Source: Methanosphaera stadtmanae
Lineage (GTDB): Archaea > Methanobacteriota > Methanobacteria > Methanobacteriales > Methanobacteriaceae
Assembly: GCA_015062805.1 (NCBI GenBank)
Contig: SUTQ01000001.1
Location: 158,547 to 222,546 of the forward strand
Length of the DNA: 64,000 nt
Reading direction: 5' to 3'
The translations under genes were made by a program, and so were the position numbers. The notes beneath the pieces are model-generated. The model was not told the DNA's origin. It did no database searches and worked only from the letters and a program-made list of their open reading frames with translations. Shown piece by piece: positions 1-64,000 of this stretch. Positions within the stretch are counted from its first letter, which is position 1. Every line of letters begins with the position of its first letter.

Positions 1-72
1 TATAACATTGATATTAATGTGTCTTAAAGCATCAGTATCTCTAATATTTGGGGTAATATTTATACTAAACAT
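1..72 (-). CDS. Thioesterase (4HBT/hotdog) family protein, N-terminal fragment
   Basis: Only the first 24 codons lie in the window; the gene runs off the left edge. The ATG at 72 follows an AGGA ribosome site. The translated N-terminus contains RDTDALRHIN. This resembles the DTDxxGHVNN signature of acyl-CoA thioesterases of the 4-hydroxybenzoyl-CoA thioesterase/YbgC hotdog family, with Arg in place of the usual Gly before His. The substrate cannot be inferred. It is third in a minus-strand set after glmS and the small membrane protein. The family call rests on a short match. Confidence 0.5.
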   Translation of the reverse strand, partial: MFSINITPNIRDTDALRHININVI

Positions 73-106
73 GATTAGTTCCTAAAAAAATAATTTTGGA
101 GGTTAA

Positions 107-427
107 TTAATTACTATAGTTATAGCTGGTAGTATTATTGTATCTTGTTATATTTGTCGTGTTTGAAGTAGTATTTGTTGTATTATTGCTAGAATTTGTT
201 TTAACTACTGGTTTCGGAATATATAATTTTATAGTTATATCCTCAGCTTCAAAGTTTTTTTCATCAATTACATGTATAACTTCTATGGGAGTACTTACAG
301 AGATGGGAATTACTTGTCTACTAAAATCTTCTCCAATATGATTCATCCCACAAACAGCTCCACAACATAAAGCTAAAAGACTCACAAACAGGATAACAAG
401 TATTCCACCATATGAACGTTTTTTCAT
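107..427 (-). CDS. Small membrane-anchored protein with Asn/Thr sequon-rich tail
   Basis: A 106-aa protein with a basic N-terminus (MKKR), one hydrophobic segment at about residues 8-28 that is rich in Cys, a central charged stretch, and a low-complexity Asn/Thr/Ser tail at about residues 76-106. I count nine N-x-S/T sequons in that tail. This suggests an exported, N-glycosylated surface protein held by an uncleaved helix or a signal peptide. A GTGAT ribosome site precedes the ATG. It begins 18 nt after the glmS stop and may be co-transcribed with it. No family is recognised and function is unknown. Confidence 0.6.
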   Translation of the reverse strand: MKKRSYGGILVILFVSLLALCCGAVCGMNHIGEDFSRQVIPISVSTPIEVIHVIDEKNFEAEDITIKLYIPKPVVKTNSSNNTTNTTSNTTNITRYNNTTSYNYSN

Positions 428-445
428 TATATCACATAAATCTCA

Positions 446-2218
446 TTATACAACAGTAACTGACTTTGCTAAATTTTTTGGTTTATCCGGATCAATTTCT
501 TTTTCTACACTTATGTGATAAGATAATAATTGTAAATCAATTATATAAATTAAAGGAGCTATGATTTCATCGATAACTGGGTTAAATACTAATTTATCAT
601 GGACATCATTGATTTGATTATCTTCTTCTGAACCTAAAATAATCATATGTGCTCCTCTAGCTCGGATTTCTTGAAGATTGTTAAATGTTTTATTATAACT
701 TGGACCTGGAGGTAATATTCCCACCACAGGTATTCCATCTTCGATTAAAGCTAATGGACCATGTTTTAATTCCCCTGCAGGGTATCCTTCTGCATGTATG
801 TATGTTATTTCTTTAAGTTTTAAAGCACCTTCTAATGCAGTAGGATAATTGAATCCTCTTCCAATATAGAAGAAATCTTTAGCAGTTTTATATTTTTTTG
901 CAATGACTTTAATCTCTTCTTCACGTTTTAAGGATTCTTCGGCTAGTTCTGATATTGAATATAGTTTATTGATTAACTCTTCATTTTCACTTAGATGAGC
1001 AACTAATAAGTAAATGCAGATTAATTGACTTAGATATGTTTTTGTAGCAGCTACGCCTATTTCCGGTCCGGCTCTTGTATAAATTACATGGTCTGCTTCT
1101 CTAGTAATTGAACTACCTACTACATTAACAATTGCAAGAGTTTCAGATACTTCTTTGGCTACTTTTAATGCTTTTATAGTGTCAGCTGTTTCACCGGATT
1201 GTGTTATGAAAATTACTAATGTATGATCATCCAATGTATTCTGGAAATATTCAAATTCACTGGCTAATATTACTTCTGTAGGTATGTGTAACTGAGTCTC
1301 TATTAGGTATTCACCTATGAGTGATGCATGGTAACTTGTTCCACATGCTACGAAACATATTCTATTGAAGTTTTTAAATTTGCTCACAATTTCTTTAACT
1401 TTTGGTGATTCAGATAATGTATCTTTAATAACTTGAGGTTCTTCAAATATCTCTTTTAACATGAAATGGTCATATCCACCTTTTTCAGCCATTTCCGGAT
1501 CCCAATCAATTTCAACTATTTCCTTTTCTATTGGATTTAAATCGTTATCCATGATAGTTACATTATCTTTTTCTAATTGAATTATTTCGTTATCTTCTAA
1601 ATATATAACTTGTCTTGTTTCGTTTAATATTGCTGGAACATCGGATGCTAAGAAATTACCTTTATCTGATACTCCTACAATTAATGGACTTTCTTTTCTA
1701 GCACCAATAATTTTATCTGGTTCTTCTGTACTGATAACGGCTAAAGCATAGGATCCTGCTAATTTTTTTATAGCTAGTTGTGTGGATTTAAGTAAATTAT
1801 TTCCTTCGTTCATATATTTTTCAATTAAATGGGGAATGATTTCTGTATCAGTTTCAGATTTGAAAATGTGTCCTTCTTGTTCTAATTCTGCTTTTAATTC
1901 TTTGTAATTTTCTATGATTCCGTTATGAACAACACTTATTTTATTATCACAACTGCAGTGTGGATGAGCATTTTCTTTTGTTGGATTTCCATGTGTAGCC
2001 CATCTTACATGAGCAATACCTATTTTTCCATCAATTTCTTTAAGGTGAATTTCTTCATCCACTTCTTTAATTTTTCCACTACCTTTTTTAACATTTATTT
2101 TATCTGTTACAGTTGCAATACCTACAGAATCATATCCTCTATATTCTAATTTTTTTATAGAATCTATTATGGTTGGAGCTACTTCCTTATTTAAAATACA
2201 ACCGACAATTCCACACAT
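446..2218 (-). CDS. glmS: Glutamine--fructose-6-phosphate aminotransferase (isomerizing)
   Basis: GlmS makes glucosamine-6-phosphate from fructose-6-phosphate and glutamine, the first step to UDP-GlcNAc and amino-sugar wall and glycan precursors. The 590-aa length is near the usual ~600. The sequence begins MCGIVG, so Cys2 is the glutaminase nucleophile after Met removal. Two SIS sugar-isomerase domains follow (about residues 280-410 and 450-580). The C-terminus NLAKSVTVV is the typical active-site tail. An AGGTGAT ribosome site lies before the ATG. It is divergent from purC and heads a minus-strand set with the small membrane protein and the thioesterase fragment. Confidence 0.96.
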
Positions 2219-2395
2219 TATATAATCACCTGTCCCTATACTAAAATAGAAATTAAGTTTTTCTTTTATAATACTGTTATATATTATTTAATTCATATAT
2301 TATAATACTTATGATTTACAAAGATAATAGTAACTAAAGATATCAATATTATTTTTTAAATTTATATCTTTCAAAAATTTTTTGTGGAATTTAAT
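2219..2395. promoter_or_regulatory. Divergent glmS/purC promoter region
   Basis: This 177-bp stretch separates two divergently read genes. It contains A/T runs that include several TATA-like octamers around 2280-2310, usable in either direction. I cannot assign one TATA box per gene. No long inverted repeat was noticed. Confidence 0.4.
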
Positions 2396-3145
2396 ATGAG
2401 TGACGTTAATAGAGAATTACTTTATGCAGGTAAAGCTAAGGACATTTACAAATCTGATAATGATAATGAAGTAATCATTAAATTTAGAGATGATATTACT
2501 GCGGGAGATGGTGCTAAAAAAGATACTCTCAGTCAAAAAGGATATTGTAATGTTTTAATTTCAGCTAAATTATTTAAAGTTTTAGAAGAAAATGGTATTG
2601 CAACACAATACATTGAATTATTATCTTCCGATGAAATGAGAACTAAATCTCTAAAAATGATTCCTTTGGAAGTTATTTGTAGAAATATCGCTACAGGAAG
2701 TTTATTGAAAAAATATCCTTTTGAAGAAAATCAAAAGTTAGAACCTCCTGTTTTGCAATTTGATTATAAAAATGATGAGTATCATGATCCAATGTTAAAT
2801 GATAGTATTATTAAGGCTTTGGGCATAGCTACTCAAGAAGAACTTGATGAAATACGTGAAATCACATTAAAAATTAATCAGATTTTATCAAATTATTTAA
2901 TTGAACGAGGAATAATATTAGTTGATTTCAAATTAGAATTTGGTAAAGATTCAGAGGGTAATATTATTCTTGGTGATGAAATCAGTCCAGATACTACAAG
3001 ACTATGGGATTCTGAAACCTATGAAAACTTCGATAAAGATATTTATAGAAAAGGCGAAGAAGGAGTTGTGGATGCTTATCTCAAAGTAGTTAATCTAGTA
3101 TTATCTGATGATGAAAAAGAAAAATGGAATGTTAAACAAATATAA
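2396..3145 (+). CDS. purC: Phosphoribosylaminoimidazole-succinocarboxamide synthase
   Basis: SAICAR synthetase joins CAIR and aspartate with ATP in purine synthesis. Family motifs are DDITAGDGAKKDT near residue 35 and GDEISPDTTRLWD near residue 195. Length is about 249 aa, typical of short archaeal and bacterial PurC. An in-frame GTG lies four codons upstream at 2384. The ATG at 2396 is preferred because the GTGGA sequence then serves as ribosome site at proper spacing. It is first of a purC-purS-purQ operon with a 23-nt gap to purS. Confidence 0.95.
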   Translation: MSDVNRELLYAGKAKDIYKSDNDNEVIIKFRDDITAGDGAKKDTLSQKGYCNVLISAKLFKVLEENGIATQYIELLSSDEMRTKSLKMIPLEVICRNIATGSLLKKYPFEENQKLEPPVLQFDYKNDEYHDPMLNDSIIKALGIATQEELDEIREITLKINQILSNYLIERGIILVDFKLEFGKDSEGNIILGDEISPDTTRLWDSETYENFDKDIYRKGEEGVVDAYLKVVNLVLSDDEKEKWNVKQI

Positions 3146-3168
3146 TGTTACAGTAGGAAGGATAAATA

Positions 3169-3417
3169 ATGAATTATAATGTTGAAGTAAAAACTAGTTT
3201 AAAAAAAGGAATGTTAAATCCAGAAGCATCAACAATAGAAAAAGCATTAGCTTTACTGAATTTTGAAGTAAATAATACAAAAACTATTAATATTATTCAA
3301 TTTACATTAAATGCTGATTCAAAAGATGATGCTTTAGCACAAGTTGAAGAAATGTGTCAAAAATTATTATGTAATCCAGTTATTCATGATTATGAAATAA
3401 ATATATGTGAGGAATAA
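3169..3417 (+). CDS. purS: Phosphoribosylformylglycinamidine synthase subunit PurS
   Basis: PurS is the small dimeric subunit that bridges PurL and PurQ in the FGAM synthase complex. The 82-aa length and the pattern [12 protein letters not shown] near the N-terminus with [12 protein letters not shown] near the C-terminus are typical. A GGAAGGAT ribosome site lies upstream. It sits directly before purQ with only 2 nt between stop and start, consistent with coupled production of the two subunits. purL is not in the window. Confidence 0.94.
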
Positions 3418-3419
3418 GA

Positions 3420-4085
3420 TTGACAGATGTATCTGATGTTAATGTAGGTATTATTAGATTTCCAGGTACAAACTGTGACAGGGACATTGAATATGCAGTT
3501 AACTTGGTAGGTGCAAACCCTAATTATATTTACTGGAATGAAAGTGATTTATCTAAAATGGATGTTGTAATTATTCCTGGGGGTTTTTCATATGGTGATT
3601 ACTTAAGAGCAGGTTCAATTGCAGGAATTACACCAATCATTTCTGCAATTAAAGAATTTGCAAAAGAGAATAATCCCGTTCTAGGAATATGTAATGGTGC
3701 TCAAATTCTTGGTGAAATAGATTTAGTACCTGGAGTGTTTATAGAAAATGAAAATGCAAAATTCATTTGTAAAAGTAAAAAACTTGAAGTTAATACTACG
3801 AGAACACCATTCACTAAATTGTACAAAAAGGGCGATATAATTGATTTACCTATTGCCCATAAAGAAGGTAGATATTATACAGATAATTTAGAAGAATTAT
3901 ATGATGATGATCAAATAGTCTTAACATTTAATGATGGAAATCCAAATGGTTCTTTGGATGCAATTACAGGGGTATGTAACAAAGAAGGTAATGTAGTAGC
4001 AGTAATGCCTCATCCAGAAAGAGCAGTTGAGGATTTATTACATTCTAAAGATGGTCTAAAATTCTTTGAAAGCTTTTTAGATTAA
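3420..4085 (+). CDS. purQ: Phosphoribosylformylglycinamidine synthase glutaminase subunit PurQ
   Basis: A class I glutamine amidotransferase (221 aa) that supplies ammonia to PurL. It has the nucleophile motif GICNGAQIL near residue 95 and the His of MPHPERA near the C-terminus. The start is TTG at 3420 behind GTGAGGAA. No in-frame ATG is nearby, and the N-terminus [14 protein letters not shown] is intact from this start. It is the last gene of the operon and is followed by long T tracts. Confidence 0.95.
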
Positions 4086-4115
4086 TTTTATCTTTTTTTT
4101 AATATTTTTTTTAAA
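4086..4115 (+). terminator. T-tract terminator after purQ
   Basis: Immediately after the purQ stop are two T runs (nine and eight T) separated by AATA. Runs of T without a strong hairpin are the usual archaeal intrinsic termination signal. The next gene starts 110 nt later behind its own TATA-like sequence. Confidence 0.5.
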
Positions 4116-4224
4116 ACACATACTTCTTATGTTGAAATTTTTTTATTTAACTCAATTTTAATACTAATTAAAACTATATATATTAATATTAAAATGAAAA
4201 AAAAAACAGATATGGATGATATAA

Positions 4225-4950
4225 ATGACAGTATATATGATTGGAGCAGGACCAGGTGATCCTGATTTAATAACAGTTAAAGCAGTTAAAATCTTAAAAG
4301 AAGCTGAAGTAGTCTTATATGATAGCCTAGCAAATGATGTTTTATTAGATTATGCTCCAGATGATGCCGAATTAATTTATGTTGGTAAAAGAGCTGGTGA
4401 ACATTACAGAAAACAACCAGAAATTAATGAATTATTAATAGAACAAGGTAAAAAATATGATAAAGTCGTAAGACTTAAAGGTGGAGATCCATTTATCTTT
4501 GGTCGTGGTGGAGAAGAAGAATTAGCTCTTCTCAAAGAAGGAATTAATGTTGAGTTTGTATCCGGTATTAACTCAGCAATTGGTTCAGCAACTGGTATTG
4601 GATTACCACTAACTCACCGTGCTATTGCAACTAGTTTAACTTTAGTAACAGGGCATGAAGACCCTCAAAAAACTGAAAAACAAGTTAATTGGGATTATAC
4701 GGCAGATACAATAGTAGTATTCATGGGTGTGGGATTACTTAAAAAATATGTTCCTAAAATATTGAAATATAAATCTCCAGATACTCCTGTGGCAGTAATT
4801 GAAAATGGTACTTTACCTAATCAGAAAGTAATTACTGGTACATTAGCTGATATTACTGAAAAACAAATTAAACCTCCTGCACTAGTTATCATAGGGGAAG
4901 TTGTAAATATTTACCTTGAATGTGAAGAATTAAGGAGTAAAATTGAATAA
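4225..4950 (+). CDS. cobA: Uroporphyrinogen-III C-methyltransferase
   Basis: SAM-dependent methylation of uroporphyrinogen III at C2 and C7 to precorrin-2, the branch point to siroheme, cobamides and factor F430. The 241-aa single-domain form shows GAGPGDPDL at the N-terminus, [16 protein letters not shown] near residue 90 and VFMGVG near 170. There is no CysG fusion. The stop overlaps the hemD start (TAATG), so the two are translationally coupled. A TATA-like TATATATTAA lies about 55 nt upstream. The gene is called cobA or sirA in different organisms. Confidence 0.94.
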
Positions 4951-5729
4951 TGTCATCTGATGGTTTTAAAAATAAAAAAGTTGTTGTTACAAGACCAGTT
5001 GAACGTTCAGAATCATTAGCTAAAATCATTCGTGAAAGCAATGGACAACCCGTAATTGTTCCAACATTGGAATTACAATTTGTTAAATCAGAAGAATTGT
5101 TATATATAGTTAAAAATATTGATGAATATGATTGGATTGTATTTACTTCGCCTGCCGGAGTAAAATCATTTTTCAGCATATATAAAAAAGATTCAATTCC
5201 TTCAAAAATTGCAGTAATCGGCGTAAAAACAGAAGAAATATTAAAGAAATACAATGAAACTCCTGATTTAATACCTAAAGATTTTACTGCGGAAGGTCTT
5301 TTGGAATCGTTTGCTTCTATTGATTTAAAAAATAAAAAGATAGCTTTACCACGTACTTTAAGTGCAAGAACAGTTTTACCTGAAGGATTGGAAGAATATG
5401 GTGCTGAAGTAACTATTGCAGAAGCTTATACTTCAAGTATTCCAAAGGATAAAACTAAAATCATTAAATTAATGGATGATATTTTAAGTAATGAAATTGA
5501 TATCATAACATTCACAAGTCCATTGACTGTTCATAATTTGTTAAAAGTCATTAAAAACGAAAAATCGGAACAATATGATGAATTTTTACATAAATTACAA
5601 TCAGAAGTTATAGTGGGTTCTATAGGCCCTATTACAGGTAAAGCATTGAAACAGTATAATATTCCAGCAATTGAAGCAAATCGTTATACAGTTAAAGACA
5701 TGATTGATGCATTATTACAATATATTTAA
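4950..5729 (+). CDS. hemD: Uroporphyrinogen-III synthase
   Basis: HemD cyclises hydroxymethylbilane to uroporphyrinogen III, the substrate of the gene just upstream. HemD proteins are poorly conserved, but KKVVVTRPVERS at the start, WIVFTSPAGVKSFF near residue 65, IITFTSPLTV near 185 and VGSIGPITGKAL near 220 fit the two-lobed family. Length 259 aa is normal. The ATG overlaps the cobA stop by 1 nt. SRP19 follows after 11 nt. Confidence 0.9.
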   Translation: MSSDGFKNKKVVVTRPVERSESLAKIIRESNGQPVIVPTLELQFVKSEELLYIVKNIDEYDWIVFTSPAGVKSFFSIYKKDSIPSKIAVIGVKTEEILKKYNETPDLIPKDFTAEGLLESFASIDLKNKKIALPRTLSARTVLPEGLEEYGAEVTIAEAYTSSIPKDKTKIIKLMDDILSNEIDIITFTSPLTVHNLLKVIKNEKSEQYDEFLHKLQSEVIVGSIGPITGKALKQYNIPAIEANRYTVKDMIDALLQYI

Positions 5730-5740
5730 ATGGTGAAAAT

Positions 5741-6022
5741 ATGGAAACAATAGTATGGCCAGTATACATTAATTCAAATCATTCACGTAAAGAAGGACGT
5801 ATGTTATCTCTCGAAGAGTCTGTGGAAGAACCTAAAATCCGTGAAATTAGTCAAGCTTTACGTAGATTGAAATTACAGTATACTGTTGAGCACGAAAAAT
5901 CTTTCCCAGGGTCTTGGTGGGAAAAATCTGGACGAGTAGTTGTAACACATGAATATGATACTAAATTAGAGTTATTACGTAAGATTGCAAATACAATTAA
6001 AATTAATCGAGTCTCTAATTAA
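5741..6022 (+). CDS. srp19: Signal recognition particle 19 kDa protein
   Basis: SRP19 binds the tips of helices 6 and 8 of archaeal 7S RNA and prepares SRP54 binding. The 93-aa length, the N-terminal IVWPVYINSNHSRKEGR and the SFPGSWWEKSGRVVV region match archaeal SRP19. It starts 11 nt after hemD behind GGTGAAA and is followed by T runs (6023-6041). The operon link to tetrapyrrole genes looks positional only. Confidence 0.93.
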   Translation: METIVWPVYINSNHSRKEGRMLSLEESVEEPKIREISQALRRLKLQYTVEHEKSFPGSWWEKSGRVVVTHEYDTKLELLRKIANTIKINRVSN

Positions 6023-6055
6023 TTTTTTTTTCTATTTTTTTTTAAGAGGATTTTT

Positions 6056-7483
6056 ATGAGTTCAAATGTTAACAAAAATTTTGAAGAATCTAGAAATCAT
6101 ATGGAATTGTTATTACATAAGGCAAAAGATAAAATATTAAATGCTGAAGATGTAACTATTTTTACACATACTGATTGTGATGGGATTACGGCAGGCAGTA
6201 TATTATCATCTATACTTGATAAATTAGAAATAAGTCATTCAGTAAACTTTGTTGAAATTAATGAAGTGGAAACATTAGATACAGACACTGATTTAACAAT
6301 TATTTCAGATTTAGGTGCAGGACAAAATATTACTAATTTATGTAACAATTCAAATTCTTCTTTAATAGTTTTGGATCATCATCCACCAATAAGATCTTTG
6401 GCAACTAAATTAAAAGGAGATTTAATTGAAATAAACCCAAATTATTATGGGTTAGATGGTTCTTACACAATATCTGGTGGAGGATTATCTTATTTATTGG
6501 CTAAAACATTTCATTTTTATGATTTAAGTTGGATGGGAATTTTAAGTGCTGTTGGTGATATGCAAAACAGTATGACTGGAAAACTAAGAGGTTTGAATCG
6601 AGAAATTTTGAAAGATTCTACAGAAGTCGGTTGTGTAGAGTATGTCAATGATTTATTATTGTATGGTAGACAAACGAGACCATTATTTGTAGCATTATCT
6701 TATTTTGGTGATATCAATTTGCCTTTGACTAACAATAGAAATGAATGTATTCACTTTTTGGAAAATTTGGATATTCCTGTTAAAACTGATTTAGGTACTG
6801 TGAGATATCTATGCGATTTGGATATGGATGAAAAAAGTAGACTTTTTACTGAATTGTTAAAAATGATGACAAGAGCAGTTCCGGATAGATATGTCAAGTA
6901 TGTACCAAAATTAATATCAGGTGAATCCTATGAATTTACTTTTGAAGAGAAGTATACTTCTTTTAAAGATGCAAGTGAATACAGCACAGTCATCAATGCT
7001 TGTGGAAGAAATGGTAAGCATGCATTAGGTATGGAAGTTATTAAAGGAAATAGATTCGAAATAGCTGATGAATTGGATAAATTAGTAAAAGAACATAGAG
7101 CTTATTTGGCACAAAATTTATCTAAGATACAAGAATCAAATAATGTGGAAATATTGGAGAATATACAATATTTTGATGGTAGTGGGATAAAACCAAGTGT
7201 TGTAGGTACTATTGCCGGAATGTTACTCAGTAATTATGATTGGCAAAAACCTATTGTAGGTTATACTCCTATAGACTCCGATGAACCAGGATATAAAGTT
7301 TCATTAAGATGTTCTAAATTATTGGGTTATGAAGGAATACATTTTGGAAATATTGTAAGAGACATTTCAGAAAAATGTGGTGGATCTGGTGGAGGACATA
7401 GTGTTGCATGTGGAGCATATATTCCTGAAGATAATATGGATAAATTCATAAATTTATTAAATAATTCAGTAAATATTGGTTAA
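6056..7483 (+). CDS. DHH-family phosphoesterase, archaeal RecJ-like nuclease
   Basis: A 475-aa protein with HTDCDGITAG near residue 40, ISDLGAG near 85, the DHHPP motif near 105, and a C-terminal DHHA1 signature GGSGGGHSVACG. This order is that of archaeal RecJ homologues. Some of these bind GINS or act as exonucleases on single-stranded DNA or RNA. Which archaeal RecJ group it belongs to cannot be told here. A good AAGAGGA site precedes the ATG. It follows SRP19 after 33 nt of T-rich sequence. Confidence 0.85.
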   Translation: MSSNVNKNFEESRNHMELLLHKAKDKILNAEDVTIFTHTDCDGITAGSILSSILDKLEISHSVNFVEINEVETLDTDTDLTIISDLGAGQNITNLCNNSNSSLIVLDHHPPIRSLATKLKGDLIEINPNYYGLDGSYTISGGGLSYLLAKTFHFYDLSWMGILSAVGDMQNSMTGKLRGLNREILKDSTEVGCVEYVNDLLLYGRQTRPLFVALSYFGDINLPLTNNRNECIHFLENLDIPVKTDLGTVRYLCDLDMDEKSRLFTELLKMMTRAVPDRYVKYVPKLISGESYEFTFEEKYTSFKDASEYSTVINACGRNGKHALGMEVIKGNRFEIADELDKLVKEHRAYLAQNLSKIQESNNVEILENIQYFDGSGIKPSVVGTIAGMLLSNYDWQKPIVGYTPIDSDEPGYKVSLRCSKLLGYEGIHFGNIVRDISEKCGGSGGGHSVACGAYIPEDNMDKFINLLNNSVNIG

Positions 7484-7648
7484 ATCAGTTTTACTTGATT
7501 AATTTTTTTTTTAACAAATCATTATATTTAAACTAATAAGGTTATTCGGGCTTTTTGTTCTATAAAAGTTTAAATAAAATCAAACATATATTAATTATTA
7601 ATAATCAAATTTTTTACACATCAATTATAACTAGATAGGTGCAACAGA

Positions 7649-8440
7649 ATGAGAATTTTTAAAAATAAAGGTGAATTCACCAAATTCCAAATATTAGCAA
7701 AAATAGCTCAACAAGAACCACATCTTAAACAAAAAGATATTGCTGATGAATTAGGAATCACAGTTCAAGCAGTTTCAGAAAACATCAAAACTTTAGTTAA
7801 AGAAGGATATGTTGAAACAGGAAGCTCAAATTTTAGATATAAAATAACTAAATATGGTATTGATAAAGTCAAAACCGAAGCAATAAATCTTAAGGCTTAT
7901 TCGGATATGGTTTTAAATACTATGAATGGTTATAAATCTATTTGGCCCGCAATTGCTGCAGAAGATTTACATCAAGGAGAACAAGTCTGGTTAAATATGG
8001 ATGATGGAATATTATATGCAGATACTGAAGATAAATCTGGAGCTTATGCGGAAGTATTTAGTGATGCTTTAGAAGGAGAAGATGTAACTTTAATTAATTT
8101 GGGTGGAGAAATAGATTTAGTTCCGAAAGATGTAGTTATAGTAAAAATTCCACCAATTTCTGAAGGTGGATCAAGAGTATGTGATATGGATAAAATTAAT
8201 GAAATTTATTCACAAGAATTTGATAGAATCGGTGTTTTAGGTACAAGTGCAAGAGCTATTACAAATCATTTAAATGTTTATCCTGATTTTGAGTTCGCCA
8301 CAGCTTCCGCTACGGCAAGTGCTGCAGAAAAAGGTTTAAGGGTATTAGTATTTTCAGTAGGAAAAATGACTAATAGAATAATATCCAAATTAGAAGAAAA
8401 AGGTATTGTATATACCATTGAAGATGTTAAAAAAGTATAA
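7649..8440 (+). CDS. Predicted winged-helix transcriptional regulator (COG1497-like)
   Basis: A 263-aa protein with an N-terminal winged helix-turn-helix at about residues 10-70 ([20 protein letters not shown]) and a long archaeal C-terminal domain with a Rossmann-like alternation of hydrophobic strands ([27 protein letters not shown]). It resembles the euryarchaeal COG1497 group of predicted regulators, whose ligand and targets are not known. An AGGTG ribosome site precedes the ATG. It is monocistronic, ending convergently against the pantoate kinase gene. Confidence 0.75.
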
Positions 8441-8464
8441 TCTTCAAAACTATTTTTTTTTAAA

Positions 8465-9343
8465 TTATAAAAATTTGATTCCAGAAGTATTTATTTTAGT
8501 TACAATACAGTCCTCAATGTTTATGTCTGGCGAATTTGATAAACAAAATGCAGTATTACCTAACATGGCCATAGATGAGCCAATACTTTCTTCGTCCATA
8601 ATTTCTAGAATTTCATGTAGCTCAGGATTAATTAATTTTGCATTTTCTGAGAATTGTCTTGATAATTTTACGAAATTTTCGATATTAGGGTTAGAAATGA
8701 GTGTGTTAAGTAATTTTTTTCCACTATCATTTATTCTTTTTTGATATACTGGATTATCAATAATGTCTTTAGTATTTAATGCGCTTAATGTTTTTGTAAT
8801 AACATAAATTGGTTGAGTAATTGGAATTTTGTCTATTTTGGCTATGAGTGGTGAACCTTCTTTTAATCTAATAACTAAACCACCATGCATCTCTGAAATG
8901 ACATCGCCAAGACCACTTGATTTTTCTATTTCAGTTAAATGTGCAATTTCTCCTGATTTATTAAATGTAAGATTTAATCCTAGTAGTTTTGGCAAAGTAT
9001 AACTTATTCCTAATGCAAATCCAGCACTGGTTCCAAAACCTGCACTAATTGGTAAATTTGTTTCATGATTTACTGTAATGTCATAATTACTTAAATCCAA
9101 TTTATACGTATTTTTTATAATATCAATTGCTTGTGGGCTTATGGAATTTAGTGAGTCAGGGATATCGTTAAATTTAATGATAATATTTCCAGAACCTTCA
9201 GTAATTGTAGTTTCTGTAGTAACACCTTCATCCAATGTAATTCCCGCACCTCTTGAACCTTTTAATAGGGGATTACTATTTGGAACAATTTCAAAAAAAC
9301 CAGTGATGTGTGCTGGAACAAATACTTTTAGTTTATTAATCAT
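8465..9343 (-). CDS. Pantoate kinase (GHMP family)
   Basis: Archaea make 4-phosphopantoate with pantoate kinase and phosphopantothenate synthetase in place of the bacterial PanC/PanK route to CoA. This 292-aa protein has the family N-terminus VFVPAHITGFFEI and the GHMP ATP-binding motif PISAGFGTSAGFALG near residue 95. A C-terminal GHMP segment (IGSSMAMLGNTAFCL) follows. It is divergent from the PHP gene. The start ATG at 9343 has no strong ribosome site. Confidence 0.88.
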   Translation of the reverse strand: MINKLKVFVPAHITGFFEIVPNSNPLLKGSRGAGITLDEGVTTETTITEGSGNIIIKFNDIPDSLNSISPQAIDIIKNTYKLDLSNYDITVNHETNLPISAGFGTSAGFALGISYTLPKLLGLNLTFNKSGEIAHLTEIEKSSGLGDVISEMHGGLVIRLKEGSPLIAKIDKIPITQPIYVITKTLSALNTKDIIDNPVYQKRINDSGKKLLNTLISNPNIENFVKLSRQFSENAKLINPELHEILEIMDEESIGSSMAMLGNTAFCLSNSPDINIEDCIVTKINTSGIKFL

Positions 9344-9418
9344 ATATCTATTTATATTTTTCTTTTCATAAATAAGATTATATACAATAAAATATGAGAA
9401 TGTCAGGAGTATAATTCA

Positions 9419-10090
9419 ATGTCTGAAAATTTAAGAATAGATTTACACACCCACAGTATTTTTAGTGATGGTGAATTATTGCCTTCAGAACTTGCTAGAA
9501 GAGCAGATGTCTTAGGGCATAAAGCATTAGCAATTACTGATCACGTGGATGCATCAAATATACAAATTGCTTCACAAATTGCTGAAGCAGTAAATGATAT
9601 AAGAGATAATTGGGATATTAATGTAATTCCGGGTGTAGAAATTACACATGTACCAATTGAAGTTATTGATAAATTAGCAAACAAAGCTAGAAAATATGGT
9701 GCAGAAATAGTTGTTGTTCATGGGGAAACCATAGTTGAGCCAGTTAGGCCAGGAACTAACAGAATGTCTGCTGAATGTCCGGAAGTTGATATCATAGGAC
9801 ATCCTGGATTAATTACTGAAGAAGAAGTACAAATTGCAGTAGACAATGATGTTTCATTGGAAATCAGTGCACGTAAAGGACATTGTCTTGGAAATGGTCA
9901 TGTAGCAAAATTGGGCCTAGAATTAGGTGCTAATTTGGTTTTAGATACTGATACTCATGCACCTGGTGATTTAATTAATTATGAATTAGCCGAAAGAATT
10001 GCTAAAGGTGCAGAAGTTCCTGAATCTGAAATTTCAAAGATATTAAAAGATAATCCAGAAAAAATACTTAAAAAACATGGATTATTATAA
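9419..10090 (+). CDS. PHP-domain phosphoesterase
   Basis: A 223-aa PHP protein with metal-binding motifs [10 protein letters not shown] near residue 10, ITDHVD near 40, VVHGE near 100, and DTDTH near the end. The domain covers the whole protein. PHP members include histidinol phosphatases and other phosphoesterases. The substrate is not evident, and there are no histidine genes nearby. AGGAG lies before the ATG. It ends 18 nt from the convergent arfC gene. Confidence 0.82.
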
Positions 10091-10107
10091 AAAAAATGTT
10101 CAAATAA

Positions 10108-10761
10108 TTAATTAAGAACGTTGTATGATAATACAACATCATTATCTATTTTTTCAATATTTTTTAATTCTAAATTTATACAATTTTCTGGTTCAAAACC
10201 TTCTCCATCGACAAATGTTTTTGAAGATGTTCCCCCTAATATTTTTGAACCGATACATATAGATACTTCATCAATTAATCCTTCTTTAAACATGGAGAAG
10301 TTTAATGTTGAACCACCTTCTAATAATATTGATTTTATACCTTTATCATACAATTTATTCATAGCTTCTTTTAAGTTAACTTGTTGATGTCCACAAACTA
10401 AAATATCACATTTTTTATTCAGTTTTGCAATTTTTTCTTGGGGAGCCTTTTCAGAAGTAATTATAATGGTTTTCGCATCATTATTTAATACTAAAGAATC
10501 TATTGGTGTTCTGGCTTTACTATCAATTATAATCCTTATGGGATTATCTTCTAATGAAGCTTCAATTTTGTGGATAGTTAGTTTTGGATTATCTATAATT
10601 ACGGTGTTTATTCCAACCATTATTGCATCATATTTTTTTCGTAGTTTATGAACTCTGATTAAATCGTCTTTACCCGAAATTTTCATTGAACTATTGTTTG
10701 TTGCAATTTTACCATCAACAGTCATTGCTGAATTTAATAAGACAAAGGGTTTCAATTTCAC
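10108..10761 (-). CDS. arfC: 2,5-diamino-6-(ribosylamino)pyrimidinone 5'-phosphate reductase
   Basis: A stand-alone RibD C-terminal (DHFR-like) reductase of 217 aa. It reduces the ribosyl moiety in archaeal riboflavin and F420 synthesis with NAD(P)H. Motifs are SAMTVDGKIAT at the N-terminus, MVGINTVIIDNP near residue 50 and ILLEGGSTLNFSM near 145. The start could be GTG at 10761 or TTG at 10755; AGGTG is better spaced for the TTG. It is nearly contiguous with the upstream unknown gene. Another pathway gene, arfB, lies at about 18.2 kb. Confidence 0.9.
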   Translation of the reverse strand: MKLKPFVLLNSAMTVDGKIATNNSSMKISGKDDLIRVHKLRKKYDAIMVGINTVIIDNPKLTIHKIEASLEDNPIRIIIDSKARTPIDSLVLNNDAKTIIITSEKAPQEKIAKLNKKCDILVCGHQQVNLKEAMNKLYDKGIKSILLEGGSTLNFSMFKEGLIDEVSICIGSKILGGTSSKTFVDGEGFEPENCINLELKNIEKIDNDVVLSYNVLN

Positions 10762-10763
10762 AC

Positions 10764-11153
10764 CTACTCGTAGTCAACTTTTAAAGCTTTAAGAGTGTTT
10801 ATTATATTTTCTCCATTTCTCACAGCATTAATTAATACTTCTTTAAATCCTTCTTTAATTAAAGCATCATTTTGTATTATCCATAAAATTAAATCAGGAT
10901 GTTCGGTGAGAGTTAATTGATTAAAAGGTATCTCACGTTTATTTGTATCCGTAAAAATAGCTATATGTTTTTCATTATTTATTTCAATTGCTTTAATAGT
11001 AATTAAAACGTCCTCATTTTTTACACTAAAATAATCCCCAACCTCTGCCAAATCCTTTACGGAATTTTCTATCTTTTCTAAATCATTTTGTATTTTTTTT
11101 TCATATTCTTTTCTTTTTTCAACATATAACTTTAGCATTTCATCTTGATTCAT
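10764..11153 (-). CDS. Conserved-type hypothetical protein, 129 aa
   Basis: No family recognised. The protein starts with a charged helical segment (residues 1-40, likely coiled coil), then a beta-rich stretch with KHIAIFTDTNKREIPF, and a helical C-terminus. It has no membrane segment, no Cys and no catalytic signature. A clear AGGTGAT site precedes the ATG. It lies tightly between tatD and arfC in a minus-strand run (8-nt gap upstream, 2 nt downstream), so it is probably expressed with them. This does not define a role. Confidence 0.65.
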   Translation of the reverse strand: MNQDEMLKLYVEKRKEYEKKIQNDLEKIENSVKDLAEVGDYFSVKNEDVLITIKAIEINNEKHIAIFTDTNKREIPFNQLTLTEHPDLILWIIQNDALIKEGFKEVLINAVRNGENIINTLKALKVDYE

Positions 11154-11161
11154 AAAATCAC

Positions 11162-11920
11162 CTATAAATTATAAACTCGTAAAGCATTTTTTTCTGTTTG
11201 TTTTTCAATTTCTTCAAAGTCAATATGTTTTGTTCTTTCAATCCTTTCGATTGTCATTCTAATGTTGGATGGTTGATTTGGTTCTCCTTTATTGGGGGAT
11301 AAATAAGGACTGTCAGTTTCTGTAAGCATATATTCTAAAGGTACAGCTTTAATGTTTTTCTTATGTTTTTTTGAAAAAAGAGCATTTGTTGCAAAAGAAA
11401 TATAATATCCACAATCTACTGCTTCAATTGCAGTTTCCTTCCCTCCACTAAAACAGTGAAATATAACATCAGGTATGTTGGGATATTCTTTAACAATCTC
11501 TAATGCATGTTTTTCAGCTTCTCGAACGTGAAGTACTATGGGCATATCATATTCACTAGCTAATTCTAACATTTTATGAAAATTGTCGTGTTGTCTTTTT
11601 ATTTCATCTTCCGATCTTTTTTCAGAGAAATCTAACCCTATTTCTCCTATAGCTTGAATATTTTCTAAATTTTCAATAATTTGTTCTATAGTTTTTTGTG
11701 TAGTTTTTTTGTCATCTTTTCCAGCATATACTGGGTGGTAACCCATAGTTGATTTAATAAACCCACGATATTCTTCTTGAAGTTTTAATGTTCTTAAATT
11801 ACCTTCTATGCTTGCACCACAATCAACAATATATTTAAATTCCTTTTTACAATTGTTAATTATTTCATTTCTATTTTCATCAAATTCTACAAAATTTAAG
11901 TGACAATGTGAGTCAATCAT
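11162..11920 (-). CDS. TatD-family metal-dependent hydrolase
   Basis: A TIM-barrel amidohydrolase-type nuclease of 252 aa. The metal ligands are in MIDSHCHL, AIGEIGLD near residue 92, VLHVREA near 130, IFHCFSGG near 155 and TETDSPYL near 200. TatD enzymes act as Mg-dependent 3'-5' DNA/RNA exonucleases. AAGAGGAAG lies before the ATG. It follows uppS after 12 nt in the same direction. Confidence 0.9.
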   Translation of the reverse strand: MIDSHCHLNFVEFDENRNEIINNCKKEFKYIVDCGASIEGNLRTLKLQEEYRGFIKSTMGYHPVYAGKDDKKTTQKTIEQIIENLENIQAIGEIGLDFSEKRSEDEIKRQHDNFHKMLELASEYDMPIVLHVREAEKHALEIVKEYPNIPDVIFHCFSGGKETAIEAVDCGYYISFATNALFSKKHKKNIKAVPLEYMLTETDSPYLSPNKGEPNQPSNIRMTIERIERTKHIDFEEIEKQTEKNALRVYNL

Positions 11921-11932
11921 AATATCTTCCTC

Positions 11933-12700
11933 TTATTTACCAAATCTTCTTTGTCTTTTTGTGTATGATCGTATTGCTCTTAAAAAATCAACTTTTCTCA
12001 GTTCAGGCCATAAACTATCTGTAAAATATAATTCCGAATATGATGATTGCCATAATAAAAATCCACTTAAACGTTCTTCACCACTGGTACGTATAACTAA
12101 ATTTGGATCTTCCAATCCTGCAGTATATAAATTATCATTAATCATATTTTCATTAATATCTTCAGGATCAATTTCACCAGTTTTAACTTTGTTTGCTATT
12201 TTTTTGAATGCATCAACAATTTCTACTCTACCATCATAACCCATTGCTATGTTTATCAGACGTTTATCATATTTTTCTGTAGATTTTTCGGCATCTTTGA
12301 TAGCTTTTCTTACCTCTTCGGGGAATAAATCTAATTTACCAACTGCTTTTAATTTAACTTCATTTTTATGAATTTTTTTATTGGAACTAATGCTAAGGAA
12401 ACTATCTACAAATAATTGCATTAAATCTTTAACTTCTTTTTCGGAACGTTTAAAATTTTCTGTAGAGAATGCATATACTGTTACAATGTTTATTCCTAAA
12501 TCAATGCACCATTCCAGAACATTTTCTAAAGTATCAACTCCTCTTTTATGGCCTTCTATTGCATCCATATTTCCTTGTAATTTGGAGTAACGTCTATTTC
12601 CATCCATAATTATTGCTACATGTTTGGGCATTTTATCTTTTTCTAAATTCCTGGATATGTACCATTCATAAATGGTGTATAATGGTTGTAATAATAACAT
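11933..12700 (-). CDS. uppS: Tritrans,polycis-undecaprenyl-diphosphate synthase (cis-prenyltransferase)
   Basis: A cis-prenyltransferase of 255 aa making the long polyprenyl carrier for glycan and pseudomurein export. Motifs are [10 protein letters not shown] near residue 30, EGHKRG near 48, [13 protein letters not shown] near 75, and [18 protein letters not shown] near 205. Archaeal members usually extend geranylgeranyl diphosphate. A hydrophobic N-terminal segment precedes the core. GGGGATC lies before the ATG. It is one base downstream of the mtxX stop, so the genes are coupled. Confidence 0.93.
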
Positions 12701-12701
12701 T

Positions 12702-13406
12702 TTAATGATCCCCTACTTTTTTTTCTATAAGTTTTTTCATTAAATTAATTGAGTTGATATAACCTTGTGTATTTTGTGAACGTGAAGTGTCTATAAACAT
12801 GGTGGGTTGGTTGAGTGTTAAAGCACCGTTACTTTTTATTCCACCAACCAATACTAAACTTCTGAATATAATATTTCCCGTAATTCCATCAGGGGCTATG
12901 ATAATATTTGAATGGTCTTTAATAGCTTCTTCAATTAAAATGTAATAATGTTTGATATTGTAGTTATCCTTTAACTGTTTTTCAATAGTTTCACACTCTT
13001 TAATGCTCTTATCTATCTTTTTACTCCTTCCTATATCGTTTTTTCTTCCACCAGAAATTAGTGCAATTTTTGGTTCTTCTCCTAGAAGAGTAATAGCTTT
13101 TGCACATTCTTCAACTATTTTTATTTTTGAAGATATTGAATCTCCTTCATCAATACCAACTGGACTTAGTAAGAATCTATGACCATCTTTTTCTAATAAG
13201 GATGCTCTAAATAAATCAGGATATTCTTTTTTTAAATCCATGATTATGCTAGATTCTAATGAACCTCTAATCACACCATCTATTTTAGGATTTTTCAAGT
13301 AATCAAGTAATTCCTCATTATTTTTTGCTAAATGAATTTTAAAAGGAAAATGTTCTATTGCTTTAAGAACATCTTTATTCTTTCCCAGACCAATTGCAAT
13401 TTCCAT
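12702..13406 (-). CDS. mtxX: Methanogenesis marker protein 4 / MtxX-like
   Basis: A protein of about 234 aa with a phosphate-acetyltransferase-like fold signature ([35 protein letters not shown]). This matches the methanogen-restricted MtxX family, once proposed as a methyltransferase subunit; its function is not established. A TTG four codons upstream (13418) is possible, but the ATG at 13406 is better placed behind GGGT. The stop is one base before uppS. Confidence 0.8.
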
Positions 13407-13549
13407 TTTTTTACCCAATTCTTTAAGTTTTATAATATTATATTTCTCTTTGAAGTGATATTAAAAATTTTCTAATGAGTATTATAGTATTTACCACATC
13501 TTTTCATAAGGGGACAATGAAAAAAATTTATAAAAAAAGTAGGAGGGGG

Positions 13550-14815
13550 TTATAACTTTTTAAATGCTATTTCCATAGCTTCTAAAGTTTTATCAATATC
13601 TTCTTTTGAGTGTTGACCGGATAAGAAACAACATTCAAATTGACTAGGTGCAATAAAAACACCATTTTCAAGTAATGTATGGAAGTATTTTAAGAAACTT
13701 TCACTATCTGAAAGTTTTGCTGTTTCGTAATCATATACTTCTTTATCCGTTAAATATACTTGGGTCATGGATGCAGCACCATTTATTTGGAAATTTAATT
13801 TTAAATCATCTAATATATTGAACATGCCTGTTCTAAGATATTCTCCTTTTTTCTCTAAATTTTTGTAAAATTTATCATCCAAAATTTTCAATGCTGCAAT
13901 TCCACCATTAATTGATACAGGATTACCACTAAAAGTACCTGCTTGATAAATAGTACCACTAGGTGCAAATTGTTCTATGTATTCTTTTTTACCGGCAATA
14001 GCTCCAATAGGGAATCCTCCTCCTAAGATTTTTCCAAATGTTACAAGATCGGGGACTATGTTATAATATTTTTGGGCACCACCTTTACTTAATCTAAAAC
14101 CGGTGATAACTTCATCAAATATTAATAATATATTATTTGCTTCAGTAATTTCTCTTAAAAATTTAAGGAAGCCTTCTCGTGGAGGAACACAACCAATATT
14201 TCCCATTATAGGTTCAACTATAATACAAGCGATTTCTTCTTTATTGTCTTTAATGACTTGGGTTAGAGCATTTTCATCATTAAAAGCTACAAGGATAGTG
14301 TTTTTGGTAGCATCTTCAGGAACTCCTGGTGAATCTGGCTTTCCAGCCATACCTGAACCAGATTTAACTAATACGGCATCATGTGCACCATGGTATGCAC
14401 CTTCAAATTTAATTATTTTATTTTTCTTGGTAACTCCCCTTGCTAATCGGATTGCACTCATGGTTGCTTCAGTACCAGAATTACAAAAACGAACCATTTC
14501 AGCACAAGGGACTCTATTAATTACTTCTTTAGCAAGGGTAATTTCTTTTTCTGAAGGTACTCCATATGCTGTTCCTAATTCCAATTGTTTTGTAGATTCT
14601 TTAATTATTGTTTCATTTGCATGACCAAAAATTATTGGACCATATCCCAAACAATAATCAACATATTCATTTCCATCAACGTCGAATAATTTTGAACCTT
14701 TAGCTTTTTCAACAAAAAATGGGTATGGTTTAAAAGCTCGTATTGGTGAATCAACCCCTCCTGGGAGGTAATTTACGGATTCTTCATATAATTTTTTAGA
14801 TTTATCAAAATTCAA
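13550..14815 (-). CDS. hemL: Glutamate-1-semialdehyde 2,1-aminomutase
   Basis: A PLP enzyme converting glutamate-1-semialdehyde to 5-aminolevulinate for corrinoid, F430 and siroheme synthesis. The 421-aa length is normal. Motifs are [14 protein letters not shown] near residue 15, [17 protein letters not shown] near 117, [10 protein letters not shown] near 235 and the PLP-lysine region [15 protein letters not shown] near 262. A strong AAGGAGG site precedes the ATG. It follows cbiC by 17 nt in the same direction. Confidence 0.96.
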
Positions 14816-14832
14816 TTCATTTCCTCCTTAAG

Positions 14833-15459
14833 TTATTTTTTTCTAATGTTTAATAAGGAATTAATAACTGCGACTGCAATAGGAGTTCCACCTTTGGGGC
14901 CTGTGGTAATTACGTAAGGAATGTTTGTTTTGGATAATGCTTCTTTGGAATCTGCGGCTCCAACAAATCCTACTGGTACACCAGCTACAGCTTTAGCATC
15001 CATTTGACCTTCTTCAACTAATCGTATTACTTCGAATAATGCTGTAGGTGCATTTCCAATTGCTACAACTCCTTTAAAACCATCTTCAGCAGCAATTCTC
15101 ATAGCTGCTGCAGAACGAGTAATTTCTTCTTTTTTAGCTAATTTAACTGCTCTTTCATCTCTAATGTAACACATTACTTTTCCATCATATCTTGTTATTC
15201 CTGATTTTACCATATTGATATCAGTAAGAATATCTTCTTTATTGTCAAAACATTTTAATGCAGTTTCAACAAATGTTGGGGATATTTTTACTAATTTTGC
15301 ATATTCAGGGTCAGCTGTTGAATGAACTACACGTTCCACAATATCTCTTTCTTCATAAGTTAAATCCTTTGTTTCTTCATCAATTAGTGATTTAATGATT
15401 TCTCTACTTTTATTAGCTATATCATAGCCTGGTTTTGTTGATGCACCCATATTATACAT
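14833..15459 (-). CDS. cbiC: Cobalt-precorrin-8 methylmutase
   Basis: CbiC moves the C11 methyl to C12 to give cobyrinate in anaerobic cobamide synthesis. This 208-aa protein has the catalytic His in VERVVHSTADPEY near residue 47 and the glycine-rich AVAGVPVGFVGA near 160. It ends with TTGPKGGTPIAVAVINSLL, all typical. GGATGTGA precedes the ATG. Together with hemL downstream it forms a two-gene tetrapyrrole operon. Confidence 0.95.
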   Translation of the reverse strand: MYNMGASTKPGYDIANKSREIIKSLIDEETKDLTYEERDIVERVVHSTADPEYAKLVKISPTFVETALKCFDNKEDILTDINMVKSGITRYDGKVMCYIRDERAVKLAKKEEITRSAAAMRIAAEDGFKGVVAIGNAPTALFEVIRLVEEGQMDAKAVAGVPVGFVGAADSKEALSKTNIPYVITTGPKGGTPIAVAVINSLLNIRKK

Positions 15460-15721
15460 GTTTTCACATCCTTTAATAATAATAAAAATTTTTTCTTTAC
15501 TTTTTTTTACAAATATATTGTATATAATATTTGATGGACTAATTAATTATCTTTTTCTAATGATTTTTTCAACATTCCTTGTATGCTTTTAAGGTAATTT
15601 GATTATAATCGTATATTTTTTTTATTATTCTTATTAAGTTAGTAAAATACTAAAAAAGGATATTACAAATATTTATTTAATATAATGTTGAATTATTTTT
15701 TTTTAATTAGATATTGATAAT
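15460..15721. promoter_or_regulatory. Divergent cbiC/helicase promoter region with short palindromes
   Basis: 262 bp of A/T-rich sequence. It holds a perfect 6-bp inverted repeat TTAGTA-AAA-TACTAA at 15639-15653 and a GATTATAATC palindrome at 15601-15610. Both lie upstream of TATA-like sequence around 15670-15685 that could serve the helicase gene. No gene was found in it. Confidence 0.35.
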
Positions 15722-18226
15722 ATGATAATTTTAAGACGCAATAAAAAAAATGTGGAATTGTATCCTATTGGGCCTGCTAAAGGTGCTTTGAATAGTGAAC
15801 GTGAACCTTTATTTTTTAGTTATTTCAAACTCCAAGAGAATAATGGAAAAATTAGACCGTATCGTTTCATTATTCAACAGGATAATGTTGAAATTTTAAA
15901 ATCACCAAAAGAGGTCATTAGGATATTAAGAAAACAAAGTGTCTTATTAGCTACAAAAGATGAAGACATTGAATCCATGTTAAACTCTTTGAATATTGCA
16001 TACCAATATACACATATTTGTAGGCATTGTACTTTTGAAGGAAAAATAACAATATTAAAAAAATCATCATCTTACCGATTATATGATGAATATATATGTA
16101 AAAAGTGTGCTTTAAAAGAAATTAAAAGGGTAATGCAATTAAGAGGATATGATGAAAAATCTTTTTCCAGTTTTAAGAAATTATTGGCAAAAACTAATAA
16201 TCTTGAAACCGTTTTACAGGTTTTCGATCCTAAATTTAATCCAATAAAACATGATGATTTAACAATTTATGATAAAATCAAGGTTAAAAAGACCAAATAT
16301 CCTAAGATAACAATTAGTCAACTTAAAATACCGAAACGATTGAAAAAAATATTGTCTCCTAAAATAAAACAGTTGTTGCCTATACAAATATTATCTTTGA
16401 ATGCGGGACTTTTGGAAAATAATAATTTATTAATTGTATCTGCAACAGCATCTGGAAAAACTTTAGTTGGTGAATTGGCAGGTATACCAAAAGCAATGAA
16501 TCATCAAAAATTCATATATTTAACACCTTTAGTTGCTTTAGCAAATCAAAAATATCGAGACTTTAAAAAACAATATAAACCTTTGGGATTAAATGTTGCA
16601 ATTAAAGTTGGTTCTAATCGTGTAAAAGCTAAAGGAGAACTTACAATTTCTAACAAATCAGTTAAAAATGCGGATATTGTAGTTGCTACATATGAAGGTT
16701 TGGATTTTATACTTCGTTCAGGAAATTATAGTCAATTAAAAGGTGTTGGAACAGTTGTTATCGATGAGATACACATGTTAGATGAAGATGAAAGAGGTCC
16801 TAGATTAAATGGTTTGTTAAAAAGATTATTGGAAATATTCCCTAAAGCACAATTAATTGGTTTATCGGCAACTGTAAAAAATTCTAAACAGATTGCTGAT
16901 GAATTTAATATGAAGTTAGTGGAATATAAAGAAAGACCAGTACCTCTTGAACGTCATTTAATTTTCGCCAAGAACGAATTTGAAAAGAAAGATTTATTGG
17001 GTAAACTTGCCAAGAAGGAATTTGAAACCAAGTCAACCAAAGGTTTCAAAGGACAAACAATTATATTTACCAATTCACGAAGAAAAACTCATTCAATAGC
17101 ACAACAAGTAGAGAAAAAAGGTATTACTACAGCAGCTTACCATGCAGGATTATCCTATTCAAAAAAGGTTAAAATAGAAAAAGATTTCGCACAGCAAAAA
17201 ATTTCTACAGTTGTAACTACTGCAGCTTTAGCAGCGGGGGTGGATTTTCCAGCGTCTCAGGTATTATTTGAAACGTTAAGGATGGGTAATAAATGGTTAA
17301 CAAATAATGATTTTTCACAAATGTTGGGTCGTGCAGGTAGACCTACTTATCATGATATGGGTAAAGTGTATTTATTACCTGAAATTGGTAAAGAATTTGA
17401 TAATGAATCTGAAGAACAAAAGGCTATTGACTTATTGGATAGTGATGTTGATAACGTTAATGTTGAGTATAGTGGAGATGATACTGTAGAACAGGTATTG
17501 GCAGATATATCTGCAATAAAAAATGTGGATATTAATTATTTGGAAGATAAATATTCTAAAATTGAAACTCCAATAGTTTTTGATGATGTTATCAATACAT
17601 TGTTAAATAACAAATTAATTATGGAACATAGAGATTTCTCTGACAAGCTATTGCCTACTAAATATGGTCGAGCAACTTCAGTATCTTTTTTAACAGTTCC
17701 TAAAGCAGAATATATTCGAAAACATTTAAGACAAAATCCTTTATTGATTGTTGAACATCTCGAACCTTTTGAAAGTGCATACATAAGTAATAGATTATCA
17801 AGTAGACTTTCTAATGCTTTGAAAACTAATGTAAGTTCCAGATTATTTGCTGATTCAAATAGGGATATTGTTACTTCTGGTGAAGTATTGTCAAAGTTAG
17901 ATGATCATTTTGCTGAGAAATTAATTTCCTTCCAAATTGATTTCATGAACTGTGAATGTAAAGAAAGTCCATTTTGTAAGTGTTTGGAGAAAAATGTATC
18001 TGAAAAAATTATTCGGCAAAGATTAAGTGGCTGGAGTCCAAATAGCATAAGTAAGTATTTCATGTCTAATTATGATATACATATTTATCCTGGTGATATT
18101 TTTACTTGGTTGGATAGTGTAATTCGTATGTTGGAAGCAATATCTAGGATAAGTTTGGCTTTTAATAATAAAAAAACTAGCAATGAATGTAAAAAATTAA
18201 TTAAAAAGATAGAAATGGGAAAATAA
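15722..18226 (+). CDS. Archaeal superfamily II DEAD/DEAH-box helicase (COG1202-like)
   Basis: An 834-aa protein. Residues ~100-140 hold a CxxC...CxxC zinc-binding pair (CRHCTF, CKKCA). The helicase core follows: Walker A SATASGKT near 240, IDEIHMLDEDE near 345, GLSAT near 380, and motif VI QMLGRAGRP near 540. A Cys cluster (CECKESPFCKC) sits near 740. This is the architecture of an archaea-specific SF2 group related to Ski2/Hel308-type enzymes. Substrate unknown. No strong ribosome site precedes the ATG. It converges on arfB. Confidence 0.85.
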   Translation: MIILRRNKKNVELYPIGPAKGALNSEREPLFFSYFKLQENNGKIRPYRFIIQQDNVEILKSPKEVIRILRKQSVLLATKDEDIESMLNSLNIAYQYTHICRHCTFEGKITILKKSSSYRLYDEYICKKCALKEIKRVMQLRGYDEKSFSSFKKLLAKTNNLETVLQVFDPKFNPIKHDDLTIYDKIKVKKTKYPKITISQLKIPKRLKKILSPKIKQLLPIQILSLNAGLLENNNLLIVSATASGKTLVGELAGIPKAMNHQKFIYLTPLVALANQKYRDFKKQYKPLGLNVAIKVGSNRVKAKGELTISNKSVKNADIVVATYEGLDFILRSGNYSQLKGVGTVVIDEIHMLDEDERGPRLNGLLKRLLEIFPKAQLIGLSATVKNSKQIADEFNMKLVEYKERPVPLERHLIFAKNEFEKKDLLGKLAKKEFETKSTKGFKGQTIIFTNSRRKTHSIAQQVEKKGITTAAYHAGLSYSKKVKIEKDFAQQKISTVVTTAALAAGVDFPASQVLFETLRMGNKWLTNNDFSQMLGRAGRPTYHDMGKVYLLPEIGKEFDNESEEQKAIDLLDSDVDNVNVEYSGDDTVEQVLADISAIKNVDINYLEDKYSKIETPIVFDDVINTLLNNKLIMEHRDFSDKLLPTKYGRATSVSFLTVPKAEYIRKHLRQNPLLIVEHLEPFESAYISNRLSSRLSNALKTNVSSRLFADSNRDIVTSGEVLSKLDDHFAEKLISFQIDFMNCECKESPFCKCLEKNVSEKIIRQRLSGWSPNSISKYFMSNYDIHIYPGDIFTWLDSVIRMLEAISRISLAFNNKKTSNECKKLIKKIEMGK

Positions 18227-18230
18227 GTAA

Positions 18231-18926
18231 TTATAATAATGATTTAATATCTTTTATAATATTATTTTCAGCATATTCAATTAAGTCCCTTCCAAATTCT
18301 TCATTAATTTCAAAACCATTTTTTTCAATGTATCTTGCTTCTTGGTCTATAATTGGTTCGTTTTCACGGGCAAGTTTAAGCCCTACCATACCAACTTCTG
18401 GATTCTGTATAAAGTTTTCATGATCTTTTATTTTACTTTCATCAACAATACCTAAAACTTTTCCCATTGATAATTCACCAGTACATGCATGGGGCCCTTC
18501 TTTTTCTATTATTGAATTGTTAAAAACAATTTTAAGTCCTGTTTTATTTGAAATATTATCAATTTCATCAATTACTAAGTTATTTCCACCATGACCGTTC
18601 ACTATCACAACTTTTGAAATATCTAGTAATTTTTTTGCATTAATCAATTGAGGGATAATTTGATTATTTATCAAATCGTCTTTTTTAAGATGAATTCCAT
18701 GTTTTACAAAATCATATTCAGTAGCACCATAAAAAATTCCTAAAAAAGTAGCTCCTGTTTTAGTAGCAACATGTAAAGCTATATTGGCAGCAATTTTTGA
18801 ATCAGTATCTATTGGTAGGGCAGTTCCATGATTTTCTCTATGTGATCCTAATGCTATTACACCTATTTTGTGGACATTTTTTGAAATCACATTTCCTGAA
18901 TTATATTTGAGTTTAATGTTATCCAT
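18231..18926 (-). CDS. arfB: 2-amino-5-formylamino-6-ribosylaminopyrimidin-4(3H)-one 5'-phosphate deformylase
   Basis: ArfB removes formate from the product of the archaeal GTP cyclohydrolase III in riboflavin and deazaflavin synthesis. It is a creatininase-fold metal hydrolase of 231 aa. It has VIALGSHRENHGTALPIDTD near residue 25, FYGATEYDF near 65, the metal motif VNGHGGNN near 108, and EGPHACTGELSMG near 142. AGGAGA precedes the ATG. It is preceded by the PUA gene after 11 nt. Confidence 0.88.
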   Translation of the reverse strand: MDNIKLKYNSGNVISKNVHKIGVIALGSHRENHGTALPIDTDSKIAANIALHVATKTGATFLGIFYGATEYDFVKHGIHLKKDDLINNQIIPQLINAKKLLDISKVVIVNGHGGNNLVIDEIDNISNKTGLKIVFNNSIIEKEGPHACTGELSMGKVLGIVDESKIKDHENFIQNPEVGMVGLKLARENEPIIDQEARYIEKNGFEINEEFGRDLIEYAENNIIKDIKSLL

Positions 18927-18937
18927 CTTATATTCTC

Positions 18938-19417
18938 CTATAATTTAAGTTCCCAAATCAAATCTCCAACATAATGCAAATTTTCTATTGCTTTACCTTT
19001 GTTATTCTCAACCATTTCTTTACCATTAATTAAACTAGTACCAATTGCTAATGGTTTGTGATGTGATTCTTCAATGATAACTATTGTTTCTCCAGGTTCG
19101 ATAGTTTCATCCGCATCAATTATACCTGGTGACATTATGTCTGCACCTTTAATTACAAAATTAATAGCACCCATGTCTACTGTAGCATATTTTTCTTCAA
19201 TGTTTTCATTTATCATTGAATGTAAAGTAGGTATGGTTTTTCCATCAATTTGCATCAATAATGGTTCTCCATCAACTAATAAGATATCTGGAAAATCTTC
19301 AATTTTGACTAGTTCTACTTGTGATTTTTTAGGAATGATATTTTGATAATTTCCCAATTCTTTTTTTATTTCTTTAACTTTTTTATTTTTTAAGAAAAAT
19401 CGTTTTTTTATTTTCAA
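18938..19417 (-). CDS. PUA-domain RNA-binding protein (MCT-1/Tma20-like)
   Basis: A 159-aa protein with a basic N-terminus and a C-terminal PUA domain (about residues 75-150, with ATVDMGAINFVIKGADIMSPG then PGETIVIIEE). This is the archaeal counterpart of MCT-1/Tma20 translation-linked RNA-binding proteins; the archaeal role is unproven. The start is TTG at 19417 behind GAGAGGAC. It is first in a two-gene minus-strand unit with arfB. Confidence 0.8.
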   Translation of the reverse strand: MKIKKRFFLKNKKVKEIKKELGNYQNIIPKKSQVELVKIEDFPDILLVDGEPLLMQIDGKTIPTLHSMINENIEEKYATVDMGAINFVIKGADIMSPGIIDADETIEPGETIVIIEESHHKPLAIGTSLINGKEMVENNKGKAIENLHYVGDLIWELKL

Positions 19418-19958
<541 letters not shown>

Positions 19959-19964
19959 TTATTT

Positions 19965-20099
19965 AAAGGACAACTTAGTAGTTTAACTATTAATATTAAT
20001 CGTCCTTATTAGAAAGTTATACCTGATTGTTGTTTATTGATTAAGGTATAAAAAGATATATCGATCGTGTATCTGATTTGAATAGAATTTATTCTATTC
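19965..20099 (+). ncRNA. Hairpin array between lsm and rpl37e, candidate structured RNA or leader
   Basis: Five inverted repeats lie in tandem or nested. AAGGAC (19966-19971) pairs with GTCCTT (20002-20007) and encloses AGTAGT-TTA-ACTATT (19977-19991, one wobble). TTATACCT (20017-20024) pairs with AGGTATAA (20044-20051). AGATATAT-CGATC-GTGTATCT (20054-20074) forms 8 pairs including two G-U. GAATAGAA-TTTA-TTCTATTC (20080-20099) is perfect. No ORF, tRNA or box C/D signature fits. It could be an rpl37e leader, an lsm 3' end processing zone, or a small RNA. Not a known family that I recognise. Confidence 0.4.
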
Positions 20100-20168
20100 T
20101 CTAGTTTTTACCTTTTTTAAGGTTATATTTATTAATTTATTTTTAACATTATTAGTGGAGGTTATATC

Positions 20169-20354
20169 ATGAAAGGAACACCATCATTTGGGAAACGTAA
20201 TAAAAAGAATCACATCAGATGTAGAAGATGTGGTAGAAACGCATACAATCCTAATAAAAAATACTGTGCTTCATGTGGATTCGGAAGATCTAAAAGATTA
20301 AGAAGATACAGTTGGCAAAACAAAAAACCTGTTACAGGTCAAAGATTAAAATAG
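20169..20354 (+). CDS. rpl37e: 50S ribosomal protein L37e
   Basis: A 61-aa basic zinc-ribbon ribosomal protein. [15 protein letters not shown] at the start and the pair CRRCGR / CASCGF are the hallmarks. A strong GTGGAGG ribosome site precedes the ATG. It sits downstream of lsm, separated by the hairpin array, and is followed by a hairpin terminator. Confidence 0.97.
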
Positions 20355-20383
20355 ATAGTTATTAGTTTTCTAATAAATTATCT
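20354..20383 (+). terminator. Hairpin after rpl37e
   Basis: Just at the stop codon, TTATTAG (20359-20365) pairs perfectly with CTAATAA (20370-20376) around a TTTT loop. The stem continues outward as GATA/TATC after a bulge. T-rich sequence follows. Likely transcription end or 3' stabilising hairpin. Confidence 0.5.
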
Positions 20384-20648
20384 TTCTTACTATTTTTATT
20401 ATTCAATTTAATTAATTTCATTTTTTTAAAATATGTTTTTCTATATTAATTTTTACTTTAAATCAATTTTTTAAATAGTAACATTAGTATATTAAGTTAA
20501 ACATAAATGATAAATAGAACATAATAATATGGATAATTATTATTTATTCTTATAATATTAAGAATTATTAATTCAATTAATATTCGTATTAAAAATACGT
20601 TTTAATTATTATTATTTATACAACAAAATAAACAAAGTAGGTGTCAAT
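20384..20648 (+). promoter_or_regulatory. pycB upstream region with CGTATT-AAA-AATACG palindrome
   Basis: No gene is seen here. A TTTATAC box near 20615-20621 is suitably placed for pycB. A perfect 6-bp inverted repeat with a 3-nt spacer (20585-20599) lies about 15 bp upstream of that box, a plausible activator or repressor site. The AGGTG ribosome site is at 20639-20643. Confidence 0.4.
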
Positions 20649-22355
20649 ATGCCAAAAGTAAAAATTATTGAAACAGCATTACGTGATGCTCACCAATCTT
20701 TAATTGCTACTAGAATGAGAACTGGGGATATGGTTCCGATTTTAGAAGAGATGGATAAAGTAGGATACTTCTCTCTAGAAGCATGGGGTGGGGCAACTTT
20801 TGATTCATGTATACGTTTTTTAAATGAAGATCCATGGGAACGATTAAGAACATTTAAAGATCATGTATCCAAAACACCACTTCAAATGTTATTAAGAGGA
20901 CAAAATTTAGTAGGTTATAAACATTATGCTGATGATTTTGTAAAAGCTTTTGTTGAAAAATCATATGAAAATGGTGTTGATGTATTCAGAATATTTGATG
21001 CATTGAATGATTCAAGAAACATGGAATTGTCTATTAAAACGGCAAAAGAACAAGGAGCATATGTACAAGGAACTATTAGTTACACAATCAGTCCGGTACA
21101 TACTATAGAAAAATATGTTGATTTTGCTAAAGAATTAGCTGCTATGGAATGTGATGCTATAACTATAAAAGATATGGCTGGTCTTATATCTCCTCAAGTT
21201 GCTACAGATTTAGTAACAGCATTAAAAGATGAATTGGATTTACCGGTAAATTTACATAGTCACTGTACTAGTGGAATGACTTTAATGAGTTATCAAGCAG
21301 CAGTTTCTGCTGGTGTGGACATGTTGGATACTGCAATATCTCCATTTTCTGGAGGTACAGCTCAACCACCAACAGAAAGTGTGGTTGCTGCTTTAGAATC
21401 AACTCCTTATGATACCGGAATTGATTTAAAAGCATTGTCAAAAATTAAAGATTATTTCGCTGGTCTCAATGAAAAATATAATGCACTTTTTGATCCGTTA
21501 GCATCTGCAGTTGATACTGATGTACTTATTTATCAAGTACCTGGTGGAATGTTATCTAATTTAGTATCTCAGTTGAAACAACAAGATGCTATTGATAAAT
21601 ATGAAGACGTGTTAGCAGAAATTCCTAAAGTACGTAAAGACTTAGGATACCCACCATTAGTAACCCCTACAAGTCAAATTGTTGGAGTTCAATCAGTAAT
21701 GAATGTATTGATGGGTGAAAGATATAAAAATGTAACCAAAGAAGTAAAAGATTATCTAAAAGGATACTATGGAAGAGCACCAGCTGAAATTAATCAAGAT
21801 TTATACAAAGAAGCTGTTGGTGATGAAGAACCAATAACTTGCAGGCCAGCAGATTTATTAGAACCTGAATTAGATAAAGCTCGTGCAAAATTAGAAGAAT
21901 TAAACTTACTTAAAAAAGATGAAGATGTTCTAACATATGCTATGTATCCTACTGTAGCTGAAAAATTCCTCAAAGGAGAAGCAGTTGCAGAAGGAATACC
22001 AGAACCTAAAGTGGAATATACAGCATCTAATATTCCTAATTCATATGAAGTGGAAGTAGATGGTGAAGTATTCAATGTAAAAATATTACCAACAGGTTAT
22101 ATGGAAATGGAACCTTCATCACAACAGATTAAGCCTTCAGTTGAAGGTGCATTAACATCAGCTATGCAAGGTATGATTGTAAAACTTAAAGTTAAAGTTG
22201 GCGATAAAGTCAATGAAGGAGATACTGTAGCAGTTCTTGAAGCAATGAAAATGGAAAATGATGTAAAAACAGATAAATCCGGTAAAATAACTGACATTTT
22301 CATAGCTGAAGGAGATACTGTTGAAAAAGATGATGTTTTGATGGTTATAGAATAA
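20649..22355 (+). CDS. pycB: Pyruvate carboxylase subunit B (carboxyltransferase and biotin carrier)
   Basis: The 568-aa transcarboxylase subunit of two-subunit archaeal pyruvate carboxylase, making oxaloacetate for biosynthesis. Residues ~1-280 form the HMGL-like barrel (ETALRDAHQSLIATRMRT; LHSHCTSGM metal site near 202). A conserved carboxylase domain follows. The C-terminal biotinyl domain carries the lysine in VLEAMKMENDV near residue 534. The biotin carboxylase subunit (pycA) is not in the window. Oxaloacetate decarboxylase alpha subunits are similar, but no membrane partner genes are nearby. Confidence 0.93.
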   Translation: MPKVKIIETALRDAHQSLIATRMRTGDMVPILEEMDKVGYFSLEAWGGATFDSCIRFLNEDPWERLRTFKDHVSKTPLQMLLRGQNLVGYKHYADDFVKAFVEKSYENGVDVFRIFDALNDSRNMELSIKTAKEQGAYVQGTISYTISPVHTIEKYVDFAKELAAMECDAITIKDMAGLISPQVATDLVTALKDELDLPVNLHSHCTSGMTLMSYQAAVSAGVDMLDTAISPFSGGTAQPPTESVVAALESTPYDTGIDLKALSKIKDYFAGLNEKYNALFDPLASAVDTDVLIYQVPGGMLSNLVSQLKQQDAIDKYEDVLAEIPKVRKDLGYPPLVTPTSQIVGVQSVMNVLMGERYKNVTKEVKDYLKGYYGRAPAEINQDLYKEAVGDEEPITCRPADLLEPELDKARAKLEELNLLKKDEDVLTYAMYPTVAEKFLKGEAVAEGIPEPKVEYTASNIPNSYEVEVDGEVFNVKILPTGYMEMEPSSQQIKPSVEGALTSAMQGMIVKLKVKVGDKVNEGDTVAVLEAMKMENDVKTDKSGKITDIFIAEGDTVEKDDVLMVIE

Positions 22356-22365
22356 CCACTTTTTT

Positions 22366-22926
22366 CTATTTTTTATACAAGATGGAAGTTATATTATTTA
22401 AATATTTAGGTAATACTCCATTAATTAGTAACAATTCAATATCAAAAATCTCTTTTAATATTTTTCTACTATCCATTCCGATAGATGCTAAGGAATAACG
22501 TCTAATTTCGGGATGTTTACATTTTGAATATAATTCTTTACAGTTTTCAGCACAATGATTACAAGGTCCAGTTAAACTTTGTGCTTTAGTATATTCTTTT
22601 TCGGATTTAAGAACTTTATCAACAACTTTTTGTTTTTCTTTAAAAAATGTATTATACAGTAATTCTTTCAATTCTTCGGAATCATAATCTTTTTTGTAAT
22701 CTTCAGGTTCAAAGAATAACTGGGTGACATGAATATCTATAAAATCATATTCATTTACAAATTTTTCAATGTTAATATTTAGGGGTGAACAGGAATAGTT
22801 AGTATCATAGCGAGGACACTCTTTACAGTATCCTTGAACTAATTCAAAATTATAAAAGTTATCAAAAAATTCTTTTGTAGTCAATGTTTTTTTATAATGT
22901 TTAACTTCGTAATCAATTTTTTTCAT
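22366..22926 (-). CDS. DUF2284-type Cys-rich metal-binding protein
   Basis: A 186-aa protein with Cys-rich motifs in two groups: CKECPRYDTNYSC at about residues 35-47 and GPCNHCAENCKELYSKCKHP at about 116-135. The pattern fits the DUF2284 predicted metal-binding family common in methanogens and anaerobes, likely binding an iron-sulfur cluster or zinc. Function is unknown. GAGGG precedes the ATG. It follows queC with a 2-nt gap and is the last gene of a larC-queC-DUF2284 operon. Confidence 0.75.
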   Translation of the reverse strand: MKKIDYEVKHYKKTLTTKEFFDNFYNFELVQGYCKECPRYDTNYSCSPLNINIEKFVNEYDFIDIHVTQLFFEPEDYKKDYDSEELKELLYNTFFKEKQKVVDKVLKSEKEYTKAQSLTGPCNHCAENCKELYSKCKHPEIRRYSLASIGMDSRKILKEIFDIELLLINGVLPKYLNNITSILYKK

Positions 22927-22928
22927 AG

Positions 22929-23615
22929 TTACCCTCTTATATATTCAGTAGAATCAACAATATTGGCATTAACAAAAGCTCTTTTTCTCCTTTTACATGA
23001 TTCACAGGTACCACAATGTTTGTCTTTACCTACATAACAGGAATAACTTAGATGCATGGGAGCATTCACTTCTTCTCCTTTTTTCACGATATCTTCCTTA
23101 TTCATATCAATAAGGGGGGCTTTGATTTCTATATCATCAAATGAACCATATTTGATTGTTTCGTTGAATGCATTTAAATATTCTTTTGAATTGTCTGGAA
23201 AAGTTCGGGCTTCCTCGTAATCCCATCCTACAATAATTATTTCTGCACCAATGCTTTCTGCATAAGCTAATGCAATACTACAAAAAACAGTATTTCTGGC
23301 AGGTACCCATACAGATTTCGCAGTTTCGATTGTAACCTCATAATTATCCAAGTCTGTTTCTTCAATTACGGGTATATCTTCATTGTTTGTTAAAGTTGAA
23401 TTGCTAATCTCATTTAACCAAGGTAAGTCGATTACAACATGTTTCATATTTAATTCTTCACAAATTAGTTTTGCATGTTTAATTTCTTGGGTTAAACTTT
23501 GCTGCCCATAATTGAATGTAATAGCAGTTAAATCATAATCTTTTGCATATATGCTTGTTGCAACAGTGCAATCTAATCCACCAGATAATACACTTATTCC
23601 TTTAGATTTAATCAT
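22929..23615 (-). CDS. queC: 7-cyano-7-deazaguanine synthase
   Basis: QueC makes preQ0 from 7-carboxy-7-deazaguanine with ATP and ammonia; in archaea preQ0 feeds archaeosine in tRNA. The 228-aa length is usual. The zinc site CGTCESCKRRKRAF is at the C-terminus (preceding Cys in SCYVGKDKHCG). The PP-loop reads LSGGLDC at residues 10-16, with Cys where SGGxDS has Ser. Its start overlaps the larC 3' end by 8 nt. RaSEA at 62.4 kb acts later in the same pathway. Confidence 0.93.
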   Translation of the reverse strand: MIKSKGISVLSGGLDCTVATSIYAKDYDLTAITFNYGQQSLTQEIKHAKLICEELNMKHVVIDLPWLNEISNSTLTNNEDIPVIEETDLDNYEVTIETAKSVWVPARNTVFCSIALAYAESIGAEIIIVGWDYEEARTFPDNSKEYLNAFNETIKYGSFDDIEIKAPLIDMNKEDIVKKGEEVNAPMHLSYSCYVGKDKHCGTCESCKRRKRAFVNANIVDSTEYIRG

Positions 23616-24837
23616 TTGAAATCCTTCTAATATTGATTTTGTAATCTTGTTCTACATATTCTTTCAAATCTTTGATAGGTATTTTTGTTTTTTCAGATAA
23701 TTTTTTTAAATCATCGTATTCTGCACTACATTTAATTATTTTTCCATCGAGTTCTCCTATTTTAAAGCGTATTTGTTCTATGTTGTCATTTATTTTAACA
23801 TTATGGATAACATTTTCTCTAATTGCAACTCCTCTGTGAACATGAGGTAATATTCTCACACCCAATGTTCCTGTTTCTTCCATTAAAATTTTAACTAAAT
23901 GATCGCTATCCTCTTTTTTAGCAATGACTTTGACAATATGTCCCGGACGATTCTTTTTCATAATTGTTGGGGTAATGCATACATCTCGTGCACCTTCATT
24001 TAATAAGGTATCATATAAATTTCCCAATATTTCTCCACTTAACGTGTCAATATTGGTTTCGAGAATAGAAATTTTATTCTCTTCAGATATATCTTCGGAT
24101 TTAATTATTCTAAGAGCATTTAATATTTTCAATTCTTTTGTACCTGATCCATATCCTATACTCTTGTTTTGAAGTAAAGGACTTGATGTTGTATATTCAT
24201 CAGTAATGTTTACTAATATGGCACAACCAGTGGGTGTTGCCAATTCAGTGTTAACATTTCCACCAAGAGTAGGTACATTTTTAAGAATATTTATCACAGC
24301 TGGTGCTGGGACCGGAAGAATACCGTGTTGAGTATTTACACTACCATTTCCAGTAGCAACAGGTAATGAATATACTTTTTCATCATCAAATTTTAATAAA
24401 TGGTATGCATATGAAGCACCAACGATATCTGCTACAGCATCTGCACAGCCTACTTCATGGAAATGTAATTCTTCTAAACTTTTTCCATGAACTTCTGATT
24501 CTGCATCGGCTAATGTTTTAAATATTTTTTTTGATAATTCAATACTATTAATTACAGTTTCGTTTTCAGAATATTTTTTTCGTGTTATCTCATCCAATTT
24601 GGTGATTATATCTATAAAATGTCTAACAGAATTATCTTGTGTTTGTATATTTGCATATGTTGTCATTACACCAGATTTTGATTTTTTTTCAATATCAACT
24701 GTTATATCTCCAAATTCTGTTACGTAATTGAGAATAACTTCTTTAACTTTTTCTTTATCTGCACCTAAATCAACAAATGCTCCAATAAACATGTTTCCAG
24801 ATAGTCCTGAAACTTGTGGATCTATGACTACAACCAT
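23608..24837 (-). CDS. larC: LarC-type nickel insertion protein
   Basis: LarC inserts nickel into the pincer nucleotide cofactor of lactate racemase-type enzymes. This 409-aa protein has the start VVVIDPQVSGLSGNMFIGAF, ELHFHEVGCADAVADIVG near residue 125, and a C-terminal ferredoxin-like part (ETGTLGVRILPHVHRGV). It is a single continuous ORF, whereas some bacteria need a programmed frameshift. No larA, larB or larE is seen in the window. AAGGAAG precedes the ATG. Confidence 0.87.
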   Translation of the reverse strand: MVVVIDPQVSGLSGNMFIGAFVDLGADKEKVKEVILNYVTEFGDITVDIEKKSKSGVMTTYANIQTQDNSVRHFIDIITKLDEITRKKYSENETVINSIELSKKIFKTLADAESEVHGKSLEELHFHEVGCADAVADIVGASYAYHLLKFDDEKVYSLPVATGNGSVNTQHGILPVPAPAVINILKNVPTLGGNVNTELATPTGCAILVNITDEYTTSSPLLQNKSIGYGSGTKELKILNALRIIKSEDISEENKISILETNIDTLSGEILGNLYDTLLNEGARDVCITPTIMKKNRPGHIVKVIAKKEDSDHLVKILMEETGTLGVRILPHVHRGVAIRENVIHNVKINDNIEQIRFKIGELDGKIIKCSAEYDDLKKLSEKTKIPIKDLKEYVEQDYKINIRRISND

Positions 24838-25088
24838 TTTTTTATTCTTCCTTAAAATTTATTGTATTACTATTTGTTGATTCATTTTTATAATTATTTT
24901 TAAATATTTTTAAATAACATTTTAGGAGACAATTATATAAAAATCTTTTAATATAATATAATTAGAGGAAAATAAAGCAATTCGGCTATTTAAAATCAAT
25001 TTTAATTTATTTAACTCAATAAACTTTAAAGTAATTTTAATTAAACAATATTTCAATTCTTTTTTAAAAACTAATGGAGTTAATATGA
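24838..25088. promoter_or_regulatory. Divergent larC / CbiZ-like gene promoter region
   Basis: 250 bp, A/T-rich. Several TATA-like stretches (for example around 24935-24965) are present. No gene, RNA or notable repeat was recognised. GGAG at 25076-25079 is the ribosome site of the next gene. Confidence 0.3.
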
Positions 25089-25604
25089 TTGAAGGTAAAT
25101 ATGGATGGAGTTACTGTCTCTAAAAAAGGCAATGGTATAATATTTAAAAGTGAAAATCCCTTTTATATTTTAGCTAATAGGGATTATTTTGACTTTAAGT
25201 ATATCAACGAATTTGATAATCATTATTATAATCAACCAAATCTTGAACGTATATTGGTAGAAAAAGATGGAATAAGCATAATAAGTACAGTGGAGTTTTT
25301 TGAGAAAAAATTTTTTACCAATATTACTGTTTTGCTTGATGTTGATTTAGATAATGTAACTTTATTGAATATTTACCGTACTGTTATAGAAACAATATCC
25401 ACAGTTTCATGGCAAGTAAATGCAATTAATAAAGATGAATTATCAAATAAACTGGGAAATTATTATAATATGATTTATATTGCATGTACGGGAAAATCTG
25501 AAAAAATTATTTCATTTGATATTTCATTATTTTATGAAGTAAAAGAATTGGTTGAGGACGCATTAACAAAATCTTTCAATAACTTGGGATATTTTAAAAA
25601 ATAA
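25089..25604 (+). CDS. Hypothetical protein, possibly divergent CbiZ-like (adenosylcobinamide amidohydrolase)
   Basis: A 171-aa soluble protein. No confident family. The strand-helix pattern around LLDVDLDNVTLLNIYRTVIE (residues ~83-102), YYNMIYIACTG (~127) and a C-terminal ELVEDALTKSF (~153) loosely follows the CbiZ cobinamide-salvage fold. It lies 14 nt upstream of cobS, a known neighbour of cbiZ in other archaea. The typical CbiZ catalytic surroundings are not clear, so this is an inference. The start may be TTG at 25089 (GGAG at 9 nt) or ATG at 25101. Confidence 0.4.
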   Translation: MKVNMDGVTVSKKGNGIIFKSENPFYILANRDYFDFKYINEFDNHYYNQPNLERILVEKDGISIISTVEFFEKKFFTNITVLLDVDLDNVTLLNIYRTVIETISTVSWQVNAINKDELSNKLGNYYNMIYIACTGKSEKIISFDISLFYEVKELVEDALTKSFNNLGYFKK

Positions 25605-25618
25605 ACATTGGTGATAAA

Positions 25619-26410
25619 ATGGATAATGATGATCATAGAGAATCGAAAACATTTGTTCATCCAACATTAAATGGTTTGTTGGGAATAATTTCTTTTTCAA
25701 CAAGAATTCCAGTTAATCGGATGGTGACAATTGAAGATATGGCAAGTAGTGTGGTGATATGGCCTTATGTAGGTTTATTAATAGGAATTTTTGGAGCAAT
25801 TTTGGCATATATTGCTCATATCCTATTGGGTCTAAACGCTATGCTTACATCAGTATTAATCTATGGATTTATAATATGGTTTACTGGATTTAACCATGTC
25901 GATGGAGTAATGGACATGGGTGATGGGTTAATGGTACATGGTGATTCTGAAAAACGATTAACTGTGATGAGAGATTCAATGGTTGGCACTGGGGGAATAT
26001 CAACATTTTTTATAGTTGCTAGTTTAACTTTGGCGGCATTGGCTTCAATACCTTCACAATTTTTAATACAATCAATAATATTGATGGAATTTGCTTCAAA
26101 GTTCAGTATGATTACATCAATGGTTATTGGAAAAGATGATACTAGAGGAATCGGTCGTTTAGTTAAATCAGGTATAAATTCTAAAGTTTTATTAATATTA
26201 GTAATCATAAATTCATTAATAGGATATTTAATATTGGGAATACCTGGGTTATGTGCAATTATTGTATCTGTATGTTCTGGATTGTACCTTGCACATATGG
26301 CTGACAATAAATTTGGTTGTGTAACAGGGGATATTATGGGGGCTTCTAACGAAATAGCTAGAGTAACCTCCTTAATCATGTTGATAATAACTTTTAATTT
26401 TGTGATATGA
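25619..26410 (+). CDS. cobS: Adenosylcobinamide-GDP ribazoletransferase
   Basis: CobS joins adenosylcobinamide-GDP and alpha-ribazole (phosphate) in the last membrane steps of cobamide synthesis. A 263-aa integral membrane protein with about six helices. It has the family N-terminus LNGLLGIISFSTRIPV, the catalytic acidic loop FNHVDGVMDMGDGLMVHG near residue 92, and GCVTGDIMGASNEI near 230. GGTGAT precedes the ATG. It lies between the CbiZ-like gene and trm56. Confidence 0.93.
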   Translation: MDNDDHRESKTFVHPTLNGLLGIISFSTRIPVNRMVTIEDMASSVVIWPYVGLLIGIFGAILAYIAHILLGLNAMLTSVLIYGFIIWFTGFNHVDGVMDMGDGLMVHGDSEKRLTVMRDSMVGTGGISTFFIVASLTLAALASIPSQFLIQSIILMEFASKFSMITSMVIGKDDTRGIGRLVKSGINSKVLLILVIINSLIGYLILGIPGLCAIIVSVCSGLYLAHMADNKFGCVTGDIMGASNEIARVTSLIMLIITFNFVI

Positions 26411-26420
26411 GGAAGATAAA

Positions 26421-26948
26421 ATGATAACAGTATTGAGATTAGATCATAGACTTGGGAGAGATACAAGAATTACAACACATGTATGTTTAACTGCAAGAGC
26501 TTTTGGTGCTGATAAAGTTATTTTAAGTGGTGAACGAGATAAACATATTATCGAATCTGTAGAACGTGTTGTTGATAATTGGGGTGGAGATTTCCAAGTG
26601 GAATATAATGAAAAATATTTGCCAGTTATTAAAGAACATAAAAGAAATGGTTATGAAATAATTCATTTAACTATGTATGGGAAACATGTAGAAGATGTAA
26701 TTCCGGATATTAGAGAAAATGGTAAAGATAAATTAATAATTGTTGGTGGTTCAAGAGTTCCAACAGAAGTTTATGAATTGGCTGACTGGAATTTAAGTGT
26801 CACTAATCAACCTCATTCTGAAGTTGCCGCTTTAGCAATATGTTTACATTATGTAATGGATGCAAAAGAACTAGATATTGCTTATGAGGATAGTAAAATG
26901 CAAATAATTCCGAACAATGAGCATAAAGAGGTTATAAAAAACAAATAA
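26421..26948 (+). CDS. trm56: tRNA (cytidine(56)-2'-O)-methyltransferase
   Basis: Archaeal aTrm56 of the SPOUT class methylates the ribose of C56 in the T loop. This 175-aa protein begins TVLRLDHRLGRDTRITTHV. It has HLTMYGKHVED near residue 93, LIIVGGSRVPTEVYELADWN near 110, and NQPHSEVAALAI near 134, which forms the knot. AGGAAG precedes the ATG. It is the last gene in the cobS run and is followed by T-rich sequence. Confidence 0.93.
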   Translation: MITVLRLDHRLGRDTRITTHVCLTARAFGADKVILSGERDKHIIESVERVVDNWGGDFQVEYNEKYLPVIKEHKRNGYEIIHLTMYGKHVEDVIPDIRENGKDKLIIVGGSRVPTEVYELADWNLSVTNQPHSEVAALAICLHYVMDAKELDIAYEDSKMQIIPNNEHKEVIKNK

Positions 26949-27021
26949 TCTCTGATTAACTTTTTTTAAAAATAGTTTTTTTTTATTGAAAAAATATTAA
27001 AGAAAAATAATTCTTTTACAA

Positions 27022-28125
27022 TTATCTTTCTAATTTTCCTTCTATAAATTCATCTACTTTATCATGAGCAATATCGTCAGGATATTGGATTGGTGGATGT
27101 TTCATTGTGTATGAGGATATTGAAGTCAGAGCACCACTAATATTTCTATTCAATGCTAACTTACAACATCTAATCGCGTCAATAACACATCCAGCACTAT
27201 TAGGGCTGTCTTCTACACTTAATCTCAATTCAATGTTCATCGGAACATCACCAAATGTTCTACCTTCCATACGTAAGAAACATAGTTTGTTATCTTTTTG
27301 CCAGGCAACATAATCACTTGGTCCGATATGTATATCATCCTCATCTAATCTGTGTGCTAATACTGATTGAACTGCTTCTGTTTTAGATTCTCTTTTTGAT
27401 GCTAATCTATCTCTATTTAACATATTTAAGAAGTCAGTGTTACCTCCAGTATTCAATTGGTAAGTTCTATCTAATCTTACTCCTCTATCTTTGAATAAAC
27501 TAGCTAATGTTCTATGTGTTATAGTTGCTCCTATTTGTGCTTTAATATCGTCACCAACACAAGGTAATCCTGCTTCTTTAAATTTATTTTCGTATTCAGG
27601 ATCACTTACAATAAATATTGGAACACAGTTTACAAAAGCAATACCTGCATCTAATGCACAATCAGCATAGAATTTTCCAGCTTTTTCTGAACCTACAGGT
27701 AAATAATTGACTAATATTTCTGCTCCACTTTCTTTTAATAAATCAACAATTTCTTCTTTAGTTTTTTCAGGTTCATCCGAAACAACAAAAGTGGCATCTT
27801 CTTTGAAATTACTCATGTGCGGTGCAACACCATCAAGTACTTGACCCATTGAAACTTTAACACCCATTTCTTTCATGTCTGGGTAAAATATGGTTGTACA
27901 ATTTGGTTTTGCATAAATTGCTTCACTTACATCTTTTCCGACTTTTCTTTTGTCGATGTCTATTGCTGCAACTACTTCAATATCTGAAGGTTTATATCCA
28001 TCAATTGACCAGTGCATTAATCCATCAACATCTTCCTCATTTTTATTTTCATAATAATATAATCCTTGGATTAATGAACTTGCACAGTTTCCTATTCCTA
28101 CAACTGCAATTTTTATTTTATCCAT
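27022..28125 (-). CDS. ino1: Inositol-3-phosphate synthase
   Basis: This enzyme makes L-myo-inositol-1-phosphate from glucose-6-phosphate using NAD, for archaeal inositol phospholipids. The 367-aa archaeal form has the Rossmann motif VVGIGNCASSLIQG at the N-terminus, NYLPVGSEKA near residue 137, GDDIKAQIGATITHR near 190 and LNTGGNTDFLNM near 218. AAAGGTGG precedes the ATG. It is monocistronic. Confidence 0.93.
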   Translation of the reverse strand: MDKIKIAVVGIGNCASSLIQGLYYYENKNEEDVDGLMHWSIDGYKPSDIEVVAAIDIDKRKVGKDVSEAIYAKPNCTTIFYPDMKEMGVKVSMGQVLDGVAPHMSNFKEDATFVVSDEPEKTKEEIVDLLKESGAEILVNYLPVGSEKAGKFYADCALDAGIAFVNCVPIFIVSDPEYENKFKEAGLPCVGDDIKAQIGATITHRTLASLFKDRGVRLDRTYQLNTGGNTDFLNMLNRDRLASKRESKTEAVQSVLAHRLDEDDIHIGPSDYVAWQKDNKLCFLRMEGRTFGDVPMNIELRLSVEDSPNSAGCVIDAIRCCKLALNRNISGALTSISSYTMKHPPIQYPDDIAHDKVDEFIEGKLER

Positions 28126-28250
28126 ATTTCCACCTTTGGTTATTTAATTCAGTATTACTCATGATTTGATATAGTATAAAAATTATATATTATCAATTCT
28201 TAATTAATTATTTTTAGTTATTACATAATAAATTTATTGTATTAGTTTAA

Positions 28251-29138
28251 TTAGAAATCTAATGATTTTGAAATTTTTGCACTCATATCATCTGCATGAT
28301 GTAATGCAATAGCTTCAGGAATCCTTGGATTAACAGATGAACCCCAACCTAAGTCAACATCACCATGATGACTTAAAAGAAGGTGCATTAAATTGATTTT
28401 AGTTTTTTCTGAAATATTCAATAAATTCATTTTTTCTTTAAGGATACAAGTGCCGATAAATATATGATCTAAAAAAATTCCTTTGTCGTTTATTTCAATT
28501 CGTTCTGTTTTATAATCATATGTTTCGATTTTACCTATATCATGTAATATTGCACCGCTGATTAACAAATCTTTATTAATATCTTCATATATTGTTGATA
28601 TGGTTTTACAAATTTCTACAACTTCGTTTGTATGAACTAATAATCCTCCTTTATAATTATGATGATATTTTTTTGCAGCTGGGGCAACGATAAATTTTTC
28701 AAAGAAGTCCTTATCTTGGAAAAATGAGGTTAATATTAATTTAAGTTCTTTATCTTCAATTTCATGTATTGTATTGATTAAATAATTTATATGACTATCT
28801 TGGTTTTCGATTTGAATAATAAAATCTTCTTCATTAAATTTATTGGCTAATACCAGTCTTTCTAATAAAATATTATATCTTTTTGAATCAGGAGGATATT
28901 CTTGAATTTTTCCTACAACATTATAGACTTTATTTTCTTCAATTTTTTCGAATTCTTTATATACTTTTTTGTTGAACATACGGCCAAATATTTGACCAGT
29001 TTTATCTTGTAAAATTAATTCTAAAAATGGTTTATTATTTTTAGTTCTTTTGATATTTTTTTCTATGATGAGAAATTGGCTGATAATCTTTCTACTTTCA
29101 TTGAATTTCTTAATATAATCTGCTTCTTTTTTTGGCAA
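28251..29138 (-). CDS. YhaM-like 3'-5' exoribonuclease (OB-fold plus HD domain)
   Basis: A 295-aa protein with an N-terminal OB-fold at about residues 20-95 (PFLELILQDKTGQIFGRMF) and an HD phosphohydrolase domain from about 150 (KGGLLVHTNEVVEIC; SGAILHDIGKIETYD; LLLSHHGD). This order is that of YhaM/CbfI nucleases acting on RNA or single-stranded DNA. The start is TTG at 29138 behind GAAGGAAG. It lies just upstream of the secretion genes, read in the same direction. Confidence 0.82.
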   Translation of the reverse strand: MPKKEADYIKKFNESRKIISQFLIIEKNIKRTKNNKPFLELILQDKTGQIFGRMFNKKVYKEFEKIEENKVYNVVGKIQEYPPDSKRYNILLERLVLANKFNEEDFIIQIENQDSHINYLINTIHEIEDKELKLILTSFFQDKDFFEKFIVAPAAKKYHHNYKGGLLVHTNEVVEICKTISTIYEDINKDLLISGAILHDIGKIETYDYKTERIEINDKGIFLDHIFIGTCILKEKMNLLNISEKTKINLMHLLLSHHGDVDLGWGSSVNPRIPEAIALHHADDMSAKISKSLDF

Positions 29139-29196
29139 TTTTCTTCCTTCATTAATTTATACTTTAATTTTTTATTTTTTAATTAATTAATGTTTT

Positions 29197-30042
29197 TTAA
29201 TCGATGCTTGGTTCCAATCGTTTGATTAATATTATCATAAAAATAATTATCAAAGGAAAAAAGAATAGATATAAAATCAATAGTAATTCAGGTTTAACTA
29301 TTGAACCCATCACAGTCGTGGCAGCTATTATTAAAATAAATAATATAACTGGGAATAAAACTGCAATAAACATGTATAATAACATTATAGCATTTAATTT
29401 TTCCGAATATTCTTTGTATTTTATTTTCATATTGTATGAATTTTCATCAGCTAATGTATTTAATGTATCAGCTAAATTACCTCCGTTATTCAAAGTTCTA
29501 ATAATTTGACTTACAAATTTTTCAACAATTGATAAATCGATTCGTCTGGATAAATTTTCAAATGATTCAACATAATTGGATCCATATTGGATTTCATTAA
29601 GTGTTATTTGAAATTCTTCGGATAATGCTCCATAGTTACTATCCGCAATAGTTTTCATTGAATCGTATAATCCTATTCCTGCTTTTAATTGTGTTGAGAT
29701 TTGTCGTAAAGCATATGGAAATTCTTTATTAATTTCTTTTTTTCTATTATCTTCTTTTATTTTTGGAATATTGTTTTTTAAAATCAGATAACTGAAGAAT
29801 ATAAATCCTAATTTCAAACATATGTTTAAATCTTTTGAAATTAGGAGAATAATTATCAACAGTAACGGGACAAATAAAAAACGAATTCCTATTTTCTTTT
29901 CTTTATTTTTATTTTGTTTAATGAGTTCGTTAAATGTTTTATTTTCTATTTTTTCTTTGTTTTCTTTTTGATTATTTGAAGATATTTTTTTATAACTTCT
30001 AATACTAATTGAACCTATTTTAATAAATACTTTTTTTAACAT
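29197..30042 (-). CDS. TadC/GspF-type pilus assembly membrane protein
   Basis: A 281-aa GspF/TadC (FlaJ-like) platform protein. The cytoplasmic loop contains YALRQISTQLKAGIGLYDSM near residue 110 and IRTLNNGGNLADTLNTLAD near 177. Membrane segments sit around residues 52-95 and 215-275. It would anchor the secretion ATPase encoded 16 nt upstream. The N-terminus is Lys-rich. No ribosome site is obvious, so translation may be coupled to the ATPase. A second TadC-like gene lies at 37.7 kb. Confidence 0.85.
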   Translation of the reverse strand: MLKKVFIKIGSISIRSYKKISSNNQKENKEKIENKTFNELIKQNKNKEKKIGIRFLFVPLLLIIILLISKDLNICLKLGFIFFSYLILKNNIPKIKEDNRKKEINKEFPYALRQISTQLKAGIGLYDSMKTIADSNYGALSEEFQITLNEIQYGSNYVESFENLSRRIDLSIVEKFVSQIIRTLNNGGNLADTLNTLADENSYNMKIKYKEYSEKLNAIMLLYMFIAVLFPVILFILIIAATTVMGSIVKPELLLILYLFFFPLIIIFMIILIKRLEPSID

Positions 30043-30058
30043 CTTATTTTTTTTTTAC

Positions 30059-31417
30059 TTATAATTTTTGTAGATTACTATTATAATAATCATTTATTAT
30101 TTTTTTAGTCTCATAAACATTATTTCGTTTCTTTTCACTATTTTCAATTAAGTATAATTCACGTTTCTTAATTTCTTTTGAAATCTCCTTCATTGAAATT
30201 CCTTTCATAGATGCAATTTCTGTTAATGCTTTTGAACTAATTGCAGTATACTCTAATTTATCTTCAGAATAATTATACTGAAATATTTTGTTTAATTGGA
30301 CTTTATTCATTTCCATTCCAACTACTTCTGCTACTTCAGTTATTCTTCTAATAATACCTTTGGTAGGATGAAATATTCTGTTCTGCATAACTATAAAATC
30401 TATGGAATTAATCATTACAGAAGGAACATTCATTGGGGGGTTGATTAGTCTAGTGATAGTTTCTTGTGTTGAATTTGCATGTAGGGTTCCCATTCCAGAA
30501 TGACCAGTATTTAATGCTCCAAATAATGTTATCGCCTCCTTAGATCTTACTTCGCCCACAATAATTCTATCGGGTCGTTGTCTAAGTGAATTTTTTAGCA
30601 AAACATCCATGTTGATTTCTCCTTTACCTTCAATATTGGGAGGTCTTGTTTCGGTTCGGATAACATGTTCTTGGGGTATTTGAAGTTCTAGAATATCTTC
30701 AATAGTAATAATTCTTTCCTGTGTGGGGATAAATGAGGTTAATGTATTTAGTGTGGTTGTTTTTCCAGAACCGGTTCCTCCTGAAATAATTATGTTTGAT
30801 GGTCTGACATTTAATCCATCAATGTTTATCCATAAAAATGCTGCTAAATTGGCACTTATTGAATTTGATTTTATTAAATCTAATATAGTTAATTGTTCTT
30901 TCTTAAATTTCCTTATTGTAACCGTTGAACCATCTGCAGTTATTGGTGGGATTGTAGCATTAACTCTACTTCCATTAGGTAGTCTAGCATCAAGAATGGG
31001 TGTTTCATTATCTATTTTTCGTTGAACATAATTTGCTATTTTATTTATAATTTGTTTAATTTCGATTTCTGAAAGTATTATTTCAGTAATCATCATTCCT
31101 TTATTTCTATGATAAACATAAATTGGTTTATTTTTTCCAATAATCATTATTTCTTCTAATTCATCATCTTTTAATAAAGGATCTATTTTTCCATATCCTT
31201 TTAAATCATTTGTTAACTTATTGATAATTTTTGGTGATTTGATTGATTTTTCTATCATTAATTCTTCAATTTCTTGTGTTTCAACATTCAAATTTTTGTC
31301 ATTGATTTTTAATTGAATCAATTCTTCTTTGATTTTTTGATATTCACTTTCTTCTTTTTCAGATAGGTGTTCAGTTTCATTTGTTTTGTAAATAGGTAAA
31401 TAATTATTAAATATCAT
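30059..31417 (-). CDS. TadA/CpaF-type secretion and pilus ATPase
   Basis: A 452-aa type II/IV secretion ATPase. It has Walker A ISGGTGSGKTT near residue 214, the Asp box ITIEDILELQI near 245, RPDRIIVGEVRSKEA near 285 and the His box HSGMGTLHANST near 310. These are features of the FlaI/TadA/CpaF hexameric motors that power archaeal type IV pili. No pilin gene is adjacent; the nearest is at 38.6 kb. A ribosome site is weak or absent, so the mRNA may be leaderless. Confidence 0.9.
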   Translation of the reverse strand: MIFNNYLPIYKTNETEHLSEKEESEYQKIKEELIQLKINDKNLNVETQEIEELMIEKSIKSPKIINKLTNDLKGYGKIDPLLKDDELEEIMIIGKNKPIYVYHRNKGMMITEIILSEIEIKQIINKIANYVQRKIDNETPILDARLPNGSRVNATIPPITADGSTVTIRKFKKEQLTILDLIKSNSISANLAAFLWINIDGLNVRPSNIIISGGTGSGKTTTLNTLTSFIPTQERIITIEDILELQIPQEHVIRTETRPPNIEGKGEINMDVLLKNSLRQRPDRIIVGEVRSKEAITLFGALNTGHSGMGTLHANSTQETITRLINPPMNVPSVMINSIDFIVMQNRIFHPTKGIIRRITEVAEVVGMEMNKVQLNKIFQYNYSEDKLEYTAISSKALTEIASMKGISMKEISKEIKKRELYLIENSEKKRNNVYETKKIINDYYNSNLQKL

Positions 31418-31504
31418 AATGTTTTCTATATTTATTATTACTTTTATATTATAAAAGTATTACATTATTTAAAAATAATTAGTTTAATATTCAAATATTA
31501 CTCT

Positions 31505-32443
31505 ATGAAATGTTATTGCACCGAAAATTGTATTTGTGAAAGAGAAAATGTTTTAAGTACAGTCAATGATTTGTATAATAAATGTTCTTCCTGTTTTAAC
31601 AAAACATTTAAAAAAGCAATTCCTCTTAAAAGGCAAATTAAATTATCTAAATTGGATAAAAACTATGGGTTATGTGAAGTTTGCAAAAAACGGCATATTG
31701 ATATTGTGATGGCGCATGTCCTCAAAATAATGATTGAGGAAAAACAGATATCTGATTCAGCATCTATTCGTAAAGTGGGTGTTCCGTTGATTACTCCCGC
31801 AATACATTTAAATTATTTGCCTTATCTTTCTAGAAAAACATTGGTTGTAATTACTAAGTTTTGTGATAAACAAACAGCCAATAGAATAATCAAAGAAATT
31901 CCTGAAATAAAAGCAATTATTAAGGGAGACACTGATATTACAATAGGTAAACTTGATGAAAATAAATCTATCAATTTTTATGAACTTTTGGCTGGATGTG
32001 ATATACGTTGTGATATTCAGAATTCTGATTTTGGACCCATATTGATTTATAAAAATCAATCTAAATTACATATTGAATATCCTAAAAAAGAATCACCAAA
32101 GATTAAACAATTATCGGAAATATTGGATAAATATGAAAAACCAACTGTTTTGGATGCAATGTGTGGTCCTGGAACATTAGGAATTTATGCATTGAAGAAA
32201 AATGCGAAAAAGGTGGTATTCAATGATATATATAATGAAGCATTGGATTCTTTAAAAATTAATTTAAAGGTTAATTCTATTAATGAAACCGATTATGAAA
32301 TATTCAATGAAAATTTACTGAATTTGCCTAATCTTATTGAATATAAATTTGATATTGGTATTATAGATTCTTTTCCAAATATTGATACTTCTAACTATCT
32401 GAAAAATTTGAAAAAAATATGTAATGAAGTAGTTATAATTTGA
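31505..32443 (+). CDS. SAM-dependent methyltransferase with Cys-rich N-terminus
   Basis: A 312-aa protein. The first 65 residues hold Cys pairs (CYCTENCICE, CSSCF, CEVCKKRH), likely a zinc-binding module. Residues ~205-312 form a Rossmann methyltransferase with motif I VLDAMCGPGTLGIYAL and motif II VFNDIYNEALDSL. Together they suggest an RNA or protein methyltransferase of a Trm5-like or methanogen-specific group. Substrate unknown. There is no ribosome site just upstream, so the transcript may be leaderless. It is divergent from the secretion ATPase and abuts the convergent TctA-like gene. Confidence 0.7.
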   Translation: MKCYCTENCICERENVLSTVNDLYNKCSSCFNKTFKKAIPLKRQIKLSKLDKNYGLCEVCKKRHIDIVMAHVLKIMIEEKQISDSASIRKVGVPLITPAIHLNYLPYLSRKTLVVITKFCDKQTANRIIKEIPEIKAIIKGDTDITIGKLDENKSINFYELLAGCDIRCDIQNSDFGPILIYKNQSKLHIEYPKKESPKIKQLSEILDKYEKPTVLDAMCGPGTLGIYALKKNAKKVVFNDIYNEALDSLKINLKVNSINETDYEIFNENLLNLPNLIEYKFDIGIIDSFPNIDTSNYLKNLKKICNEVVII

Positions 32444-33682
32444 TTAACTTAATCCTAGATAAGTTATTATTGAGGGTACTATTAAAACACCCATTAAACT
32501 ACTTTTATTTAAATCCAATGAATTAACAAGAATGCCTAGTGAAATACTAGTAACGTAACAAATTAAAACATAGTATAAACAACCATTTGTTGAAATAGTA
32601 AAACCAATTATAAGTAGGCTTATAAAAACTATAATCATAATATTTAATTTTTTATATTCTATTTTAATCATATTTTCAATCATTAAATCTCCTAGTTTTA
32701 TTGAAATGATTGTAGCAATGGATACACTAATAAGACTAACTAATATGAAAAAAGTTATTTCTATTAAATCAATATTGGGCATTATATTTTGAATATAAAC
32801 ACTAATAGCACTCCTTGGATTATTAATTAAGTATATTGCTATTAATGAGAATAACGTATCTGAAATGTTTACTCCACTATTGGTAACTAGAAATTCTTCG
32901 GGACTAATGTTTTTATTGAATGTAGCAATTTGTGCAATAATTGTCCCTTGTGCTGGTCCTAAACCAGGTAATAATCCTAATATACAACCGGATATACTTC
33001 CAGCAAATGTTGATTTTTTGAATTTATTGTTAAGCGTAATTGTTCTATCATCATCTTGAGGAGGAATCTTTGATTTAGAGTTTATACTGTATAATAGATT
33101 ACTAATACTGAATAGTCCTGACAATAATGCTAACAAACCCAAATTATTTCCGAGGTTACTATTTAAAACGAATAATCCCATTATTCCAGAAGTTAAAAAT
33201 AAGAGAATATTTTTTAATTTTTTATTTTTTTTATTAAAAAAGATCATTAAGCAAATCATAGTAATTAATAATAAATATCCTATGTAATCTTTTAACATAT
33301 TATATATTATGGGTAAAATAATCATTAACAGAGGCATTAAAATTATTAATAAAATTATTGAGAAATAACCTCCCACACTAATTAATCTAATTGCTTGTTT
33401 CCCTTTTCCTTTAAATAACAATCTGTGTCCTGGTTGGATACTTAATATGGTATTTTCTTCGGGAATTCCCAATAATAATGAAGGTATAAATTCTATCATT
33501 GCATGGCAGATAGAAATACTTACTAAAAAGGAGCACAAAGTTAGTGCATTGGTATATTTTAATATCTCATCGGATATAGAAAAGAGGATTATTCCTATAG
33601 TATTCACATGTAATCCTGGAGTTATTCCCGTAATTATTCCTAAAAGTATTCCTAAAAAAATCGCAATAAAAATGTCTATCAT
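32444..33682 (-). CDS. TctA-like (DUF112/COG1784) multi-spanning membrane protein
   Basis: A 412-aa membrane protein with about ten or more helices. It has the TctA-type glycine/proline motifs GIITGITPGLHVNT near residue 20 and LGLLPGLGPAQGTIIAQ near 237. It belongs to the archaeal branch of the tripartite tricarboxylate transporter large-subunit superfamily. No TctB or TctC partner is present, which is usual for the archaeal branch. Substrate unknown. There is no clear ribosome site. The stop is adjacent to the stop of the methyltransferase gene. Confidence 0.8.
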   Translation of the reverse strand: MIDIFIAIFLGILLGIITGITPGLHVNTIGIILFSISDEILKYTNALTLCSFLVSISICHAMIEFIPSLLLGIPEENTILSIQPGHRLLFKGKGKQAIRLISVGGYFSIILLIILMPLLMIILPIIYNMLKDYIGYLLLITMICLMIFFNKKNKKLKNILLFLTSGIMGLFVLNSNLGNNLGLLALLSGLFSISNLLYSINSKSKIPPQDDDRTITLNNKFKKSTFAGSISGCILGLLPGLGPAQGTIIAQIATFNKNISPEEFLVTNSGVNISDTLFSLIAIYLINNPRSAISVYIQNIMPNIDLIEITFFILVSLISVSIATIISIKLGDLMIENMIKIEYKKLNIMIIVFISLLIIGFTISTNGCLYYVLICYVTSISLGILVNSLDLNKSSLMGVLIVPSIITYLGLS

Positions 33683-33802
33683 AATATAATAATAATTATT
33701 TAATAAAAAGTAATACTTATATTTTATTATCTCATTAATAAAATAAAATTGGATAAATTTTTTTATAAAAAAAGAAAGTGTTGTTAGTAAATATTTGCAT
33801 AT

Positions 33803-34069
33803 TTACATTAATCTTGTCATATGAGTAACTTCAACAGTTGCTACATCATCTAAAGCTGCAATAGCTTGTTCTGCAGGTTCACTTCCACCTTCACCATCGT
33901 CTACGACGATTGTAACAATTAATGCAACTAATCCAAAACCTATTGGTTCTTCTTCCATTCTTTCGAATTCTTTTTCATCAACCGCATTTTTAATTGCTTC
34001 TTTTAATGCTTCTAAGTCAACTTCAGGACTTTCAGGCATAACTTTTAATGTTACTGCTACTTCTCCCAT
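33803..34069 (-). CDS. ef1b: Translation elongation factor 1-beta
   Basis: aEF1B is the nucleotide exchange factor for aEF1A. It has 88 aa if started at 34069 (MGEVAVTLKVMPESPEVDLE), the typical archaeal N-terminus. An ATG two codons upstream (34075) is in frame but only 2 nt from AAGGAG, so the inner ATG is preferred. IGFGLVALIVTIVVDD and VEVTHMTRLM close the domain. It follows the zinc-ribbon gene, an arrangement common in Euryarchaeota. Confidence 0.94.
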   Translation of the reverse strand: MGEVAVTLKVMPESPEVDLEALKEAIKNAVDEKEFERMEEEPIGFGLVALIVTIVVDDGEGGSEPAEQAIAALDDVATVEVTHMTRLM

Positions 34070-34099
34070 AATCATATCTCCTTAATTAGTTAAAAAAAT

Positions 34100-34264
34100 C
34101 TATGGTCCTTTGAAACCACATTCACAAGTGTATTCGTGTCCAAAAGTTCTGCATTTAGGACATCTGTAAATTTCTGCATCACATTCTGGGCAATGGAATT
34201 TCACATATTCATCTATTGGTGAAATTTCTTGTTTACATGAAGTACAAGTCATTTTGTCTGCCAT
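34100..34264 (-). CDS. Small zinc-ribbon protein (HVO_2753-type)
   Basis: A 54-aa protein. The sequence has CTSC near residue 7, CPEC near 25, CPKC near 35 and a terminal CECGFKGP, giving two zinc-finger sites. It matches the small archaeal zinc-finger family (often annotated as RNA-binding zinc ribbon) that sits next to the elongation factor 1-beta gene. AGGAG precedes the ATG. It starts 1 nt after the mfnE stop, within a run from pth2 to ef1b. Confidence 0.88.
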
Positions 34265-34265
34265 A

Positions 34266-34925
34266 TTATTCTCCTCCTATATGTGTATAAAAATTGTTAA
34301 CATTATTATCACTGTTTAAATGAGCCATAACCCTAGAAGGGTATTTCCCATTGATGATAAAACAATCTAAATGATATTTAATAAGTAATTTTGGTAAACA
34401 TTTATCAATACAAGTTTCTTTAAAAAATAATAGTTCTTTTGCATTAATGCTTTTAATTAGTTTTTTATTATTTGAAGAAATGTTACCTCTATATATACCA
34501 TCTACATTTGTTAATATTAATAGTTTGGCATTTATTTTATTTGCTATCCAACATGCTATTGAATCACTAGTAACATTCCAGCTATGTTTTAAAGGATCTT
34601 CTTTTCTTATTAATTCATAAGTTAAAATTAAAGGAACTTTATTCGTTTTATGTATGTTTTTAATCTCTTCTAAACTTGTAATGGGAATAATGTTCTTATT
34701 TTCATCTGCAATAAAATTTCCAATGATGTCCATACATTTAATAGCATTCCAATGATTTATATCATCCGAAAAAGGATATATTTTATTAAATTCTCTGATA
34801 TTATTGGCTAATGAACCGCCACCATTTACCAAAACTACTTTTTCATTGCTTTTTGTTAATTGTTTGCATAATTCTTCCGTATATTCCGGAAATAAACTGC
34901 CTCCAATTTTGACTACAGTAACCAT
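34266..34925 (-). CDS. mfnE: Amino acid kinase family protein, probable MfnE
   Basis: A 219-aa amino acid kinase fold: [16 protein letters not shown] at the start, [16 protein letters not shown] near residue 30, and [13 protein letters not shown] near 148. In methanogens this short stand-alone group includes MfnE, which phosphorylates (5-(aminomethyl)furan-3-yl)methyl phosphate in methanofuran synthesis. The assignment is by family and length, not proof. AGGT precedes the ATG. It lies between pth2 and the zinc-ribbon gene. Confidence 0.68.
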
Positions 34926-34934
34926 AACAATAAC

Positions 34935-35273
34935 CTATAACAATTTTAAATGTCCTGTGAATTTGTCTATTTCTTCATCAGGTCCTGGTCCTATACCTAA
35001 ACAAGTTTTAGTACTTGGTTCTATTTGTGTATGTCCTGCATCAGTAATTAAAGAACAAGGTAATTCACTTTCTTTAATAATGTAATACAATTCCATTAAT
35101 TCTTCTTCAGAAGACACTTTTAAAACTACTTTTTTTTGTCCAAATATTTCCCATTCTCTGATTTTTCTTTTGTCAGCTTTTTTATAACTTTCAAGACAGG
35201 CATGGCATGCTTGTGCAGCAATTTTACCTTTACCCATTTTTAAATCCGTTCTCATTATGATTGCTTGTTTCAT
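34935..35273 (-). CDS. pth2: Peptidyl-tRNA hydrolase (Pth2 type)
   Basis: Archaeal/eukaryotic-type Pth2 releases peptides from stalled peptidyl-tRNA. The 112-aa protein shows [20 protein letters not shown] at the start, [14 protein letters not shown] near residue 46, [20 protein letters not shown] near 78. All are typical. AGGGGA precedes the ATG. It follows the YcaO gene by 16 nt. Confidence 0.96.
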
Positions 35274-35289
35274 TTTTTTCCCCTTGGAT

Positions 35290-36501
35290 TTATTCTATAA
35301 TATATTTTTTGGGTATTAATCTTTTTCCTATTCTCGTTTGATCAACACTATAAACTTCCATGGATGGAATAATTGCTCTAACAACGGGTATATTTATATC
35401 TCTAGTTAGATCTACATAATAAGCATCTTTAACACCAGAAACTTCTAGCATTTCCATTGTTTTTTCAATGTTATCTTTGAATGTATCTTGAGAATAATCC
35501 ATCATGTCATTTAAATCAATTATATCTTCTGAATCTCTAAACCAATGTTTGTTTAGTCTTTTCATTCTTTCATAACCGGTTTCCCGTAGTAAATTTGCTC
35601 GTGTAGTATCTTCTCGTGTTCCATGTATCTGAGTAGCTCTACTCTGGGCAACTTCGGTGATTGATCGGATAGCAGCTATTTCAGGATTAAGATGTGTTCC
35701 TATCCCTAAGGTTAACAATGCAGGATCTTTTAAAGATAAATCTTCAGAAACAGCACCTATTGTGGGTATATTGTTATCACTTGTTAAATCAATTAATTTT
35801 ATGGATACATTTGCTTCTGAGAATTTATCTAGCAATGATTGAATGTAACCGTTTGTTGAGTTATTACAATTTATTTCCTGTTTATTATCTTTGAATGCTT
35901 CAAATAAACTCCAAGAATCTCTTTCAACAACTTCCATCATCCCATGAAATATCGCTTCTTCTAATGTATTTCCTGAAGCTAAACCATTTGTATTGGATAA
36001 AAAGATATGTTTAACTTTTTTGTTGTTATATGGATGAAAAATAGCATTTGAAGGTATGTAAATTTTTTTACCTGAAATTACGGAATAACCTTCACTCCAT
36101 TCAATTTCTTCATCATTGAAACTATTCTTAGGTAAAATCAAATCTTTTGGATTAATGCAATTTTTTTCATCAAATCGTTTAACAATTGTTTTATCATTTT
36201 CTTGCATTTCGGCAGAATATCTTTCAATTGCTTCCATTATTGAAGAAACTTTTGCATGTAATTCTGTAGGTCCTTTACCTGCATATACACTTACGGCTCC
36301 TTCTTCTGCTAATGGACGTACTGAAGTATAAACTGGTATTTTAATCCTATCTAAATGGGTGATATTGGAAGTTCTTGTTAATCCAATATCTCTGGTAATT
36401 TTGGATATTTTTTCTAATGTTTCTTCTGGACTTATTGTTCTATGGGTTGATTTTTTATATGTAACAGGCGATTCATTTAACATTTTATCATACTTCAGCA
36501 T
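35290..36501 (-). CDS. ycaO: YcaO protein for McrA thioglycine (methanogenesis marker 1)
   Basis: A 403-aa YcaO-domain protein. YcaO enzymes of methanogens thioamidate a glycine in McrA, the methyl-CoM reductase alpha subunit, usually with TfuA. Signature parts are [20 protein letters not shown] near residue 72, [20 protein letters not shown] near 170, and [20 protein letters not shown] near 268. It ends with the Pro-containing [14 protein letters not shown]. No tfuA is next to it. The first ATG (36501) has no ribosome site; a second ATG lies six codons in. Confidence 0.85.
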
Positions 36502-36608
36502 ATTATTGTAACTATAAATTATTATTATTTTTCTAATTTAATTAGATTATGTTTTTTTTCTTTAAAAATATTAGGAATAAATTTTAAATATACTAATATC
36601 TTAAATAA

Positions 36609-37625
36609 ATGGAACTGATTGCAATGAAAAATGAAGAAATAATCAATCAATTGAAAAGTGAAAATATAGATTCTATGTTTGTTTATTCTCCAGAAAATAT
36701 CAAATATATTTCTGGTTTTTACCCTTCAAGCTTTTCATATTTAATAATACAAGATGAACCTGTTTTGTACGTAAATAGTATTGATAAAGAATCTGCAGAA
36801 GAAAAATCATTAATTGAAACTAAAGATATTGTTAAATTGTCTGAAGTTAAAGATTTATTAAAAGGAACTATTGCAGTAGAAAGTTCCTTGGAATTTGATT
36901 TAGTGAAACGTTTATCAGATGATATTTCTTCTATAAAAATTACTGATGTTTTAGTAGATGTGAGGAAGACTAAAACTAAAGAAGAAATAACAAATATTAA
37001 AAATTCCATTGGAATTGCTGAGAATGCTATCCAAGAAATTGATTTTTCCAGTACTGAAAAATATGCAGCTGCCTCACTTGAGTTTGACATGACAATTAAT
37101 GGTTCGATTAAACCGGCATTTGATACAATTGTTGCTTCTGGAAAACGTTCTAGTTCTCCTCATTCAGAAACTTCTATGAATCGTGTTGAAACGCCTATTG
37201 TAGTTGATTGGGGTGCAAAATATAATCATTATTGTTCTGATATTACTAGAACTTTTATTGATTCTGAACGTCAGGAAGAAATATGGAATATCGTTTTTGA
37301 AGCTCAAAAAGCTGCTATTAATACCATATCTCCAGGAATTACTTATGCAGAAGTAGATAATGCTGCACGTGATGTAATTTCAGAATATGGTTATGGTGAA
37401 TATTTTATTCACAGTACTGGTCATGGATTTGGTTTGGATATTCATGAAGATCCGGTAATTTCTAATAAAGCTGAGGGTGTATTAGAAGAAAATATGGTGA
37501 TTACTGCAGAACCTGGAATATATATTCCTGGAGAATTTGGTGTAAGGATAGAAGATGATATTCTTGTTAAAAAGAATAGTCAGGTATTAACTTCTTTAGA
37601 TAAAAAGTTAGATTTTACATTATAA
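36609..37625 (+). CDS. M24 metallopeptidase (Xaa-Pro aminopeptidase/prolidase type)
   Basis: A 338-aa creatinase/aminopeptidase P-type enzyme. The C-terminal pita-bread domain has the five metal ligands in VVDWGAKYNHYCSDITRTF near residue 198, STGHGFGLDIHEDP near 268, VITAEPGIY near 295 and GVRIEDDILV near 308. It cleaves X-Pro bonds. TTTAAATA at about 36581 lies ~28 nt upstream, so the ATG at 36609 may be leaderless. An ATG at 36624 is the alternative. Confidence 0.88.
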   Translation: MELIAMKNEEIINQLKSENIDSMFVYSPENIKYISGFYPSSFSYLIIQDEPVLYVNSIDKESAEEKSLIETKDIVKLSEVKDLLKGTIAVESSLEFDLVKRLSDDISSIKITDVLVDVRKTKTKEEITNIKNSIGIAENAIQEIDFSSTEKYAAASLEFDMTINGSIKPAFDTIVASGKRSSSPHSETSMNRVETPIVVDWGAKYNHYCSDITRTFIDSERQEEIWNIVFEAQKAAINTISPGITYAEVDNAARDVISEYGYGEYFIHSTGHGFGLDIHEDPVISNKAEGVLEENMVITAEPGIYIPGEFGVRIEDDILVKKNSQVLTSLDKKLDFTL

Positions 37626-37689
37626 TTTTTTCTTTTTCAAGTAAGAATTATATATTACTTTTTTTAAATATTATCATAATTACTAAATT

Positions 37690-38613
37690 ATGTTTAATAA
37701 AATAATAAATTTTTTAAAAAGATATACAAATAATATACTTTCTGATAATACTAAAATTATTATTCAAAGGAAATTAATAGGTGCAGATATATTTCTTAAA
37801 ACTGAGGATGTTTTGTCTATTATTATATTGGTTATGGTAATTGTTTTTATTATCTCGTTTATATTGGTGTTAATCTTTAAGATTTCGTTTATATTTTCTT
37901 TAATAATAATGATATTGGTGCCAGTTGTGTTTTCGTTATATATCTATTATAAAAACGAAAAACGTTTGGAGAAAATTGAACTAGATTTGCCAGATTACAT
38001 TCGTCAATTATCTGCTTTAATTAAAGTGGGCTATGGAATAGAATCAGCATTTAATGAATTGTCTAAAACAATGCACAATGCCTTAAATGATGAAATTAAA
38101 CGTGCTTTATTAGAAACCACTTTTGGAAAATCGTTTAATGAATCGTTGATTGATATTGCTGAAAGGAATAACTCTGAAAATTTGAAACATACATTTCAAA
38201 TAATTATTTTTAGTAAAGAATCTGGTGGGAATATTTCGGATATTTTGGATTCAATTTCAAATGATTTGAATGATACAATTATGCTGAAAAAGGAAAGAAA
38301 AGCAAGTGTGATGATGTCAGTAATGTTTTTGTTGATTTCTTCTGTAATTGCAACCCCATTTTCACTTGGGATGATAAGATTATACTCGGAATTTATTGGA
38401 CATATGGGTCGAATGAATCCATTAAGTGATGTAATTTCTATTGCTAGTATGGGTTATGTATTCATTCAATCTGTTTTAGTATCATTATTAATTGGAATAG
38501 TTCTTTATTCAAATTCTAAAAAAGGTATTAAATTTATTCTATTAATTGTTCCATTTTCATTAGTTATTTATTATTTTTCACAATTTTTATTTAAAGGAAT
38601 ATTGGGAGTCTGA
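37690..38613 (+). CDS. TadC/GspF-type pilus assembly membrane protein (second copy)
   Basis: A 307-aa platform protein with membrane segments around residues 38-85, 205-235 and 255-305. It has cytoplasmic motifs LPDYIRQLSALIKVGYGIES near residue 100 and IIFSKESGGNISDILDSIS near 176. It differs in sequence from the 29.2 kb copy. No ATPase gene adjoins it. The pilin gene follows after 5 nt, so it likely serves that pilin. No ribosome site; probable leaderless mRNA. Confidence 0.84.
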   Translation: MFNKIINFLKRYTNNILSDNTKIIIQRKLIGADIFLKTEDVLSIIILVMVIVFIISFILVLIFKISFIFSLIIMILVPVVFSLYIYYKNEKRLEKIELDLPDYIRQLSALIKVGYGIESAFNELSKTMHNALNDEIKRALLETTFGKSFNESLIDIAERNNSENLKHTFQIIIFSKESGGNISDILDSISNDLNDTIMLKKERKASVMMSVMFLLISSVIATPFSLGMIRLYSEFIGHMGRMNPLSDVISIASMGYVFIQSVLVSLLIGIVLYSNSKKGIKFILLIVPFSLVIYYFSQFLFKGILGV

Positions 38614-38618
38614 TTGTT

Positions 38619-38804
38619 ATGGAGGACATTTCAGGTCAAGTTTCAACTGAATTAATATTATTAATGGCGTGTATTATGATGATCGTGTTGGTTTCTATTT
38701 CAATGTATCGAGATTATCTAGAAGAATTTGCTTTAGAAATTAATGATACTGAAGTGGATATATTAAAAAATAAAATCGATAAAATTAATAATTTATTGGA
38801 TTAA
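38619..38804 (+). CDS. Class III signal peptide pilin-like protein
   Basis: A 61-aa protein. Residues 6-15 read GQVSTELILL, an exact match to the class III archaeal prepilin motif QxSxExxxL. This motif is cut by the EppA peptidase between Gly and Gln. A hydrophobic helix (~12-29) follows, then a short acidic and helical tail. GGGAG precedes the ATG. It is directly downstream of the second TadC-like gene, consistent with a small pilin or pseudopilin. I did not see an eppA gene in the window. Confidence 0.75.
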   Translation: MEDISGQVSTELILLMACIMMIVLVSISMYRDYLEEFALEINDTEVDILKNKIDKINNLLD

Positions 38805-38824
38805 AGGGGAGGGGGTGAATTGTT

Positions 38825-39550
38825 TTATTCTTTTAAAAATTGGTCCACTAAATTCCTAGTTTCATTGAAAGCTGCAACATCTATATGTTGTGGGAGACTG
38901 CCTAATTCCCCTTCAACATCTTTTAATACTCCTTCTCCAGCACCAAGGAACATGCCTTCACTACTAATTCCCATGAAAGCAGTTGGTGGTAATAACGCTA
39001 CTGCAACCTTATCATTGTCTTTAACACTTAAATCATTGGTAATAACAGTTATAGCACGTTTACCCAAGTTAACATTACAAACCATTAAAGTATCTGTATT
39101 TGGGTGTTTGCTAACACTAACTAATTCTCCAACTTTAATATCAACTCCAATTACCGGATCATCTATTTCCCCTAACATTAACCTTTCAGGTAATCCACGT
39201 ATCGTGTGGAAAAAGAATTTCATTTTTGATAATGGTAATTCTAGTTTTTCTCTATCTTCACGATTAAGTTCAGATAAAAATTTTTTTGAATAATCTTCTC
39301 CACCAAGATTTTCAATAATTTCATTTACAGCGGATAATAATTTTTCCATTTGAGGTGTTTTTGATAATTCTTGGGGTGTAATGTAAGAATAGTACATTGT
39401 TTGGATTTCAGGATTCATATTTTTTGCAATTAATTTCACTTGTTTCTTATTCCATGATCCTCTTAAATTAGATCCTTCAATTACTCTAATAAATTGTTCT
39501 ATTGCTTTTTCAGCTACTTTTAATCTATAATCTTTACTAGTGTCCCACAT
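38825..39550 (-). CDS. RNA-binding protein with C-terminal EMAP/tRNA-binding domain
   Basis: A 241-aa protein. The N-terminal ~125 residues are helical ([10 protein letters not shown]-type charged helices). The C-terminal ~110 residues form the OB-fold tRNA-binding EMAP domain ([46 protein letters not shown]). It matches the archaeal COG2517-type group. It is not a synthetase. Role presumably in tRNA handling. GAGAGGAT precedes the ATG. Confidence 0.82.
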
Positions 39551-39854
39551 ATTATCCTCTCGTGTTTCATGATTTAAAAAAATATTAAAACAGATTTTAA
39601 TTAACTAATAAATAATTATGTTGTTATTCTATTTTATTTTTTTCTAATACATTATTTTTATTCAAAATTATTATTTAATATCTGATTTCTAATTAAAAAA
39701 TAAATTTATATAATATGTTTAACATATATTAAATAGATTAGAAATTATTATCTAAATAATTTCAATAAAGGATATAAAACCTTTTTTAACTATTATTGAA
39801 GACTTATAAAAAACGTATCATAAATTACATATAAATAATACATTTGGTGATAAT
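39551..39854. promoter_or_regulatory. Promoter and leader of the PRC-barrel/nadX unit
   Basis: 304 bp without a gene. A TTTATATAA box (39705-39713) runs into the perfect palindrome ATATGTT-T-AACATAT (39713-39727), a plausible operator. Downstream, TTCAATAA (39761-39768) pairs with TTATTGAA (39793-39800), with AAAGG/CCTTT nested inside. If transcription begins near 39735, the leader is about 120 nt and carries this hairpin. Confidence 0.4.
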
Positions 39855-40232
39855 ATGGTAAATTTATCTACATTTTACGATTTAAATATTTACAATACTG
39901 AAGGAAAATTCATAGGAAGAGTAAACGAAGTAGTTTTAAACATCAAAAAAGGAAGAATTTCATTTTTCAAAACTAAAACATTAACCGTAGACAATCGGGA
40001 AGTAGGTATTACAGATGTAATCAAAAATTCATTAAGATTAGTACCTGAAGAAGAGGATGTTAATCCAGTAAGAAGTGAAGGTATAGTGGATATTCCTTAT
40101 GAAGTTGTAACTGCTGTTGGAGATGTGATTTTAGTAGATCAGGATAAGTTTACACAATATCAAACATCTCATCAAAATAAAATAAATGCACAAAAAAGAT
40201 CTGTGGTTAAAAAACCTGTTATGAAATCTTAA
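39855..40232 (+). CDS. PRC-barrel domain protein
   Basis: A 125-aa protein whose first ~100 residues form a PRC-barrel (DLNIYNTEGKFIGRVNEVVL; VDIPYEVVTAVGDVILVDQD), followed by a short basic tail (QKRSVVKKPVMKS). Small archaeal PRC-barrel proteins are common and mostly uncharacterised; the fold occurs in RimM-like RNA-processing and photosystem proteins. GGTGAT precedes the ATG. It is 12 nt upstream of nadX. Confidence 0.8.
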   Translation: MVNLSTFYDLNIYNTEGKFIGRVNEVVLNIKKGRISFFKTKTLTVDNREVGITDVIKNSLRLVPEEEDVNPVRSEGIVDIPYEVVTAVGDVILVDQDKFTQYQTSHQNKINAQKRSVVKKPVMKS

Positions 40233-40244
40233 TGGGGACTATTG

Positions 40245-41015
40245 ATGAAAATAGGAATCATGGGTTGTGGATCTATAGCAAAGACATTAGTAAATTTCAA
40301 ATTAAATGGTAAACTTAATGTTGATCTTGCATATTTCTATGATTTAAATATGGGGAATGCAAAAACATTGGCACAAAAAATTAATGCTCAAGCTTCAGAT
40401 TCATTGGAAAATTTAATAGAAAATTCTGATTTAATATTAGAATGTGCATCACAAGGAGCAGTACGTAATTCTGTTCCTCAAATTCTAGAAAGTGGAAAAA
40501 ATGTAGTGATTATGAGTGTTGGTGCATTATTGGATGAAGAATTTAGATTAAATTTAGAATCAATAGCTAAACAAAATGATGCTAAAATTTATTTGCCAAC
40601 TGGTGCAATAACTGGTATTGATACAGTTAAAGCTGCTAAATTGGGTGAAATAGAATCTGTAGCATTAATTACTAGAAAACCACCTTTATCTTTGGGTTTA
40701 GAATTGGAAGGTGATGAAGAAATTATAGTATTTGAAGGAAAAGCTTCTGAAGCAGTCACTAAATTTCCAAAAAACATTAACGTCTCTTCAACTTTAAGTT
40801 TAGCTTCTGGTATGGATGCAGATGTCAAAATTATCGCCGATCCTAAAATTTCAAGAAATACTCATGAAATTCATTTAAAAGGTACATTTGGTGAATTAGT
40901 GACTATTACATCAAATATAAGTAGTCCTGACAATCCAAAAACAAGTTTATTGGCAGCTTATTCAGCAGCTGGTTTATTAAATAAATTATCTGAGACAATT
41001 CAGATAGGTACTTAA
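40245..41015 (+). CDS. nadX: L-aspartate dehydrogenase
   Basis: NadX oxidises aspartate to iminoaspartate with NAD(P), feeding quinolinate synthase in NAD synthesis. The 256-aa protein has the Rossmann motif IGIMGCGSIAKTL at the N-terminus, MSVGALLDEE near residue 91, and IYLPTGAITGIDTVKAA near 112. A C-terminal DH domain follows (SGMDADVKIIADP; NPKTSLLAAYSA). An in-frame TTG at 40242 precedes the ATG; the ATG is better spaced from GGGGA. It is cotranscribed with the PRC-barrel gene. Confidence 0.9.
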   Translation: MKIGIMGCGSIAKTLVNFKLNGKLNVDLAYFYDLNMGNAKTLAQKINAQASDSLENLIENSDLILECASQGAVRNSVPQILESGKNVVIMSVGALLDEEFRLNLESIAKQNDAKIYLPTGAITGIDTVKAAKLGEIESVALITRKPPLSLGLELEGDEEIIVFEGKASEAVTKFPKNINVSSTLSLASGMDADVKIIADPKISRNTHEIHLKGTFGELVTITSNISSPDNPKTSLLAAYSAAGLLNKLSETIQIGT

Positions 41016-41141
41016 TATTATCAAATGTTAAATTTAACTAACTAAGGTTCTCTATGATTCGTTTCATAGATTTTTCTTTTATTTTTTTCTAACTATTTTT
41101 TTCAACTTTACTATTAAAATTAGATTATTGCTGGTGGTTTT

Positions 41142-41852
41142 TTGAAAGAATATGAACAATTTTCTCAATTTAGAGTTATTCCAGATATGCCTATTATTCT
41201 TAGGGTTGATGGTAGATCTTTTTCTAATTATACTAAATATTTGAAACTTCAAAAACCTTTTGATGAACGATTGAGAAATATATTCATAGAAGTATCTAAA
41301 GATTTAATTAAAGAATTTAATCCGAAATATGTTTATACATTTTCTGATGAATTAAATATCTTATTTAATGAAGTTCCATTTAATGGTAGAATCGAAAAAA
41401 TTGATTCAGTAATTTCTTCATTTATTTCTTCTTCATTTATGAAGCACTTATATTTAAACAAAGAGTTGTTTGATATTGATTTATTTAAGTTAAAACCAGC
41501 ATCATTCGATTGTAGAATAATTTTAACTTCCAATCATATCAAAGATTATTTTAAATGGAGACAAGATGAAGCTTGGAGGAATTGTTTAAATAGTTATGCA
41601 CAAAGTGTTTTAAATAAAACTCACACTAATAAAAAAACATCAGAAATATTATATAAATTAAAAAAATCAGATATTCACGAGTTATTGTATGATAATGGAA
41701 TAAATATATCTCATGTACCAACATGGCATAAAAGAGGAGTATGCTTATATAAATTAATTGAAGAAAATGAAAAACATAATTTAACAGGTAATAAGAATAT
41801 AAATAATAGAAAAAAAATTTATGTTGATTTAGAAATGAATTTAATTAAATAA
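41142..41852 (+). CDS. tRNA(His) guanylyltransferase (Thg1-like)
   Basis: A 236-aa Thg1-superfamily enzyme, a reverse (3'-5') nucleotidyltransferase adding to tRNA 5' ends. The metal carboxylates lie in IILRVDGRSFSNYTK near residue 20 and YTFSDELNILF near 66. The His-Asp-Lys loop (AWRNCLNSYAQ) is near 145. Archaeal members often work template-dependently in 5' end repair. The start is TTG at 41142 behind GGTGG. The JAMM gene follows after 35 nt. Confidence 0.9.
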   Translation: MKEYEQFSQFRVIPDMPIILRVDGRSFSNYTKYLKLQKPFDERLRNIFIEVSKDLIKEFNPKYVYTFSDELNILFNEVPFNGRIEKIDSVISSFISSSFMKHLYLNKELFDIDLFKLKPASFDCRIILTSNHIKDYFKWRQDEAWRNCLNSYAQSVLNKTHTNKKTSEILYKLKKSDIHELLYDNGINISHVPTWHKRGVCLYKLIEENEKHNLTGNKNINNRKKIYVDLEMNLIK

Positions 41853-41887
41853 CATAAAAATCAAATTACGTTTAAGGAGATGAAAAA

Positions 41888-42880
41888 ATGGATTTTAATA
41901 ATGCACTATCAAAAATTTTAGGCAACGACAAATCAATTGAAGAAGTACATATAGATTCCAAATTAATAGATGAAATAGTAAAAATTGCCATTAATGCAGA
42001 TCCGAATGAATATGTTGCATTATTATCTGGAGATATCGAAGAAAATATTCTAAAAATTAAAGGTCTTATTTTTTTACCTTTTAAAGCATCAAGTAGTAGT
42101 GCAGTAATGGAAGTTTTTATGATGCCAATGACTACAAATGCTGTTGGTTCTATACATAGTCATCCAGGTCCTAGTGCGAATCCATCTCAAGCTGACTTAA
42201 CCTTCTTTGCTAAGAATGGTTACTTTCATATGATAATTTGCAGACCTTATTCTGAATCAACAATTAAAGCCTATGATGCTTTTGGAAATCCCATGTCGTT
42301 TAAAGTTAAAGATTTAGGTGGTGAAATAGATCTTAGAGAATGGGAAGATTTAGGCATTGATGAAGAATTATTAGATGAAGATTTAGTAAAAGAATTAGAA
42401 AAATTAGAGAATGAAAATGATATTGATGTAAAGGAAGAAAAACTTTTAGAGGAGGATATTAAATTGTCACAACAAGAAAACAATCCAGTTCAAGAAAATA
42501 CTGAGAATAAAAAACATACTTTGAATTTAGAATTCGAAATGAAGGGTAAAAAATACGTTGAAGAAATTCCATTACCACCAGAATATGAACCAGGTGACCA
42601 AGTAGATATCGACATTAGGACAGATAAAACACCAAATGATGAGATAGATGAGATAAGAGTAAATGTTAGAAAAGTTCCAAAGAATGTCAACAAAAACTCT
42701 AAAGTAATTACAATTACACCTCAAAAGGTTTCTTCAATACAACAACCAGAAGTAAAACCAAATATGGAATCAATTGAATCTAATAAATCTTCTGAAGAAA
42801 TAGAAAATGAGATTAAAGAAATGGAAAAGGACATTGCTAGATTAAAAGCAGAAAATGAACGATTAAAAAAGAATTTATAA
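41888..42880 (+). CDS. JAMM/MPN metalloprotease-domain protein with C-terminal extension
   Basis: A 330-aa protein. Residues ~25-140 are a JAB1/MPN+ domain. The catalytic Glu lies in NEYVALLSGD near residue 40, and the zinc motif is SIHSHPGPSANPSQADL at ~89-105, a complete HxHx10D. The remaining ~190 residues are acidic. They include a beta-rich segment (LNLEFEMKGKKYVEEIPLPP) and end in a coiled coil (EIENEIKEMEKDIARLKAEN). Archaeal JAMM enzymes can cleave ubiquitin-like SAMP conjugates. No SAMP or E1 gene is nearby. AAGGAGATG precedes the ATG. Confidence 0.82.
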   Translation: MDFNNALSKILGNDKSIEEVHIDSKLIDEIVKIAINADPNEYVALLSGDIEENILKIKGLIFLPFKASSSSAVMEVFMMPMTTNAVGSIHSHPGPSANPSQADLTFFAKNGYFHMIICRPYSESTIKAYDAFGNPMSFKVKDLGGEIDLREWEDLGIDEELLDEDLVKELEKLENENDIDVKEEKLLEEDIKLSQQENNPVQENTENKKHTLNLEFEMKGKKYVEEIPLPPEYEPGDQVDIDIRTDKTPNDEIDEIRVNVRKVPKNVNKNSKVITITPQKVSSIQQPEVKPNMESIESNKSSEEIENEIKEMEKDIARLKAENERLKKNL

Positions 42881-42892
42881 TGTTTTTTATTT

Positions 42893-42911
42893 TATTTTTT
42901 TTTTAAAAAAA
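42893..42911. terminator. Bidirectional T/A tract between JAMM gene and serA
   Basis: A run of T followed directly by a run of A separates the two convergent stops. Each strand therefore ends in a T tract for its own gene, as expected of an archaeal bidirectional terminator. Confidence 0.45.
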
Positions 42912-42921
42912 GGTTTAGAAG

Positions 42922-44496
42922 TTATAATTTTATAGATTTTACAACTTCTATTTCATCAATACCTTCTAAATCAGTTATTGCTTCATTAGTAATTTCTTGA
43001 TCTACTTTTAGAACCATAACTGCTTCTCCACCAGCAGATTCTCTACCAACTTGCATTTCACCAATATTTATTTTATGATTTCCTAAAATGTTGCCAATAG
43101 TACCTATTGTGCCTGGAACATCTACGTATTTAACCATTGCCATTAATCCTTCAAGTATTAAGTTTACATCATATCCATCTATGGAAATGATTTTTGGTAC
43201 ATTATTTTCTACTATACCTTCAATGGTTGTTTCTTTGTTGTCATATTTGGCAGTTGCTTTAATTGTGGCATCATACCTACCACTATCTTCAGTTTCACCT
43301 TCAGTAATCTTTATGCCTCTTTGTTTTGCAACACTTTTTGCGTTAACACTGTTCACAGGTTCGGATAGTATAGGATTTAAGAAAGCTTTTAATAATTCTC
43401 TGGTTAATGGTTCTTTGGATCTACCATTAATTTCTCCACTATAAACTATATTTAATTCAGAAATATTTTGTGAACTTGTTTGGACAAGAACTTTTCCTAA
43501 TTGTTCTGTTAATTTGAAATATGGTTTTAAGGCTTGAAATGTTTCAGAATCAACTAAGGGCATGTTTAATACATTACTTGGTGTTTCACCACTTATAACC
43601 TGTTTAACTTCTTTTGCAACTATTATTGCTGCATCACGTTGTGCTTCTTTGGTTGAAGCTGCAATGTGTGGTGTTAATACAACATTATCTAATGTTGCTA
43701 AAGGACTGTTTTCTAAAGGTTCATTTTCGAATACATCTAATCCTGCTTTAAGTTCTGGTCTTTCTTTTAATGCATCATATAAATCGTCTTCATTGATGAT
43801 TCCACCTCTAGCACAATTTAGTATTATTGCATTATCTTTCATTTTTGCAAGTTGTTCTTTGGAAATTAATCCTTTAGTCTCCGGAGTTAATGGAACGTGT
43901 ATTGTCATTACATCTGCTTTTTGTATTAAATCATCTAATGTGGTGATTTCTACACCTAACTCTTTAGCAGTTTCTTCAGTGATATATGGGTCATATACAA
44001 TTACATCCATTTCGAATGCTTTGGATCTTTTTACAACTTGACTACCAATTCTACCCATTCCAATTACACCGAGAGTTTTATTACGTAATTCCATTCCCAT
44101 GAATTTACTTTTTTCCCATTTGCCTGCTTTAACTGATGCATCTGCGATAGCTATTTTTCTGCTTAAAGATAACATTAATCCCATCGCATGTTCTGCTACA
44201 GTAATTGATGTTGATTGTGGTGCATTAACTACTAATATTCCATGTTCAGTTGCTGCTTCTACATCTATGTTGTCGACTCCAACACCTGCTCTTGCAATAA
44301 TCTTTAAATTTTCAGCGTTTTCAATTACTTCTCTTGTAACTTTTGTTCTACTTCTGACAATTATACCTTCATATTGGTCAATTGTTTCAAGTAATTCTTC
44401 AGGTGTTATAGTTGGATTGTTTACTACTTCAGCAGATCCTTCTAGTACTTCTACACCTTTTTCATTGATTTTATCAGCTACTAATACTTTTGGCAT
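42922..44496 (-). CDS. serA: D-3-phosphoglycerate dehydrogenase
   Basis: SerA oxidises 3-phosphoglycerate with NAD in serine synthesis. The 524-aa long form has [17 protein letters not shown] near residue 75, [16 protein letters not shown] near 140, and [14 protein letters not shown] near 225. The catalytic region [10 protein letters not shown] is near 278. An allosteric substrate-binding domain and a C-terminal ACT domain ([20 protein letters not shown]) complete it. AAGGAG precedes the ATG. It is monocistronic. Confidence 0.96.
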
Positions 44497-44712
44497 AGTT
44501 TTTCTCCTTTTTTTATTATGAATTATAGATATTTATTGATTATAATAAACTAAAATAATACTTTTTAAACCTAATTTATTCATTGTTTTTAAATAATTGG
44601 TTTAACAATCATTTGTTATTTATGTTTTTTTTAGTATAAATACTAAAGTTTTTATAAAATATTTAATTAATCTATTATAAAATTATTATTAAGAAATTGT
44701 TGAGTTGATATA

Positions 44713-45450
44713 ATGACTTTTAATGAAATTATTTTAGGAACGTCTCCCTTTATTTTTGCACCACAATTTGGACATAGAACAAGATTATATGAATTGGATT
44801 TTGAAAAACAACCAGAAAATATTCAAAAAATATTAGATAAATCTTATGAAAATGGAGTTCAAAAAATTCTTTTAAATCGTTCTGATGATTTGGAATTGGC
44901 TTTGAATATGTCTATTCAAAATGGGAATGATTGGGAAGTAATAGGAAAAACTAATGTTAATCAATTTGAAGAAGATTTAAAGATATTTTCTAAATATAAT
45001 ACTAGTACAATCATGTTGGACGGTTTTTTCGTAGATAAAAATATTGAAAATGATGATTTTGAAAGTATATCCAAATATCTAAATGAAATTAAATTAAAAG
45101 GTTTTGTACCTTCAATTGAAACTAGAACTCCTTTCAAAAATATACCTAAAATAGTTGAATCTGAAATAATTGATGAATTTGAAGAAATTATGCTTCCTCT
45201 AAATTTTTATGGGTATATGATGGATTGTAATTTTTTAACAAATGAAAATAAGGAAAAAATTCAAAATTTATTATCCACAATCAACAAAAAAATCATAGCA
45301 AACAGAACATTGGCTACGGGAATATTACAGCCAAAAGAAGCTTATGAATTTATTAGTAAAGTGGATTATGTAAATAGTGTATGTGTGGGAGTTGCAAAAG
45401 TGGAAGAAGCAGAAGAAACTTTTTCTATTATAAATAAATATAAATCATAA
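44713..45450 (+). CDS. Uncharacterised aldo/keto reductase-like TIM-barrel protein
   Basis: A 245-aa protein beginning [19 protein letters not shown], a start like that of aldo/keto reductase relatives. Barrel strands alternate with helices, and it ends [18 protein letters not shown], an AKR-like C-terminal pattern. The usual Asp-Tyr-Lys-His tetrad is not evident, so it may not be a reductase. GTTGAT precedes the ATG. Its stop overlaps the convergent regulator gene by 6 nt. Confidence 0.5.
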
Positions 45451-46497
45451 TTCTTCAGCTTCTTTTTTTCTTTCTCTAATTAGTTTTAATAAATCGCCTA
45501 TATTGTCCATATCTTTAAGTTCCCATGTATATATAGCAGGTATTTTGTTTATTGATTCCATGTCATGTTCCTTATTAAGTACAAATAATGCATCATACCC
45601 TGTCACTGAGGAAATATCTTCTGTTTTATTGGCAATATTAGTCAAAGTTTTTTCGTTTCTACCTCGTTCCATATTGGTGATGAGTATATCATTGGGGTTA
45701 GTTTTCTTATTAATTTCTGCACGTATTTTCTCAATTTCATCAAGTTTATTTTCTAATTTTTCTTGTAACTTCTGAAGATCATTATTTTTTTCACTACTTT
45801 CACTTATAGCATCAAAAGGTGTTTTCTTTGAACTTTTAACATCATAACCCAGTTTTATTAATTCTATAGGTTCATGAATTATTCTATCTAAACTGTTTTT
45901 TTTATCAGTTTCAAGAACATTAATCGACACGGTAATTGGTCGTTGTAATATTTCTTCAATCATCATTGCTGTTTCAGGGTATGTCTGAGAATTTCCTTGT
46001 TCATATCTATAAATTGTTTCTCGGGAAACATGACTTAAATCGGCTAGTTCTTTCAGAGATAAATTCATTGATTCACGAAGCTGTTTTAATAAATCTCCAT
46101 CAATTTTAACATAGTATCCCCCACGTTTTGCAAGGATTTCTGGATGAATATCATTTACTACAATGTTGCACAATGTTTGTGGTGTAATAACTGGAATTTC
46201 ATGTCGTTCATATACAACATCTTCTTCAAGAAGGGTATGTTTAGATTTTAACCCTATTATAATGGGACTGGCAAGAAAGGTTCCTGCAATTTTAGATAAC
46301 TCTTCTGCCTGTGATGATGTTAAACTATCAATATTTACAAGAATTTTTAAAATAATTAGTATGTCATCTTTTCTAGCTAATAAATCAAAACAACTTCTAT
46401 CATAAATGTCAGATGTTTTGAAGTCATATGATTTTAACAAGTTTTTAATTTCTTGTAATATTTGTTCACGGTTAATTGCAGGACTATCTAAATTCAT
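45445..46497 (-). CDS. Archaeal HTH-type regulator (COG1395-like)
   Basis: A 350-aa protein. The N-terminal ~115 residues form a nuclease-like or sensor fold ([21 protein letters not shown]). An XRE/Cro helix-turn-helix spans about residues 135-190 ([22 protein letters not shown] cut into the two helices). A C-terminal charged region follows. It matches the archaeal putative HTH regulator family COG1395. Targets unknown. The intergenic region shared with tiaS is short (94 bp), so it may control itself or tiaS. Likely leaderless. Confidence 0.8.
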
Positions 46498-46591
46498 AAT
46501 ATATAATATGTATTTCTTTAATATATATTATAATAAAGACAATTCAATTTAAACTAATTTTTTTTGAACTAATTTTAAGGAAGTTTTTGTT

Positions 46592-47863
46592 TTGACTGAT
46601 AGTATTATATTACATGTAGGAATTGACGATACTGATTCAAATGAAGGAATGTGCACCACTTATTTGACCCATAAAATCATCAAACAACTAAAAGAATATG
46701 GTATAAGGACCTTAGATTATCCTAGATTAATACGTTTAAATCCATTCGCACGATACAAAACTAGAGGTAATGGAGCATTATCCTTTGTTGTTGAACTTGA
46801 TAATCAAAAAGAAATTAACTTGGTCGAAAAAGTAGTTTTAGATAATGTTGAAAAATATTCCATGTTTGAAGGAGTTAACACTAATCCTGGTGTAGTATTT
46901 TATGAAGGTGAAATAACACAAGAAATGAAAGATTATGCTTTAAATGCTATATATTCAATTTACACTATTGATTATGCAGAGAAATTTGCAAAAAAAATTG
47001 GTGCTAGAGTACATAAATTTAAAAAAGGAAGAGGCATAATTGGTTCAATTGCTGCAATCAGTATTGATTTACCTGATGAAACATTTGAATGTTTAGCATA
47101 TAGAAAACCAGAAAATATAGGGACAAAAAGGAAATTGAATCAAGACAGTATATATATAATGAATGAAAAAACATATCCTGAAACATTTGATAATGTGGAT
47201 ATAGAAGGGAATTATACTGCAATAGAACCTCATACTCCTTGCCCCGTGTTGTATGGAATTAGAGGTAATACTGCTGATATAGTAGAAAAAGCACATAATA
47301 TGGTTATTAGTCACGAAGAAATAGAAGATTATTGTATATTCCGAACTAATCAACATACTGATATGCATATTCAAAAAAATATTCCGATTAAAGATATGAA
47401 AAATTCTTCTTGTTATATGATTAGGTGTAATATAGTAGAAAATCCTCATGATATTGAAGGAGGGCATGTATTTTTTAAAGTATCTGATGATACAGGTATA
47501 TTGGAATGTGCAGCATTTGAGCCTACAAAAAGGTTTCGTAACACAATAAGAAAACTAAGAATTGGTGATGAATTGGAATTGTATGGTGGATTGAATGAAA
47601 ACCATACTTTCAATATTGAAAAATTTAAATTATTAAAAATAGCTCCCCAATATAATTTAATCAATCCTTTATGTGATTGTGGAAAAAGAATGAAATCTGC
47701 AGGAAAAAATAAGGGATATAAATGTCAAAAATGTGGAAAAAAAATGAAATCTTCTGAAAAAGTTAAAGAAATTATAGAAAGGGATATTGTAGAAGGATTT
47801 TATGAAGTACCCACTGAAGCTAGAAGACATCTTTCAAAACCGATTGTAAGAATGGATTTATAA
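46592..47863 (+). CDS. tiaS: tRNA(Ile2) 2-agmatinylcytidine synthetase
   Basis: TiaS attaches agmatine to C34 of tRNA-Ile2 so that it reads AUA, an archaea-specific step. The 423-aa protein begins LHVGIDDTDSNEGMCTTYLT. RLNPFARYKTRGNGAL follows near residue 50, then an OB-fold near 280-350 and a C-terminal zinc ribbon (CDCGKRMKSAG and CQKCGKKMK). The start is TTG at 46592 behind AAGGAAG. It is divergent from the regulator gene. Confidence 0.92.
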   Translation: MTDSIILHVGIDDTDSNEGMCTTYLTHKIIKQLKEYGIRTLDYPRLIRLNPFARYKTRGNGALSFVVELDNQKEINLVEKVVLDNVEKYSMFEGVNTNPGVVFYEGEITQEMKDYALNAIYSIYTIDYAEKFAKKIGARVHKFKKGRGIIGSIAAISIDLPDETFECLAYRKPENIGTKRKLNQDSIYIMNEKTYPETFDNVDIEGNYTAIEPHTPCPVLYGIRGNTADIVEKAHNMVISHEEIEDYCIFRTNQHTDMHIQKNIPIKDMKNSSCYMIRCNIVENPHDIEGGHVFFKVSDDTGILECAAFEPTKRFRNTIRKLRIGDELELYGGLNENHTFNIEKFKLLKIAPQYNLINPLCDCGKRMKSAGKNKGYKCQKCGKKMKSSEKVKEIIERDIVEGFYEVPTEARRHLSKPIVRMDL

Positions 47864-48294
47864 CTTTTTTCTAATTCTTTTATTCTTAGTTTATATGTTA
47901 ACGTTATATTATAAACTTTAAAACTAAAACTATTTTTTAATTTTTTTCTAAAAATAGTTTAATATTATTGCATATTCTCTTTTTTCTAATGGATTTTTTT
48001 ATTCATTAACTATTTTTAATAAAATTATATAACTAATGAAAGTAAATATATATATTTATAAAGTAAATTTTTTGAACTGATTAAAATTTAAAAGGAATAA
48101 TTAGAGTAAAATTCTTATTAAATTTTAAGTTCTCATGTCTATATTGGGGTGATACTTGAAAAACTTAATATTTTTTTAAATAATTTAATAATAACACATA
48201 TATACTCGTAGTTTTTTTTCAAATAATTTTAATATTTAGAAAATTTCGAGTATAATGATATTGAAAAAAAGATCATATAAAGGGTGATTTATTA
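47864..48294 (+). promoter_or_regulatory. Long upstream region of the A-type ATP synthase operon
   Basis: 431 bp with no supportable gene. TATA-like stretches are at about 48045-48062 and 48199-48206. A perfect dyad, TATACTCG (48201-48208) and CGAGTATA (48247-48254), spans the proximal region with 38 nt between arms. GGGGTGAT at about 48149 precedes a 7-codon TTG ORF that is probably chance. AAGGGTGAT at 48280 is the ribosome site of ahaH. Confidence 0.4.
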
Positions 48295-48609
48295 ATGGCA
48301 AGTATTTCTGACGCTATCAGTATTATCAGACAAGCTGAATCTGAAGCTGATAGTATAGTTGAAGAATCAAACAAAAAATCAACTGAAATGATCCAAGAAG
48401 CTCGTGCAAAAGTAGATTCAACAATTGAAGCAGCAAAACTAGAAGCTCAAGATCAAGCAAAACATATGTTATTAGCTAAAGAAGAAGAAGCTGGTAAAGA
48501 AGCTGTTATCATTTCAAATGAATCTGATTCCAACATTAGAGAATCTTTAAGAGGTTCAGAAAACAATGTTGAAGCCGCAGCTGAAATAATAATTGAAACC
48601 GTATTATAG
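48295..48609 (+). CDS. ahaH: A-type ATP synthase subunit H
   Basis: A 104-aa coiled-coil peripheral stalk protein that pairs with subunit E. The sequence is almost wholly helical with heptad Ala/Glu/Lys content (AIS IIRQAESEADSIVEES type). It is first in the nine-gene H-I-K-E-C-F-A-B-D operon, the usual order in methanogens. GGTGAT precedes the ATG. The subunit is also called G/H in related complexes. Confidence 0.9.
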   Translation: MASISDAISIIRQAESEADSIVEESNKKSTEMIQEARAKVDSTIEAAKLEAQDQAKHMLLAKEEEAGKEAVIISNESDSNIRESLRGSENNVEAAAEIIIETVL

Positions 48610-48619
48610 GGGTATTACT

Positions 48620-50620
48620 ATGTTTAGGCCAGCGAAAATGCAAAAAATAAGCATAGTTACTTTGAACCAATACACTAAACCCGTAATTGATATTCTTCAC
48701 GAAAAAGGATATATCCAAATAGAAGATTTAACCGAAAGTATCCAAGAAAATGAAGAATTAAAAGGGTTAGATGTATCAAAACAAGACCCACACGCAAGCA
48801 GAATTGCATCTTTATCAATGAAATGTAATAGTATTTTAGATACTTTAAAATCTGCTGAAAAGTCTATGAGTATGGTCGATGTTGTTAAAGGATTTATCAG
48901 CCCTAAAAAAATTGATTCTAAAGAAGTAGAAAATTTACCTACTACTGAATTAGTTGATAAAGCTGATGAAATTATTAATAAAGTTGATGCAGTCCTCAGT
49001 CCAATTGAAGCACGTATAAACGAAATTGGAACTGAAGAAACAAAGTATAAAGAATCTTTAAATGTTGCTAATCAATTAAAAAGTTTCGATATAGATTTCG
49101 CACACTTACAAGAAACAAAATACACTAATATAATTTCTGGTAGAATTCCATCCGAAAACTTATCTGAAGCTAAAAAAGGTATTGAAGAAATCACAGATAG
49201 GGTAGATATTTTCGAAGGAAAATCAAACTCTGATGATGAAAAAACTTTTGTACCAATTATAATTGTAACTGCAAAAGAATTTGAAGAAGATATATCTAGT
49301 GTTTTAAGACGCTTAGAATTTGAAAAATTAGATGTAACTGGTTTAAGCGGTAAACCTAATGAGATTATTGAAGCATCTAAAAACAAACTAGATGAATTGA
49401 AGAAAGAAAGAAAACAATGTATTAAAGATATAGGTGAAGTTGGTCAACGTTCAAAAGAACACTTGTTAGTGATTAATGAACAATTAGAACTTGAAAAAGA
49501 ACGAACTGAAATCTATTCTTACTTTGGTGAAACTAACAGTACAAAAGCTATTAAAGCTTGGGTTGTTAAAGATGATGTTGAAGAAACTTTATCAATTATT
49601 GATGAAGTAACTGATGGTAACAGTATTATTGAATTAGAAGATCCTACCGAAGAGGAAATTGAAAATAATAAAGTACCAGTAAAACAACAAAACCCTGGTT
49701 TTGCAAAACCATACGAATTACTCGTAAACATGTACTCAGCACCAAACTATAAAGATATTGATCCAACAATTATCATGGCAATATGTTTCCCATTCTTCTT
49801 CGGTTACTGTTTAACCGATGCATTCTATGGAATAATATTAGCTATTGTGGGATTAGTATTATACACAGGCTTAGGTAAAACAAGTAAAACTTACAAATCA
49901 TTTGGTACTATCGTAACACAATGTGGAATTTGGACTTTCATATTGGGTCTAGCTACTGGTGGATTTATTGGGGACTTTGTACCTCGTTTCATATTAGGTA
50001 ATGTAAACGCACCTTTACCAACAGTTATTCCTGATATAAATGCATTCGTACATCCAGAAAACATTTTAATATTAGCAATTATTATCGGTTTAATCCATCT
50101 TAACATTGCATTCTTATTTGGTATTATTGACAACGTTAAACGTGGAAATATCAAACAATTATGTGCTGGACAATTATGTTGGGTTTTAATTGAAATTGCT
50201 ATTGTAGGTTATTTATTAACAAACAGTATCTATGTATTAGCAGCAATTGCTATAGTTGCATTAATATTATTATTATATGGATCAGGTCCAATGGGTGTAA
50301 TGGACATATTCGGTTTCTTAGGTGATATCTTATCATACTCAAGATTATTAGCATTATGTCTATCCACTGGTGGTATTGGTATGACTGCTAACTTATTAGG
50401 TCAATTATTAGCAGGTATGATACCTTATGTAGGTATAGTTTTAGGTATAATTGTATTCTTTGGAGTACACTTATTTAACATTGCATTCCAATCAATGGGA
50501 TCATTTATTCACTCATTACGTCTTCACTTTGTAGAATTCTTCGGTAACTTCTACGAAGGAGAAAGTGACGAGTTTGTGCCATTCAAGGCAAGCAGAATTT
50601 ACACAAAACTAAAAAAATAA
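48620..50620 (+). CDS. ahaI: A-type ATP synthase subunit I (a-type stator)
   Basis: The 666-aa membrane stator forms the ion half-channels. The N-terminal ~370 residues are a cytoplasmic coiled-coil arm. From about 375 there are roughly eight helices (PTIIMAICFPFFFGYCLTDAF; FGFLGDILSYSRLLALCLST, with the conserved Arg). An in-frame TTG at 48593 exists, but the ATG at 48620 sits correctly behind AGGGGT, avoids overlap with ahaH and gives the family start MFRPAKMQK. Confidence 0.94.
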   Translation: MFRPAKMQKISIVTLNQYTKPVIDILHEKGYIQIEDLTESIQENEELKGLDVSKQDPHASRIASLSMKCNSILDTLKSAEKSMSMVDVVKGFISPKKIDSKEVENLPTTELVDKADEIINKVDAVLSPIEARINEIGTEETKYKESLNVANQLKSFDIDFAHLQETKYTNIISGRIPSENLSEAKKGIEEITDRVDIFEGKSNSDDEKTFVPIIIVTAKEFEEDISSVLRRLEFEKLDVTGLSGKPNEIIEASKNKLDELKKERKQCIKDIGEVGQRSKEHLLVINEQLELEKERTEIYSYFGETNSTKAIKAWVVKDDVEETLSIIDEVTDGNSIIELEDPTEEEIENNKVPVKQQNPGFAKPYELLVNMYSAPNYKDIDPTIIMAICFPFFFGYCLTDAFYGIILAIVGLVLYTGLGKTSKTYKSFGTIVTQCGIWTFILGLATGGFIGDFVPRFILGNVNAPLPTVIPDINAFVHPENILILAIIIGLIHLNIAFLFGIIDNVKRGNIKQLCAGQLCWVLIEIAIVGYLLTNSIYVLAAIAIVALILLLYGSGPMGVMDIFGFLGDILSYSRLLALCLSTGGIGMTANLLGQLLAGMIPYVGIVLGIIVFFGVHLFNIAFQSMGSFIHSLRLHFVEFFGNFYEGESDEFVPFKASRIYTKLKK

Positions 50621-50677
50621 ATTTTTAGTAAAAATAAAAAAATCATATAAAATTCATTTATTTGGAGGAAAAATAAA

Positions 50678-51166
50678 ATGGCAGCAGAATTAGCATTAGG
50701 TTCAGCTTTAGCTGCAATAGGTGCTGGAGTAGCAGTAGGATTTGCAGCTTTAGGTTCAGGTATCGGTCAAGGTATCGCATCTTCCGCTGGTGTAGGTGCA
50801 GTAGCAGAAGATTCAGGTATGTTTGCACAAGGTTTAGTATTTACAGCTATTCCTGAAACTCAGGCTATCTACGGTTTCCTTATCGCTATCTTATTATTAG
50901 TATTTTCAGGAATTATGGGAGGAAGTCCTTTAGGAGTAACTTCAGGATTAGTAGCAATTGGTGCAGGAGCAGCAGTTGGTTTCGGTGGTCTTGGTTCTGG
51001 TATGGGTCAAGGTATCGCATCTTCCGCATCTGTAGGTGCAGTTGTAGAAGATCCAGACATGTTTGCACAAGGTTTAGTATTTACAGCTATTCCTGAAACT
51101 CAGGCTATCTACGGTTTCCTTATCGCTATCTTATTATTAGTATTCGGTGGAATACTTGGAGCATAG
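50678..51166 (+). CDS. ahaK: A-type ATP synthase subunit K (duplicated c subunit)
   Basis: A 162-aa rotor proteolipid made of two fused hairpins, four helices. Each half has a Gly-rich helix (ALGSGIGQGIASS; GLGSGMGQGIASS) and an ion-site helix with IPETQAIYGF. The carboxylates are Glu60 and Glu140, both halves keeping one. The Gln-bearing PETQ pattern would be compatible with Na+ or H+ use; coupling ion cannot be decided here. The two halves share an 86-bp identical stretch. AGGAGG precedes nearby (TTTGGAGG). Confidence 0.96.
   Translation: MAAELALGSALAAIGAGVAVGFAALGSGIGQGIASSAGVGAVAEDSGMFAQGLVFTAIPETQAIYGFLIAILLLVFSGIMGGSPLGVTSGLVAIGAGAAVGFGGLGSGMGQGIASSASVGAVVEDPDMFAQGLVFTAIPETQAIYGFLIAILLLVFGGILGA
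50819..51144 (+). repeat. 86-bp perfect direct repeat inside ahaK
   Basis: Positions 50819-50904 and 51059-51144 are identical over 86 bp, exactly 240 bp (80 codons) apart. They cover MFAQGLVFTAIPETQAIYGF and the hydrophobic helix after it. Flanking parts of the two halves differ at both codons and residues. Perfect identity including third positions suggests recent gene conversion between halves. Confidence 0.9.
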
Positions 51167-51220
51167 ATTTAAAATATTAGGCTATACGCCTTTAAACAAT
51201 ATTTTTTCGGAGGAAAATAG

Positions 51221-51844
51221 ATGAGCGTTGGAGCAGATAAAATAATAGCAAATATTAAAGCAGATGCTCAAGCAAAAGCTGATGAAATTATCTGTAAAGC
51301 CACTGCGGAAAGTGAAAAAATCATTGCAGATGGAGAAATAGCAGCTCAAAACGAATCTGATTCAATCATTGCTTCAGCTCAAAAACAAGCTGATATGAAA
51401 TATCAACAAATTATTTCAGAAGCAAAAGTTAATGCTAGAAGAAAAGAGTTAGAAGCACGTGAAGAATTAATTGAAAAAGCTTTCAGAGTTGCATCAGAAA
51501 AAATTGAAAAACAAGCATCTGAAAATTCTGCAAATTATGTAGAATCTTTAAAAACCATGATTAAAGATGCATCATTACAAGTAGGTGGAAATCAACTTGA
51601 AATTCTTGTAAGAGAAGACGATGTTGACAATGTAAAATCTATGATTGATGAAGTATCTGAATATGTAACAAGTGAAACTGGTAATGACGTTTCCTTTATC
51701 ATAGGTGAACCAATTGATATTATTGGTGGAGCAGTTGTAAAAACTGTTGATGGTGAAGTTGAAGTTAAAAATACCATTGAAGCACGTATGCTTCGTTATA
51801 GAAAATATTTAAGATCAGAGGTTGCTAAAACACTATTTAAATAG
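51221..51844 (+). CDS. ahaE: A-type ATP synthase subunit E
   Basis: A 207-aa peripheral stalk subunit. The first ~110 residues are a long Ala/Lys/Glu coiled coil that pairs with subunit H. The C-terminal ~90 residues form the globular domain that caps the catalytic head (VGGNQLEILVREDDVDN; IIGGAVVKTVDGEVEVKNT). GGAGG precedes the ATG. It follows ahaK by 54 nt, a longer gap than between the later genes. Confidence 0.93.
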   Translation: MSVGADKIIANIKADAQAKADEIICKATAESEKIIADGEIAAQNESDSIIASAQKQADMKYQQIISEAKVNARRKELEAREELIEKAFRVASEKIEKQASENSANYVESLKTMIKDASLQVGGNQLEILVREDDVDNVKSMIDEVSEYVTSETGNDVSFIIGEPIDIIGGAVVKTVDGEVEVKNTIEARMLRYRKYLRSEVAKTLFK

Positions 51845-51860
51845 TTTGGAGGAGAATTAA

Positions 51861-53018
51861 ATGGAAGAAAGCATAATAGATTTGATAAACTCTTTCGGAT
51901 TCTCTTCTCCAGAGGCATTCATTGCATTGTTAGTAATGGTACTAGCTGTAGTTGGAGCAATAGTAGTAGTTATAACAATTAGACCGTTATTAGAATATTA
52001 CCCATACACATATCCTAATGCAAGAATTAGAGCAAAAATTGGTAAAATCTTAAGCGATAAACAAATCTCTGAATTAGCAGAAACCGAAAGTCTTGAAGAA
52101 GTAGCAAATTACTTAAGAGGACATAGAGATTATGCTAAATATGTAGATAAATATCCTATAGAACAAGCATTAGATGCAAATCTCGCAGAATCATATGATA
52201 CATTAGCAAAAGTTGCACCAAAAACATTAAAACCAACCCTTGACATTATGTTAGATCAATGGGATATTAAAAATATTAAAAGTGTGTTAATTGCTAAAGA
52301 AGCTAAATTAAACGAAGAAGAAACTCGTGAATTATTAGTTCCTTATGGTGTATTAAAAGATGATCAAGATAAAATGATTGAAGCTGACAGTGTTCAAGAA
52401 TTAATCGTTGCTCTTGAAGGAACACCATATGCTAAAGTATTAGAAGATGCATTACCAGATTATAATGAAAATAAAACATTATTAACATTAGAATCAGCTT
52501 TAGACAATTACTACTATGAAAGATTACTAGTTAAATCTTCAAGTCAAGAAGATGAAAATACTAGAATGTTACACAGTTACGTAGGAACAAAAATTGACAT
52601 TGCTACTTTAAAAATTATTTTAAGGGCAAAAGCAGATGGACTTGCATATGATCAAATTAAACCATATGTAATTAACAGAGGTTACAAGTTACGTGATTGG
52701 AAAGTTAAAGAATTAATGGAATCAGAAGATATCAATTCTTTATTAAGTAGTATTGAAAGTTCAGATTATGGGGCAGTTATTGCAGACCACATTCCTGAAT
52801 ACAATAATACTAAATCCATTGCTGTTTTCGATGAAGCATTAGATGCTTACGAAAGAAAAATGGCAAATAATATCTTTAAGAAAAAACCATTTGGCGTAGG
52901 TCCGATTGTAGGTTTCATTAACAAAAAAGAAACTGAAATCAAAAACCTTAAAATTATTGCAAGAAGTAAAAGAGGACCTGTTGTACCTAGTTCCGAAATT
53001 AAGGAGATGTTATTATGA
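51861..53018 (+). CDS. ahaC: A-type ATP synthase subunit C
   Basis: The 385-aa central-stalk cap (V-ATPase subunit d type) that couples the axle D-F to the K ring. Typical pieces are YTYPNARIRAKIGKIL near residue 48 and three related helical repeats with Tyr/Asp-rich turns. These include EEVANYLRGHRDYAKYV and SLLSSIESSDYGAVI. A hydrophobic N-terminal segment of ~30 residues is present. GGAGG precedes the ATG. The stop overlaps the ahaF start by 4 nt. Confidence 0.93.
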   Translation: MEESIIDLINSFGFSSPEAFIALLVMVLAVVGAIVVVITIRPLLEYYPYTYPNARIRAKIGKILSDKQISELAETESLEEVANYLRGHRDYAKYVDKYPIEQALDANLAESYDTLAKVAPKTLKPTLDIMLDQWDIKNIKSVLIAKEAKLNEEETRELLVPYGVLKDDQDKMIEADSVQELIVALEGTPYAKVLEDALPDYNENKTLLTLESALDNYYYERLLVKSSSQEDENTRMLHSYVGTKIDIATLKIILRAKADGLAYDQIKPYVINRGYKLRDWKVKELMESEDINSLLSSIESSDYGAVIADHIPEYNNTKSIAVFDEALDAYERKMANNIFKKKPFGVGPIVGFINKKETEIKNLKIIARSKRGPVVPSSEIKEMLL

Positions 53019-53332
53019 AAAAGGACATAGCTATAATGGCAGATCCAGATACAGTAACTGGTTTTATGTTGGGTGGAATAAAAAGTGGATTCCCAGTACA
53101 TAATACAGAAGAATCAAAAACTACTTTAAAACAGTTAGTTGATGATGGTTTTTCCATCATTATTACAACTGAAGCAATTGGTGATGAATTAAGAGAAGAC
53201 ATTACTAAATATACTAGTAGTGCATTACCAATGATTATTGAAGTACCAGATAAGTCAGGTTCACATAAAAGAGAAACTGACCCAATGAATGAACTTATTA
53301 AAAAAGTTATTGGGGTTGAGATGGTAAAATGA
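53015..53332 (+). CDS. ahaF: A-type ATP synthase subunit F
   Basis: A 105-aa axle subunit with a CheY-like fold: [20 protein letters not shown] at the start, [16 protein letters not shown] in the middle, and [13 protein letters not shown] near residue 75. Overlaps ahaC and ahaA by 4 nt at each end (ATGA), giving strong translational coupling. AAGGAG precedes the ATG. Confidence 0.94.
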
Positions 53333-55083
53333 TTACAGGAAATATTATTAAAATTGCAGGTCCAGTTATTGTCGGTGGAGGTATGAGAGGTACCCAAATG
53401 CACGAAATGGTTCGTGTCGGTGAAATTGGACTTATTGGTGAAATTATTGAACTTGAAGGCGATACAGCTACTATTCAGGTTTACGAAGAAACTGCTGGTC
53501 TTAAACCAGGAGAAAAAATTGAAAGTACTGGAGGACCACTCTCAGTAGAATTAGGTCCAGGTATTCTCAAATCAATTTACGATGGTATTCAAAGACCATT
53601 AACAGAAATTAAAAGTATTGCTGGAGATTACTTACCTAGAGGGGTAGACGTACCAGCATTAGATAAAACTAAAGAATGGGATTTCAAACCTACAGTATCT
53701 GTTGGTGACGAAGTAAACGGTGGAGACATCATAGGTACCGTACAAGAAACTGTAGCTATTGAACACAAAATTATGGTACCACCTACCATATCTGGTACTA
53801 TTAAATCCATCCAAAGTGGAAAACACACAGTTGTTGATGACATTGCAGAAATCGAAACTGAAGATGGAATTAAAGCAGTACAAATGATGCAAATTTGGCC
53901 AGTAAGAGTAGGTAGACCTTATGTTAACAAATTAGACCCAGATGTACCTCTTATAACAGGTCAACGTGCACAAGATACATTTTTCTGTGTTGCTAAAGGT
54001 GGAACATCAGCTATTCCTGGACCTTTCGGATCTGGAAAAACTGTTACACAACAACAATTAGCAAAATGGGCAGATGCTGATATTGTAGTATATATCGGAT
54101 GTGGAGAACGTGGTAACGAAATGACTGAAGTACTTACCGAGTTCCCTGAACTAGAAGACCCAAAAACTGGTAATCCATTAATGGATAGGACAGTTCTTAT
54201 TGCTAACACATCCAACATGCCGGTAGCAGCTAGGGAAGCATGTGTATACACAGGTATTACCATTGCAGAATACTTCAGAGATATGGGTTACGATGTAGCA
54301 CTCATGGCAGACAGTACCTCAAGATGGGCAGAAGCTATGAGGGAAATTTCTGGACGTCTTGAAGAAATGCCGGGGGAAGAAGGTTACCCTGCATATCTCG
54401 CATCAAGATTAGCACAATTCTATGAACGTGCAGGAAGAGTAACAACTATTGGTTCACACAAAGCAATTGCATCTGTAACCGTAGTTGGAGCAGTATCTCC
54501 TGCAGGTGGGGACGTATCAGAACCAGTTACAACCAACACTTTACGTATTGCAAAAGTATACTGGGCATTAGATGCATCACTTGCAGACAGACGTCACTTC
54601 CCATCTATTAACTGGTTAAACAGTTATTCACTTTATGTGGACAGTATCACATCCTGGTGGAACAATGAAGTAGGTAGTGACTGGAGAGAGTTAAGAAATA
54701 CAGCAATGGCTCTTTTACAGAAAGAAGCAGAACTTAACGAAATTGTACAATTAGTTGGTCCTGATGCATTACCTGAAAAAGACCGTGTAACATTAGAAGC
54801 AGCACGTATGTTAAGAGAAGACTTCTTACAACAAAATGCATTCGATGACACAGATACATATTGTTCTCCTCAAAAACAATATAACATGTTAAAAACACTT
54901 TTATTATACAACACAACAGCACAAGAAGCATTAGCTGATGGTGGAGATGTAAATAAACTTGTTAACTTAGATGTTAGAGTTGATTTAGACAGAATGAAAT
55001 ATGTACCAGAAGATGAATTCGAAGCAAAAACCGAAGAATTAAGAGATGCAATACAAAAACAATGTAGTGAGGCTGTACAATGA
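53329..55083 (+). CDS. ahaA: A-type ATP synthase catalytic subunit A
   Basis: The 584-aa catalytic subunit. The Walker A motif GPFGSGKT lies near residue 230, the non-homologous insert typical of A/V-type A subunits at about 110-190, and [11 protein letters not shown] near 262. Walker [17 protein letters not shown] is near 326. It is uninterrupted, with no intein. The ATG overlaps the ahaF stop and its own stop overlaps the ahaB ATG (ATGA). Confidence 0.98.
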
Positions 55084-56486
55084 ATGACGTAGATATTAAA
55101 ACAAGGGAATACACTACAGTATCCGAAGTATCTGGACCTTTAATGGTTGTTCAAGATGTTGAAGGTGTAGCTTACAACGAAATTGTAGAAATCGAAACCC
55201 CTTCAGGTGAAAACAGAACTGGTCAAGTTCTTGAAGTAGAAAATGACATAGCTCTTGTTCAAGTATTCGAAGGTACAAGTGACCTTAACACATTATCCAC
55301 AAAAGTACGTTTCACTGGTGAAACAGCAAAAATCGGTGTATCTGCAGATATGCTTGGAAGAATTTTCAATGGTATTGGTAGACCAATAGATGGTGGACCA
55401 GATATTATTCCAGATAAAGAATTAGACGTAAACGGTTCACCTATGAACCCTGCAGCAAGACAATTCCCTGCAGAATTTATTCAAACTGGTATATCTACCA
55501 TTGACGGTATGAACACACTTGTACGTGGTCAAAAATTACCTATCTTCTCAGGTTCCGGTTTACCACACAACCAACTTGCAGCTCAAATTGCAAGACAAGC
55601 AAAAGTACTTGCAGAAGATACTGAATTTGCAGTAATTTTCGGTGCAATGGGTATTACTCACGAAGAAGCAAACTTCTTCATGAACGAGTTTGAACAAACT
55701 GGTGCTCTTGAAAGAGTAACAGTATTCATGAACTTAGCAGACGACCCTGCTATTGAAAGAATCATGACTCCTAAAATGGCTTTAACAACAGCTGAATACC
55801 TTGCATTTGAAAAAGGTATGCACGTATTAGTAATTCTTACCGATATTACTAACTATTGTGAAGCACTTAGGGAAATTTCATCAGCACGTAGTGAAGTACC
55901 TGGTCGTAGAGGATATCCAGGTTACATGTACACTGACTTATCACAGATGTATGAACGTGCAGGACGTATCAATGGTAAAGATGGTTCTATTACTCAGATG
56001 CCTATCTTAGTTATGCCTCAAGATGATATTACTCACCCAATTCCGGACTTAACTGGATATATTACAGAAGGTCAAATTGTATTAGATCGTGAATTAGACA
56101 GAACAGGTATTTATCCTCCTGTAAACGTACTTCCTTCATTATCAAGGTTAATGAGTGGGGGTATTGGTGGAGAACGTACTCGTGAAGACCACAGTGGAGT
56201 GTCTGACCAATTATATGCTGCTTATGCAGAAGGTCGTGATTTAAGAGACTTAACCGCAGTAGTAGGGGAAGAAGCTTTAACTGAAAACGATTTAAAATAC
56301 TTAAGATTTGCTGACGCATTTGAAGATCAATTCATCAGACAAAGTCTTGATGAAGATAGATCTATTCAAGAAACTCTTGACTTAGGTTGGAAATTATTAT
56401 CTATCTTACCTAAAACTGAACTTAAACGTGTTAAAGACGAATTTGTTGAAAAATATTTCCCATCTGAAGAAGTTGTTGAAGAATAG
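55080..56486 (+). CDS. ahaB: A-type ATP synthase regulatory subunit B
   Basis: The 468-aa non-catalytic nucleotide-binding subunit. It has [17 protein letters not shown] at the N-terminus. [18 protein letters not shown] replaces the P-loop near residue 158. [20 protein letters not shown] is near 268. It alternates with A in the head. The ATG overlaps the ahaA stop. AGTGAGG lies upstream within ahaA. Confidence 0.98.
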
Positions 56487-56541
56487 TATCTATCTTTCAA
56501 CTATCTTTAATGGAAAATATATCAGAATAGGAGGCTAGATA

Positions 56542-57192
56542 ATGGCAGGAGAAAAATTAGATGGAATTAATCCAACACGTATGGAACTTCTTAATCTAAA
56601 AGACAGAGCTAAATTATCTACCAAAGGTCATAGTCTTCTTAAAGAAAAAAGAGACGCTCTAATTAAGGAGTTTTTTGAAATTCTAGATCGTGTTCAAGGT
56701 TCTAGGGATGAAGTTGAAAAAAAATTAGCAATTGCATACGCTGAATTAAACAAAGCTCAAATAGACATGGGAGATATGGCAGTTAAACGTGCAGCTTTAT
56801 CAGTTCGAGAATCTATTGAATTAGATATAAGTTCTAGAAGTATTATGGGTGTTTCTGTCCCTGTTGTAAAAAGTAAATCAACTCACAATGATGTAATAAG
56901 TAGAGGTTACGGTTTTGCTGGAACTTCAGCAAACTTAGATATTGCAGCTAAAGAATTTGAAGAATCTATTAAGATTATCATTGAACTTGGTGAAATTGAA
57001 AAAACCATTATTATGTTAGCTAAAGAAGTTGAAGCAACAAAAAGAAGAGTTAATGCTTTAGAGCATGTAATGATTCCTCGTATTAACAACACAATTTCAT
57101 TTATTGAAATGCGTTTAGAGGAAATGGAAAGGGAACAATTCGTACAACTTAAAGTTATTAAACGTAATATGGATGCAAAAGAATCTGAATAA
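56542..57192 (+). CDS. ahaD: A-type ATP synthase subunit D
   Basis: The 216-aa central axle. It has the N-terminal helix [37 protein letters not shown] near residue 30, and the C-terminal helix [20 protein letters not shown] near 165. This long antiparallel coiled coil is typical. AGGAGG precedes the ATG. It closes the operon; a T tract follows at about 57218-57225. Confidence 0.95.
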
Positions 57193-57327
57193 TTATGGGT
57201 TTTCCTTTAATTATTCTTTTTTTAACCTTTCTATATTTTTATAAAATACTATTTTTCAAAACAATTATATTTATTAAATTACTAATTTTATTTATCATAC
57301 AATTTAAAAAAATAAGGGTGTATTATT

Positions 57328-58416
57328 ATTACAAAAATTTTAGTTGTTGGTTCTAACACTAGAGCAGTATCAAAGTCATTAAGTGAATTAGGTTATATAG
57401 TGTATGCTACTAGTTTTTTCGAATTAGAAGATCAAAAAAAGTATGTGGAAAAGTTAATTGTTCCTTCATATTATGATAGTTTTGATTTAAAAATAATAGA
57501 AGATTTAGCATTAAATTATGTAAATGAAGTGGATTTTATTATATTTACTAGTGATGTTGATACAGATAGATTTCCTCGTTCAAAAATAATAGGAAATGCA
57601 AATAATAAAAACATTGTCGATAAGTATAAAATGTATAAAAAATTACATAAAAATTTTTTAATGCCTTTAACTTTTAAATTAGATTCTTCTAAAGAAGCCT
57701 GTGAAATAATTAAAAATTATTCTGAAAAAAAATTTATTGTTAAACCTATTATAGGTACTGGTGGATTAGGGATAAATTTTTTTAATAAAAATCTTAATCT
57801 TGAAAAACCTTTTTTATTACAAGAATTTATTGAAGGGGATAGTGTTAGTAGTTCCTTTTTATCTTATCAAAATCATAACATTGACATGGTTACAACTTCT
57901 GAACAAATAGTAGGATCTAAAATGTTAGGTGCTTCTGAATTTATGTATTGTGGGAATATAACTCCATTAATAAATTCAAATCCTAAATTAATCAATATCT
58001 CAACAAAAATTTCTAAAATGTTCAAGTTATTAGGGTCAAATGGTATTGATTTTATTTTAAAAAAAAATAAGGTTTATGTAATTGAAGTAAATCCTAGAAT
58101 TCAAGGTACTTTTGAATGTGTAGAATCCAGTTTTAATATGAATCTTGCAAAGGCTCATATGGATGTATGTAATGATGTTAAAGTAAATATTCCAAGTTTA
58201 CAGAAATTTACAGTAAAATTGCTCCCTTATTCATTTGATGATGCTAAATACAACATTATTGAAGATACATATATCAAAGATGTTTCATCACAAGATTTAA
58301 CGATAAAAAAAGGTTTTCCAATATCCACAATACTGGTTTCAGATAGGATTCTTGAAAATGCAATGAGTAAAGCAGAAATCATTAGAAAAAAAATATATAA
58401 TTCGAAAATTAATTAA
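57328..58416 (+). CDS. ATP-grasp carboligase-type protein (COG2232-like), apparent ATT start
   Basis: An ATP-grasp enzyme of 362 aa. ATP-grasp pieces are KFIVKPIIGTGGLGINFF, LLQEFIEGDSVSSSFL and VYVIEVNPRIQGTFECVE. It resembles the predicted ATP-dependent carboligases related to biotin carboxylase (COG2232); substrate unknown. The first common start is GTG at 57400, but coding clearly begins earlier: the frame from 57328 reads TKILVVGSNTRAVSKSLSEL, a Rossmann-like N-lobe. No in-frame ATG, GTG or TTG occurs between the stop at 57313 and 57400. ATT at 57328 (or 57325) lies 7 nt after AAGGGTG. Confidence 0.75.
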   Translation: MTKILVVGSNTRAVSKSLSELGYIVYATSFFELEDQKKYVEKLIVPSYYDSFDLKIIEDLALNYVNEVDFIIFTSDVDTDRFPRSKIIGNANNKNIVDKYKMYKKLHKNFLMPLTFKLDSSKEACEIIKNYSEKKFIVKPIIGTGGLGINFFNKNLNLEKPFLLQEFIEGDSVSSSFLSYQNHNIDMVTTSEQIVGSKMLGASEFMYCGNITPLINSNPKLINISTKISKMFKLLGSNGIDFILKKNKVYVIEVNPRIQGTFECVESSFNMNLAKAHMDVCNDVKVNIPSLQKFTVKLLPYSFDDAKYNIIEDTYIKDVSSQDLTIKKGFPISTILVSDRILENAMSKAEIIRKKIYNSKIN

Positions 58417-58568
58417 ATAATTCCAAAAGTTAATAATATATATACGATTACACCGAACGCAATTAAAAAAGTAGACACAATCATTATCCTTGTATATATA
58501 TAAAATAATTTTACTCTTCTTTCTGGATCTTCATCTAAATATTCTTTAATTGGATCTTGATAAGGCAT
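58413..58568 (-). CDS. Small membrane protein, 51 aa
   Basis: A 51-aa ORF: a polar N-terminus with MPYQDPIKEYLDEDPERR, then one long hydrophobic helix to the end (residues ~28-51). A strong AAGGAGAT ribosome site sits 5 nt before the ATG, which makes it a credible gene despite its size. It overlaps the end of the convergent ATP-grasp gene by 4 nt. It lies just downstream of tRNA-Gln on the same strand. No function is known. Confidence 0.72.
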   Translation of the reverse strand: MPYQDPIKEYLDEDPERRVKLFYIYTRIMIVSTFLIAFGVIVYILLTFGII

Positions 58569-58647
58569 AATTAATCTCCTTATTTTTTCATGTAAAATTA
58601 TGTTTAAGTTAATATAAAAAATTTTTCAAAATTAGAATAAAATTAGT

Positions 58648-58718
58648 AGTCCCAAGCGGAGTCGAACCGCTGTCCCCGGTTCCAAAGACCAGGAGGATTG
58701 CCACTACCCTATGGGACT
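58648..58718 (-). tRNA. tRNA-Gln (UUG)
   Basis: A 71-nt cloverleaf. The acceptor stem AGTCCCA/TGGGACT spans 58718-58648. The anticodon stem CTGGT/ACCGG has loop CTTTGGA, anticodon TTG (plus-strand 58683-58685). The T-arm is AGCGG-TTCGACT-CCGCT. There is no intron and no encoded CCA. The first pair is A1-U72, the archaeal tRNA-Gln identity element read by the GatDE amidotransferase route. A TTTATATA-type box on the minus strand lies at 58760-58768, about 43 nt upstream. Confidence 0.95.
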
Positions 58719-59177
58719 AACATATAGTACATAGTACAATATAAGTTATATTCAATGTTATTTATATACTTTTCTATTCTTTAACTATTTTATTTTAGTA
58801 AATCTTTAATTAAATGAGTTTCAATTCCTTTTAATTTTCTTTATTTTTTTTTAAAACATTTATATTTATTTTTATCAATGTTAAATAAATACTCATACAA
58901 CTTTTTTTGATACAAATATTTTTTAAAATCATTTATTAAACTATTTTTTATAAAAATAAATTACTTCTATATAAATGTTTGTACTATATATTTAAATACT
59001 TATAACAATATAAGTTAATGTTAAGAATTGTATAGATTCTTGTTTTCATAGCTTATTAATTTATTGAAAAATTGATTACTATCAAAAATAAGCCAAAAAT
59101 AAGTTTTCTCTCATAAAGAGATAACTATCAAATAACTAAAGTATTAATTTTTTTGGTTTATTATAGGAGGCGGTAAG
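58719..59177. promoter_or_regulatory. tRNA-Gln promoter and long leader of the wall protein gene
   Basis: 459 bp with no gene. Minus-strand TATA box for tRNA-Gln at 58760-58768. For the plus-strand gene, TATATATTTAAATA (58985-58998) is the best box, implying a leader of about 155 nt. This leader contains AAAAATAAG twice (59084-59092, 59095-59103) and ACTATCAAA twice (59078-59086, 59124-59132). It also holds a TCTCT-CATAA-AGAGA hairpin (59107-59121). AGGAGG at 59165-59170 is the ribosome site. Confidence 0.45.
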
Positions 59178-61292
59178 ATTAAGAGAAGTTTGATTTTGGT
59201 TCTCTTAGTTTCAGTATTGCTTAGTATTTCAGCATTGTCTGCTGCAGATACAACTACTGATAGTTCAGCAATAAATGATACTGGATATCAAAATATTGCT
59301 GAAAATTCGCAATCTAAGAGTGTTACCAATATAGAATCAAATTCTATAGAAAATAAAGTAAGCAATGAATATGAAACTATAACAAATGTAAATTCATCAT
59401 CTACTGATAAAACAATAACTAAACAATCAAGTACTAACAATACACAAGTTAAGTCAGAAACTACATCTACTACTCAAAAACCAATAATTATCAATGCAAA
59501 AGGAATTTCAGCACGTTCTGGTGAGACAATTAATATACAAGGAAATGTTACTTTTAAAAATGGTGAAAAATTAAACTCTGCTAAAGTATCAATTAAAGTA
59601 AATGGTAAAACAATTATTCAAACTAGAGTATCTAATGGTAGTTTTTCAGCCAAATATACTATTCCTATTTGGACAGCAAAACAATATCCTATGGAAATTA
59701 TAGTTGGTGAGACTTCTACTTCATTAACTGGTAGGAAAAATGTTACTTTATCAATTACTAGGTATGATTTAGCTGTATCCTTGTCTAAAATTACAACAAC
59801 ATCAGCTTCTAAAGAAAAATTAGTAGCAACAGTTAAATATACTAATGGAACTTTAGCTAATGGTCAAAAAGCAGTTTTCAAATTAAATGGAAAAACGATA
59901 ATATCAACCACAGTTAAAAATGGAGTGGCATCTGGAGAGTTTATTGTTCCAGCTAAAGCAGGAACATATACATTAATATTTAAAGTTGGTGAATCAACTA
60001 CAACAAATTATAACGAAAAAAATACTACTATTGTAGTTTCTAAAAGGACTCCAACTATTGTGAAGGATTCATTAATATTTGCAAAAAAAGGAAGTTATGT
60101 TTATTTAAATGCTAAAATAACTGATACTGGTTATGCAAATGCTAGTGGAAAAGTATCTTTTAAAGTTAATGGAAAAACCATAGGTACAGTTAATGTAATA
60201 AATAATTCTGCAGATTATAAATATCAAGCCAATTTAAAATATGGGCTTCATAATATATCCATTGTTTATGGAGGATCAAGTGGATTAAATGCTGTTAGAA
60301 CAAGTACATTTATGAGAGTTCAAGAAGATTATGTAGCAACATATACTTATGCACAAATTCTTGAAAAGGCTAACTCAACTCAGAATTTTGTTTTAAAGAA
60401 CAAGAGATTACCTAATTATGTAACCATTAATGGTAATCAAGTGTCAATGACTGATTTATTATATATGTTTGCTCAAGCACTTTCCTATAATAATTCATAT
60501 CATAATGGTGGTTTTGAAGAACCTTCAACATATATACAATCTACAAAATATGATTTCCAGTTAGATAAAGATGACTATGTATCAATGGCATATAGATTAA
60601 TTGATTTCTACAAAGATAATGGTAGAGCTCCAAATGTAATGCTCGCAACTACCGGAGTAAACTTAAACTTCAATGATACAGTTTATACTCTAGCAAAAGC
60701 ATTATCATTTACGATGAATAATAAGAGATTACCTAATTATGTGACAGTTTTAAGTATAAGTAGTTCTTCAAGTTCTAGTGGTTCTTCAAGTTCCAGTGGT
60801 TCGGATTCATCAACATATGTTCCAACTAATTCAGTGCCTACCGGATTTGAAAAATACCTTACAAATGCTAAGAATAGTTATGTAAATTCAACAGTTATTA
60901 AAAATGCTGTTCAAAAAGCTATATCTGGTGTATCAGGCACATATAATCAAGCAGTTGCAATATTTAATTATGTTAATAAGGTGACTGATTATAGTGGTTA
61001 TATGAACACTAGACGTGGAGCTATCAAAACTTTACAAGATGGTTTAGGTAATTGTGTTGACCAAAGTCATTTGTTACTCGGTATGTATCGTACTGCAAAT
61101 ATACCTGCAAGATATTGCCATGCAACATGTTACTTCAGAAGTGGTCTGGTAATAGGTCACGTATGGGTTGAATGTTATGTGGGCGGAAAATGGTATTCCT
61201 GTGATACTACCTCAAATCAAAATACATTCAATAATATTGTGAATTGGGGTTCATGTTCAACAATTAACAGATACACCGAATTATATTTCTAA
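59178..61292 (+). CDS. Secreted pseudomurein-binding, transglutaminase-like cysteine protease candidate
   Basis: A 704-aa surface protein. Residues 1-25 form a signal peptide (KRSLILVLLVSVLLSISALS). A Ser/Thr/Asn linker runs to ~100. Three Ig-like repeats lie at ~103-195, 196-288 and 289-384. Pseudomurein-binding repeats span ~384-520 (KNKRLPNYVTINGNQVS; NNKRLPNYVTV). A Ser-rich hinge (~524-545) precedes a C-terminal transglutaminase-like fold with a Cys626 (GNCVDQSH), His661 (GHVWVE), Asp676 (SCDTT) triad. This resembles pseudomurein endoisopeptidases. The start is taken as ATT at 59178, 7 nt after AGGAGG; the TTG at 59190 is too far and drops the basic n-region. Confidence 0.8.
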   Translation: MKRSLILVLLVSVLLSISALSAADTTTDSSAINDTGYQNIAENSQSKSVTNIESNSIENKVSNEYETITNVNSSSTDKTITKQSSTNNTQVKSETTSTTQKPIIINAKGISARSGETINIQGNVTFKNGEKLNSAKVSIKVNGKTIIQTRVSNGSFSAKYTIPIWTAKQYPMEIIVGETSTSLTGRKNVTLSITRYDLAVSLSKITTTSASKEKLVATVKYTNGTLANGQKAVFKLNGKTIISTTVKNGVASGEFIVPAKAGTYTLIFKVGESTTTNYNEKNTTIVVSKRTPTIVKDSLIFAKKGSYVYLNAKITDTGYANASGKVSFKVNGKTIGTVNVINNSADYKYQANLKYGLHNISIVYGGSSGLNAVRTSTFMRVQEDYVATYTYAQILEKANSTQNFVLKNKRLPNYVTINGNQVSMTDLLYMFAQALSYNNSYHNGGFEEPSTYIQSTKYDFQLDKDDYVSMAYRLIDFYKDNGRAPNVMLATTGVNLNFNDTVYTLAKALSFTMNNKRLPNYVTVLSISSSSSSSGSSSSSGSDSSTYVPTNSVPTGFEKYLTNAKNSYVNSTVIKNAVQKAISGVSGTYNQAVAIFNYVNKVTDYSGYMNTRRGAIKTLQDGLGNCVDQSHLLLGMYRTANIPARYCHATCYFRSGLVIGHVWVECYVGGKWYSCDTTSNQNTFNNIVNWGSCSTINRYTELYF

Positions 61293-61293
61293 A

Positions 61294-61330
61294 TTGGATT
61301 TTTATCCAAATCTTTTTTTTTTATTTTTTT
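61294..61330 (+). terminator. Hairpin plus T-tract terminator
   Basis: TTGGAT-TTTT-ATCCAA (61294-61309) forms a perfect 6-bp stem directly after the stop. It is followed by about 17 T with two interruptions. Clear end signal for the wall protein gene. Confidence 0.65.
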
Positions 61331-61456
61331 ATCTTATCTTTTTTAAATAACTATTTTTACAATTTCAATAAATAATTATAGAAGTTATGATTTACATAAT
61401 ATAATATATAATTATTTTAAATATTTCACATGTTTAACAATTATTGAGGGATGTAA

Positions 61457-62425
61457 TTGAAATTTAGTTTAGAACTTCTACCAAATGAACCTATTAAAGA
61501 TATTGTTGAAATTATTCAACTAGCAGAAGAGATAGGTTTTAAAAATGTTTGGATAACTGATCATTATAATAATCGGGATGTTTTTGAAGTATTATCTATT
61601 TCCGCTTATGAGACATCTACAATAAAAATGGGGTCCGGAGTATCAAATCCTTATGTTAGGAATCCAGTAACAATTGCTGCAGCTACTTCAACATTAAATG
61701 AAATTTCAGATGGTCGTGCAATTTTGGGTGTGGGTCCTGGTGATAAAGCCACGATGGAAACATTAAATTTATCATGGAATAAACCACTTAAAACTGTTAA
61801 AGATGCCATTGTAACTATTAGAAAATTATTAAATGGTGAAAAACTGGAACAGGGAGCTTTTTTAAGTGGAACAAAAAAAGTTGAAAATAAAATTCCTATT
61901 TATATGGCTGCTCAAGGACCTATGATGTTAAAAGGTTCTGGTGAAGTCGCAGATGGATGTTTGATTAATGCTTCCAATTATAAAGATTTTGAAGTTGCAA
62001 TTCCATTAATTAAAGAAGGATTATCTAAAGTAAATAAATCTGAAAAAGATTTTTCTTTTGCTGCTTATACGGCATGTAGTGTTGATGAAAATATCAGTGT
62101 GGCTTATAAACAATCAAAAATTGTTGTTGCATTTATTATGGCTGGAGCACCGGACATTGTACTAGAACGTCATAATATTTCAAAGGATGCTGCAATAGCA
62201 GTTAGGGAAGCATTAGCTAAATATGATTTTAAAACTGCTACCCGTTTAATTGATGAAAATATGGTAAATGCATTTAGTGTATGTGGAACTCCAACAAACA
62301 TTCAGGAAAAAATTGAACAAATGGATAGTTTGGGTATTAATGAATTTGTTGTGGGTTCACCTATTGGTAAAGATAGGGTAAAATCTTTAAAATTATTGGG
62401 AGATATAATTAATTCATATGATTAA
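61457..62425 (+). CDS. mer: 5,10-methylenetetrahydromethanopterin reductase
   Basis: F420-dependent reduction of methylene-H4MPT to methyl-H4MPT, in the luciferase-like flavin-fold superfamily though it binds F420. The 322-aa protein begins MKFSLELLPNEPIKDIV. It has NVWITDHYNNRDVFEVLS near residue 30, GSGVSNPYVRNP near 58, and AILGVGPGDKATME near 87. The start is TTG at 61457 behind GAGGGATG. RaSEA begins 10 nt after the stop. In Methanosphaera this step likely serves methyl oxidation or biosynthesis, as methanogenesis uses methanol and H2. Confidence 0.96.
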   Translation: MKFSLELLPNEPIKDIVEIIQLAEEIGFKNVWITDHYNNRDVFEVLSISAYETSTIKMGSGVSNPYVRNPVTIAAATSTLNEISDGRAILGVGPGDKATMETLNLSWNKPLKTVKDAIVTIRKLLNGEKLEQGAFLSGTKKVENKIPIYMAAQGPMMLKGSGEVADGCLINASNYKDFEVAIPLIKEGLSKVNKSEKDFSFAAYTACSVDENISVAYKQSKIVVAFIMAGAPDIVLERHNISKDAAIAVREALAKYDFKTATRLIDENMVNAFSVCGTPTNIQEKIEQMDSLGINEFVVGSPIGKDRVKSLKLLGDIINSYD

Positions 62426-62435
62426 GGTTGTTTTT

Positions 62436-63542
62436 ATGAAAATTCAAGAGATTAATAAACAAATTAGAGAAAATGCAATTGAAAATATCATTAAAAAACG
62501 AGAAAGAAAAAAAGAAAAAAAACCATTACAAGCATATGCTGCTAGTTGGGCAAATGAAGATAGATTATATGATTCAGTAGGTTATACTATTTTTATAGTT
62601 TTACCAACAAGTGGTTGTGAATGGGCTACTAAAAGTGGTGGATGTACAATGTGCAGTTATATTGCGGATTCACCATTAACTGAAATTTCAGAAAAAAAAT
62701 TAATAGAAATCTTTGATAAAGAATGGACTAAACAATTGGAGAAAACTGATATTTCCTCACATGAAAATGTTGCAATAAAAATATTTGTTTCAGGTAGTTT
62801 TTTAAACAATAATGAAATTCCTGAAAAAGTACAAAATTATATTTTCAATGAATTTAACAAGTATGATCAAATTAAAGAGGTAATTATTGAATCAAAACCA
62901 GAATACATTGAGGAAGATTCTTTAATTCGTTTAGCACAACTGATTCCTAATAAAATATTTGAAATTGGCATAGGTCTTGAAACATCCAATGAAGAAACTC
63001 GTTTAAATAAAATTAATAAAGGGATAACTAATAATTCATTTGAAAGATGTGTTTCTGTAATTAATTCAATAGAGGATTATGATATTCGAGCAAAAGCATA
63101 TCTCTTAGTAAAACCTATTTTAATCTCCGAAAAAGAAGCAATTAATGAATCAATTGAGTCAGCAAAATATGCTAAAGAGGTAGGTGTTAGACGATTAGCT
63201 TATTGTCCTGCTACTGTTCATGGAGGTACTATGATGGATTATCTGTGGAAAAGAGGTTCATATAATCCTCCTTGGATTTGGAGTTTAATAAAAATTATAA
63301 AGGAAGTTCGAAAAAATGTTGATATTCCAATGATTATGGATACTGCAGGTTATGGTACGCGGAGAGGACCTTATAATTGTAAACAATGTAATTCAAAACT
63401 TAAAAGCCTTATAATAAAATCAAATTTAGAGCAAAGTATCCCTGAAGAATTGGAAAATTTTAATTGTGAATGTAAAGAAAAATGGGAAGCTGATCTTGAA
63501 TTTTCTGATATCTTGAATTCTCCAACCAACCCCAAAAATTAA
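62436..63542 (+). CDS. raSEA: Archaeosine synthase radical SAM subunit (RaSEA)
   Basis: RaSEA works with ArcS to turn preQ0-lysine-modified tRNA G15 into archaeosine. The 368-aa protein has the cluster motif GCEWATKSGGCTMCSY (Cx8CxxC) near residue 63, EIGIGLETSNEETR near 184, RLAYCPATVHGGTMMDYL near 254 and a C-terminal CxxC zinc pair (CKQCNSK). An in-frame ATG at 62418 overlaps mer; the ATG at 62436 is correctly spaced from AAGGTTG. QueC at 22.9 kb acts in the same pathway. Confidence 0.9.
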   Translation: MKIQEINKQIRENAIENIIKKRERKKEKKPLQAYAASWANEDRLYDSVGYTIFIVLPTSGCEWATKSGGCTMCSYIADSPLTEISEKKLIEIFDKEWTKQLEKTDISSHENVAIKIFVSGSFLNNNEIPEKVQNYIFNEFNKYDQIKEVIIESKPEYIEEDSLIRLAQLIPNKIFEIGIGLETSNEETRLNKINKGITNNSFERCVSVINSIEDYDIRAKAYLLVKPILISEKEAINESIESAKYAKEVGVRRLAYCPATVHGGTMMDYLWKRGSYNPPWIWSLIKIIKEVRKNVDIPMIMDTAGYGTRRGPYNCKQCNSKLKSLIIKSNLEQSIPEELENFNCECKEKWEADLEFSDILNSPTNPKN

Positions 63543-63561
63543 AAAAAAAGTTATTGGGAAA

Positions 63562-64000
63562 TTATCCTAATATCTCTTTTATATCTTCTTCTGGTGTAGA
63601 AACTAATTTAAGATCAAAGTTTTCTACTAAAACACTTAAAATTGTTTCATCGACCCATGCAGGAAGAATAGGACCTATATGTATGTTTGTGAGTCCTAAT
63701 GATAATAAACTCCAAAGAATTGAAACTGCTTTTTGTTCCATCCAACTTAATACAAATGTTACAGGTAAATCATTTAATCCCATATCAAATAATTCAGTAA
63801 GTGCTGTTAATATTTCTGCTCCAACAATTGCATCATTACATTGTCCTAAATCAATTAATCTAGGTATGCCATCGATGTCTCCTAAATCTAAATCATTGAA
63901 TCTGTATTTTCCACAACCTACACATAAGATTACAGTATCTTCTGGTAATTGTTTTGCAAATTCAGTGAAGTAGTTCATTTCAGATTTATAAGGAACATCA
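63562..64000 (-). CDS. hcp: Hybrid-cluster protein (hydroxylamine reductase), C-terminal part
   Basis: An open frame entering from the right edge, with at least 145 codons visible. [29 protein letters not shown] and [18 protein letters not shown] are the C-terminal signatures of Hcp/prismane, including Cys and Glu ligands of the hybrid 4Fe-2O-2S cluster. Hcp reduces nitric oxide or hydroxylamine in anaerobes. The true start lies outside the window; an internal Met at 63978 is not the start. It converges on RaSEA. Confidence 0.9.

Follow-up and report, generated by a model that had tools for sequence, protein, structure and literature searches.

A probable genus-wide AUU start codon on a predicted wall-binding protein gene of Methanosphaera, and its place within a small set of near-cognate starts

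Among the described systems closest to the present case, the bacterial infC gene, which encodes IF3, starts at AUU behind a Shine-Dalgarno sequence, and the codon is conserved because its weakness matters (as discussed in PMC5472188 and references therein). Likewise, the Streptomyces sigR gene carries a GTC start, a rare codon that limits output and that had been misannotated (PMC5472188), while the ribosome site and an N-terminal alignment led to the proposal that a tubulin gene of an Asgard archaeon starts at ATT (PMC13394414). The archaeal wall protein gene presented here resembles infC in that a near-cognate AUU behind a Shine-Dalgarno sequence is conserved. However, the AUU of infC provides autoregulation by IF3 in bacteria, whereas here it precedes a surface protein in an archaeon and is accompanied by further AUU- and AUA-started genes; the wall gene does not encode a start-fidelity factor, and the archaeal counterpart of such a factor, aIF1, starts at ATG in the genus. 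The sigR case differs in its codon, its bacterial origin and its restriction to a single regulatory gene, and the Asgard tubulin is a single gene without the reported genus-wide conservation or codon swapping of the locus studied here. In the literature searched, which took in few subscription papers, no report of genus-wide AUU or AUA starts in archaea was found. Judged from comparative sequence analysis, the AUU start of the wall gene is real and conserved and belongs to a small near-cognate set in this lineage.

The window, i.e. the whole stretch of DNA analysed, comprises 64,000 nucleotides of a Methanosphaera stadtmanae assembly. The initial annotation had placed the start of a wall protein gene at an ATT, and its sequence elements were borne out: AGGAGG lies at 59165–59170 on the plus strand and is followed by a 7-nt spacer, CGGTAAG (59171–59177), and by ATT at 59178–59180. 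From this codon the frame reads ATT AAG AGA AGT TTG ATT TTG and stays open up to the stop ending at 61292, giving a coding sequence of 704 amino acids (59178–61292). As the initial annotation had also held, translation from ATT yields a predicted signal peptide with a basic n-region, (M)KRSLILVLLVSVLLSISALSAA (59178–59246, cleavage point judged by eye). No in-frame ATG, GTG or TTG is found in this open reading frame upstream of the ATT.

Besides the signal peptide, Pfam matches to PMBR (1.7e-23), Transglut_core (8.3e-19) and Big_3_5 (4.8e-8, just below the cut-off) mark pseudomurein-binding repeats, a transglutaminase-like domain and an Ig-like domain, respectively, in the predicted product. 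The PMBR match (PF09373) reaches 82 bits against a curated cut-off of 24.9 and covers three stretches. The nearest solved sequence is 3ISR, a putative transglutaminase-like protease (E 6.5e-9), and the closest named relative occurs in Methanosphaera sp. Tb.RUG.228. By its repeats and transglutaminase-like core the protein is akin to the pseudomurein-binding, transglutaminase-like surface proteins of Methanobacteriales and presumably also resembles the pseudomurein endoisopeptidases PeiW and PeiP, although the match obtained was to the general Transglut_core alone. This domain content points to a secreted, wall-binding protein and possibly to a wall-modifying enzyme.

Orthologs were sought in all 20 Methanosphaera genomes, many of which are metagenome assemblies, and GGAGG followed by seven nucleotides and ATT was present in the wall ortholog of every one of them. 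Eighteen of the 20 genomes have a single copy each of the extended motif GGAGGNGNTAAGATTAA, and the reversed control yielded none; the two remaining genomes (G007 and G014) have variant spacers, CGTTACG and TCATAAA respectively, before the same ATT, while the spacer elsewhere is CGGTAAG, CGATAAG or AGATAAG. Outside the genus a single match was obtained among 119 other genomes of the family (L201), and it can be ascribed to chance since the frame that follows is just 14 codons long. In the cultured M. stadtmanae, whose ortholog carries GGAGGCGGTAAGATTAAG, an AUU-started N-terminus would read (M)KK. No swap of the first codon to any other was seen in the 20 orthologs, while isoleucine codons across these genes are distributed over ATA (505), ATT (405) and ATC (106). 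Of seven other conserved isoleucine columns, none is entirely ATT; most mix the three codons and one is nearly all ATA. The same arrangement recurs in a paralogous surface family (L048–L052), in which TAA-GGAGGTTTTATA-ATT-AAG was found in all five genomes.

The fixed codon of the wall gene can be set against several other genes in which the start codon changes between genomes. The neighbouring ATP-grasp gene (57328–58416, plus strand; Pfam ATP-grasp_3, 1.8e-34) begins ATT ACA AAA ATT TTA GTT GTT GGT, and its candidate ATT start at 57328, likewise suspected in the initial annotation, gained support from the comparison: the start column holds ATT in 18 of 20 genus orthologs and TTG in one, in a further ortholog (L160), which a small insertion has shifted, ATA is the probable start, and the aligned codon is ATG in all 13 relatives examined from sister genus g10. 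A 60-residue class III signal-peptide protein starts directly 3' of GGAGGTG in nearly all genomes, with ATA in six, ATG in five, ATT in four and TTG and GTG in one each. For a 200-residue protein the start is ATT in seven rows (in one of which, L177, the next codon is TTG), ATG in six, ATA in two and GTG in one, with ACG in G013. The ATT of a glycosyltransferase (L065), with the stop of its frame only four codons upstream, aligns with ATG in G011. In these four families, ATP-grasp included, near-cognate codons thus stand at the homologous position of canonical starts. Similarly, a ThiM-like (hydroxyethylthiazole-kinase-like) protein has ATT in G017 and ATG in G011; for AroD (L068, Pfam DHquinase_I) only ATA, or ATT two codons earlier, is on offer in G000 and G011, two genomes that also share ATT for L069, a secreted protein of 877 residues. 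In this assembly the 60-residue protein (L003, G000:C11:53170-53349) was observed to lack an in-frame ATG, GTG or TTG near its start.

Altogether, 6 of 199 genes with orthologs (~3%; ~460 kb of genome sampled) appear to be AUU- or AUA-initiated, a rate drawn from a sample of ~464 kb with some hand curation and not from a census; the ATP-grasp gene, L065 and L067 were retrieved by an automatic rule, and the wall gene, L069 and L068 by hand. AUU and AUA may accordingly be regarded as alternative starts for a minor group of genes (some 2–3% in the sample) that includes both surface proteins and core enzymes. The initial annotation had raised the possibility that the lineage uses AUU starts routinely; several genes do appear to be started in this way, but they form a small minority of about 2–3% of those sampled, and AUA is used as well. 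The genome-wide motif count that had been proposed as a check showed no excess (21 occurrences of AGGAGG-N7-ATT against 17 of the reversed pattern), and such a count would miss these starts because raw numbers do not rise above the reversed control. In the sampled stretches, the codons that follow ribosome sites likewise showed weak enrichment, strong sites being too few and ATT lying near expectation in G000.

Near-cognate starts do not seem to be exclusive to Methanosphaera, since an amino-acid kinase in the sister-genus genomes G056 (L273, 13894–14556, minus strand) and G061 (L293) has a probable ATC start while its homolog in the window has ATG, and a low rate of such starts probably holds in that genus too. 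The two genomes form a control pair whose sequences are mostly ~95% identical, and alignments extend past the starts, so that many of the listed cases are uninformative. In the TFB gene of the same pair (L264 and L284), AGGAGG-N8-ACG was noticed, followed by some 21 codons among which none is canonical; since translation could instead begin at a later ATG, an ACG start there is ambiguous.

Translation of the wall gene from AUU at 59178 is very probable when these observations are weighed against other ways in which the protein could begin. The choice expected from annotation tools is TTG at 59190–59192, which would leave ATT-AAG-AGA-AGT untranslated; TTG is an accepted start in archaea, this one is the first canonical codon of the frame, and 15 of the 20 orthologs, that of the window included, have the same codon at position 5. 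Yet its best ribosome-site match is 2 nt and AGGAGG lies 19 nt away, the signal peptide would lose its basic n-region, as already remarked in the initial annotation, and the invariance of ATT would be left unexplained. Moreover, the TTG is absent from position 5 in G004, G012, G001, G013 and G014: it stands at codon 7 in G004, G001 and G013, and in G012 and G014, which have no in-frame canonical codon upstream, the first one downstream comes at codon 57 and codon 157 respectively, past the signal peptide. Initiation at TTG in place of ATT is therefore given little credence, although in the 14 other orthologs that have it at codon 5 it might be used as a secondary start. An even fainter chance attaches to the reading in which ATT is an internal codon reached from another upstream codon, by frameshifting or through a joined leader. 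The near-invariant spacer, perhaps more constrained than initiation alone requires, would suit it, but the wall ortholog L034 and the paralogs L048–L052 have an in-frame stop directly before GGAGG, so that only the spacer codons and ATT remain; the spacing of GGAGG suits ATT in every species, and the ATG, GTG and TTG swaps in other families fall on exactly the corresponding codon. Single-base differences at starts can also be assembly errors, and a sequencing error or recently damaged ATG was considered, but the comparison of 20 genomes refutes it to the point of near impossibility: the same ATT is found in all of them, including the complete single-contig G017 and G008 as well as an assembly from a separate deposition (L022), and the frames are intact at 438–980 amino acids (G002 runs to the contig end). 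The conservation in all 20 orthologs, the two orthologs devoid of a usable canonical codon and the exchange of ATT or ATA with ATG, GTG or TTG in other genes jointly support the start at ATT.

A further explanation, rather unlikely but less so than the preceding ones, is that a dedicated initiator tRNA or an altered initiation factor makes AUU a regular start. Archaeal aIF1 proofreads start codons (PMC6237735) and discriminates against non-canonical ones in archaea according to experiments cited in PMC8211752, and all 13 genus members in which it was seen have an aIF1 that lacks a basic C-terminal tail and ends in DTIEIK (e.g. L243, L249, L250 and G000:C1:11155), in contrast to almost every one of the 17 further members of the family listed, which have the tail (DTIEIRDSDKKFNRKRR), a short one in the case of G133. 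The difference is nevertheless a genus-level correlation of single origin, one change in one lineage, and for that reason serves as a lead only; the sister genus, which possesses the tail, also has the probable AUC start. As for the tRNA, the initiator is standard, with an A1-U72 pair, a GGG/CCC anticodon stem of three G-C pairs and the anticodon CAU, and the tRNA list, which is incomplete, showed only this initiator and a standard tRNA-Ile(GAU), with no unusual or second initiator. A near-cognate start of aIF1 itself was considered and rejected, since the gene has an ATG after GGGAGA and its seeming N-terminal extension is an open frame upstream.

With a standard initiator tRNA and no second one seen, mismatched reading of the third base of AUU is the simplest mechanism for the preferred start at 59178. 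From the computed features, namely start position, conservation, codon swapping and initiator tRNA, we infer that the strong Shine-Dalgarno sequence with its 7-nt spacer would place AUU in the ribosomal P site, where the ordinary methionine initiator (CAU) would read it; the pairing would hold the codon in the P site so that the mismatch is tolerated, and the protein would begin Met-Lys-Arg, with methionine at position 1. Over evolution AUU and AUA exchange with AUG, GUG and UUG, as the other genes show. Set against that swapping, the constancy of ATT, ribosome site and spacer in the wall gene suggests that its weak start is selected for, perhaps because it limits a wall-active protein. A weak codon behind a strong ribosome site would then set the output of the wall-binding enzyme or make it adjustable. 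A wider and more tentative proposition, towards which we lean less than away, is that start-codon selection is relaxed in Methanosphaera and, at a lower rate, in the family, so that in a few percent of genes AUU and AUA (AUC in the sister genus) can stand in for AUG and the reverse, perhaps in connection with the shortened aIF1, and that the fixed AUU of the wall gene together with its leader forms a translational control element.

In practice, gene finders accept ATG, GTG and TTG starts only. A whole archaeal genus, with members from the human and the rumen gut, appears to retain an AUU start on a surface protein and to swap AUU and AUA with AUG elsewhere; signal peptides and N-termini would consequently be misannotated. 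Short secreted proteins devoid of ATG, GTG and TTG may escape annotation altogether, and standard gene finders are likely to overlook or shorten the 60-residue class III signal-peptide protein. Methanosphaera could thereby offer a natural comparative system for archaeal initiation, particularly for how aIF1 sets start-codon stringency.

The region upstream of the wall gene holds a TATA-like box at 58991–58998 and, about 23 nt after it, a plus-strand hairpin of the form TAAGAAT-loop-ATTCTTG (59022–59042), both recurring in most species of the genus; at that distance the hairpin probably lies close to the 5' end of the mRNA. An Rfam search of the leader gave no match, and no common fold around the start codon emerged from RNAalifold on the 20 leaders, the pairing probability of the AUU ranging from 0.11 to 1.00 among species. 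In an alignment of 14 species, the hairpin itself has 98.9% of its pair cells formed, with weak covariation in the form of one two-sided compensatory change (G019), which makes an RNA structure at this position plausible. Further upstream, an apparent small membrane-protein reading frame of ~50 amino acids (MPYQDPIKEYLDEDPERRVKLFYIYTRIMIV..., read by eye) was noticed on the minus strand at 58420–58570, with the ATP-grasp gene on one side and a tRNA-Gln gene (58647–58718, minus strand) on the other.
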